Shown one piece after another: positions 1 to 64,000 of a stretch of DNA of 64,000 nt. The notes beneath the pieces were generated by a model. It worked only from the letters and a program-made list of their open reading frames with translations, searched no databases and was not told where the DNA came from. Position 1 is the first letter of the stretch, and every line of letters begins with the position of its first letter. Made by a program: the position numbers and the translations under genes. The stretch is from Lagopus muta (Eukaryota > Chordata > Aves > Galliformes > Phasianidae): the NCBI RefSeq assembly GCF_023343835.1, contig NC_064443.1, forward strand, positions 11,718,001 through 11,782,000. The letters run 5' to 3'.

Positions 1-1910
1 TGCACAAATGGAGTTCTTTCATTTTTCTGATTATGTTCACGTAATTAATGAGATGTATTTGAAAGGGGACCTTGGTAGTGATCTAGCCCCATGGATATTT
101 TGTGAACTAATGTTGCATTTTCATGCCTAAAACTGGTTACATTTCTGCTTGCTCTGTTGTTGACGTATTTAATTGTAATATTTTGTGCACAATGTAATTT
201 AAACATTTTTATTAGTCTGTAAAAGTCACTGTTAAACTTACGGGTAATCTGCCAGTCAGCAAGTGCAGGTTACTCCTCCTGCAGTGCAGGCTTAGGCCAA
301 GAGGAGCCTGGAAGGCGCAGGCACAAAGCAATCAAACGTGGGTCTCGTATGGAGCACAAAAGTGTCCCCTCACCATTTGCTGCTGCCTGTATCGGGGGAA
401 AACCTCACAATCGTGTACTTTTCCATCACTGCTCTGTGCCTCCAAACAAAGGAATTCCAATTTTTTTTCTTATGCTTTTCCAATCCCCATGGTCGCTTCT
501 GCACCTCTCTCCTCTTCCACGTGTGTGCTTTTGAAGAGACTTCTAGCACTGAAAAATTTCTTCAGAATGGAAACAAAACAAAACCCACCCATTCCTTCTG
601 GCTTTATCCTCTTCTGGTTCTTTTGCTTAACAGTAATGCTATTCTTCCTTTCATCTGCCACTTCAACTTATTTATTCCACTGTATCACCAGTGTCGGTCG
701 TTGTTTTCTTTCCAAGTAAGTGTAGCCTGCATTCCCTAAAACCCTTCTCTTACCTGAACACACCTCTTCACCTCACAACCTCTCTGCCTCAAGTAGCAGT
801 TGATGTTTTCAGACAATGAGATCCAGAGCAGTGGCTCTCAGGGACTTCAGTTATTGCTGCTCACTGTCTTATACTTTTTTTTTCCCCTGACAATGTTCCT
901 TTCTTCTGATTGTTTGTCTTGATTGTTTTCGCTTAGGCTCACCTTGTGTAAGGGCCACGAACATTACTGTTACACAAATGTTAATGACTGGTGGGGGGTG
1001 ACCCCTTCCCCTTCGCCTGGATGCAGTGTTTATGCCCAACTCTCTAGTGGCCCTTCTTATCAACGTTCTACAGCAGCTTTCTGTGTGCAAATAACAAGCA
1101 TTACGTTAAGATCTCTAACAATAAACTTGCAAACGTCTGCTGCTGCAGGTGCTCGGCCAGATGTTGCAGGCAGCCTGGCCTTCCCTCGGGTGCGTGCTGC
1201 CGCCTGCTGGCCGCACAGCCTGCACGGCACGGCTTGGTGCCTGGAGGGAAGTCGGGTGGGTGGTGGAGTGAGCTTGAGCACAATTTGGGCTTCAAAAACA
1301 AACAAACTCCAAATGCTTTTGCATCAGGAAGTTGCTATGGTACCTGTGGACACGTGGAAGTGCAGAAATCGCCATTCTCTGCAAAAAGCTGCCTCTTATC
1401 CTTAAAAGTGGGGGGAGAATCAAGGCTGGTGCTGTTTGATATTCTGCTTGCTGATCTACTTGAATCTGAATCTGTGATTTGAGAACAACCCAGTTCAGAC
1501 TTGATTCTGCAGTTGCCTTATTAGGAGTTGCAAGAAGAGCATAACTTCTTCATTGTATGTGAAAATGTAAAAGATGGAATAAAAACCAACCAAAAAAAAA
1601 ACCAACCAACCTCACAGACTCAGCTCTGGAAAACAGTATGAGAGTGAAACTGGAATTCTTAAATGGCTATCTGAGAAGGACCAAGTTTGTCTTAGAGCTC
1701 CCTGTTTTTCAGTTTGGTATTTACAGGAAATACTGTCATGAGGCCAGTTAAGATCACTGTTGTGATGTCATACCTTTTAATAACTGACTTCTTGTATCTA
1801 AATTCTCTTGCAAATATTAGATATTCATTTTTTCAGATGTTAGATAAAGGTTCTTTAATCAGTAAGCACTTTAGCTAGACAGAATAATCAATTTGTGCTG
1901 TTTCTTGCAG
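1..1910 (+). other. PRKAR2A: PRKAR2A intron (left edge of window)
   Basis: This is the intron upstream of the first PRKAR2A exon in the window, ending in a pyrimidine-rich tract and CAG at 1908-1910. I looked for the preceding coding exon, which should end in residues like LWGL, and did not see it, so the gene's first half lies outside the window. Short open frames here have no recognisable family. No repeat was recognised. Confidence 0.75.
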
Positions 1911-7385
<5,475 letters not shown>

Positions 7386-7590
7386 GCACAGGGTACCTCA
7401 GTGCCTTCTTAGTTCAAGACACAAAAAAGCCTCCTATCAGCAACACAACTCACAAGGAAAATGGACACTACGGAACAGTTAATGCTGCTGTCTTCTTGGG
7501 CATTTTAGAAACCATAAGCAAGTCTCGGCACAGATGGATTGCTCACTCCCTGCCTCCACTTTGCTGCTGATACTTCATTATTAGACCTAG

Positions 7591-7596
7591 ATTAAA
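7591..7596 (+). terminator. PRKAR2A: Candidate proximal poly(A) signal ATTAAA for PRKAR2A
   Basis: ATTAAA variant signal about 205 nt after the stop codon. The sequence that follows (AATGGTTCTAACTTTGAG, then TCTCTTACTTGG) is moderately T/GT-rich. This is a motif-only call. Confidence 0.35.
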
Positions 7597-8650
7597 AATG
7601 GTTCTAACTTTGAGTTCTCTTACTTGGTTCAGAATGGCATCTGTCCAGCAGTTCAAGTGCCTGATGCAACACCCAAAGTGTGCAAGATACAGAAGCCTCC
7701 TTCCTTCTGGTGTTCCTGTTGGGATAAATTTTCAGATCAAATTTTGTGGCAGGAGGTTGCCTGTTCCTCAGAGGCAACCTGTGGAATACAAGCCTTTGAT
7801 AGGTTTATTATCTTTCTAACACTTCAATTACCCAAATTTGCTTTTAATTGTAGCAGCTGGATTTGACATTAAAATATCAATGGAGCCAGTTAGTACGGTG
7901 GCACTGAAACTTTCTTCCACCTGTTGAAAACTGCAGGTACTTCATTAAACCAAGTAAACTGAGCTGGGGACACAGGTGAGAATCTGATTAGCAACAAAAT
8001 GCAGAAAATGAAGCATTGCTAAATTTAAGTGTTTTCTGAGCAGCAAAGAAAATTACTTCATGCTTCCCAAAAAAGTGCAGTGATTCAGACCGTATGGCTT
8101 GAAGGTGTCATAGTTGTCTTCTCCCCAGATTTGCTCCATGTTTCTGACACTATATATACATATGTATGTGGTGTCAAAATCACAATAGATGACCTTCTTT
8201 CATTTACAGAGATCCTTTATACTGCAAGTTTGCCAGGGTGCTGTTGTCTGACTCAATTTTAAAGCTTTTTAAGAATGAACATTTTGTAATTTAAAGGAAG
8301 ACTACTTCTGTATTTATCTACAGGAGCTCCCTCCTTCCAATGTCACAGTATTTTAACTTAATTAGACACTTGAATGCTTTCAAATGCCACTGATTTCATA
8401 AGCCTTTCAAAAGTTGTCAGCATTTGTCTTTGCTAACTAGACAATTGGTGTATTTGAGGAATCTTTTGGGTTAGGTGATAACTAAGCTAATTATGTTTAT
8501 CTAAAATACCTGTTAAATTTGCAGCATTTAGTAGGTAGTGTTTCCACAGCTTTAATGAACTTAATTCTGCTGAGATTTTATCAGAGCACCATATAAATAC
8601 GAATCAGATGATAAGAAGGACATTTTTATGGTGTGAAAAGAATATTTATA

Positions 8651-9261
8651 TAGAATCACAGAATGGCCAGGGTTGGAAGGGACCTCAAGGATCATGAATC
8701 ACCAACTCCCTGCCACATGCAGGGCCACCAACCTCCACATTTTAGACCAGGCTGCCCAGGGCCCCATCCAACCTGGCCTTGAACACCTCCAGGGATGGAC
8801 GGGGCATCCACAGCCTCTCTGGGCAGCTGTTCCAGCACCTCACCACTCTCTCTGTAAAGAACTTCCCCCTGACATCCAACCTAAATCTTCCCTCCTTCAA
8901 CTTGAAACCATTTCCCCTTGTCCTGCAGTTATCAACCCTTTCAAAGAGTTGATTCCCCTCCTGTTTGTAGGCTCCCTGTAGGTACTGAAAGGCTGCACTG
9001 AGCTCACCCTGCAGCCTTCTCTTCTCCAGGCTGAACAAGCCCAGCTCCCTCACCTGTCTTTGTAGGCAGGACCTCCAGCCCCCTGATCATCTTTGTGGCC
9101 TTCTCTGGAGTCTCCAACAGCTCTCTGTCCTTCTTGCCTTGGGAGCCCCCGATCTGGATGCAGTGCTCTGGATGGGGCCTCACAAGAGCAGAGTAGAGAG
9201 GGACAGTTACCTCCCTCCCAGTTACCTGCTGGCCACCCCTTTTCTGATGGAACCCAGGATA
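8651..9261 (-). mobile_element. CR1 LINE, 5'-truncated 3' end
   Basis: About 610 bp of a CR1 retrotransposon on the minus strand. The + strand begins with the reverse complement of the CR1 tail (TAGAATCACAGAATGGCC), and the interior translates on the minus strand to the conserved C-terminal stretch with NQLFERVDNCRTRGNGFKL and RPSLEVFKARLDGALG. Only the very end of the reverse transcriptase ORF plus the 3' UTR survives; the endonuclease and most of the reverse transcriptase are missing, as is usual for avian CR1. It is close in sequence to the + strand copy at 16999-17575 and starts at the same internal point, just before CCATCAGAAAAGGGGTGGCC. Confidence 0.93.
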
Positions 9262-11840
9262 AAGATATGAAATTTGTAGGTAGTTCATCTGTGACCCTTT
9301 GAATTTATGTTTTGCAGCTCGTGATAAAAACTTAATGGTGTTTTATGTGGATTATGATATTTTAATTGTGGATGCTGGTGTAACAATGTGCTGGCTTGAT
9401 TCACAGCCGTTTGAGCAAGAGGAGAAGGATGCTAATATTGAATTTCTGCTTCTAGTTGTTACAATGGTGGATATTTTCTTTAAGGCACAGAAAACTCTGC
9501 TGCAACTTTAAGTTGATTACTGGGTGACTTTCTTTCTCCTAAATAGATGAAGTCCTCCCAGTTCCTGCAATATAAGTAAGATGGCAACTTGATAAGTTTG
9601 ACTGTTGTCCAGTTACTGTCATTGGAGTAATATTTTTCTAAAATGCAAGTGATATGTAATGGGCACCCCTGAACGGGGTGTTTCCGTAGTATTAAAGTCC
9701 TGGTTGTAATGTGTAGCAGCTGTTCTAACTGCATGTATTTTAGAGCAGTGAATTTCCTTTGCTTTCCTGGGCTAGTTTTTCTCTCTTTTTTTGTGTGATA
9801 AATTACAGCCAAAGAAGCAGCAGGTACTTCATTCATGCTGTCATGCTTCTGAGGCTTAACACCAAAGACAATATCCTTCTTTTAATTATGGATTATTATT
9901 AATTTTTTTAAGAACAAACAAAAGAGTGAAAACAGTCTTTGATATTTTAAAGTTCAGGATGGTTTGGGTTCCAAGACAGAAGCCAACTTAGACTGTCCTG
10001 CAACCCAGACATAAACTGGTCTGCAAACCAGTCTGAGTTAAGTGCTGCCTAAGCTGTCCTGTGAACTAAAGAGAGACTTGCTGTGAATGATTGTCAGCTG
10101 GGCCTTTGTTGCTCCCAGGCAGAATATCTCCTATTCAGAGGGACCTGGAAGGTTGAGCTGTCTCTCAGATGGATTCTGTTTCTTGCAGCCCTTGGTTCTC
10201 TCTGCAGAACAAGATTTTGTTCCTCAGCACATGCAAACATTGGCAATTGTTTTGAAACATAACAAAATGCCCAGATTGATGTTAGATTTGTAAGTTCTAC
10301 CTGGAAGGGAGGATTTCATGGCTTCTAGAAGTCAAAGGAGAAGATGAGAACAGAAAATCAGAAGATTGGGATCCAAGAACAAGAATTTGAAGTTCTATTT
10401 TTCTCTAGACTCCCTGAAGCAAAAGCAAATAGGGCAAATACCATCCTGCATCCAGGATGACCTCTTTCTGTAGTGTAAAGAGGCAACCTGACTCAAATCC
10501 TTGAGCTGAAGGAGAGTGAGTCTGTCAGGAGGCTCGTCCTCGCCCACCTTAAGAAGGTGCACAGTTGTAGTTTGCAGTGTGCATGATTAGTCTGCTTTAA
10601 CCATCATGTTCTGTGCCATCTTGAAGCATGAAGGTAGCATCCAAAGCTTGCAGTGAGATGCTGGACGCTGCCTGGTTAGCCACATGGCACAGCAGTGAGC
10701 AAGGTCAGAAAACACGCTGGCAATGACAGTGTGACTGGGGAGTGAAGTGCCTGGTTGCAGAGATCTGCCTGCATTATTGCATCTCAGCTTATTCCTTTTC
10801 ACTAGGACTGTTCCTCACAGATGAGGAGAATGCACACCGCTGTTTTTGTTGCTGTTGTTACAGTTCAGTGAACAGTAAATCTGCTGTGGACACCCTGAAA
10901 TTTACAGTGGAGAGGTCTAGTTTTTAATCAAAGAACTCAGCAGCAAAGTGGGTATAAAGGATAGTGTCTTTGAGACTTGGAGGGAAACAGTTTGATTCCC
11001 TGCTTGTGATTGTTGTGAAGGCAGTGAGGGGAGCTTTCAGTGGCCGAATATCCTGGCATTTCCATTTCTATTTAATGTAACTGCACACGTTTCACAATGT
11101 TTAAAAAAGGGGGGGGGCAAGAGTGCTCTCTTCTAAAAAGGCAAAACAAAACAATGTGCAATTTTGCACAGAGGGCAAAAAAGAAATCCCTTTGAATGTC
11201 ACTTCCAGTCTTTCTTTTCCATTGGCTGAAGATGGACTCTTGTTCTCGATGTGTATTTGTAAACTAGTCTTGCCAAAATACAAACACTTTGTGTTTCTTT
11301 TCACTCCAGATAATTTTTGTTGTTACGGTTATTGCTGATCGTTTCACTTCCTTCAAACCAGATATTTTATTTCAAGAGGCCTTCCTTGTGGATTTTCTCC
11401 TGATGTCTGCAGCACTACTCTGCTGTTCCAAGGTGGAAGAGAAAGTTGCTAACCTCATAAGAGAACACTCAACTCCGCTTAGCTGGCTGGAGCTAATAAT
11501 GCGTTACTAATTTTCCTCTGCTTTGTGGGGCAGGAGGGGAATTAAATTCTGCATAAAGTTGCTACCTCAAGGCTCCAAGTGCTTTGAAAGTCTTTCACTT
11601 GGGAGAATTTCATAAGACAGTTCTTAAAATTGGTCTGTTCTTTTGAGTTAAATATGTTTTTAATTGATTCGAGGGACCCTTATTCATTTTACACTTAGTA
11701 TTTGATTCTCAAAGGGTGAACAGCTGCAAAATTTGATTCTTGCAGTACAGTGTTAACGTGGAAAAAAAAAAAGTATCTGCCATATAAACATATGGTTTTA
11801 AAAAGTTAAACCACTCTGGGGTTCGGCTTCACTTTTGGTT

Positions 11841-11846
11841 AATAAA
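11841..11846 (+). terminator. PRKAR2A: Candidate distal poly(A) signal AATAAA for PRKAR2A
   Basis: Canonical AATAAA followed within 15-40 nt by GT-rich sequence (TGTTGTGT, then GTGTGTGTGCTC), which is a good match to a cleavage site. It lies 4.46 kb past the PRKAR2A stop with no other recognised + strand gene between, so a long PRKAR2A 3' UTR is the simplest owner. Confidence 0.5.
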
Positions 11847-11864
11847 CTGACATGTTGTGTCCAG

Positions 11865-13000
11865 CCTTCCTGGTGCAGTGTGTGTGTGCTCTTTATTGCT
11901 CCCTGCAGCTGACAGCCCCCCACAGCGAGTACATCAGAGTGGGATTTACAGCAGCTACCCAGATTTCCCTGGATTGCCTGAGTTCCTTCTGTTATCAGGG
12001 CTTATGGAGAACAGCACTCACCCTATTGCAACAACCAGAACATGTTTGTACATGATCTGACCAGCACGTTTTGCTTTCCAGTGATAAAATTTTGCTGTCT
12101 TCTTTAAAAAGGAATAGAAATTTCTGTAGATGTTATTGCTCCCAATAGAACTGGCAGCTCAGGCATATTTGCCAAATAACTGTAGGAAGATGATCTGGGC
12201 TCTGTGCTGTTTCTCTGTTCCTTGAAGGACCACAATATTCCTTGAGTTCTTGCTTGGTGCTGCTGCATTCTGTGCCTTTTTTAACCTCACTAATAATTTG
12301 ATGAGAAAATGAGCCTTGGTACATGTTGGATGTTGGAACAAGATTATTTCACGTCTGCTTTTGCTTAAGCTTTGTTGAAAGCATTTAGTATTTTACAGTC
12401 AGTTTTTAAGTTAGGTGGGAGAGTAGTCCAGAAAAGGTGCCTGTTAGGAATCCAACAGCCTGCTTGGGAGACTGGACTGGAATCTTTAGATGTGGTTGGA
12501 AATGAGCTCTGCTGAGTGCTTACAGGGAGGCTTTGGGGCACCGTGTTTCTGTTTTCTTACGAATACCTCCTTTCAAGCACTGCAGGCTTTAGCTGACATA
12601 AGTATGCTGTATTTGCATCAGCAGGAGGAAGGTGAGAGCAGGCTGCCGCCTGTGGCACAGGAGCCCTGCCCTTCACGGCCTGACGCAGCTGGGCTCGCAG
12701 GGAATGGGATGGAGGGGATTGCTGCCAGGGGGACAAAACCCAAAGGTCAAATAGGGAAAGCTGCCCAGAACCTCGGCGTTCCTTTGTGCAGAGCGGTCAG
12801 AGAGCGGTTAGGGAGGTGGGAAATGCTTTCCCGTGAGCAGGGCCCTAACTCAGGCTGCACGGGGTGGCCGTTAGGTCGCTGCGGTGTTGCCATGCTGGCT
12901 CAGACCAATTCCTGACGAGATGCAGTTTTAGAAGAAGCATCCAGCTGGTTCTCAAGCTCAGGCTGTTTCATCTTGGGTGCTTTTTAAGTTATTGCAGTTT
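11865..13000. other. Intergenic region PRKAR2A-RPP14
   Basis: No gene, RNA or repeat recognised. The open frame at 12490-12915 has low-complexity, GC-leaning composition and no family resemblance. In human, PRKAR2A and RPP14 are far apart on 3p, so an ancestral rearrangement junction should lie between 7.4 and 13.4 kb. Confidence 0.6.
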
Positions 13001-13019
13001 TGATTTATTTGCAGAGCGA

Positions 13020-13850
13020 AGGCCCTTCCCTCCTCTCTGCTGCTTTTCCACGCGATCCCAGGGCTTTGTGCCCACGCGTCGCTCACAGCCGGGACTCGAA
13101 CGCAGCACCCAGCGCCGCCTCCTTACTGCTACGCTACGCGTGTTCGAACGTAGCACCGCGCGTGCGGCTCCGCGAAGGGATCGCGGTGGTCCCGTTTACG
13201 GTCACAAACTTATCAACAAGCCATCCGGCTGCTGATTAAGCTTTTAATTGGCGCTTTGACCTCCTTACGCTGCTTGTCCTCGAGGCTGGCAGATCGTCGG
13301 GCCCGCCTTCATCCCGCACTTCGGTCTCAAGCACCGCCTGCAGCTCCGCCCCGCCGCGGCCCCGCCGAGCCGCCGTAGAAAGGGGCGGCCGCCGCCGGGC
13401 GCATGGAGCGAGCGGAGCCGCCTGCGGCCGCCTACGAGCGGCGGGTGCTGGTGAGCGCGGCGCAGCACTGCTACCTGCGGGTCTGCCTGTGCGTAAGGCT
13501 CCGCTCCTCTGCGCCCCGCTCCTCGCCGCCCCCGAGCCCCAACTCCGCTCTGTTTCCCCGCAGGGAGCTCCCCGACGGCGCGGCCCGGCCCGGCGCCCCG
13601 CAGCTGAAGCAGCTGGTGGTGGCGGCGCTGCGGGAGCTGCACGGAGAGGTAAGGCGGGCGGATCGCGCCGAGCCGCGCGGAGCCCGGCTGCGCCTCACGG
13701 CGTCTCTGTGTGCAGGTTGGGGCCGCTTTGCCTGTCGACGTCTTGGCGTACGAGGAGAAAAGTCTGTGTGCCGTCCTGAGAGTGATTAGCGGGTAAGGAG
13801 CGCGAGAAAAAGCTCCATCGGAGAGCGGGCTGTGAGGAATAGCTGGGTAC
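13020..13850 (+). promoter_or_regulatory. RPP14: CpG-island promoter of RPP14/HTD2
   Basis: From about 13020 the sequence becomes rich in C, G and CpG, continuing through the first three RPP14 exons and fading after about 13850. No TATA box is evident near the start codon. The roughly 200 nt before the RPP14 ATG contain no upstream ATG. The transcription start cannot be fixed from sequence alone. Confidence 0.7.
13084..13145 (-). other. tRNA-like element with Pol III A-box and B-box motifs
   Basis: On the minus strand, TAGCGTAGCAG fits the A-box consensus TRGYNNARNNG, and CGTTCGAGTCC matches the B-box GGTTCGANTCC at 10 of 11 positions. The spacing from the A-box T to TTCGAG is about 36 nt, roughly 10 nt shorter than in a normal tRNA. 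A T-arm can be drawn with one mismatch (CTGCG/CCCGG), but no proper acceptor stem sits next to it. A degenerate tRNA-derived fragment or chance matches in GC-rich DNA are both possible; a working tRNA gene is unlikely. Confidence 0.25.
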
Positions 13851-15074
13851 AGCAGGGTGCGTGGAGCGTGAGGGAAACGGCGGGCTGTGAGAAAGGAGAC
13901 TGGGTCTGTTGTGACGGGACGGGGGAAGCGGTGTCAGGCTGGAGAGAGGAGAGCTAGGCTGAGCGCAAACAGCTCTTGCAATGAGCGCGGGGAGGCACAG
14001 GCTGCCCAGAGAGGTGCTGGATGCCTGCAGACAGCCGAGGTGAGGCTGGATGGGCTGTGAGCACCTGGTGGGGCTGTGGGCATCTCTGTGCATCGCAGGG
14101 AAGTGAGGCCAGACGACCTCTCATGCCCCATCCATCTCTTAACAGTTCTGTGAAATAAAAAGTCCCTCAGGTTTTGTGACCTGTGTGCATCCATACCTGC
14201 TGTAGAACAGAAGGGTCTGGAGGAGCAAAGCCCTGCTGGAAGGTGTGGTTCTAAATCTCTTCCTGTGAGAATGGGGGTCAGGTTTAAATGTTGGAGACAG
14301 CTGCAGGTGCTGTGGGGGAAATGGCACTGAAAGGCACAGGAAGAGCTTAAGAACAGGGCCAGTAACGTAACATGGTCACCATTAGCATCTGCCCCGTGTC
14401 AAGGACAAGGGTACAGCCCTTATAACAACCCTTCGTGACAGAGCTGCTACCAGAACTCACTGGTGCGTTACAGGTTGTCAAAGTCTGCCTCGTTACTGTG
14501 TAACATGTTTTAAAAACATTTATGCTGTGGGAAAAGAGAAAAAAAATCTTAATGTCCTTTGTCTTATTTTTACTCAGAGGCCTCGTCAAGCTGTGGAGTG
14601 CTCTGACCCTGCAGGGCTTCTACCAGAACAGGCGGTGTGCCTTCCGGGTACTGCAGGTAGGAGGGGGCCTCCCCACCATCAGTGCTGTGCTGCATGTTTG
14701 TTTGGCACCTTTCTTCCCTTTCATCCCATTTCTTCCCTTTCTAAAAGTCAGTAATGACCTCATGTAGAAATGGATGCATAAATGTGCACCTCCAGACCTT
14801 TTGTCTTTTCCCCCTGAGGATGCTGCTTAATAAAATGACTTCCACGAATTCTTTGTCTCTGAAGCCATGGCTAAACAAATTTCTGCTTAGTCATGGCTCT
14901 TACTTTAAAATCTTCTACATAAATGGGAGGATTAAATATTTTCAACTCTGGGTGCATTTGATGATTTTTTTATTTTTTAATGCTTCTCGTTTTCTTTTTT
15001 TCTTTCCCCAAAACAAGACATCTCCATTCCTTCTTGCGTTAGCTGGGAACAGCAGGGAGCTGGTCTTGGACTAA
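13403..15074 (+). CDS. RPP14: Ribonuclease P protein subunit p14
   Basis: Five coding exons: 13403-13488, 13564-13648, 13716-13792, 14578-14656 and 15018-15074. Joined they give 127 residues (human 124), beginning [14 protein letters not shown] and ending GNSRELVLD, with conserved blocks such as [26 protein letters not shown] and [17 protein letters not shown]. The product is a small protein of the Pop5/Rpp14 family in nuclear RNase P, which trims tRNA 5' leaders. Exon 1 must use the donor GTGCGT at 13489 to stay in frame; the nearby GTAAGG does not fit. The start ATG has C at -3 and G at +4, a weak context. The last exon also carries the HTD2 frame 37 nt downstream in another frame, as in the human bicistronic RPP14 message. 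Confidence 0.95.
13991..14155 (+). mobile_element. Old CR1 LINE 3'-end fragment in RPP14 intron 3
   Basis: Diverged CR1 tail in + orientation: GGCTGCCCAGAGAGGTGCTGGATGCC-like sequence, then GAGGCTGGATGGGCTGTGAG, GCCAGACGACCTC and AACAGTTCTGTGA, in the same order as the CR1 3' end. It is much more diverged than the copies at 8651 and 16999, so it is probably older. The body is absent. Confidence 0.7.
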
Positions 15075-15111
15075 GTCTCCAGTCTGGGTGGACTGTCAGA
15101 AGGTCCTTGAA

Positions 15112-15627
15112 ATGTTGCTGCTCTTCAGATGTGGAATTTCTAGAGGGGATTTCCGACACAGAGCTTCAACAAAGCTGGCGGTTACCAACCTGTTGTTTGG
15201 ATGTCCATTGCTTCAGAATTTACATATAAAAGTTGGAGACAAAGCTGAACTTACCAGAGTTTTTACACAGAATGATGTTCTTACTTTTTCTCATTTAACA
15301 GGTGACACAAATCCTTTGCATTTAAGTGAAGATTTTGCCAAGAAAACTAAATTTGGTAGAACTGTTGTACACGGAGTTTTGATCAATGGACTTATTTCTG
15401 CAGTTCTGGGTACTAAAATGCCTGGTCAGGGCTGTGTGTTTCTTTCCCAGGAGATTCGATTTCCAGCTCCTCTGTATACTGGAGAAGAAGTGATAGCTGC
15501 AGTGGAAGTGAAACGACTGAGGAGCTCTGTTGCACACGTCTCAGTATCGTGTAAAGTCAAAGAAAGTGGAAAGACTGTTATGGAAGGGATGGTGAAAGTC
15601 ATGGTGCCAGCAAGTTCGAGCTCTTGA
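15112..15627 (+). CDS. HTD2: Hydroxyacyl-thioester dehydratase type 2, mitochondrial
   Basis: Intronless frame of 171 residues (human about 168) in the last RPP14 exon. The product is the (R)-3-hydroxyacyl-thioester dehydratase of mitochondrial fatty acid synthesis, a hydratase-2/MaoC hot-dog fold enzyme. The signature [18 protein letters not shown] (residues 59-76) carries the catalytic Asp65 and His70; [15 protein letters not shown] follows. The N-terminus ([20 protein letters not shown]) is basic, hydroxylated and free of acidic clusters apart from one Asp, as in mitochondrial presequences. The frame is open further upstream, to a GTG at 15088 and beyond, but 15112 is the first ATG and gives the family length. 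It is not in frame with RPP14 (stop 15072-15074). Leaky scanning past the RPP14 start is the likely means of translation. Confidence 0.95.
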
Positions 15628-17730
15628 TCTTGTGTTTCTTACAGTAAAGACAGAAATGTATGCTTGGTTTTGACCACCTTTGTCACGTTCCATCTATTAA
15701 TGCAGTAAACTTGCAACAAAAAAACCTCTAGGATCATTCATCGACAGCAAACAAACACAATCCTGAGAGTAACTGCATCAAGAAACCTTTCAATTTTTCT
15801 GTGCAGCTCTGGAATTGGGCACTCACATCTGACAGACGTGGCCCATTTTGACAAACATCTGCTGTGCCACAGGGCTTGGAGTGAGGCTGCTCCTTGCAGC
15901 CCATCTGCAGGTCACACTAGTTAAGTTCAGCCAGAACATTTTTGCTGTTTATAAAATAGTTATATTGCTAACAAACGCGTGAGAAGGGATGGTGTTGTGC
16001 ATTTCAGTAAACCAGACAAGTGGAAGTGCTGACACTCACATACTGCAAGATTTCTTCAGGTAATCTGACTGAAGCTCTGGCTGATGGTGCTGCAGTGTGC
16101 TTTTCTGCACCGTTCTAACTTTTACATGGAAGTTGTAGTCAGCCTTTATACAAGCAATGTGTGCTTTCTGATAAAGCTTGTAGGTGCAGCTCTTGCATAT
16201 TTCACCAGGAATAATGGGGAGATCTCCTGAAAGCATGGGCTCTTCTCAGTGGCCGGCCCATAATTTTATGGCCAAACAAATGCTATCCTCCCATCTCCTC
16301 TGCAGCAGAACTGCATTCTGCGTTGATGCAGATAACCTCAGAAGTTGTTTGCTATGTGTGTGGTAACTGCTGAGTCCCAGCCTGAGCACCTGGGAAAGGA
16401 CCCGGTCGGCCTTGGGAGCACAGGTGAAGGCAGTTCAGCTGTAGTCCTCACTGAAGGCTGCCACTGGGAAAGGATCTCCTTCTGGAGATCTCTCCTTGGT
16501 GAAGCTTTCTCCTGTGAATCTGGAATCTTCTGATACGGGTGAGCAATCTTCTTCCCTTCCCTTATGGCACCTTTCTGTCGTGCTGATCTTTCTGTCATCA
16601 CACCTTTGTTGTAATGCCTCTCCCACGCTATTGATCTGTCCAATTGCTACACTATGGAGAGAAAGTTTGCCTTCAAACAATGCAGTGAAAGTACTAGTAA
16701 AATAGCTAAGCTATCCAGGTGCAGTGCAGCAACGAATCTTCTCACTCCTTCCCTGTAGCACCGACCCTCTGGATGCGATGTTAGGTTTGTGCCTGCTAAC
16801 AAAATGAACCGAAGCTGAGAGTGGAGCAGCAGGAGCAGTTTGCAGAGGAGCTTTTGTGCTCTTCAGCCACTCTGCTGTCAGCACGGGATGGCAGTGCTGT
16901 GCAAGGGATGGCAGGTGTGGCTCAGTGAGCCTTGTTCCTGCATACAGCTCTCTATGGGAGTCACTGAAACATAGGGATCGTGGGCTTTCCAGCTCAAAAA
17001 GCAAATGGTATCCTGGGCTCCATCAGAAAAGGGGTGGCCAGTAGGGATATGGAGGTGATTGTCCCCCTCTGCTCTGCTCTTGTGAAGCCCCATCTGGAGT
17101 ACTGTGTCCAGGTCTGGAGCCCCCAGTATAAGAAAGACAGCTGTTGGAGAGGGTCCAGAGAAGGCCACAGAGATGATCAGGGGGCTGGAGCACCTCCCCT
17201 ACGAGGACAGGCTGAGGGAGCTGGGCTTGTTCAACCCGAAGAAAAGGCTGTGGGGTGAGCTCAGTGCAGGCTCTCAGTACCCAAAGGGAGCCTACAGAGG
17301 GGAGGGGAATCAACTCTTTGAAAGGGTAGATAACAGCAGGACAAGGGGAAATGGTTTTAAGTTGAGGGAGGGAAGATTTAGCTTCAATGTCAGGAGGAAG
17401 TTCTTTACAGAGAGGTTGTGGATGCCCCGTCCATCCCTGGAGGTGTTCAAGGCCAGGTTGGATGGGGCCCTGGGCAGCCTGGTCTAAAATGGGGAGGTTG
17501 GTGGCCCTGCATGTGGCAGGGGGTTGGAGATTCACGATCCTTGAGGTCCCTTCAAACCCTGGCCATTCTGTGGTTCCCAAATAGGGTCTCAGTACCGCTG
17601 CAAGGAAATTTAATTGATTTCTATTGGGGAAAAAAAACAGTTGTACAGATTTCAGATGAGTGAGGGGAAGATGCTGAATCCTAGCGGAACTTTTTATGGC
17701 AGTTTCAACACCCGAGAGCCAGAAACAAGC
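15628..17730. other. HTD2 3' UTR and intergenic region to PXK
   Basis: Non-coding. Only variant poly(A) hexamers (AGTAAA at 15643 and 15704) are seen soon after the HTD2 stop; no canonical AATAAA was found, so the end of the transcript is not located. The CR1 copy at 16999-17575 fills the right part. Nothing else was recognised. Confidence 0.6.
16999..17575 (+). mobile_element. CR1 LINE, 5'-truncated 3' end
   Basis: About 575 bp CR1 in + orientation, from the conserved GGTATCCTGGGCTCCATCAG point to the tail (GGTCCCTTCAAACCCTGG, CCATTCTGTGG). The interior encodes the C-terminal reverse transcriptase region with [12 protein letters not shown] and NQLFERVDNSRTRGNGFKL. Compared with the copy at 8651-9261 it lacks about 35 bp between the FFTER codons and the tail, across a short AGAGAG repeat, which suggests a slippage deletion. 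It is an inverted partner of that first copy, with RPP14/HTD2 between them. Confidence 0.93.
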
Positions 17731-18960
17731 ACGGAGCTGCCCCCATCCCACCCTGTGCCGGCGGTACGGCACGGCTGCGCTCGGCGTTTCCGCCCCGGCG
17801 GTGAATTCGCGAGAGCCGCGCTCCCGCCGCGCGAGGCCCGAGCGGCGCGGGCACCCCGAGAACCCTGCGCGAGGCCGTCGGGGCGGCACGGCGCCCCCTG
17901 GCGGGCGGGCGGTCGCGGCGCAGGGCGGGCGGCGGCGCTAAGGCCCGGCGGGGCGGCGCGGGGCGGCGCGGCGCTGCCGTTGACAGCGGCGGTCGCGCCG
18001 GGAGCTGGCCGGGGAGGAGCGGGTCGGCGGCGCCGGGCTCCCGTCGCCCCTCCGCGGTATGGCTTTCATGGAGAAACCGCCGGCCGGCAAGGTGCTGCTG
18101 GACGACACGGTGCCGCTGACAGCGCAGATCGAAGCGAGCCAGAGCCTGCACTCGCACACGGTGAGGGCGGCGGGCCGGGCCGCGGCGCTGGGCTTTGAGG
18201 GGCGGCGACGAGGGGAGCCCGGGGTGAGGAGGGGAGCCCGGGGGGAGCAGGGCCGGGGGGAGCGGCGGGGTCCGGCTGCGGCGGGGCGGGGTGCGGCGCG
18301 GTGTCCCGCCGAGGTGCTGCGAGGTGGGGCGCGGAGGGCCGCAGCAGCGCCGTGCCGCCTCCGCCCGGCCCCGCGTGCCGGCGGCTCGGCGTGGCTCTGC
18401 GCGGCTCCTGCCTGCCGCCGGGCTCTGCCCGCGCTGTGACCCGGCGCGGCCGCTGCTGGGGCTCGGCTGTGCCCCGACCTTCGTCCGCCCGCAGGGAGGC
18501 CTCGCACCGCCCGCGCTCTCTGCTTTTCTCGTGATCCGTGACGGCTTTTAGGAGCGGCGATGGGTCCCGCCGCCTCGTTTCGGCAGCAGAGGCGAAGTTG
18601 CGCCGCGATGGGTCGCGCCCTGTCGGATGTCGGCGCGGTGCCGTCGCGCTCCCCGTGCAGGCGGTGCCGGCAGAGCTGCCCGGAGCGGCGTCTCACGGCC
18701 GGCCCGGCTGCCTGCAGGCCGCCTTCGTGAGCGCGCACCGACAGCCCTCATTATCTCCTGCCCGTGGTTGTTTTCCGCCTTGAGAACTGCGCTGTTAGGG
18801 GGTGAGCGAGCGGCGTGTGGCAGAGAAGCAGAGCGAGCGGGCTGCCGCTCCTGGCCGTGTGGGAGCAGCGATGCTGGGCCCTGCGGCAGCAGCAGGCCGG
18901 CAGGCAGCGCGCTGTGCACGGGGCGGGCTGAGCCAAGCGGTCCGTGCTTCAGCAGCGTTA
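17730..18960 (+). promoter_or_regulatory. PXK: CpG-island promoter and first intron start of PXK
   Basis: Very GC- and CpG-rich, including a GGGGCGGCGC-type tandem array at about 17948-17976 just upstream of the PXK start codon, with no TATA box seen. The island covers coding exon 1 (18059-18160) and runs into intron 1. Several long open frames on both strands are by-products of the lack of AT-rich stops. Confidence 0.8.
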
Positions 18961-21900
18961 TGCTGTGTGTTACTCTTCTTATACGTGAAGAGCCCACGTT
19001 AACTGATGCTCTTAGTCTTCCTCTGCTCAAAGTCTTCTCTTACAGATGTGGTGAACCTGGCAGGCCGTGGCATCCCCCTCTTGCATCTCCTGCTATACGT
19101 GAGGCTGACCAGGTTTATATTCCAGCAGGCCTCGTGCTTCTGTCTGTTCTGGTGGCTGTGGGGTGTCTGCAGTAGGACCTGCAGAAGTTGTGTCACTTCT
19201 AGCATTGCCTATTAGCAGCCCAGATCTGTTTCACTTTTAAGTCATTTTTAGTGTGGCTTGTTGCACTTCTCTGCAAGTGCAAGTGATGGTAGCAGCTTGT
19301 TGTGTTCCTTTGGCTTGTGTAAGTCTGATTAGGAAAAGAAAACAACACCACAAAATCCTTTTAGAATGAGTATTCAGGAGCAGGCTTTCAATCCAGAGTG
19401 TGTGTTTGTTGCCTTGGCTGGGTGAGGTTGATGGTAAATGTCAGCCCCTCACCTTCCATCTCTGTACTCTGTTACTAATGGATGTTCAGAAACCTCAACT
19501 GATTTGTTCTGATCTTTTGTTAATAACAGAATGCTGAAGCACTGCGCCTTTTGATTTAAAGTCTGTCTCTAAGATACATCTATTAGTAATTGTTTGTTTT
19601 ACTGCAGAAGCCCTGTTGATAGTTGAAAGATGATTTGAAGTGTCTGTAGCACAGATGGTTTGTAGAACAGCAGTGCAGGATAACCAAATTCAGGAAGCTG
19701 TAACGGAGCCCTGTGTTCATGTTTGATGTCAGTTGAGTGTTTTGTCACTTTGGACACTTCAGCTTGTATCCCCAGGACCTGAGTGATTATTGCTGGTAAT
19801 GCTATCTCTTGTTTGGTCTTGCCTGGTATAAATAATCCCACCAACAGATCCTTGTGCTTGAAGAGGTGCATAAATGAATCCTCTCTAAGAAATATCTAGC
19901 AGGTGGGGTGTAGTAGAAATGTTTCTGTGGTACATCAGGACTGTTACAGTTTGTTATGTTATAGTTGGAAGTAAGTAAGTTGCATTAACTCTTTGGTTTT
20001 GTCCCCCACCTTCAAGTGATTTCCTAACAAGGTGTAAGTCTATTCTGTTCTTTATCCCTCCTAAAAACATCTGTAAAACTAAGCCTCCATCTGCCAGGTG
20101 TAGAAAATAGCTTGTGTTCTGAGCAACCAGTGAAGGAAAAGGTGGGGAATTTCAGGAAGGGCTCCATGACACATGAAACACCCAGCAGAAGGTTTGTGTC
20201 AATTGAATAGCTCGCTTCTCTATTGTTCTGAGCAGCTTCTGTTAGTTTAGGTTTGATACAGCAGAGTGAGTGAATATAAACTGAATGGCATTGAGTCAAG
20301 GGCTGTGCTTGGCAGGCACTGAGTTTCTCTTTCCTGGGGATGAAGATGAAGCTGAAAAATAAAACTGAAAGCAAAACCTGAAACGACTGCATTGTACCTG
20401 AACTGTCCAGAAAGCAGCAGGGACAGAGCTTGGAGCTGGAATGTTCTTTCGAGGGTTTGTACTTTCTGCTCAGTAAGAGCATGGCAACCCCCTCGCTTGT
20501 TTTTAGAACTTGAGGAAAGCAGCTGCAGAATGCTGTGGTTTGCTCACGAGCTCTCTGCTCTTTTCCAAGTGAAAAGAGCTGGAAGTTCTTCCTCGTGTTG
20601 GTACATCTGAGCTGGGCTGTAACCTCCGTGCTTCTGTGTGGCAACAAGGACGTCGTCAGCGGCGTTTGTTGTTCTGTGTTTCCTCCACGGGTGGTTGAAG
20701 GTGGAAACAACTCATTTTCTATGTTACTGAGTGGTACTGAGACACGAGTGGCTGCGGGGCACCTGCTGCAGGCTGGGTTCGTGCTGCTGGCAGGGCCACG
20801 TCCAGCCATTATGCAGGAAATGAAGCTGTTCTGTCGCCACAGCGCTCCTTGGCTTCAGTGGGAGTGAGATGACATCCGCTGTATGAAACCATCTGCAAGT
20901 GTCTCCACCTGATGCCAAATGCGTGCTGACAACAGGGAGGCACTTCCAGCACCAAAGCTTTTACACGTTTTCGCTACTGAAATTGCTTCATGTTGCAGTT
21001 CTGTGTGCTCCCCGTCTAAAGGTGGCTTTCTCTGTAAGTTTTGGTAGCTGCATGCTTCCATAATCGCTTAGGTGTATGACACATCTGTACATACACGTTT
21101 CAGAGCACTTAAAAGTAGTAAAACCACTACTTCTAAACAGCCCTTCATTCTTTTCCAAAGCAATTTTCCTTTTTCATTCCTTTTCAAATTGAGGTTGAAG
21201 TAGACAGACAGACAATTTTGCTCCAGTCCATTGCTGTCTGAACAGCACTTGGAAGCGAAGAGCTGAAATGAATCCCTCTTGTAACACACTCCCAGAAATT
21301 TTCATTCTCCACAAGTGAAGATGACTGTTGATGCTTCAGAAAGCATTTATGTTTTTCCTGTATTATTTCCTATTTTTTTTTCCCATGCAGCAAACAATGG
21401 TGCTCTGTCTTTCTGGAACTCCAGCGTTAGTTTAAAAGCTTGCAGAGGGCTTTGCCCATCTGCTTTACGAGGAGTTCAATCTCTACATGTTTGCCTTCAC
21501 TTTGAAAAATGATTTCCTCAGATTACCTTTAGAGATGGCTTTGGGCAGGGAGCTCTTAGAGCTCGCTCACTGGATGTTTGGACACACAGATCCCCCATAG
21601 CATGTGCTGAGGTTGACCTCTTGTTGAGAATGAGAGTGGTTTCATCACAGATTATTTAGAGTATTCCAACCTTATGGTTTCCAGTAGTGAACGTGCTGAG
21701 TGAGAATGGCATCTGCATGGGCTGCAGGCAGAATATTGCCTCCTTAGAGATCCTGCAGTGTAACCTTTGTTGAGTGCTGAGTCTTTCCCAAGCAGTACAA
21801 TGCATTTCCCTTCCTGACAGTGCAGCACATTGGATGCCCTTGTTTCTCTTGTTGCTCCCCAGAGCTTTCCTTGCTCAGTACATTTCATGATGTGTAAACG

Positions 21901-24900
21901 CGTGTCCTATTTTTCCTGTAGTCGTCCTACTTCATTGCCGTCCTTTTTGAGCAGCTCACACTGCCACAAAGCCACACAGCCACCGTGGAACTGTGTGACA
22001 TCCCCAGACACGTGCAGTGCAGGTAAGCATCACTGCTGCAGCATCAGAGGGGCTGGGAGCAGTGAGTGCTGTGGGGAAGGAGGACTCTGCCCGCAGGGAG
22101 TGCTGAGCTGAGCAGTTTGCCTCGTTTGGTTGCTGCTTTTCACATGGGGGATTTTCTAAGTAAACATTTAAAAGATCTTATTAGAAATAGTTTCAGTGCA
22201 GCATACTTACGCAGGGATTGCGTTCATGCTTCATTAGGCATTCCTCTCTTTAATGCTCACAAAATAAAGCTCTTTCAAACTTGCAGTTGATGTGATCTGA
22301 AGGTGACCTGGATCCCTGTAGTGGTTGGCTTTTCAAGCCTGTTGGATTACAAGATGTAGAGCAGAAATCTGTGAAATAGGCTGACTGTCCTGAGCCAGAA
22401 ATTTGGAGATGATTTTCGTGGGAAAACAGACCATATTACCCAGTATTGGCCAGGGAGGTTCTACTTTTAATGATATGAACTTTTAATGATATGAGAATGA
22501 TATGAACATTGCACTATTTGTTTTTTTCTGATTTCATCTCTGCAAAAGCCTTCTCTTCCATTTGCTTTCTGTTTATGAAGTAGGAAAGATGATAAACAAC
22601 AGTGTTAAACATTTTGACGTGTTGGGGTCACACGGCTTTCCCTTCTCCCTGCACTGTTTTCCTCTTTCTTGTTTAGCAGAGCAGCAGGAAATGATCCTAT
22701 AGGTAAAAGTGCTTTGCTTGGCATCTTTAAGCGTGTGTGTAAATATGTGTATTGAACTGCTGGCAGACTGAACTGGTGGCAGGAACTGGCTCAGCAGTGC
22801 TGAGCAAAGCAGTGGACATTCAGACCTGACTGCATGGGATCCGGGGTTGGGGTTAGAGGAGAGGGTCTGTGTTGGACCCACGTGTCATTGCTGTCGTGTG
22901 GGGTTGTTCCAAGAGCCAGGGCCTGTCTGTGCCAACTGGCAATCTCTGTGAAGTCCCTTGGTAAACTGAGTCCTGGAAAAAATGTTGAGCTGTTCATGTA
23001 GGAGTGAAGACATCGTGGGAATTTCTGCGTGACTCGAGGGAAAGTGCAGCTAATTTAGGCCTTGATGAGCCTGGCTTTAAATACCCAGCATGTTCAGCAG
23101 GACTGGGCTTAGTTGGTAGCCTTCTCCAAAACCTGGTCTATCGGGTTTGTCTATCCTATACGATGCAGCCAAACAGTGTGTCTGTCTTGCTACACTTGCA
23201 TTTTTTCCTGTGGGCACAGTCTCTGTCCCACTGACATCAGACCGACTCAGTCTAAAATTGTTGGAAATCATTATTTTTTCTGCGCAGAATTTGACACCTT
23301 TTGTGTGCTGAGGCGTTTTCCTTGCAGAGCTGGAAGCTCTTTTTTGGCCCTATGGACACGGTGCTGGTTGGGATCCCACAACAAGCTCATCACTGCACTG
23401 AGGCAACTTCTGTAAAACTCAGCATGCCATGCTCTGCTGGGCGCGTGTGACTGGGGCAGTGCTGGCAGTGGGGCTGTCTTGCTTATTATGGCTTCTCTAC
23501 TGTAGCTATGCTTGGACTGTTGGTCACGTCAGCTGTGGCAAACAAGACAGAAGATCATTCAGGTGTTGTCATTGGTTGCATTGGCCAAGTGGTGCTGAGT
23601 GCCAGTTCTTCATTGCCTTCAGCACTGATGGAGGAGCGTGCTGGGACCTGCTTTCTCAGCACAGAGCTAACAGCTGCTTCTACACAGCGATGCTCTCTTG
23701 TTGTACAGCGTAAACGAGGTGCTCCATTAATGCTTGAGGGCACCCAAGCAGAACTGGATGGGAGAACACTGTGGAAAAAATAGCTGTGTCCCCATCATGT
23801 TTTTGTAATACAGTCTTCCTGTGAAAATGAGATCTGAGCGCAGGGAAGGAAATGAGAGCTGTTTATCACCGTGCTGTGCAGCAGAGATGGCTGTGGTATT
23901 GATCGGAGCAGCGGTGTGTGCAGGATGCTCTGACAGTCAGTTAATGAATGGTGTGCTCTGCTGTCCTGAGTGCCTCGTGGAGTACAGCAGGGAAGGTTAA
24001 TTGCTGGGTAACGAGGGATTGGGCAATGATTCTGCTGCTTTCAAAATACTAGAAGAGATGAATGACTGAGCGTGGTGAATCATCCCTGATGTGGGTTTTT
24101 TTGGAGAAATAGCCAATGTTCCTTCGAGACTTGCTGAATAAGCAGTTGCTGCATTTTTTGGCAGCGAGTGAAACAATCTCTTCCTACTTCCCAAAATGCA
24201 GTAACAGCCACAAAATAGGGAAAGTCGAGGAAAGTTAACTTTAGTTGTGGATCCTGGTTTCCATGCGTCCATTTCCACATGTCCGCATGTCACAGAATTT
24301 CCAAATGTGATTCTGCTGGTTGAGGTGGAATTGACTCTGGGATTTTGTTACCACTTGTGAAGGTTTGTGCTTCCTGTTTTGCAGGAAAATGATGGTAATG
24401 TCAAATGAGTAATAGGAGAGAATATGGGGAGCACATAAGTGTGACTTGCTGAATATGGGCACTTTAATTCTAGTATCAAAGTTACACGCTTTGGTTTGTG
24501 ACATCTTGGATTTCATAGACTCATCAAAGTTGGAGAAGACATCTGGGATCATTTAGTTCCAGCCCAGCCCCACCGTGCCCATGGCTGCATCCCTCAGTGC
24601 CACATCTCCATGGTTCTCAGACACCTCCGGGGCACTGAGTGCCCACCTCCATTTCTGTCACTTCCATCTCAGCTGCTGGAATACTGAGCATTTTACATGG
24701 CTTTGGTTTTCATGCTTCCTGGTCTTGAATTTGTTCTCAGGATGTGTGGTTCAAAATTGCAATTTGATAGCTGTTGCTGATAAAGGGGATTTTAAATGAG
24801 TTTGAGAAAATGAAATAAATAGCATTCTTGCCTGAGCAGCACTGTGCTTTGGAAGAAAAGCCCAGTAAATAAATCCTGGATTAGTTGAGGCTGATAGATG

Positions 24901-27900
24901 GGATTCTCTGGTACATTTTTGTTCTTCAGTCCTCAAGCCTTTACCTTGGTTTCATTTAGAAGAATTAGTTCTGTGTGCTCTCAGAGGCAGCTCCCAAAAC
25001 CAGAAGATGTTTCATTGTATCTGAAAGAGGTTAATTACTCATAAATGCCCATCTTGAATTGCTAACTGCAAACTAAATGTGTAACACTGCCTGGATCAAG
25101 CCCTTGAATGAATGATGTGTTCAGTATGCAGGTAGAGGCCAGATGTGTAGATGCAGTTATTTTTACATATTAGACAACTTGGCCATAAAAACTCAAGGTG
25201 ATGGAAGTGCCTTTGTTTTTTTCCTTATTTCTTCATTGCTTACTCATGGTAATTTGGAATGCATCATTGATTTTAATATCTGAAGAAACTGTAGGGCATG
25301 ATGCTCTGCTCTGGCCTTTCTGTTTCTGCAACACTGAAGTTGGAAGATCACTCAGCACTCGCATGAAGAATGTTTGAAAGCTTGTAGTGGGGTGAGAGAA
25401 GTCGTGGAACCTGAATAGCAAACGGTTCAGCATGTGAGGTGTGTGTGCTGCAGGCGGCGGCTGGCAGGGCGCTCACACACCGCTTGGCACAAGGGCAGAG
25501 AGGTGTGCTTTATGAATGTAATTGAGGTGGAAGGATGATCAGTCGTTGAAATCTGAAGGAGGTCGGCTATATCTGCATATTTAATGTATAAATAGGTAGC
25601 ATTAAGTTTGCCCTAGAAATGAAGGATTGCCATCTTGAGGAACTGGTGCGTTGGAGTTATGCGTACTGTTGTGGTGACCTTTTTCACACTGAACTGATGA
25701 GAAGTTGGGCAGCTGATGGGGTGGCGGTGGGTCCTGTGGTGGTTGAGACAGTAATTCTCCAGGACCAGAGGCTGGATTTCTCATTGTTGAGAGAGCTCTT
25801 TCCCTAAGTGAGGGACAGTGTTGAGTGCTTCATTCCACAAGCTCTTGGACCTCTGCATAGCAGAGGGGGGGCAGCTGGCCATGGGTCTTCACCTTGAAGC
25901 TGAAAATCTGGATCTGGATTTTCTGCTTCTGAGCGTTTCCTAACTGGGATGTGGTCACACTTGGAGCCGTATCTAATAACGTTGTTCAGCTCATTAGTTC
26001 TTGTTCCTAACCACTTTTTTCTTTCACTAGGAATACATAATCCGTGTTCAGAGAGGAGTTTCAGCGGAAAACAGTTGGCAGGTAATTTCTTAAACTCCGG
26101 TTCATGAACCATGATGCCTCTCAGGAAGAATCTGAAGCTCTTTCTAGCTTCTGAAATGTGAACTGCAGAGGGAAATAGTGATTTAAATTGAGAACATGAA
26201 GTATTTGAATGCTCAAAAGCTGAGACAGTGTTATTGCCAGCTGCAGAAGGCTCTGCTGATAGAATGTCTCAGGAAAACAGGAAAAGTCTCTGTCATGGTG
26301 TGATTACTGTACATTGGTACGGCTGTCATTTTTAATTCAAATACCAGTTTGCCTTCCTCAGTACTAAAATCACAGCCATGCTAACGCACAGCCAGTAAAA
26401 CCTAGAAGTAGAGATGAAGGTGGTCATGAAAAGTTATTGCTTCTCATACAGCTCTAATATAGCAGAAGTACACTGTTTGCAGGCAGCCGCTGACAAATAT
26501 TTTTGGGAAAGCTGTTTGGAACAATATTCAGACCTGCATCTCTATTCTGGTCAAGATGTCATTGAAAGCTCTTTTCTGTGCTCTGGCAGCACATCATACA
26601 TCCAGAAGTCACACGTTTGTACAGAAATGGCTAAAAGATGAAGAGAGTTACAGATGGGAAATGCTTCTCTCCAATGGGTGGAATAAGGGTAAATGGGTAA
26701 TGAGAAAAGTGATGTGTTTCCTCAGCTCATCTTTCTATCTTGCAGATTGTGAGGCGATACAGTGACTTCGACTTGCTTAATAATAGCTTGCAGGTAACTT
26801 CTACCCCGATACATGAATATAAAACATCAGTTGAAATGATACGTGTATGACATGGCTTGTGATGGTTTTGTGTGTTACAGTAAAGAAAAAGATAGAGACT
26901 TGCATAGCTGTAAACTGATTTCAAGTGTAACTCAAATATATGCTTTTCACTCTCAGTTTTTCTCTTGTAAAATTTAAATTATAATTTCAGCATCAGTAGC
27001 ACCCATTTACATAGAAATGGTGGAGACTGGCAGACAGTGAATCTGTCCCTTCAGTACTGCAGCTCGTTCCGGTTTGGCGTGTTATTATTTGTTCCCCCTT
27101 TGATTTGAGGAAAGCCAAGGCACATACCAACCTTATAAACTCAGCACTGAAGTGCTATGTGTCTCATTATTTATATTGGTCTAAAAGCACTTCCAGATGC
27201 TGCTTATCATGTGATGGATTTCTGTATCTCTGGGAAGTGTTCCTTAGTTAAACACTGGACTTACTGTGTGTTTTCTTTTGCTTTTTAGGACAATTATTTC
27301 TTTTTAGTTGGTGTGGGAAAAAGCAGGGACATGAGTGTGTTTGGGAGAAGGGGGGTGAGCTGGCATCTCCAGGAGTGAAACTTGTCACTTGGGATTTCCA
27401 TAGGACTGGGGAAGCCAAATAAAAAGTGACACTGTGATTTGAGGGTGGATTTGTGTGACTGATTGCCCCCCATCATCAGGAGCTGAATACCGGTTTTGCT
27501 CCCTTCCTCACCCCCACCAGATCAGATCAGCTGTCTGCTAGGTGAGCCTCCTTGAGCAAAACCATGTTGGGGAGTTGAGTTGTGTACTCTGATAGGATGG
27601 GAATCATTTGAAGCAGATTAGAAGGTAGATAGGGGGGCTAATTGGTTGTAACTCAGTAGATGCAATGTGGTTGAGTTGTATAATTATTTTACTGAACACA
27701 CAGCAGCACACAGTAACTCTTGTCATGACCTAGAAACTTACGTGATGTGCTGAATAAATGCAGTACAAAGGTGTCTTCTGCTCCAAAGGAATCCAAGGGT
27801 GAAGATTAGATAAGCACCCATGGGAGCACGAGGAAATGAAGTGGTGCTGGTCAGCACAGTGAGCATACAGTGCTCATTGGAGTCTTCACCATTGCCAAGT

Positions 27901-30900
27901 TTTGGTGGAGATGGCAGAGAACCAATTTTGAGAAGGCTTTAGAGAGATGGAGAGTTCTTTTTTCAATCTTCTACAACAAGTTCCTCTTAACTGGGGGGAC
28001 AGAATGTTAAGGTGTTACAGGGCTTTGTTACCTTGAGCCAAGTCTATTGGAAAAGGCACTGGGCATTTGACTTCAAATTTAGGTGGAAGGTGTGATAAGC
28101 AAAGGTAAATAGCTTACATGTGTTGCAGTAAAGAAAGAGGCCTTTGTATCTGAGGCAGAGGTGAATGATAACAGTGAAGGTCTCTGGGAATTATTTGGTA
28201 GAACTTGCGGTATGGGCCAAGGAGGAATTTGAAATGAGGGAAAGAGTCTGCAGTGACAAGGTACTGAGATCTGGGACAACAGCATCAGCTCCTTGGATGA
28301 TTAGAAAAGATCAAAATGAATCATCAGGACATTCCCCTCTAAGTTAGATATAATGATATGTAGAGGGCAGCTAAATTAATAGCTCATCTTCATTAGCTCT
28401 TCATTTCCTTCAGTGAAAACTACTGCACACGCCCTCAGTCTCCAGCTCCTGCTTTTTTCTGCTTTTATAGACTGGAAAGCAAAGATGCATCTCTGCTTGG
28501 AGAAAAGCCTTTTCTGGCTGCTGTAGAGCCACTGCCTGAGGTGTCATCTTCAGCCCAGCAGAGGTGAATTTAGAGCCTTTACCAAGGTTGCAGAGCTCTG
28601 CTTCTGTCAGCCACCAGTGCTCCTTCAGACAGGGCTTGGGAGATGGCAGACAATAGGTGATGAGAAGCATGTTAAATTGCAGTTTTCCCCTGCTGTTCTG
28701 TTCTTAAGGTTTTTTATAAATTGCATAGATTGCTCTGAGGTGCTGGCGCTGAGGTTTTCTGATCCATTAAGACATGCAGCATTCCTCAGTTCTTTCCATC
28801 CAGAACTGTAAGCAACAGTATTTCATCAAAGTCCTCAGGTCCCATGACTTGTTAAACAATGTAAACTCTCATCTTGTGCACGGTGAGATTGATTAAAACA
28901 ACAACAAAAGAAACTAAAACCTCCAGACTCCAAAAACAGTAAAAAAAAATGAAGTGAACACTGGGTACAGGATTTACAGCAAGATGCCTGGCTTTCGTGA
29001 AGCATTTTATTGCAGCTTTTGAGCAGGCTGGGGCTTGAAGATAAGAAAAGTTCCTGGTTCTGCTGTAGCACAGCCCATCCAGAGCCACTGTGTGCTGGGA
29101 AGGTCAGGACCTCTGCGAGGTGGGGGCAGTGGTGGTGTTCTCACCGTGCTCTGGGTTTTGGAGATAAGTACAAAAACCTGGGGGGTGAACACTGCTTTCT
29201 GCTGAAAAACAGCAGATGTGAGGTTTATTGGAGGGGGGAAAGGAGTAATAGTCTGAAAACTTGTGAACTCAGGTCCTTTTCTCTCTGATGGTAGCTAGCT
29301 GTCAGGTCAAGAAGATAAAGGTGATTATGACTGGACGTGCTTTTCAAGTGAGTAATGTCAAAAATGCATTTAGTTTCTACTTAGAAGCTCTGTTGAATTG
29401 AAGGAGCGGTCTGCCAAATGCGGGCCTTGCATGCCTGTGGTGTTAGAGCTGATTTGGAGAATTGCAGGTTGTAAGTGATGCATTGTTGCTCTGGGGTTTA
29501 TTCCCAGATGTTTTTTTGCTTTCCCCAAGGGTGTGTAAAAGAACTATAATGAAAGATCAGTGGACAGGACGATTTGGGTTAACATCTGCAATATAGACAT
29601 AGTTGTCGTTCTTTTTCAGGCTGTGGTTTGTAGTCAGAGCCAGAGGCAGCACCAGGGTTTGATGGGGGGAAGCAACTCATGGGTTCAGAAGGAGGAAGAA
29701 AAAAGGAAAGAGATTGCTGCCTCTGCCACAGTTGGTTGAACTGATCCTTCCTCTCTCCACTGATTGAAATGAGGATTGTTCAAGCCCCCCCACCTTCCTC
29801 TGAGTGACTTGTTTGCTTTGCAAGTGGGGTTACTGCACAGAGTGTAATTGATTGCTGTGATGCACGTTTCTAAAAGATAACTCCCGTGGAGACTCTGCAC
29901 ACCCCGGGCAGGTGCTTAGATCTGCAGGACAGTTATGTGTTAGCAGTGTCAAACATTGATTGTGGCTATTCATGTGATGTAATTAAATATAAGCAGTGTG
30001 CAGCCTGCGTTTGTTTTCTAATGATGATCTCTCTGATCTCACCCACTTAACGCTTTGGGCAACTTTGGAAAAGTTGCACTGTATCTGAAATTACAGATTT
30101 GATATACTGAAATAAGGGCTTTAAGCTACCCATAAAAGCAGTGGAGGCAAGAGGAAAGTTGTTAATCTGTACTTCTTTAGATAAAAAAACACAAATCTTG
30201 CCAGGAGAAAATGATAAGGTGTGTGCACAAAGGTATGTAATAGCATTTGGCTGAAATGTAGCCATTTGGAGTCTGAAAGCTCTGTGCTGTGATCTTAAAT
30301 GCACGACTCTCCAGCAAAAATTGGTCTTGCATTTTCAGCGTTGTTCCATTTATGAAGCTCTTCACACTGGGATGCAGTGTGCACAGCTATTGTCTGACTG
30401 CCTCTCCCTGATAACAGTACTTTGAAACAAAATATAGGAGCTTACATACATACAGTGTGGAAAGAATTATCTGGTAGTCAGCTCGCTGCTAGGAGTCTTA
30501 CTTTCTGTGCTGTTAGTTTACATCCCCGAGGCACTTTAAGAGCACCGTTAGTAATTTTTCTTCTCTGTTTAAGATCTCATCTCTAAGTCTACCTCTTCCT
30601 CCAAAAAAACTGATTGGAAACATGGAGCGTGAATTCATAGCAGAAAGACAGAAAGGACTGCAGGCCTATCTCGATGTGATTACTTCCCATCACATACTGT
30701 CTAACTGTGAACTGGTAAAAAAGTTCTTGGATCCAAACAGCTATTCTGTAAACTACACTGGTAAGTGGGGAACTGTAAAACCGCATTACAGCTTCACTGC
30801 AGCATGTGTGCGTGTCTTCCAGCCGTGCTGGTGGGGATTTACACTGAAGCATGTTGCAGCAGAGGGAGGGGGGAGCAACCATCACAACCATCGCATATCA

Positions 30901-33900
30901 TCACAGGCACAGTATAGCAGTGTTTGCCCAGGTCTGTGGATGAGTCGTGCTGTGACAGCCAAATCCAGGTGTTTAAATTAACATCTATATAATCTGAACC
31001 TGAGGGGGGGGGAGGAAATGAAACTGAAATGTGTTTTCGCAGTTGGTGAATGGGAGGATTGGTGTCTGGAAGTTATTTATCAGTGGTAAACCAGCTGGTC
31101 AGTTCTGCAGGTTGCTCTCACCGCTGCTCTTCTGAACACAGAATCTCGCAGTCGTAAGGGTTCTTATATGTTTCAAATCAACAGAAACAGCTGCTGTCAT
31201 CTTGTCTAGCTCTCACTGCCAGTTAGGGCTGCAATATTTCGTAGAACTAATTGTCTGAGATATGTTTGATGTTTTTTCAAGGCTTGAGCGAAAGCCTTCC
31301 TCCCCCCTCACGTGGAAAATCACTGCAGCCCTTCAAATGATACCTCAGTGATCAGTTCTCTTCATTATTAAATGTCTCTCCTTTAATTTTCTCTGGCTTC
31401 GGCCACTGGAAACTGCTAGAATTTGTCTGATAGACCGAAAAACTTCCTCTTCATGAAACCCATCCGTAGATTTACTTCACAGGCAGACTGACTCTTTGCA
31501 GAATGCAAAGCTTGTTTTCATAAAAGCACAGCCTGCTCAAGCAGGAACTTACTGCTTCCTTTTTACTTGTCTTTTTGCTCTCCCTTTATGTAACATTCTG
31601 TTTTCAACTTCAAAGTGCAAAGAACATTTCCCGAATGCTTATGATAAGCCGTGGAGGAGATGTAAATTGTTAGTAACTCTAAGGATGCAGTTTGTCTGGC
31701 TAATGCTGAGCAAGCAGTTTGAATCCTGTAGGAGATACAGTGACTTCTGTGTTAATTCTGAGTGCTTTCATCAAGACTATTTTTCCTTCTGCAAGTTGCA
31801 GGGAGGTTAAGTAGCAGTGAGGTGGCTGCCTGTGGTCTTTGGAGACAACATCAGCGTGTCATCTTTTAATATAGCAGAGAGCTGACATTTAGTGCACTGT
31901 TCCATTTTTCTTAGCATATTTTTAGATTGAGAAGTTCATGTGCAGAAAAATATGGTGCATTCTTACCTTTTTGTTGTGCTCCTAAGCCAAGATAAGCTGT
32001 GTTTGAGAAAACTCCTTGCTGGCATGATTCCCTTTCTGCACTTGTTGTCATCACTTCTCACAGATTTCTCCTCCAATGTGCTCATGAATACACTGGTTGT
32101 ATTCTCAGCTGTGGGAGAGCTCAGTAAACAGAAGTGTGTCCTTTCCTTTTTCTTTTCCTTTTCTTTTATCTTTTTATCTTTTTTTCCCTTTTTCCTTTCT
32201 TTTCCTCTCAGAAATGCATATTGGATCACAATAGCTAGAAAAATATCTTATTAAATGTACAGTAAGGAGGTTTACAAGGTAGCACTTCTATAGGTATGGC
32301 GAAAACATTTTCTGATCTACTGTAGGGTGTTCTGTGTGTGAGAAGTCTTTGCTATGAGCATTAGATTTAGACTTGGGAATGTAGATGTAGTAGAAATAGA
32401 ATGCAAACTCAGTAGGCCATGCTTTCTGAAGGCAGTGCTTTCTGTTTTCTCTGTGGATTTGAGTTCTCAGGTTATAAATGCAAATGCCTTCTAAGTGTGG
32501 TTTTATCTGATTTCCTTTTAAAGTGATTTTGCTGACTGAGTCTGAAATCCCGCAGGCTTGAACCTTACCTTAACAATGTAAAAATCACATTAAATGGTCT
32601 CTTATTTTTTTTTCTCCCCAGAAATTGCCTTACAGCATGTTTCAATGTTCTTCCGATCAGAGCCAAAGTGGGAGGTAGTAGAACCATTAAAAGATATAGG
32701 TAAGAAGAGCATGTATGCACAAAAGCTTGCTGTGTTTTTTCCAATGAGTTGTCATAATCTATTGTTGCTTACAAACTTTGTCCTGCATGTAGGCCATGTG
32801 ATTTAGCAGGGCTTTAATTAAAACTGGTGATGACTCTTTTCTTGCAGGTTGGCGAATACGTAAGAAATATTTTTTAATGAAGGTAAAGAATCAACCAAAG
32901 GAACGGCTGATGTTAAGCTGGGTACGTGTCCTTTCGTCTTATTCTCAAGTCTTTCATAATGAACTTGCCTTATTTCACTTATATTGGCTACCAGATAGGA
33001 GTGACAGCCAGTGTTAAGAGTTCAGGCTCTGAAGGCCTTGAGCCATCATGTAGGTGCGTGATGTGGAAACTTCTTTGTGAGATTTGCTGAAGGGTGGATA
33101 TTGCTGAAGCCTGCAGTGGAAGGGAAGATGGTTTTGGTACAGAAGAAGGTGGAGATTGATGCTTTATTCGTTCACAGTCCGCACAGTCCCTCAGTTGGGG
33201 CTTGGCAAAGTTCATTCAGTGGTAGCAATACGGATCAGCTACCAGGGAGGAAGCAGGCAATAAGACATACTGTCAGATGTTTTGTATTGTGAAACCATGA
33301 CCTTATGCAGCCTTCTAATTTTTTTTTTTTCCACGTAGAATTTCCTTCCTTGCACTTCAAAATATATTTTGAAGCATTTGCCTTCATTTATAAGAGCAGA
33401 ATATAGATCAAATGTTATGGAATGTAACATCAATTGTGATACCTTTCTTTTCCTATTTATTTTTAGGCTGATCTTGGCCCTGATAAATACTTGTCTGACA
33501 AAGACTTACAGTATGCTGTGAAACTTCTTTCTTCCTGTTCTGTGAGTATTAGTTGAAGACCTTTCAATTATTCCAGCACAAAATAAGTGGTTGCAAAGGC
33601 TGATCTTGCACGTAGTCTAGTAGACATGATTTATAATTTCAGAGTTGCTTTCATTTAAAGGTGTGTGAACTTTTTAATTAAGTTTCCCACACAGTGTGAA
33701 GTAACATATTCTCAGCACAAATAATAATCCTGCTGAATTGTTGCAGGGCTTTCGGAGTTGTGGCTAATTGTATTCTTCTCTTCTGGTGCTGTACTGTGAG
33801 ATCACGTGCTTTTATTTCATTTTCTCAACGCTTTCAGGCTGTTGGGATATTTTTCTAACCAGAATACTGGGAACATTCTTGGGCAGCAGAGGAATGAGTG

Positions 33901-36900
33901 TCATTATTTTTTCAGATCTTTAGACAGAAACATCATGTTAGAGGTACAGGGCCAGATTATGAAACTCCCATGTTAAGAATCCAGCAGGCATCTCTGAAAA
34001 ACTGGACTGGCTGAAAATAATGGAATTTCAGATGGGTAAACCTCTGTGTGCTGTCCAGAAACCTGGAAGATGCCCACACTAGAAGGGGCAACAAAGCTTT
34101 TAACTCCAAAACAATCTGAAGCTGATGCATTAAAATAAGATATGAATGAGAAGTCTTTTCCTAACTAGCAATTTCAGTTGGTGTATGTGTTGCACGTGTT
34201 ATGTATTTCAACATGTACTTCTCATTTGGTTTCACAGTGTTGCTGGAAGTCGTTACAATGATTTCTAAAGACATGGAACTGTTACAACAATTGTTACTGC
34301 TGGGTTTTCTTGTCTGCCATAATTGTATAAACCCTGAATAAATTAATTAGCTTAGCATGGCTTAAACCTGCAGTAAAGCTGCTCACGCACTGAGGGTTAA
34401 TTGAGATGGATTCTTCATTTATCTAAACCACCAGTCTTTTTTCTTTTTTTAATAAAAAACAGAATGGATTTTTCTTGATTCTATGTGAATGTTTAACAGT
34501 GTTCTTGTGGAGTTTGCATTTACTTTAAGTGAATAACCAGAGCAAATGTCACTGGCAGAATCCATTTTATTGCTTACAGCACGATTCAGACAGATCTTAT
34601 CTTTCTCGTGAATCAAGAAGAAATGAATTACAGGATCTGTCACCTGAAACTTACCTACAGTTTCTTCTTTTGGTAGCATCCCTATATTTACAAAGTCACT
34701 TTTGCCACCGCCAGTGAATCTTCAGCACTGGTTATTAGACCATTCAATGAAAAAGGGACGCTAAAGGACCTGATTTATAAGGTAATGTCTTCTCTTTTCC
34801 CCCACCTCAAATGGTTGAATATTTGTTGGAACGTCCATAGTGTGTCTTTTCTGAAGCTGTTACCCTCTATTGCTAGGCGAACTAAGACAATTCCTGGCTT
34901 TTCTGAGCCTGATGCTTCATGTGTGTCATTCTTTTAAAGGCCAGACCAAAAGATCCCTTCCTGAAGAAGTATTGCAATCCTAAGAAAATTCAAGGTCTCG
35001 AACTTCAACAGATAAAGACATATGGAAGACAGATACTAGAGGTATTTTTTTCTTTCTTTATCATACTTTATTTATACAAAGGTTTTTGTGGTGGCTTTTT
35101 TTTCTTTTTTTTTTTAATTCAGTAGTGTTTGTTTGCTTGTTTTTATGTTTTGGTGTTGGTTTTTTTGTGTTTTTTTTTTTTTTAGCACAACAATGTTACT
35201 AGAAAAAATAGGCAAACTTTTTTGTGCAGGCAAGATTCCTTTGGCAGCAGACTTCAAAGTTAAATGTAAATTGAGCTGAACTGCTAGGAGCTGAATTTAG
35301 ATACGTATGAGGCCTGTTCTGACTGATGGGGAAAAAAAGGAAAGAAAAAATAACAAGGCAGCTATTATATGTGCAGCTGAGGTGGGAGAGAGGTGCTAAT
35401 GTTTCAGAAAATTAGTTTAGCTGACTTCTTTGCATCCCTTTATCCTCACAGAAGTTTTTTCCCGTTGGGGTGAAAGGGAAAGAAGTAATTCATAGCCTAT
35501 GAAAAATGGGCCACTGAGTCATTGTCACTGAATGTGCGGGCTTTTAAACTATGGTATTTGGTAAAACTGTGACTTTTAGTTTCCAGGTCTCTTTGGGAAG
35601 TGTCTTTGAGCTCTGAGCATAGCATCAGCTGTGTGCTCTCTGAGAAATGTTACCAGTGAAATAGCAATGGATAGAATGGATAGTCAGCCAAAGGTGGAGT
35701 AGATAGAAGATCAAGTTTAGCAGGAGTTGCAAACCAGAGGCCTCACTTGTTCTGTGTCTGCTTTTGTATTGGAGCATCTGAGATCTTGAGATCACCAGGG
35801 CATCTTGTGACCATGCTTCTGTCTTGGATTTTTTTCAGGTATTGAAATTCTTGCATGAGAAGGGATTTCCGTATGGCCATCTTCACTCTGGCAATGTAGT
35901 GCTGGATGGGGACACGTGCAAGTTGCTGGATCTGGAAAATTCCTTGTTGGGACTTCCATCCTTTTATCGATCGTACTTTTCACAGTTTCGAAAAATTAAT
36001 GTAAGTTTCAGAAAATGAATGTCCCTTACTCTGACACCTCCCTTTATCCTCACCCTGAGATTGTGGAGAACTTGTAGACTCTTAGCTATTAAAAACTACG
36101 TTTTGCTTATTTGAAGGGTGCCTATTTATTTTAGGCTTATGCAGCAAAATATGATCTTCCTACAGAGCTATGTAACAAAATTTGCCCTGTTGTAGCCATA
36201 CAGTCTTTTAGCCAGCATCTTGGCTTGGCTCTTAAATGCTCATTGCAATAAATTAAGTAGAGCATCACAAGACAGCTGCTTGCTGACCTTGCTAAACAAG
36301 TTCTACTGTGTTGTCAAAAGAATGATCAAAAGTTCATGGTTAGTCCAAGCTTGCTAGTGCCATCAAAGCTCTAAGCCTCCTCCAGTACAAGAAACCACTT
36401 CTGTCTAAACATGATTCAAAAATCTCTGAATTATGCTGTCTGGGAACTTAGCTTGTGCAGCTATTTACCTTTGCTAGGAAAATGTGCTCAGCTCTGATTT
36501 GCATCAATATACAGCTCTCCAAACTGCTGTCTGTGAGAAAAAGTTTTCTCCTTACACATTTTTGTAGAACTCCACAGTGCTATCGTGCTTGCATCATCTC
36601 TAACTAAAATACACCAGTAACTTCTTTGCTTGGGGTATGAAGATTTCATTTGAGTTTCAAATTGTGCAGGGTTAGACTGTGGTTAGAAACTGAATGGTTC
36701 CTCTTTTCAACATTCAAATGCAAGACCACTCTTTTTGCTCATTTGTTAATACATGTTTTAAAAGAAGTTGTGGATAAACTAAACAGTTCTAGCAAGTTGT
36801 GTTTTTACTTTTCTTGCTTGTCTTCCTCTACAGACTTTAGAAGGCATTGATGTACATTGCTTTGGGCACTTACTGTATGAAATGACATACGGAAGACCCC

Positions 36901-39900
36901 CAGATACAATTCCAGTAGACAGCTTCCCTCCTGCACCATCAATGTCTGTTGGTTAGTATACGATCGAGACCGTGGCAGCCTCAGCTTCCTGGCAACTCTC
37001 ACCTTGTGCTTAAGCAGAAGTGCTCTGAAATAGCAACCTAAAACCTTCACAGCCTGTGCCTGGAAGTGGTTATTTAGTAATTTTTAAAAATAGAAAATGT
37101 TCTTCCTCAACTATGTAGCATATAAATATAGACATATTTTTAACTGAATGATAAAACTGTGTGTAGTAATTAGATGTCTGGATCCCCTGGCCTCATGTCT
37201 AACATTCTTGAAAAGTTTTTACATGTAACAATAACATTATAATAAAAACCACATGTCATAAAGCTTCATCACCACTTAGTTGGTGGAATACTTAGAGGAA
37301 CATAATATAAAGTGTCAGACTTTCATTCTAAATTGTTTGCTGTCCTGCAGCGCAGAAATGTGTCCATTCTTATTCTTTCTTTGATAGTGTCTGTGTTGGA
37401 ATCCATTCTGACTTGTGAAGCTATGAAGAATGGCATGCCAACTGTTTCACGGCTCTTACAGATGCCGTAAGTTTTAATGTGTTTGTTTTATGCTCATGAT
37501 AATTGTATAACGGGGGAGAATCTTTTTGCTTGATCTTCACTGGAAAGATTTGTTCCTCGTTCTGAGGGCTGTGTAGTGTATCCCAAAAGATGATTTAAAA
37601 TTGACAGATTTCATAGAAGCCATCACTTAGGAATATGATAGGTACTCACTTAGGATTTCTTTGTCTCTCCGTGTGCTGGAGCGTGGCGCTGTGGTTTCAA
37701 TTATTCGGCTATTAAAGCAGTGCAGGCATGGTTAAGATTATGTATTGGATCATTTAAATCATTTAGAATAAGGAATCTTTTTGCATGTCCCTTCCAGATC
37801 TAGTTCTTTAGGTTTGGCTGTCCATTTACTTACGACATATGGCAAAATAGATTTCTTGCTCTGCTCAGTGGTGACTTTTAGACTGAGTCAGAGTGTTGTG
37901 CAGAAGTTCTGTCGGGTTTCTTCCAAGGCTGGCTTACTGAAGCACAGATAGCAGAAAATTTCTTACATACTGTCCTCCTAGTGACACAGCATAGGAGTAA
38001 AGGCAGGAATGGAGAAATATTAGCATGTAGAAAGAAAGCAACGTCTGTGCATGGCTGAGCTGGAAATCATACTGTCTGCAGTGCCACCTTTCCTGCAACT
38101 GAGAGAAGTATTGCCTGAGAAGTTGTTGACTGTCACCATGCTGTGACATGTCATCAGCAAGCTGAGAATAGAATCACAGTTCCTGATGGGCTTGCTTTTT
38201 CTTACTATGAGATGCTAGAATCATGACCTCATAAATGACAAGATTACCCATACTCAAATCTGGGGCTGATCTTGCAGCATACAAATTGCTGTGCCTTCAG
38301 AGCAAGCACCGAGAGTTGTCCCCTGGTTGGGAGGAGTGCCTGCAGTTGTGTCTCAGCCTCCTGTTCCTTCTACTCCATCCTTCCTCTACCCTTGAAGGAA
38401 GAAGGAGATAGAGAATAGAATGTAAGGAGTGGAGAAATTCTGTCAGAAAGCTGAATACAGGAAGAGATAGGTGTTAAAGGATGTTGAACAAACAGTCCGT
38501 GCCCAGCCGTATCTGATATGTAGGATATTGTATGACTTTTCCTTCATACCCATACTCTTCACAGAAATGTTCATCATGTTGTGCAATGCAAAGAATGCAA
38601 TTTAAGTATTTATTAAGCTGTTCTATATAAAATATGAGCTTACTTGACTTTGCAAGGATATGTAATCAGAAAGGGTCAGAAAATTGCTCTGTGTACAAGG
38701 GTGAGCCTTTTTTTTTTCTGTTACTTTAATTTGATTTATTTCAGAATTATTCTTGGACTACTGATCTTATAAACTTGATTCTAGGTTTGAATTTGTTCTG
38801 TCTAGTATGGACCTGTGATAATTTTCTGTTGTGAACAGTAACAGGAACCTGTGACTTACTTAACTTGGAGCTGGACTCATGATCTTTTTCTAGGGCAGTT
38901 TTCTAGCACATTCTCCAGAACAAAGTACCTGGATATGGACTAATTTATTTTCAAGCTAACATTGCCCTCTAGTGTCTTTATTTTGGATGGAAAATTATTA
39001 ATCACTTATGCTTTTGCTGATGCCATAAAGGGGAGAGTAAAACTGTCAGCATAGCTGCATAGTCCCTGGCAATCTGTGGTCATTAAAGAGTGTGTGGCTT
39101 TAAGGAAAAGGCACTTGTTTGGGGGATGTCCTTCTCTACCTTTGATAATTACAGGCATTCTTTCAGTTTTCAAAATACTGCCTCGAGTCTTGCTAGCTCT
39201 GCTGTCAGTAGTGGCTACGTTCTGAGGGGTAAGTGCTACTTACTTTAATGCAGGGCTTGGGAAATAAAGAGCAGTGCATAATAACAGACAGTGAGATGGG
39301 GATGAGAACAGAGAAGGGAAAGAAGAGAGACTTAGGTGAACAGTATCAGCAGTGTTCTCTCTGTGCTTCTGCCTGTCTCACAGAAATAATATTCCTTTTT
39401 TTTTTTTTCCTTTTTTTCCATCCACTTGCAGATTATTCAGTGATGTCCTGCTAACAAACTCTGAGAAACCACAGTTTAAGGTAGGGTTGAGTGTTGATTT
39501 GCTGATGTTTGTGGAAGTGTCAGGTTGTGGCATTAATTGATAATGTGACATTAATTGATAAACAGTAGAGTACAGCTGGCTTTACTTGACTTTTCAGTGA
39601 GTCACATCAGTATTTCCATTCCTTTGCTGAATAATACCCAAGAGCATTATATATCAACCCGTAGAATTGGGGCACAGTGTGACCCATGAGTGATTCAGGT
39701 GTAGTTGCTGGAGCCAACTTGCATGACTGATCATGGTGCTCTAAATTAGGAACACAGGTAAGCTGCCTGCCTTGCAGTGAAAGGAAGCAAATCACTGAGG
39801 CTGGGAGCTGATCTTGCTTGGTGAGATCATTGACACAGTAGCCAGCTTTGGAGCTGGGACTTGTAGGGAGCCATCGTGCTTCCACTGGGGGGAGCTGCCC

Positions 39901-42900
39901 CAGGGCAATTCAAGTAGAAATGTGCTGAGTGTCTTGTGATTGTCAGACTTATGGCACTTTGGGGATGTGAACAGGATACTGAAGTAGTTAGCTGTCCGTG
40001 GTGTTAGAGCATCCCTGCCATTATTCACTGCTTCTTTGTCTAAGCTGTTGGATTGGTTGCTAGGTTTGGAATGGAAAACTGGCATCTAGAGTCCTTTTTC
40101 TCCTCCACTATGGGAATAGTGTTAGAAGTTGGATCTTTAAATGTGCAGCATAGTCAGATGAATGGTGAGTTTTGAACAGTGAAGTTGTTTTTCCCTTTAT
40201 CACATTCTGTTATTTGACTTTTTTTCCTCCGTTCTTTATTAGATTCCTACGAAGCTAAAAGAAGCACTGAAAACGTCCAAGGAATGCATAGAAAAAAGAT
40301 TAACAGAAGAACAGAAATTGGTAACTTCTGCATTTCTTTACTGTCTTTCCTAGAGACATTCAGTTTCCTCTTATCTCTTCTAAATGTGGAAAGTGAGCTC
40401 TTACTTCAGAGTAACAAAGGTTTTCATCAACAGATGTGCTTTCTCAAAAATGTGGTATTGAGCAGCTGTAGAACAGCTGTTGAAGGCATGGAATTACACT
40501 CATATTGTGTAGAGTGGTGCAGCTTCACAGGGACTCTTAAAGGATTATCTTAATTGTTCTGTGAGGGTTGAACCCCAAACATATGCTATGTTGAGAACAC
40601 TTGGGATCTTAACATGGCTTTGTTCTTTTTCTTTTTCCTTTTTTTCCCCTTAATTTTGAAGATTCACCAGCACAGAAGGCTGACAAGAGCTCAGTCTCAT
40701 CACGGCTCTGAAGAAGAAAAGAAGAAAAGGAAGATCTTAGCAAGAAAGGTAAACATCTTTACATGGATTTCTCACACAGAAAATTATTCAGTGTGTAGCA
40801 TGGACATCCACAGGTGTGCTGCAGTATTCAGTCCTGTGATGTTCTTCCTGATCTGTAGCTCAGTGGTAACACTTATTAAATGACTGCTGACTGTTTAACT
40901 TATTTGAAGTTACTTAATGAAAATGGGCTTAACTAACAGCTGCTGCCCAGTGGAGGTCTGAGAGCTGGTTTTTGTTTTTTTTCAGCTGTCTGCAGCACTC
41001 TATCTGTTTCTCATCCTTTTTTTTTTTTTTCTTTTTCTTTTTTTTTTTCTTTATCAGTTTTCTACATTTCCCTTGCAGTCAGAGCATACTGAAGTTGCCC
41101 TGTTTGCCTGGGTCATTTGAGCACAGGGCTGCCTTGCTGCTGTTGTCTTTGCAGCAGCACGTGTTGATTGGGGAAGAGAGATGCTGGGCATTGATAAACC
41201 TTGTGTGATATATCAGATAGCTTTTAAAAGTTCTCTGAGTCAACTTGATTTTCATCATGAAAGGGGTTATTCATTCCCACCTTCTGTTTCTTCTTTGTTT
41301 GAAGAAGTCAAAACGCTCTGCCTATGAAAGTGCGGAAGAACACTCAGCAAAATACAGCAACTCAAATAACTCAGGTAACTACAGAGAGAAGAGCTTGCTT
41401 CTACACAGCTGTGTCAATGTTTTCATTGTCACTATAATTCTGTGGCTTAAAAGGTCCAGGATTACCATCAGTTTGCACCAGAATATTGAACTAACAGATG
41501 CTGATAGTACTGTCTCCAGCGTTTGGTAATAGATAAATTGAGGGCTTAGAGATACCACTAGAGCTAAATTTTCAGCTGATACAAAGTAATGTGTCCTCTC
41601 TTCTATTCCTCAAAAGGAGGGAAAAAAAGAAAAAGAAAAAAGATAATAACAAAAAAACCCACTCTATTCAATCCATTTGACAATTGACAGGAGTAGCATT
41701 GATTATTTGGATCTTTTGCTAATGAAGATCTCAGAGAGAAACTCTGTGGTCATTTCTTTAGTAAGGTATTAAGATGAATTGATTATCTTTTGAATTGCTT
41801 CTTCATTGTCAGTTTCTAAAACAGCACAGTATTTGACAGGTCTTCATGTAGTTAAAAGAGATGGCCTGTACTACTGAACAATTCAATGTAGTGTTCTTGT
41901 GTGGCTAAAATGTATCCAGAATCAGCCTACTGTGGAATAGTTAGGTGTCAGAGTAACTTGTGGGTACAGGAGCTGACTAAAAATCATCTCTTAGAAGGAG
42001 GAATGAAGTGCCATCCATGCAGTGGCACAACTCTTAAGGAAAACAGAATTTGGACGCTGAAATCCAACAGCCTAAGCAACAGAAAAGAAGTGTTTCCCAT
42101 TGAGGAGTACTGTTGACTGTGCTGCTTATGTGTTTGGACCTCCTCTGATAATATGTACTGTAAAGCTTTTCTGTTTGGATCGGATGTGAGTGACACTGTT
42201 TGTATGAATGGGAATCTTTGCCACGTTTTCGTTGGGAGCAGAATTGAGCCTTCAGTCAATAAAGTTGGCCTGTTTTCAACAATCTGTCCTGTCTGACTGT
42301 GTTGAGTTTTGCATCACAGCTTTAGTTACTAGACTGTTGTTTTATTTAGCAGGCTCTGGGGCGAGTTCCCCATTAACATCTCCATCATCCCCCACTCCGC
42401 CCTCTACAGCAGGTAAGCTCAAGAGTCATTGTAATGTTTGTTTTTAATTTGTGGTGTCCTTTTTGTTTTACCCTCTGTGTTTAACCACAGGAACTGTGTT
42501 GTTCCCAAAGATGATTAAGGGATGATGGTCTTAAACGATGGAACACAGAGATTATGTTTATCTTGTATCAGGTCGAGTGTGGACATTTGTCCTCTTTTGA
42601 GGGCTATAGAGAACCTCTGAATTCAGTTCCTTTTTTAATATTATCTTTTCTGGGAGGTGCCTGGTATGATTTACTGTAGAGTTTGTTTACTTCAGTCTTT
42701 GATTTTACTCCAGTCCTACTGAGACTGCTGGTTTCCAGACATTTTCTGAGCTTCATGTTGCAGTATACGTTTGTTCTAATGTTAATGGCCTGTGGGCCAT
42801 GAAATCATGTTTGTCAGTCCCTTGGTTCTGTGTATTGTCTATTTACACCTGTACTGCTGTGACCTGATCTTGGAAGTTTTGGGGTATGACAAATTGAGTG

Positions 42901-45900
42901 CCTTAGGCCACATAAATCTCCCCTGTTCTGCTGTCGCCTGTTGGTGATATGAGTAGAGCTGCTTGTGCAGAGAAACAAGTCAGAAACTGGTTTGTGTTAA
43001 AAATAATCTCTCGTTTTGACCAGATCCCACTTCCAATTTGCTAGGTAGCTATGCAAACAGTTTTGCTAATGTTTGGGACAAGTGGTGGGATGTGGTAGAG
43101 AAATCTGCTTGAGTGGGCATTGCCAGAAACAGAAATACTTGTGAAAGTTGGATTACAAATATGAGTATTGAGCTGTGGTGGACACACTCCAGTCTGAAAG
43201 GCTAGAAGAAGTGCACTAGCAAACATTACCAGCAAAAGGTCTGAATGGAATATATACCAAGAAAGGAGGCTGTCTGTGGCATTGCTGTTATGGTGACTTG
43301 TGTCATGATTCCTACTCGCAGGAGCTTTCTATACCAAAGTGATGAAATCAAATCTGTGCTTGTTGTGGATGGTCATATGTAAGATGCTACAGTCTTGTGA
43401 TATAATTTAAATCTTTTATGCTGAAATTCAAATCAGTCGTTTCCCCTTCGAGTAGAGAGTACACTGAAGTACGTGTTCTATGAACTTACTTCTTCCAGTT
43501 ACTCTAAACAAGATAATTACTGCTGTTGTGTTGCACAATGACAGCTCTGTTTTCTGTAGATGAGATGGCTCATCTTCCAGATTCTGTATGCTTTAAAAAG
43601 AAAGTAGCTGAACAATGCAAAAGAAAATCCCCATGCCTTCAAAGTAGATAGATATTTAGAAAACTTTTTTTCTTTCTGGAATAGAACAGCTTTTAACTGG
43701 CGTTTCAACTTTAATGTGTATTGGAACTAGATTGAAAGCTCAGGCTCAGGTTAATTCATGGATTTGGCTCAGCTGGCTTAAAATGGCTGAAGTTTTGGCT
43801 CAGAAATTTGGCTCTGAGTTCAAACCACACAGTCACAGTGTGTCAGTCATCCTGCAGGCAGTGTGCTTGAGGAGACATAGCAGTCTGCCCTGTGTGTGAC
43901 GTGATGCACATTGCCCTGTGTGCAGCCACATCAGGAAGTGCTTTAATGGGTTGATGGTGTTGGTGCTTTCATTTGGGCATAAAGGCAAGTGTCACCATTT
44001 CAGGAATGCTTTTATAAGTAGAATTAATGGACGAAACTTCAGATATTAGCTCTAAGAGAAAGCGAGAGACATCATCAGTGATGTTGTTTGTATTCTGTAC
44101 AGGTGTGCTGTTGATGACTTGGTGAAAGACTCACTGGCCCCATGGTTAAGACATTATTTGTGACAGCTGATGCAGCTGTAGCTTCTGTTTTGTCCTGTTT
44201 CATTGTATTCATTAAGGATATTTACCTCTAGACCAAAATTGCTTGTGGGCATCATGGTGAGATGACCTTCAAAGCAGGAATGAGGCTTTCAGTTTGTCCT
44301 TCTGGTTTGTGTTAGTATCGTAGCAAGTCAAAGAGTCTTGCTGATATGATGCCATGCCAAAATGAAGGCTGATATGGAGAAGGATGTCCTACAGAAGCTC
44401 TTGGCCTATTCCATCTCAGTCAGTGTAGCGTGTGGGTATGTGCAGAACTGGAGACTCCAACCAGAGGTAAACAGGCTTCAGGCTGTCATACCCTGGGGAA
44501 GAATCATGGACTCTTGTGGGTGTTTCTCATTGACAGGAGTGCTTGTTTGTGACCAGCTGTGTTGCAGATACGTGGCTGAATGCCATCTTTGAAATACGTT
44601 GCTTAGATCATGACGAATGACTCTAACACAACTTCTGTCTTTCTGACATTCTCTTCTGAATGGATTTTATGTTTTCATTTTTCCCCATCTACTTGCACAC
44701 TTGAATCCACTTTGCTTCACTTAGAATCTGTTGTTTTCCTTTGTGGCTAGGATCAGAAGGGATGCAGAACCATGGTGTGGGTTATTTAAAACTTCACTAC
44801 ATCTCTAAATGCAGTAAGCCTGTAACATACCAGTGGGCTCTCCTACTAGAGAACTTTGGAGGGTGCCATTTAGCCAGCTCCTTTCTGAACAGTATTGCTG
44901 TCCTGCACTTCCCAGAGAGAATAAGCTGAAGGAGTTGTACTTAACTTTAGTGTCCTTTTCTGTGCCAGTTGTTCTGAATACTTCACTACAGCATATTTCA
45001 TAGAGAGCCATGTGGAGCATCTTTAGAGCTCTTCACCTGTCTGTAAGACAATGCACAGTGCTTTAGCAGGTGCTGCCCTTGGTTGTTTCTGATTGATCCG
45101 TGTAGCTTAAGTGTAAATGCAGGTGTGACAGGAGATGTGCCATGATGAATGAATTTCATCTCCAGTGTCTAATCTTCCTGTGGATTTCTTGCTAACTGTC
45201 TCTCAGTGCACTGTAATCCTGTGAAGCCTGAATTACAGCATGTGAAATTGATAATATGAATGTTTTATTTGTTGATTGGGTATAATAATGCTTACAGTGT
45301 GGAAAGTTGAGTTCATTATTCACAATCCAAGTGTTGTATATGCAATAGGAAAAAAAAAAATCAACTGCTATTCCCATGTATTTTTCAGTGCATAAGAATG
45401 TATTGTTTTTTTGGTACTAACTTCTCAGCTAACGCTCTCTGTTTTTCTTACTTTGACACGAGATCCGGATGATTAACTTGTGTCCTCTCTCTTTCTCTGC
45501 TGTCTTCAATAGAGCATGCATCATTTTGAACGTGAATTTTCGGAAAAGTAAGCTAATGCTGATTTATCTCTTTAAAGATGCTCTGTTTCTGTATGGGAAA
45601 GTTTAATGCAAATCTTAAACTTGCTTAGTATTGGGAGGGAATGGAAGAAAAAGATCTGAGCATTCTTATGGATTATTTTAATGAAATACAGCATCTTTAA
45701 AAACTTATCACTAAAATGATTTTCTTTGTTTGCATCCCATTCTCAGCAAAGTTTTTAATGATGTTTGCACAATTACTGTCACTTTAAATTCATAATTAAG
45801 TTTTTGTTTCAATTCAGGCATCAAGTTTACAGCATCTGATTTACTTCCTATTCCTTTTAACACACTCTCTTAACAAAAATGTCCCTGTAAAAAAAAACCC

Positions 45901-48736
45901 TTGGTAAGTTCTTGTTTGAGTGTTTTATTCCTATAACTGTGTGAATGAGTGAATGTGTTTGCAGTCAGCTGCTTCCAACGTATGTATTGGAAAAGTTGTG
46001 TGATAATTGAGCACTTGCCTGAAGTATTTTCTGGGTAAATATGGGAAAGTATTTCACTGTTGGGTTGATCAGTTTAACCTGCAGATGGAGCTGCATAGGA
46101 GTCCTCTGCAGTAAACTAAGATTTCTTTTGCACCACTCACGCCAAGAAGGGACAGCTTAGTTTTGGTTGACTGATAGGGTGACTGAAATGAATGGATTTG
46201 ACAGCTTTTCAGAATCGTGCTCTTAATTTACATGTTCAATATGTAATGCTCATAGCTAGTCAGATACCATCTTAAGTCCTGTATTTATATTTTAAGGCAG
46301 AAATCAGGTGTAAGATCTCCTAAGAGTTTCTTTCAACTGTATGATGTTGGCATCACAATTTAGAAATACTTGGTACTGAGGAACTTAACAGATTTGCAGG
46401 CAGAAAGGCAGCCTCTCCCCCACTCCCTGTCCTTTATGCCCCCATCATAAAATGACCAGACCAAAATTTAAAGATAACCACATGGATTCTTGGCCAAATA
46501 ATAGCAATCCAAGCACTTACGTAGTGGCATTTTTGCCTCCGTTTCTGTCAAATATGTACCTTCTTTTGCCAAATTATTACTGCTACATTTCTATTCCATA
46601 TGGAGTCCTGGCTGCTGTCTTCATGGTCTCTCCTTATTGTATCTTGTACAACTATGTGCATAACCTCTCCAGTTTCACCTTGCTGTTCCAATCAAAATCT
46701 TGTCTTCGTTCTCTGAAATTCTTGCATTCTCTTTCAAGCCATCTCAGTTGTGATGAGCTGGCCTTGGCTGTTTTACAGCAGTTCATCTGATCCCAAATCC
46801 GATGCGAGCGTTGCTACGCCACTCCTGCCCTGACCTCTTAACTCATCAGAGTGGTTAACTGTTCTTGGTTTTGTTCTTCTGTGCCAGGGTGTCTGTTTTG
46901 CTTTGCTGTGCTTTACTGGCAGTCCATACACATGGCACAAACAGGACTCTAACTTAGGGGATGGTTTTCAGTATTTGTAATTACAGACTCACATCTTTGG
47001 CTAGTGCAAAAACACGGGTTTGGGTAAGTTAGATGACCCCAAGGCATCAATATGTGATGTGTTATTTCAGTTTATACTAACATTGTGTAATGTTTTGAGT
47101 ACTTAAGAGAGCAGCTGATCCACATGCCCCAGACGTGTTTTTTCACTTATTCTCTGACATTTCCAATAGAGCTTGAACATTACTCTATAGGACTTGAACA
47201 TTAGTTCTGAAAGGGATGAGAGTGAAGACAGGAGCTGTTTTTCTGTGTTTTCTTATCACAGAAAAAGGTTTTCATGCCAGTGAGAATTTTAACACTTCTT
47301 GAATCCACGTCCATAGTTTCCTTTAACTGCTTAGTATTTGCTTAATTCATAGCAAGCAGTTCTACCTCATTTGTCATAGTGTGTTGGCTGGCCCTGTGTT
47401 GTTTTGCTCTTTTGTCCAAAAGCATCCCAGTCCTTACCAATTGCTGTTGTGTTCCTCATAGAGGTTAGAGCTACCAAACAAGTACTGAACTACAGATGCC
47501 ACTTGTCTCCCTCGCCATACCTGACATTAACTCATGGTCTAGACAATGGCATTAAAATTCACTGTTGAATAATAATATCTTAACCGCTAAGCCCCCCGTT
47601 TTCAGAATATGAAGCTGAAGACAGGCCCATCATTCACATGCAACTGAGGGTGTGCTGCAAATGCACCTTCACGTGGATGTCTTGTGGAGCAGGGGTCACC
47701 TCTGGCCTTTGCTCTTACTCCTGCCATGTATCTTTGATCCTGAGTGTAGAAATGATGATGTAACGTGCAGCAGCTGAGAAGCACTGGAGCACATTGTGTG
47801 GAAATGTGGGTCAAATAAGGCCACCTGCCTGGACCTGAGCTTCCAGAACCTGTGCTGGGTTAGCTGCCTGCATGCACAGCTGGTTTCTGGCCTTCCAGCC
47901 CTCTCTGCAAGTTGTCAGGGCATGGAGCTTAAAGCATGATGAGACAACATGACTAGGGTAAAAAGCAATGGCCAGAGTGCAAGGTAGGAGCACAGAAAGC
48001 AAGCAAGTGGTGTGAGTAGTGAGTTGTGATTCCTTCAGCCTGTGAAACAAGCATTTGCTTGTTTCTCTATGGCTGAAGAAAGTCTGACAGTACTGTGGAC
48101 ACGTAAAACATTTCCAGAAAAACTCTATCTGCAGTTAGTTGCCTAAAATTAATGTATAATTTGATCAATCACCACAAATGCTACAGCAGAGTGGTCCTTT
48201 GTAAAACCTGTAATGTTCCTCATGTAAATATGAACAGAGGGTAAGATTTGCTTCCCGGTCAGTATCGCATTTGAGTCACGTTTTGCATCCCTGAGAACTG
48301 ATGACTTTTAGGCTTCTTCTCAGAGGTGTCTCAGATGACGTGACTCACCTGCAGATAGAGGTTTGATCACATCAGCATTTTTTCATCCTGTTCTGTTGTT
48401 CACATTCCACTTGTTTTCAAGGAGTGAAGTTCCTAGTGCAGAACTGACACGGTCCGGCTACGTGGCTGCAGTGCTCTGAGCAGGACCTCTGTGGCATAAT
48501 CAAACATCATCTTCTCTCCTCACTCAACAGGAGCATCATCGATACCCCCAGCACCACCACCGCCACCCCTGCCACCAGCAGCTCCTCCTCCAAATACAGA
48601 GGTGCCAACACAGCCAAGCTCACAGCCTGCTGTCAGTGCGAGCCGAGGAGCCTTACTCAGCTCCATTCAAAACTTTCAGAAAGGAACTCTGAAGAAAACA
48701 CACACGTGTGACTACAGTGCTCCCAGGATCAGCTGA
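18059..48736 (+). CDS. PXK: PX domain-containing protein kinase-like protein
   Basis: Eighteen coding exons: 18059-18160, 26031-26081, 26746-26793, 30574-30760, 32622-32699, 32848-32921, 33467-33541, 34677-34781, 34940-35041, 35839-36000, 36834-36951, 37388-37466, 39432-39480, 40243-40320, 40662-40748, 41305-41374, 42350-42412, 48531-48736 (stop TGA). All join in frame to 577 residues (human 578). The PX domain occupies about residues 14-126, with RRYSDF at 54-59 and PPKK at 76-79 for phosphoinositide binding. The kinase-like domain is degenerate: the HRD site reads YGH (286-288) with Asn293 kept, and DFG reads DLE (305-307). A basic stretch (EEEKKKRKILARKKSKR), a proline run and a WH2 actin-binding motif (about 548-566, RGALLSSIQNFQKGTLKK) follow. 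The mammalian protein acts on endosomes and modulates Na,K-ATPase and receptor trafficking. Confidence 0.96.
22465..22507. repeat. Short imperfect tandem repeat
   Basis: TTTTAATGATATGAAC occurs at 22465-22480, is followed directly by TTTTAATGATATGA at 22481-22494, and then by a shorter ATGATATGAAC at 22497-22507. It is a small local duplication inside PXK intron 1 with no evident function. Confidence 0.85.
24512..24650 (-). mobile_element. Old CR1 LINE 3'-end fragment in PXK intron 1
   Basis: On the + strand: TTCATAGACTCATCAAAG, then TTGGAGAAGACATCTGGGATC, CAGCCCCACCGTGCCCATG, and TCAGTGCCACATCTCCATGG. This is the reverse complement of the tail of an older CR1 subfamily, clearly different from the two younger copies in this window. 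Only about 140 bp remain. Confidence 0.75.
26794..30573 (+). other. PXK: PXK intron 3
   Basis: 3.8 kb between coding exons 3 and 4, ending with TTCTCTGTTTAAG. No repeat, RNA gene or second reading frame of interest was recognised. Confidence 0.65.
32139..32211 (+). repeat. Long polypyrimidine tract with CAG end
   Basis: About 70 nt of C and T interrupted by only two A residues, ending TCCTCTCAG. It lies in PXK intron 4, about 410 nt before the real acceptor of exon 5 (32620-32621). It resembles an exceptionally strong 3' splice site, but no coding exon with a good donor follows. Confidence 0.8.
35091..35184 (+). repeat. T-rich low-complexity tract
   Basis: Broken T runs, including one of about 16 T before AGCACAAC, in PXK intron 9 just after exon 9. 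Low-complexity sequence, with no tail or body of a retroposon recognised beside it. Confidence 0.8.
41017..41055 (+). repeat. T-rich low-complexity tract
   Basis: T runs broken by single C residues in PXK intron 15. Simple sequence only. Confidence 0.8.
42413..48530 (+). other. PXK: PXK intron 17
   Basis: 6.1 kb between coding exon 17 and the last exon. It contains a candidate 35-nt alternative exon at 45513-45547 with a good acceptor and donor. Otherwise no repeat or RNA gene was recognised. Confidence 0.65.
45513..45547 (+). other. PXK: Candidate alternative (terminating) exon of PXK
   Basis: Preceded by a strong pyrimidine tract and AATAG (TCTTTCTCTGCTGTCTTCAA-TAG) and followed by the donor GTAAGC at 45548. 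Joined to exon 17, which leaves one base (G), it adds E-H-A-S-F and then TGA. It would therefore give a PXK form lacking the proline run and WH2 motif, or mark the message for decay. This is an inference from splice signals only; I cannot confirm use. Confidence 0.35.
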
Positions 48737-49000
48737 GGCTGACGGTTACACCAGGATTGAATTCCCCCTCCCGCTCCTGTGCTGTCCAGGAACAAGGCCC
48801 TTCTGACCAGCAACTGATTCACCAACGCATACAGCAGCTAGTCATGCAGTAGCTCCTTTTACCTCTGTTTCAGCTTTACACAAGTAGCAGCACTACCCCA
48901 TCTGCACTGCGTTGCCATGCTAAGTACTCCATTCTTTATTTGGTTTCAAGGATTTTGTTTTCTAGCTGCAGTTTCAGGTACAGCAACTTCTGCGTGGCTG

Positions 49001-49006
49001 AATAAA
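49001..49006 (+). terminator. PXK: Candidate proximal poly(A) signal AATAAA for PXK
   Basis: Canonical hexamer 265 nt after the PXK stop, but the following sequence (ACTGAGAATAGGAATGGCC) is not GT-rich, so it is the weaker candidate. Confidence 0.4.
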
Positions 49007-49622
49007 ACTGAGAATAGGAATGGCCACGATCAAGGTGAATTAATGCATTTTTTAGTTCTATTCTTCTCACTTTTTTTTTGGTCAAATTACAAGAATCTAC
49101 TTCTAACCTGCCCTTTTTCAACACTGGTCATCCAGCAGTAACTCATTTAACTTCCTGCACTGAATCAGCATATTTTGTTTGAGATAATCCAAAAAGAACC
49201 CAGCCAAAACCAACCAACAAAACAACCCATAAAACATACTGCACAGGTGAGGGAACTGGAGAATTAAATCTTATTCCCACCATTTTTGCTGATGGACTAA
49301 GAATAGTGTCTCAGACTTGTTTAAATGGACATCCTACCTGCAACTCTAAGGGAAAGTGTTTTTTAAATAATAGTTGAAATGGAAGTTAATAGGGCACTGG
49401 GATATTATTCATGATTTAGTTAAATGCAAACTTACTTCAAGTTAATTTTACAGCTTATACTTTATTGAAAGATCATTTTTCGATTTGATTAAAACCTTAA
49501 ACAAATTGCACTTTAAAGGATTATAGATAATCCATTTTTTAAAATTCAAGTACATCCGTGTTTGTAACTATGCAGAGAATGTCTGTACAGTTTCATGTAA
49601 CCTGTGATATTCAGTCATTTTT

Positions 49623-49628
49623 ATTAAA
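49623..49628 (+). terminator. PXK: Candidate distal poly(A) signal ATTAAA for PXK
   Basis: ATTAAA followed 30-45 nt later by GTGGTGGTGGATGTGTTCTG, a strong GT-rich downstream element. On the opposite strand AATAAA overlaps it (49620-49625). Confidence 0.5.
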
Positions 49629-50014
49629 ATGTTAATGGAGTTCCTCCAGCAGCGTGGTGGTGGATGTGTTCTGCTAGGATTTTGCCTGCAAGCCTGACTT
49701 CTAAGAGATTGAGTAGCACTTCTGCTTGGAAATGCCCTGGGTTCCTGACCTGTAACTGAAGTAGGACCTGAGCCCTTGTGTCTGCTTAAGAGAGGTAAGT
49801 ATCTGCTCCAGAACGGTTCACTGGAAGGCACCTTTTCCTGGCTGTACAGCAAGCTGTGCTGCATTGCCTTCTGTAGGCAGACTGTCTCTACCAGGGCAGT
49901 AACAGAAGCTGCTGAACAAAGAACAAACCCTCTCTGTCAGCTCCTTAGCTAAACCCTGGTATGTGGTTGCAGCAAAAGCTGGTGCAGTTGTTGCCCAGCT
50001 CTTCAAACATACCC

Positions 50015-50897
50015 AAACAACTGCTTTTGAATAGTTTATTACCTTACCCAGGTCTGAAAAAAGTAACTTTTTTTCTTCTTTGCCTGTAAGAACTATAGTT
50101 TGTGCATACTGTTGTTGAGTTTAAAAAACAAGCAAACAGACAAACAAGGCACAAAACCATACATAAAAACAAAACATCTGAGCAAGTTTTTTTATCACTG
50201 TACATGACAGCTGGCATAGAAAATGCACGTGACAGTTAATAAAGAATAAATAGCTATTATTTCCCACCACACACTGAAGAGGATCAAGATCTTTAACCAA
50301 AGCTCTTGTGCAGCTTTCCTGTATGACCAGAGCACTCTTTGAAGAAAGCACGAGCCACCTCTTAACCCATATTACAGGCTTCCAGAGCCATTTTATACAG
50401 GTATTTGTTAAACTGTTGAATTAAAAAGCAAGGCTTCACTCAGCTCTGGTTTTATCATTTGCCTTTAGTAAGCCTTGCAAACACAGGCTCCTAGAGAGCT
50501 GTGCAGCATCCTAGGACTAGACTCAGGGTGGCCCTTATTATTCACTACCATTCTGCACTCAACCACCATCACTGTCAGTTTGGCACAGCTGGTCTGATCT
50601 TACAGGACAAGCAGAAATGGAAGACCTCTTCTTCCCTCTGAATTTAGAGCATACAGAGAGATCCTAACCCAGCTGAAGTACAAGCTAACTTACAGACGAG
50701 CATTACCACAGGGTTACTTAAATGCAGTGGCTTAGAGAGAAACCCCACCAGACCCCATTGCAGCCATATAAATATTCTGGGAAATCGCTGTACTTCACTG
50801 TACAAAAGTTTATGCAGCTATACAACAAAGTTTTGCATACAAGTTGCCCTATACCATTAATACTTTTTAAAGCAGGACTTTAAAACATATTTACAAC
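50015..50897 (-). other. PDHB: PDHB 3' UTR
   Basis: Minus-strand sequence between the PDHB stop (50898-50900) and the likely cleavage region just past the signal at 50035-50040. Its length of about 0.86 kb is inferred from that signal. The small open frames here are not genes. Confidence 0.55.
50035..50040 (-). terminator. PDHB: Poly(A) signal AATAAA for PDHB
   Basis: TTTATT on the + strand, so AATAAA for PDHB. Downstream on the minus strand is a GT-rich stretch (CAGTTGTTTGGGTATGTTTG), a good match to a cleavage element. It lies about 860 nt after the stop. Confidence 0.6.
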
Positions 50898-53800
50898 TCA
50901 GATATTCAAAGTTTTCTTCACTGCAAATATTATATCCTTCACTTGAGGTATGCAGTTATCTTCTAGAATTTTTGCGTAAGGCATGGGAACATCTGCACCT
51001 GTAACACGCACAGCTGGAGCATCCAAGTAGTTGAAGGCAGATCCTGAAACAGAAAATGGTGGTCAGGTTGGTGCACAGTCTCGTTTTCTCTCAATTCAGT
51101 TTCTGAATTTCAATATGCTTACAACAACTTTGTTCCTGTCGTACCAGAGACAGCTGTTCCTGCTTGTCTAAACTATAGTGCACAGTGATAAGCAAAAAGT
51201 TACCATCTTGGTTCAGTTCCTGGGATAAGAATTATACCAGGTCATCTGGATCGACCATTTGAACATGTCTAGAACAAGACAGCTATTAAGCTCCTCAGAT
51301 ACAGGACTTTAAATGTGTTGTCATCTGGCTTTATCAAGAAGTCACGAGGATTTAGATCAACGTGCAGACTGCAGTAGTCAGTACCTTCCATGATCCTGGC
51401 ACAGATTTCAGCTCCTACTCCAAACTGTGGCCATCCTCCTTCCACAGTTACAAGATGGTTTGTCTTTGCAACACTGGCTTCCACCGTTTCAATATCCATT
51501 GGTCTAATGGTGCGCAGATTGACAACCTTAAGAAAAGGCACCGCGTGAGTTTTGCTGAGATCCAATCCTGACATCTGCTGCTGTTTGGGCACAGGGTCCT
51601 TCAGCACTACGATCTATTCTGACTTTGACAGGAAGAGTTAAAGTTAATGAAATTACTGCTTATCCTGACAGATCTGCAGAACGGCTTTTGGTGGCTCCTG
51701 GAAAATGCTTGATGAGTCTTGCTATATATAATTACGCTGCCACATGCTGTCGTTGTTCTGCTCATTGTACAGGTAGATCAATCTGAAAATCTTTAGTAGT
51801 TCTGACTTGATTTTGTGATGAAAAGGTCAAACACAGAAACAAGAAATGCACGTACACTGATAGTTAAGGCACTTATAAAAGCTTGTAGTTTTTAAACTGA
51901 TGTTCTGCAGAGCCTGAACAAGGTGACCCTCTGCCTTTTTCCCAGACAAGAGAGAGAGAGAAAAGCAACAGAAACACCACACACCTCACACTCAACACCT
52001 TCTTTGGCCAGGATAGAAGCTGCTTCCAAACAGTGCCCAACAGGCCTAGAGTGTGCCACTAATGTAACATGAGTTCCTGGAACAGAAACAAGTGTTAAAA
52101 AGAAACAAATCCAGAAGAAAAAATACAGATAAAAAGGCATTTTCCTTGGGCTCTTTTGAAGGTAGCATTAGTATTATCTTGCAAATTTAAAGTTCCATAC
52201 GTTTGTTTGAAATGTTGAGTATTCTACACCCATGAAGAGTGGCAGGAGGACTACATGAAGACAAAAAGCCTTTTAATTCAGGGATCTAAGTAATGTTTTT
52301 AGTGCTCTTTGGATTATCCTTTTTACACGTTCATGTTATTCAGTGGTAAATTACAAACAGGCTGAAAAATTACAATGATCTCTTCTGCATTTTTAACAAA
52401 AATTACATAGTAAGGTGAGGAGAACTTTCCTGCTCATCACCTGCACCATCCCTACATCAAGAAAGAAACCTTTTAGAAAGTTACAGTTTTAAATGAGATG
52501 CAGGGAACAAAACAATTGAGTACAATAAGATAAATAGTATTTAAGTATTAACATTTTAAATATGCTCCTGTGTCCCACGACAGCAGTATTCTGAATAGCT
52601 AAGATTCCCCAGGCAGCTCGGTTAGTAAGGATGAATACAAACACATACACCATGTTCTCAGCTTACCTTCCCTTTCTATTTTGGCTTTTCCAATTGGAAT
52701 AACAAAGTCCTTTGACTGTGCCTGTTCGGACATCTCAAAGGGAACACCATACAGCAATTCATTTTCCAGCATCACAACTAGAACAAAAAGTACTTGGATT
52801 AATTTGTACTTCTGCAGGAACAGGCTGTACTTATGATTAACAGTACTGCAGCAGAATATTTGCAAAAGCAACACAAAAGATTAAAAGTCAGCTTCACTAC
52901 TCAGTTATTTTAAATACTGTCTCAAATTCATCTTAAATGTGACCAGGTGTATGACTGCAATATAATTTTACACAAGATTTAAAGCCCTTCATATGATTTT
53001 CCCCTTAAAAAAAAAAAAAAAAAAATAAAATAAAAAAACAAATCAAAACAAAGAAAGCCTGGCAGAAAACAGGAGTCGAGAAGCCCATGCTGACTTACAA
53101 AACCTCTGTAAAATTTGAGTCTGCATACTCATCTCTAAAAGTAGATCAAGGGAAAACTGGAAAGGTCATGGCTAAGAAATATTTCTGTACAACTGCTGGC
53201 TTCAGAAAAGTCTCACATTTTGCATGGGTGCTTGTGAGAAAGGAAGATGAAGGTTACCTTGCTTTTGATTAATGAGATTCTGAATTTATCATCTAAGCTT
53301 CATCATCTCTAAAAAATGAGTTACATTGTACCGTATCTGCAGGAACTTCTCCTGACTCACCTTCATCCTTTATAATGCCTTTACAATGGGTGCATAAATG
53401 CATTTTTAAAGCTTCCAGATGGGTACATGGAAGCAGGTTAGAACAGCACAGAATTAGTCTGCTGCTAGCTAGCCAAGTGACCATAAGGGGAAAGCAGTTA
53501 AGGTGTACTGATGCTGATGCTTAAGTGTTGAATAATTTTTTATATTTTACATGAGGTGGGGGAGGAAAAGAAACGTTCAGAAATGAGAGTTAAATACTGC
53601 TGTGATCTGACTGTGCTCACCTGGATTGTCGTCCCGGATCGATGCCTTCAGCAGCCCTTTAGCATCTTCTGAGCTCCAAGGGCTGACGACTTTCAGCCCC
53701 GGGCAGTGCCCGTACCAGGCAGCAAAGCACTGCGAGTGCTGAGCAGCAACGCCAGCCGAAGCGCCATTGGGCCCACGGAAAACAATGGGGACGGGGATGG

Positions 53801-54567
53801 CTCCTGCAGACATGTAGCAGGTCTTGGCGGCAGAGTTGATAACCTGGTCGATCGCTTGCATGGAGAAGTTGAACGTCATGAATTCACACACCGGCCTCAA
53901 GCCCGCCTATCAAAGTCAGATCATATGCCACGTTTTAACACAAAAGCAGCTCGTTTTGTATTTCGGTTCAGAAGGGGGGAGGGCGTACTGTACTGACCAT
54001 CGCGGCACCGACGGCGATTCCCGTGAAGCCCATCTGGAAGAGGAGCAAACAGAATCAGCGCCGGAGCGCGGCCCACGAAGAGCCCCGCGGGGTGAGCGAG
54101 CCCCGCGCCGTACCTCAGAGATGGGGGTGTCGATGACCCTCTTGTCCCCGTACTTCTTCCACAGCCCCCTGGAGATCTGCGGAGCAGAGCGGCGTCAGAC
54201 CCCGCAAAGCCCCGACCCCGGGCCCGGCGGCGGCCGCCCCTCACCTTATAGGCACCGTCGTACTGGGCCACCTCCTCGCCCAGCAGGAAGACGCGCTCAT
54301 CCCGCTCCAGCTCCTCGTCCAGCGCCTGGTTCAGCGCGTCCCGCACCGTCACCTGCGGGACAGCGGCACAAGGCAGGGCAGAGCGGAGCGGGCGTCCCTC
54401 AGCGCACCCGCACCGCCCCGCTCGGAAGGGATGAACCCCTCGCCCCCGATCCCCCCCCTTACGGCCTCTACCTGGATGGCGGCGGGCGCGGAGAGGTGGA
54501 GACCCCTGCGCGGCGAAAGAAGGCGGCCTCGCGGAACCAGCAGCCGCAACGCTCCCGCCGCCGCCAT
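50898..54567 (-). CDS. PDHB: Pyruvate dehydrogenase E1 component subunit beta, mitochondrial
   Basis: Nine coding exons on the minus strand, in gene order: 54472-54567, 54245-54352, 54114-54176, 53998-54033, 53621-53906, 52667-52777, 51985-52076, 51385-51526, 50898-51043. They join in frame to 359 residues, the human length. The product is the beta half of the thiamine-diphosphate E1 heterotetramer that decarboxylates pyruvate in the mitochondrial matrix. The Arg-rich, acid-free N-terminus ([15 protein letters not shown], then [15 protein letters not shown]) is a transit peptide. Family blocks include [66 protein letters not shown] and [11 protein letters not shown]. Glu89, the last residue of exon 3, corresponds to human mature beta-Glu59, which activates the cofactor. 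Exon 4 has only 36 nt. An in-frame ATG 21 nt upstream (MLEDTAK) exists, but the human-like start is at 54567. The gene converges with PXK and shares a promoter region with KCTD6. Confidence 0.97.
53007..53039. repeat. A-rich simple repeat
   Basis: About 20 A residues followed by TAAAATAAAAAAAC, in PDHB intron 5. Simple sequence. A retroposon tail is possible, but no body was recognised beside it. Confidence 0.8.
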
Positions 54568-54633
54568 CTTGGCCGTGTCCTCTAGCACCGGGCGGCAGCC
54601 CGGCCCCCGCGCTTCCTCGGCCCCGCCCCGAAC

Positions 54634-54643
54634 TCTCGCGAGA
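54634..54643. promoter_or_regulatory. TCTCGCGAGA palindrome (CGCG element)
   Basis: Perfect 10-bp palindrome, 67 nt upstream of the PDHB start codon. This element is known from CpG-island promoters of housekeeping genes and is bound by BANP in mammals when unmethylated. Position and sequence are seen directly; function here is inferred. Confidence 0.6.
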
Positions 54644-54677
54644 ACTCGTGCCGGCAGCCGGCGCTCTTTTAACTCGT

Positions 54678-54686
54678 CACTTCCGG
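54678..54686 (+). promoter_or_regulatory. ETS-family site CACTTCCGG
   Basis: Matches the reverse form of the ETS/GABP core CCGGAAGTG and lies 35 bp from the CGCG palindrome. GABP sites are frequent in promoters of nuclear genes for mitochondrial proteins, which fits PDHB. Motif-only call. Confidence 0.5.
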
Positions 54687-54699
54687 CCCCCCACTGCGG

Positions 54700-55084
54700 T
54701 AGTGGCGGCGGCCGGGCCCGTCGTGCAGGGCCGAGCCGCGCTCAGGGATAGGCGCATGGCCCGAGTTTGTGCGCTCCCACTGCGGCATCGCCTCCTGGCG
54801 CCGGGGCCGCCCACGGCCGCATCGCCCCGCCGCCCACATCTCTCCGCTTCAATGATACGGCGGCCCGGCGCGGAGGCGCAGGGCGGAGCGAGATTTCTCC
54901 GCCGGCGGCCCTGAGGTGAAAGGAGGCGGCTTCCCTCCCTCACCCGACCGGAGCGGGCGGAGAGACGGGGAGGGGATCGCCTCAGACCCCGCCTCCGCTC
55001 CTCCCCTCCCGCGGTGGCTGCTTTGCTCCCCGTTCAGTCGTCCCCATCCTCGCCGGGCTCTGCTCAGCGCCGGGAGCTGCGCCT
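54700..55084 (+). other. KCTD6: Candidate KCTD6 non-coding first exon
   Basis: A strong donor (CCT then GTGAGT at 55085) ends a GC-rich stretch downstream of the promoter motifs. The left boundary is not known and 54700 is only nominal. Joining this donor to the acceptor at 60016-60017 gives a normal 5' UTR intron of 4.9 kb for KCTD6. Confidence 0.45.
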
Positions 55085-58000
55085 GTGAGTGCGGGGAGGG
55101 GCGGGGCTGGGCCGCGCTTCTGTGGGAGGGTGGGGGGGGGGGTGGGGGGGAACGTGGGGCTGCGAGCGGCCAGAGCCCGCCCTGGGTGGGGGGAAAGCGG
55201 GGCCGTGTCCCCCGTGGGACTGCGGGTGCCCGGAGCTGCGGCGTACACGGGTCTCGTTTGCGATTCTATGGCAGGGCGGCAGGTGCGGGGCCCGGCCCTC
55301 AGCTCGGGGGGGGGCTGCGCGGGGCGGAGTGCTGCACCTGGCATGGCAGCTCCTGCTGCCCCTCAGTGCAGGAGGGCCGGGCTGGGGCCGGGAGCGCTGT
55401 TCAGGCGCTGTATCCAGGCACTGGGCACTTGGGGGCAGCGAGTGGAGCGGTGCAGTCGTGTCCAGCATCCTTGCTGAATCATTGCGATCTCAGAGTGAGA
55501 TTTCCTACCGTGCGTTCCTCCGGCAGGGAAAGCTGCTGTTCCCAGCTCCTCCTGCGGGCCTGGGCATGAAAGGAGGATTCTTGTCACCGTCCTGCTGCTT
55601 GGTCCCTGTGATAGCCTTGTTGGCTGTGTGGGATGCTCTGTGCTCCTCACACCTGCCTTTATCCAGCACTGCTTGGATGGGTTTCCCCATGCAGATAGCT
55701 GCCTATTGGTGCCATAGAACAAGATATGTGGGTAAAACCAACTATCGACGCTGTGCAGAGCATCTGTGTGGCTTCAGCAGTGCAGGGCCAGCAGGTGCAG
55801 TTGCAGTCTTTGGACTCCTGCATGAGGAGGGTCAAATGGTAATAGTGAGGTGGGATTTTCAAGCATCTGTCAGATTGGTGGACAATGTAGAACCCAGACC
55901 CAAACCAGGATTTTAGAGTTCCTCAGGTGTGGGGAAAAAAAACTTTCAGAGCTTACAATTCATAGTGTAGCAATTAAGCATAAAGGAATGAGAATGCTGA
56001 GTGGCCACTGTTAGTATTTTGCTCTCTTGCCTGAGGTGAAGACTGAAATATTAACCAAAAGAAACAGAGAAAGTAAGGAGAAGTTACATTCTAATAAACT
56101 GTGTTAATCATTGTAAACTTGACGCGTGTAGGTGAGGGATTCATCCTTCGGCCATGCCAAGCTGTGGTATTACTGGAAGTTTTGGTAACCAGTTGTTTCC
56201 ATAACATAGCTCGTTGCTTGGGGTAGCTCAGCACTGTAGGGCCTTGGGTTTGCTCTGCAGACTATTGCTTTGCTCTGCAGTTCTGTGGAGGACAGTCATT
56301 AATTACACTAGCTGAGGTATTGTCAATTCAGGTGAGTCACTAGTAATGATTTACAATAAAAACTTGCCTTTGGATTTCAAGACTGGCTCAGGATTAGAGA
56401 GGCTGTCCATTTACAGTGTAGCTGCTGAGAGCAGGAGTTTCATTTTCTCATCTTTGGAGATCCAAATGTCAGAGACAGTGAGCTCACTGAGTGGGAGAGT
56501 AGCTTGAGCCACAGGTATTTATCTGTATAAATAACAGACTAGCTTATTAGAAGTCCTGTCAACTTTATATTGACCTTGAAGTCTTCAGTACCTATTGAGA
56601 CTAAACAGTTTGTGTAAACAATAAACAGTCTGTGTCCTTCACTTTGAGCAAGGTAGCTGAAAAGCATTCAGAGCAGATCAGGTGATGTCTGCCTTTTGGC
56701 TTGTGACTGCTGGGTGCGTTTCTCCTCCTCCATCTGACTGTGCAGGATGGTACAACCATTGTGGTTTTGTCCAGGTGCAGCGTGTGCAGTCTGTGCCCTT
56801 GGCCAAGTGTGCTGTTTGCAGTCCCAGCAGTGCAAACACTTGGCATTGCTGCTGGCATCCCCCGGCTCTGTCCTGGATGTGTGTGTGTCTGTTCACAGAT
56901 GCAGGCATTCAGCCAGCTCTCATTTGCTTTCTGTGAATTTCAGCTTGCAAAATGGTTGCATGTTAGTAGCTACCTGGGAGAAGCCCTGCTGAAGTTAATG
57001 AGACTACCTGTTGCAGTAACCTTGCTAGTAAATAGTCTTGTAATCTTCTGAGTCATCAAATATTAAGTAAGAGTGAGTGTTTTATAAATGCAGGTATCCA
57101 ATTTGGTGTATTTATTACAAAATGGTGATTTCGGTGTTTTTCTTCGAAGGTACTTGTCTCTTATTGTTCCTTCCTAGTTCTGGATGTACCTGGGCTATGG
57201 TGGCAGCTGTAGATCTTCTCCCTGCTGACAGGAAAAGCTTGGTGAAAGTAGGACTGGATGTGAGTCCATTGGTGTGCTTGTGTTTTCACCAGAGAATGAT
57301 GTCCTGTTTTGCTTAAATGGTGTCAGAAGTTGGTCTGGCTGAGAATTGTTTTAGGTGAGCATTTCTTATGGCCTTTAAAGGCAATTTGTCTTGGGCTGCA
57401 TCTGCACATCACCTGTTCTTTGCTGCCTGGACACAAGTAGCTGTGCTGCTGAGGTTCTGTACCTGGGTGATGCATATTGTGTGACATGGACTGGCGCTGG
57501 CTTGAGGCTGTCTGTCCTGGAGTATAGATGGAGTGAGGTTCTGTGTCCTCCTGCGTCACAAACTTTCATTCAGGAAGAATTTGGAGCATTGCTAAAAGGC
57601 ACATTGTTAAGGGCCCATTTCCCCACCCTTGTTATGATGTGGTTTGCTAGTCCTTATCTCTGGTTGTACCTGAACAGAGCTATTTTTCCCTTTGAAGTTA
57701 TCTAGAAATTTGGTGCTGCCAGGTTGGCCAGGGAAGCAGCAGGTAGCTGTGATCACATCCAGGTGTTTTGGGATGGCCTCCTTGTAGCACCTTGTGTGCT
57801 GTGCTTCTTGGTGCACTGTGAGTGTTGCCAGGTAGGTCTGTGTAGGAGTCTGGACTCTTACACAAAGGTCAGTGAGACTTCTTGCTGCATTTCTGTGTTG
57901 AGGGCTGGGTTCGTTTCTGCTAATTGCTCTCGTAAATTATTCATTGTGCTGCTACATAGCAGTGTTGTGATCAAAGATGAGTTCATGCCATCGAATGGGC

Positions 58001-60017
58001 GGGCAATATAGTCTGTTTCTTCCCCTGAACAGGCATGGAGTGGGGGAAAGTCCAGATTAATTCGTATAGGGGCTTAGATGTTGGCCAGAATAACAAAGTG
58101 TCATTCCATGTGTTCAAGTAACTGATGGACATCTACCTACCTTTGGAATATTCTGAGTGTGAAGATCCAGTTAAGTTTATAAAAAGACTGCTGATCTCTT
58201 ACATTGTGATTGCCAGTGACATTTCTGGCCAGCTGCATTATTTCCTCTTCAAGTGAATGTTTTTCTTGCATGTCAGAACCCTAGGCAGTCTCTCCAGTGG
58301 TTTTAATGTGTCTGCATGCTATGCTGGTGCTGTACTTGAGCAGGGGGACAGCTGCAAGTACCTGTTCCTTAAGGAAAAAAACACAAAGCAACTGGAGTCG
58401 AAGGGATCTCAACTACTGGTAACAGGTGATGATCTGTACTTGACTGACAAGTCAAAATGGAGAGAACCCGAATGACTTCACTTCTTCATTTGTCAGCAGT
58501 TAACAGAACAACTACAGATGTTGGCAAAAGAGCTAGCATTCCAGGTTTATCTGCTGTTAGGGGGTGTGTGATTTAATATGCTTTCTTCAGGCATGCTGCA
58601 TCTCTCACTTGTGAAAGTAAGATCCTGGTTTGACTCGTTCTGTGTCTTAATTCCATAGGCTTCTGTTGTCTGACCTCATAATTTTCATACAGGGATTTTG
58701 TGTTTTCTTCTCTTAATACATCTCAGGTACCACTGAGGCTGTGCTCACACTGCTGGCTCCCAAGGGCCTGGCTTCTGGGAGCTGCTGAGCCCTGGCTTTG
58801 GCTTTGGGCAGGATAGCAGAGCCCGGAGATGGATCTGCTGTGTTGCTCTGTGGTGAATGATACCAACCTTGTTTGCAGGGAATGAGAAGGAAGAGTCATT
58901 TTTTGGCTGGGAATTAGCTGGTGCTTGAGAAAGCAGGACTCTGTCTTGGCTTAAATCTCCCAGCTCCTTTTAGCTGAGGGATGGTGCATTGAAGTTTGCC
59001 AGCACTGAGGCTGGGAGCAGAAGCCTCAGTAGCTGTGTTGCCTTTAAGATGTAAAAATAAACAAAACTGAGAAGCTGCACCCTACTTAAAACAGGCTGAC
59101 CTAAATTTCCAGCAGTTGTAGCAGAGATGCAGATTATGGGTAGGGAATACAGGCTTGCTGCCTTCTCTATCCATGGGCAGCAGGGCACCTTTGGAAGGCC
59201 TCAGCTGTGTCGGGGGTCACTCGTACCTTTTTCCCCTCGGGTTGCATAAGCTGGGCTGTGGGTTTCCCTTGCAACGTTTGTGTGCAGCCCCTGCCCCTGT
59301 TATGCAAGCTGGTGGTTCCACATCTTCTGGGAAGTTACAGCGTGATCCACTGCTCAGATTGCTTTTGTTGGAGCATCATTGAAAGCATGTTAGCTGTCCT
59401 CTTGCTCGTCCCTAAGGAGGTCTGTTTCGGGAGCATGTATGTGTCTGTGAAGTCCGTTCATACTCTTCCTTTGTAGATTAAAGTTCTTGTTATCAATTGC
59501 AGTTCTCCACTACTGAATTATTAATTCTGCAGTGAGAATTCATTTTCCTGCTGTTCATTGACTTTTGTGCTTGATTTATTCTGCGCAGTTTGAAAGTGGA
59601 GCATGGGAATTTTGGCTGACGTTAATGGGTCGTGCGTGTTGCCTCAGTGGTGAATAGATGAACTTTTTTAATTGAGGAAAAAGATGCCTGTCCTTCAAAG
59701 GACTTGCAGTTTTCCTGATGAGAAGTAGTCTGTAAACAGAATTTATCCTCAGAGGTACATGCTGTTATTTAACAAGTCTGGGGTGGTCAGAACAGCCAGC
59801 GGAGTGCTTACCATGTGCTCAGGGGGCAGCGCTGTGGGTGGTGCAGAGGGAGATGCAGGGAAAAGCTCATTTGTTCTTCTGCTAATATGGCTTTATAGCT
59901 GCATGCTGTCCTGGCAGAGAGTCTGCCTTTGATTAGAAAACCACCTTTGGTGGTTCTTGTAGGTACTGAACAGCCTGCCATGTTTTTTTTTTTTTTTTTG
60001 TGTGCTTTTTTCTGCAG
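55085..60017 (+). other. KCTD6: KCTD6 intron 1
   Basis: 4.9 kb. It begins with G-run clusters (55092-55150) inside the CpG island and ends with an 18-T run (59982-59999) and TTTTTTCTGCAG. The long open frames at 54916-55569 and 55089-55916 reflect GC-rich composition. No repeat or RNA gene was recognised. Confidence 0.6.
55092..55150 (+). other. G-run clusters (potential G-quadruplexes)
   Basis: GGGGAGGGGCGGGGCTGGG at 55093-55111 and GGGAGGG-T-(G)n-T-GGGGGGG at 55124-55150 each have four or more G runs with short loops. They lie on the non-template strand at the start of KCTD6 intron 1. Confidence 0.75.
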
Positions 60018-60123
60018 GGAGCTAATAGGAGGTGGACTGCAATCTTTCAATAACCTTCTGTTCAACTTGGAGTACCGTGGTTCAGCAACTGAACAGATGG
60101 ATAATGGAGACTGGGGCTATATG
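60018..60123 (+). other. KCTD6: KCTD6 exon 2 (5' UTR plus first nine codons)
   Basis: Acceptor TTTTTTCTGCAG at 60006-60017 and donor GTAAGT at 60124. The 79 nt before the ATG at 60097 contain no other ATG. Codons 1-9 read MDNGDWGYM, identical to the human N-terminus. Confidence 0.85.
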
Positions 60124-61978
60124 GTAAGTGATCCCGAGTGAATGTGTGTGTGCTGAGCAGCACAACTGGGCTTTCAAGATCTTGAGGTAAGATTCCTTGT
60201 TGATCTGTCCTGTGTGGATCGAGGCTTCGCAGTGTGAGAACAAGAGTTGTGCATGTAGTAACAGCTTGCTCACGTTTTCTGGAGTGCTTTGTCGTATGTG
60301 CCATTTGTGGGATGTGCTCATGTTCATATAGCCTAGCTAAAATCAGCAAGAATTTAACTGATGTCTTAAGCTCATTGTTACCATTTTCCTAACACACACA
60401 GACTGAAAAGAGTTTGTGCTTCTTGCCTATAATTTTAAGGACTTTCTTGCATTATTTATAAGGAAAAAATATTTTTCCTTTAAACCTTGTCTCAAATCAG
60501 ACAAATGTATCTTATTTTTCTCCTGTTCTCATTCTCTAAACATTCTGCTGCCGTGCATATGTCGCTTTTTTTTTTTTTTTTCCACTGTCTGGCCTCAGTC
60601 CTGACTGTTAGGATGGTGGCCAGATGGGATTTATGTTGCTTTCTTCTTGCTTCCTCATGTACTATCTGGAAGCTGATGCAGACTGGTTTGGTGCTCTGCC
60701 CCCTCTTCTACGCAGCATGCTAATTTTCTAATAAATGCTTCTTCTGAGAATTAAAAGCTGGAAGGCTTTAGTTCTCTTGTTTTAATAATTCCTCTTAACC
60801 AGTGCATGGATTATTTTGATTGTGAGCTCTTTGTCTTGTGCCTAAACTTGTACTGTCTTCCTCTTTTGAGGGTGAAAAAGTCTTAAGACTTGTTCAGCTG
60901 ATTTGCTGTTATTCTTGAATGAGATTTTGAAAGCGAGGAGCACTGATGGACCTCATTCACATAAACTTGTTCTTCAGGAAATGTCTCTGATTTCATTTCC
61001 TCATCTGTAAAATATGAAAAAACTTGTTCCTCAAGTGCAAAAGTGCCTTCTGTGACAGTAGCCCTGTTAAGATTTCTAAAGCATTCTCAAACTGTGCTTT
61101 CTAAATGTTGTTATCCTGTCTAGCTGTGCCTTGTTGCTAGGCTTTGTTCAGGTTTAAACATCACTGAAAGACTTCAAATAGGAGAAGTGAGGTTCCTTCC
61201 AGAGCCACCAGTTCTCAAGCAGTATTTGCCATGTGCCTTGGTGAACCTTCTTGTCGTGGCTTGATAAACTCTGCGATTTCTCTCTTTCTAGATGACTGAT
61301 CCAGTCACGCTAAATGTGGGTGGACACATGTACACGACATCCCTCACAACTCTCACCAGATATCCTGACTCAATGCTTGGGGCCATGTTCAGGGGAGACT
61401 TCCCCACTGCCAGGGACTCTCAGGGCAATTACTTCATTGACAGAGACGGACCACTTTTCCGTTACGTTCTTAACTTCTTAAGGACCTCAGAGCTAACTTT
61501 GCCACTGGACTTCAAGGAGTTCGACCTACTTCGGAAGGAGGCGGACTTCTATCAGATTGAACCTCTGATTCAGTGTCTCAACGACCCCAAGCCTCTGTAT
61601 CCTGTGGATACCTTTGAGGAGGTGGTGGAGCTTTCCAGCACCCGCAAGCTGTCCAAGTACTCCAACCCGGTGGCTGTGATCATCACGCAGCTCACCATCA
61701 CAACGAAAGTCCATTCGTTACTGGAAGGCATTTCAAACCACTTCACGAAGTGGAATAAGCATATGATGGACACCAGGGACTGCCAGGTTTCCTTCACTTT
61801 TGGGCCATGCGATTACCACCAGGAAGTGTCTCTCAGAGTGCATCTTATGGAGTACATCACAAAGCAAGGCTTCACGATCAGGAATACCAGAGTTCATCAC
61901 ATGAGTGAGCGTGCCAATGAAAACACAGTGGAGCACAACTGGACTTTTTGTAGACTGGCACGAAAAACAGATGACTGA
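60097..61978 (+). CDS. KCTD6: BTB/POZ domain-containing protein KCTD6
   Basis: Two coding exons, 60097-60123 and 61292-61978, give 237 residues, the human length. The first nine residues (MDNGDWGYM) come from the small exon and the rest from one long exon starting MTDPVTLNVGG. The BTB/T1 domain spans about residues 12-110 (LNVGGHMYTTSLTTLTRYPD, FIDRDGPLFRYVLNFLR, ADFYQIEPLIQCL). The C-terminal half is the conserved KCTD6/21 tail ending CRLARKTDD. The family forms pentamers and acts as an adaptor for cullin-3 ubiquitin ligases; mammalian KCTD6 targets include small ankyrin-1 and HDAC1. The intron sits between two ATG codons (Met9 and Met10), so a transcript skipping exon 2 could still make a 228-residue form with an intact BTB domain. 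Confidence 0.96.
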
Positions 61979-62760
61979 CTCTGACTCCACAGGAGCCATT
62001 TCAGTTATTAGTGACTTAATTGAACAGTAAAGCCAAGAGAGTCTGGATTTTGGCTGACGTAACACTGCGGGCTTTTTTTTTTATATATATATGAGTATTT
62101 ATTGTTTATCATTGAGGACTGGAGAAGTTTCATTCTCTAGCAGTTCTGTCCTTTCATCCAGAATAAAAACATGCATGTGCCTGTTCAGTCAAGACACCTT
62201 TTTGTTTGAAAGAGGGAGTCCGAAGAATTAGTACAGGAGGGTATTTTGTGTCATTAACACAATTCCGACGCAACTTAAAGTGCTAAAATTACCTCAGTTT
62301 AAATGGTTTCTAATCCATCTAACCCTGTGCCACTGGGAGCAAGAAACAAACGGAATCTAAGAGGCAGATGGCGAAAAGCTGCTATCACATAGACTAATTT
62401 AGCTTCTAAATCAATAAACAGTATTGTAATATTCTAGGAAAAAAAATCCCACCCTTTAAAAGTACTTGATAAGTACAGTTTCGTACAGTTATGACAACTG
62501 TTTCTTTCTATGCATATAAATCAAGCAACCAAATACTATCTGTAGCCATGGAAATATGATTAGAAATATTTATATTGGATTCTGAATGCAAAATGTCCCT
62601 GTGGTAGAATTCATATTTTTAATGCCTGGTGCAATATTATTCCCAAGTGTAATGCCTGCCAGCAAGAAGCTAATAAAAATGTGAAATATAGAATACTATC
62701 TTGTATTTTTTGTCTTCTAGAACTCTAATACTTAATAAAAACCCCAAAGGCTGTTTTTCA
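61979..62760 (+). other. KCTD6: KCTD6 3' UTR
   Basis: Non-coding sequence after the TGA, with four candidate AATAAA signals: 62162, 62413, 62672 and 62734. The one at 62672 is followed by TTGTATTTTTTGTCTT and is the best placed. Nothing else was recognised. Confidence 0.6.
62672..62677 (+). terminator. KCTD6: Likely main poly(A) signal AATAAA of KCTD6
   Basis: Canonical hexamer with a T/GT-rich element (CTTGTATTTTTTGTCTT) 20-40 nt downstream. Other hexamers at 62162-62167, 62413-62418 and 62734-62739 are possible alternative ends. Confidence 0.5.
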
Positions 62761-63732
62761 GCGCTGCAGAATAGCACAGATGCTCTGCTAGGGCTCCATT
62801 CTCTTTCACTACTGACATACTTGGTTCCTTTTTGTCTTAACCAGTTGATCGAGCTGTCCTCATCACAGGAAAACAAAAGTGTTTGGAAAACGAGGCATTT
62901 TGACCAACAGAGGGATGGCAAGGATTCGCACTTTCTGTAGAGATAAAGGGAACACAGCACCTAAAAATACTTGTAGCTGCATTGTTATCCCATTTTAATG
63001 ATCTATCTGATAGCTGCTTATATCTCATACGGATTTTTATATATGTAATACAAATAAGATTCTGTGTCTTTAACTATAGAGTGCTGTTTCTGATATGTTC
63101 AAGTCAAGGAACTGAGATTCTGTGTTCTTACCTAATTTCATGTAGCCATTCCTGCTTCTCTTGGCCACTGTGTCACTGTTACTTATACAATTTCTGGTTA
63201 TGTTTTAACTTAATTCTCTTGAGAGTAGAGATTCAATGTTTATTTTGACTGAATGGATCACATTCTCCCTTGAAGTTCTTGTCACAGTGGTTTCTTACCA
63301 CAGCTGCTTTGCTTCCTGAAGTGTGGAGTGTTGCTATTTGGAGATGTCAAAGAGGGATCAGGGTTCCTCAGGATGTTGCAGCCTTCTGAAGCCTGTGGCC
63401 TTGCATCTCAGCTCTCTGTCAGAAGGCCTGTTTGAAGGTATTTTCCTCTGCCCTATTTTATCTCCCCTTTTCATGCATTTTAGGGGTTCTGACTTTTGTA
63501 TTAAGACATCGTGAAAGCTTCATTCTTCTGAAAGCAGAAAAGAAAAGCTGAACTGATGAAGTGCAGCAGAACTGCTGGTAAGAAAGTATCTGTGTTGTCA
63601 CTGCATTATAATCAGTCACAAGGTGTTCCTTGCAACACTTAATTTACTAGCAAATTAATGAGGGGCCTGAATCAGCCTCACCTTTTCGTAATATCAAGTA
63701 TAATAACTAGGGAAGCAGTATTCCAAATAGAC
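62761..63732. other. Intergenic sequence right of KCTD6
   Basis: AT-leaning sequence with no gene, RNA or repeat recognised. In human the next gene is ACOX2 on the opposite strand; no ACOX2-like peptide was seen here. Confidence 0.6.
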
Positions 63733-63738
63733 TTTATT
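63733..63738 (-). terminator. Candidate poly(A) signal of a minus-strand gene
   Basis: TTTATT on the + strand, AATAAA on the minus strand, about 90 nt past the stop of the candidate exon at 63827-63920. Motif-only, but its placement fits the 3' end of a leftward gene entering from the right edge. Confidence 0.35.
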
Positions 63739-63826
63739 GCAATCAAAGATTTATCAAAAGACAGTATGAATGACTCTGTTAATGGGAAAGTAATCTTTGC
63801 AGGCAGGAGTTGACATCAGCTGTGTG

Positions 63827-63920
63827 TTATTCTTCATGAGCCAGAAATACTTGATTGCTGAGCAAGTTCAGAGCTCTTTTCATTCTCCAAACAAATACAT
63901 TTTCTAACATGCTTCTTGAT
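63827..63920 (-). CDS. Candidate last coding exon of an unidentified minus-strand gene
   Basis: On the minus strand, an acceptor-like CTTATTCTTGTAG ends at 63921 and is followed by 94 nt that read, after one carried-over base, SRSMLENVFVWRMKRALNL and then LSNQVFLAHEE before a stop TAA at 63827-63829. An AATAAA follows about 90 nt later. I do not recognise the peptide. It does not resemble the C-terminus of ACOX2 as I recall it. A 30-codon open stretch with a splice-like edge can occur by chance, so this is a lead and not a firm call. Confidence 0.25.
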
Positions 63921-64000
63921 CTACAAGAATAAGTTGTTCCTCAAAAGCAAGGACCAACGAGCAAGCAAACAACAAAAACAGGACTATTTCTGACTAGGCT

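Follow-up and report, generated by a model that had tools for sequence, protein, structure and literature searches.

How the second of two unrelated proteins is made from a single vertebrate message, and whether the first reading frame has been shaped to let ribosomes reach it, are the questions raised by the RPP14/HTD2 locus in the window, i.e. the 64,000-nucleotide stretch of Lagopus muta DNA analysed here. Judged by sequence matches, the locus represents in a bird the bicistronic RPP14/HTD2 gene already known from vertebrates, with which it shares the two open reading frames (ORFs), their order and the protein families. RPP14 is encoded on the forward strand by five exons with GT/AG borders, which when spliced specify a protein of 127 residues: coding exon 1 at 13403..13488, with the start ATG at 13403-13405, a GT donor, a splice-checked translation and a match to human p14; exons 2, 3 and 4 at 13564..13648, 13716..13792 and 14578..14656, each with a splice-checked translation; and the coding part of exon 5 at 15018..15074, the last coding exon, ending with the TAA stop at 15072-15074. 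The protein matches the human RNase P subunit p14 over residues 6-127 (PDB 6ahr_H, E 9.1e-44, phmmer) and falls into Pfam family PF01900 above the cut-off. On the same strand, following an ATG-free spacer of 37 nt (15075..15111), the intronless HTD2 ORF (15112..15627, start ATG at 15112-15114) specifies a MaoC-type dehydratase of 171 residues (PF01575, E 1.1e-18; human HTD2 structure 3ir3_A, E 3e-63), whose arginine-rich N-terminus looks, by eye, like a mitochondrial presequence. Because no coding exon follows the one with the RPP14 stop, a message carrying both ORFs would need no splice junction 3' of that stop.

The 480 nt 5' of the RPP14 start (12923..13402, forward strand) are ATG-free and CpG-rich (CpG o/e 1.13), and probably comprise the promoter and the 5' leader of RPP14. 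From the promoter to exon 3 the GC content is 0.68 and the CpG o/e 1.09, followed by 0.53 and 0.42 in intron 3 and by 0.39 and 0.15 in intron 4. GC3 declines along RPP14 between its first quarter (0.94) and its last (0.71), as expected with the first three exons placed in the CpG-rich stretch. We note that GC3 also steps sharply between the two ORFs, from 0.82 in RPP14 to 0.33 in HTD2.

In the spliced message, the two start codons (13403 for RPP14, 15112 for HTD2) are separated by 418 nt that hold no ATG in any frame, junctions included, as the initial annotation of this DNA had claimed, and its observation that the 200 nt upstream of the RPP14 ATG also lack ATG extends to the full 480 nt, the closest upstream ATG being located at 12920. 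Within the 516 nt of the HTD2 ORF, ATG occurs 10 times if the start codon is included. Position -3 had likewise been read correctly, with a C before the RPP14 start and a G before that of HTD2, but the ranking of the first start as weak and the second as better is less clear once position +4 is considered, where RPP14 has G and HTD2 has T. Compared to the RPP14 start, the HTD2 start is hence better at -3 and worse at +4, so that both are intermediate by Kozak's usual rule on positions -3 and +4, and the two contexts are not cleanly separated. Near-cognate codons persist between the two AUGs (21 CTG and 12 GTG), eight of those checked (CTG, GTG, TTG, ACG, ATT and ATC) combining a purine at -3 with G at +4; this content is neutral and does not decide on leaky scanning.

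How unusual an ATG-free interval of this kind is was assessed using gene-internal controls. The expectation of about six ATGs given previously is roughly that of a uniform base composition; for the real composition, base shuffling of the 418 nt predicts 4.5 (P0 0.008), while dinucleotide shuffling yields a mean of 1.45 (P0 0.13). Permutation of synonymous codons within RPP14 gives a mean of 0.35 (P0 0.68), an expectation too low for much power, and shuffling of the codon order a mean of 0.36 (P0 0.69), hardly able to show depletion; permutation of the gene's own codons presupposes the methionine-free protein and the whole codon bag of RPP14. Given this protein and this codon bag, scant room is left for ATG, with only nine pairs of neighbouring residues at which a synonymous change could create one out of frame. 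Each of the 11 NAY codons has C in third position, five of five before G, where T would create an ATG, and six of six elsewhere, and as the sites without risk are equally C-ending, this bias is not aimed at ATG. A third-position A occurs in none of the four codons before TGN, versus 9 of 103 elsewhere. One explanation would be that purifying selection keeps the interval ATG-free so that scanning ribosomes reach HTD2; we regard this proposal, which is compatible with leaky scanning, as unlikely. The zero count against the 4.5 predicted by base composition alone speaks for it; the outcome of the synonymous permutation, with its little power, and the equal C bias at NAY codons without risk speak against it.

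A genome baseline was assembled from 60 forkhead and rhodopsin-type GPCR loci of the same genome (30 of 52 and 30 of 150 matches listed, respectively), 59 of which were kept, with one (L030) excluded for a stop. The baseline is rough, since some open frames may overrun exon ends and the GPCRs may be methionine-rich. It provides 649 overlapping segments of 127 codons each. In those with a GC3 of 0.75-0.87 (168 overlapping segments, 25 loci), in-frame ATGs average 2.89 per segment and out-of-frame ATGs 1.82; 20% of these segments are without out-of-frame ATG, 14% without in-frame ATG and 4.8% without both. At a GC3 of at least 0.87 (229 segments, 27 loci), the corresponding fractions are 60%, 6% and 3.9%, and among 38 non-overlapping segments with a GC3 of 0.75-0.89, eight lack out-of-frame ATGs, five lack in-frame ATGs and one lacks both. 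Recoding RPP14 with the usage of the 32 sampled ORFs with a GC3 of at least 0.75 gives a mean of 0.94 ATGs (P0 0.37), compared to 1.79 (P0 0.13) with all 59 ORFs, 2.60 (P0 0.036) with the 14 ORFs at GC3 0.5-0.75 and 3.56 (P0 0.012) with the 13 ORFs below 0.5; under the two lower-GC3 usages a zero count would be unlikely, which tells against a mere by-product. Methionine makes up 2.14% of residues in the sampled ORFs, and at that rate the chance of 126 methionine-free residues is 0.065. That about 5% of the GC3-matched segments are equally empty can be counted in favour of selection. By the segment, recoding and methionine-frequency baselines, the zero ATGs of RPP14 lie towards the lower extreme without clearly standing out for a gene of such GC3.

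Comparison at the DNA level was confined to the window's own genome. A PF01900 search of the genome gave at least two matches, both of them exons of one gene (locus L033 on contig C20), the RPP14 exons ranking below those listed. Spliced by hand, this gene encodes 166 residues matching human POP5 (6ahr_E, E 3.2e-65), and the protein, as an observation on the side, is without internal methionine, like that of RPP14. POP5 resembles RPP14 in belonging to the PF01900 family, in its GC-rich exons (GC3 0.90) and in being ATG-free for 418 nt beyond the start codon; the full 501 nt contain one ATG past the start, at nt 482 and out of frame. It differs in its stronger start context, with G at both -3 and +4, and in that no second ORF was seen at the gene by eye. 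An AATAAA lies approximately 125 nt past its stop, and we take POP5 to be monocistronic. A relative without the supposed need is therefore equally ATG-free over that length, with no second protein in sight. Searches of viral contigs returned 19 pattern matches for RPP14 and three for HTD2, and searches of genome contigs 515 for RPP14, none of which was confirmed.

The human proteins point in the same direction. In the aligned residues 3-124, the human p14 chain has one methionine, Met22, positioned opposite a leucine of bird RPP14, which is without internal methionine, and between its two starts the human RPP14 mRNA hence holds at least one AUG, which is in frame with RPP14. In human POP5, residues 2-160 are free of methionine. 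For selection, one may cite that bird RPP14 lacks internal methionine throughout its 127 residues and that the aligned human chain has only one; against it stand the human in-frame AUG itself, the equally ATG-free POP5 of the bird and the methionine-free stretch of human POP5. As far as these comparisons reach, absolute ATG clearance is not general to RPP14, and freedom from methionine is not special to it.

The view that the message was cleared of ATGs for the benefit of HTD2 thus finds no backing in the codon-shuffled control that had been put forward for it (mean 0.35, P0 0.68, little power), nor in the equally empty POP5 or the internal methionine of human RPP14. What stands of the interpretation in the initial annotation is the bicistronic gene with a layout that allows leaky scanning; clearance for that purpose gains no support. 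A special ATG clearance in the RPP14/HTD2 message is not supported and selection against ATG in RPP14 is unproven. Instead, the absence of ATG is quite probably a by-product, mainly of GC-rich codons in and near a promoter rich in CpG, and of the lack of internal methionine in the first protein.

We propose that HTD2 is translated as follows. Ribosomes would scan from the cap, and a part of them would initiate at the RPP14 AUG with its C at -3 and G at +4. The remaining ribosomes would bypass this codon and meet, as the next AUG, the HTD2 start 421 nt downstream, a passage that the AUG-free interval would aid. Leaky scanning is the likeliest route to HTD2, and we hold it with reasonable, though lesser, confidence than the by-product explanation of the ATG absence; for the joint statement, leaky scanning together with ATG absence as a by-product, we consider the chances even. 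The bicistronic arrangement itself is established for vertebrates (Autio et al. 2008, as cited in PMC4705651, PMC5932603 and PMC8509007), and HTD2 is reported to be translated in mammals. A review considers leaky scanning and/or reinitiation likely for RPP14/HTD2.

Reinitiation, in which ribosomes terminate at the RPP14 stop and restart 37 nt downstream for HTD2, shares that endorsement in the review, and the spacer is short as well as ATG-free. The leader of the rat message carries a translated upstream ORF, which in PC12 cells reportedly affected both ORFs together, an effect that fits any scanning-coupled route. However, RPP14 is 127 codons long, and the review cites a prediction, derived from HIV-1 tat mRNA, by which upstream ORFs exceeding 55 codons block reinitiation. 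Plain reinitiation is disfavoured due to this length of the first ORF, and we judge it improbable, somewhat more so than selection on the interval. Least probable of the routes, in our estimate, is a shorter transcript of HTD2's own, for which either an intronic promoter (intron 3 or 4) or alternative splicing that omits the RPP14 start would account. Its main attraction is that the peptides found for Rpp14 in rat hippocampus came exclusively from HTD2 (PMC6825209), which would be odd for a minor leaky product and favours an HTD2 expression that is either efficient or separate. Conversely, neither intron 3 nor intron 4 resembles a CpG island, unlike the stretch from the promoter to exon 3, which still leaves room for a promoter free of CpG islands, and the joint response of both ORFs to the leader upstream ORF in PC12 cells argues against separate messages. 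Leaky scanning from a shared message remains our preferred route.

The closest known systems show what is already established. The bicistronic RPP14/HTD2 gene is known, and so is AUG depletion before ORF2 as a signature. In the bicistronic genes of green algae, the median observed/expected AUG before ORF2 is 0.49 and 0.43 (PMC11291117, also PMC11892635). As in RPP14/HTD2, the upstream ORF is AUG-poor, and algal spacers are often shorter than 100 nt (PMC11291117). The first start context is described there as weak, whereas that of bird RPP14 is intermediate, and the algal depletion was determined for gene sets (n=35 and 41) relative to monocistronic controls, whereas the bird case is one gene without clear excess over codon-aware controls. 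The dicistronic stoned and Snapin transcripts of Drosophila also have a first cistron deficient in internal AUGs (Wall et al. 2005, as summarised in PMC11291117). These algal and Drosophila precedents lend selection on the RPP14 interval some plausibility. The leaky-scanning mechanism was established by mutation in green algae and demonstrated with reporter mutants for stoned and Snapin, according to the same source, whereas in the bird it is inferred. A literature search, with most subscription journals outside its scope, found no published statement on the absence of AUG in RPP14.

It is conceivable, but in our view doubtful, that in birds, and perhaps in vertebrates, weak selection for an AUG-free, methionine-poor state of RPP14 keeps HTD2, an enzyme of mitochondrial fatty-acid synthesis, translated. 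If this were true, the evolution of an RNase P subunit would be steered in part by a second protein further down the message. A selected clearance would make RPP14 a vertebrate case of an ORF constrained by ribosome passage, and would help to explain how two unrelated proteins come to share one message. The more immediate lesson is that regulation should not be read from ATG counts in GC-rich exons until these have been compared with a paralogue and with controls that respect codon usage.

In the surroundings of the locus, neither AATAAA nor ATTAAA is present in 15628-18500, i.e. the 2.9 kb past the HTD2 stop, which holds only variant hexamers, e.g. AGTAAA at 15643 and 15704. The stretch at 17000-17480 looks like the 3' portion of a LINE of CR1 type. 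On the reverse strand 5' of RPP14, at 13085-13150, words resembling the A-box and B-box of the tRNA consensus were spotted by eye. This tRNA-like candidate was rejected: ARAGORN, run with bacterial settings, predicted no tRNA anywhere in the window, and Rfam on 12500-16500 gave only one weak, unrelated match, with E up to 5. Further downstream on the forward strand, domain matches identify an open frame with a PX domain, probably PXK, at 30517-30978 and one with a BTB_2 domain, probably KCTD6, at 61292-61975. The order RPP14/HTD2, PXK, KCTD6 agrees with the gene list of human chromosome 3 (PMC8385949).
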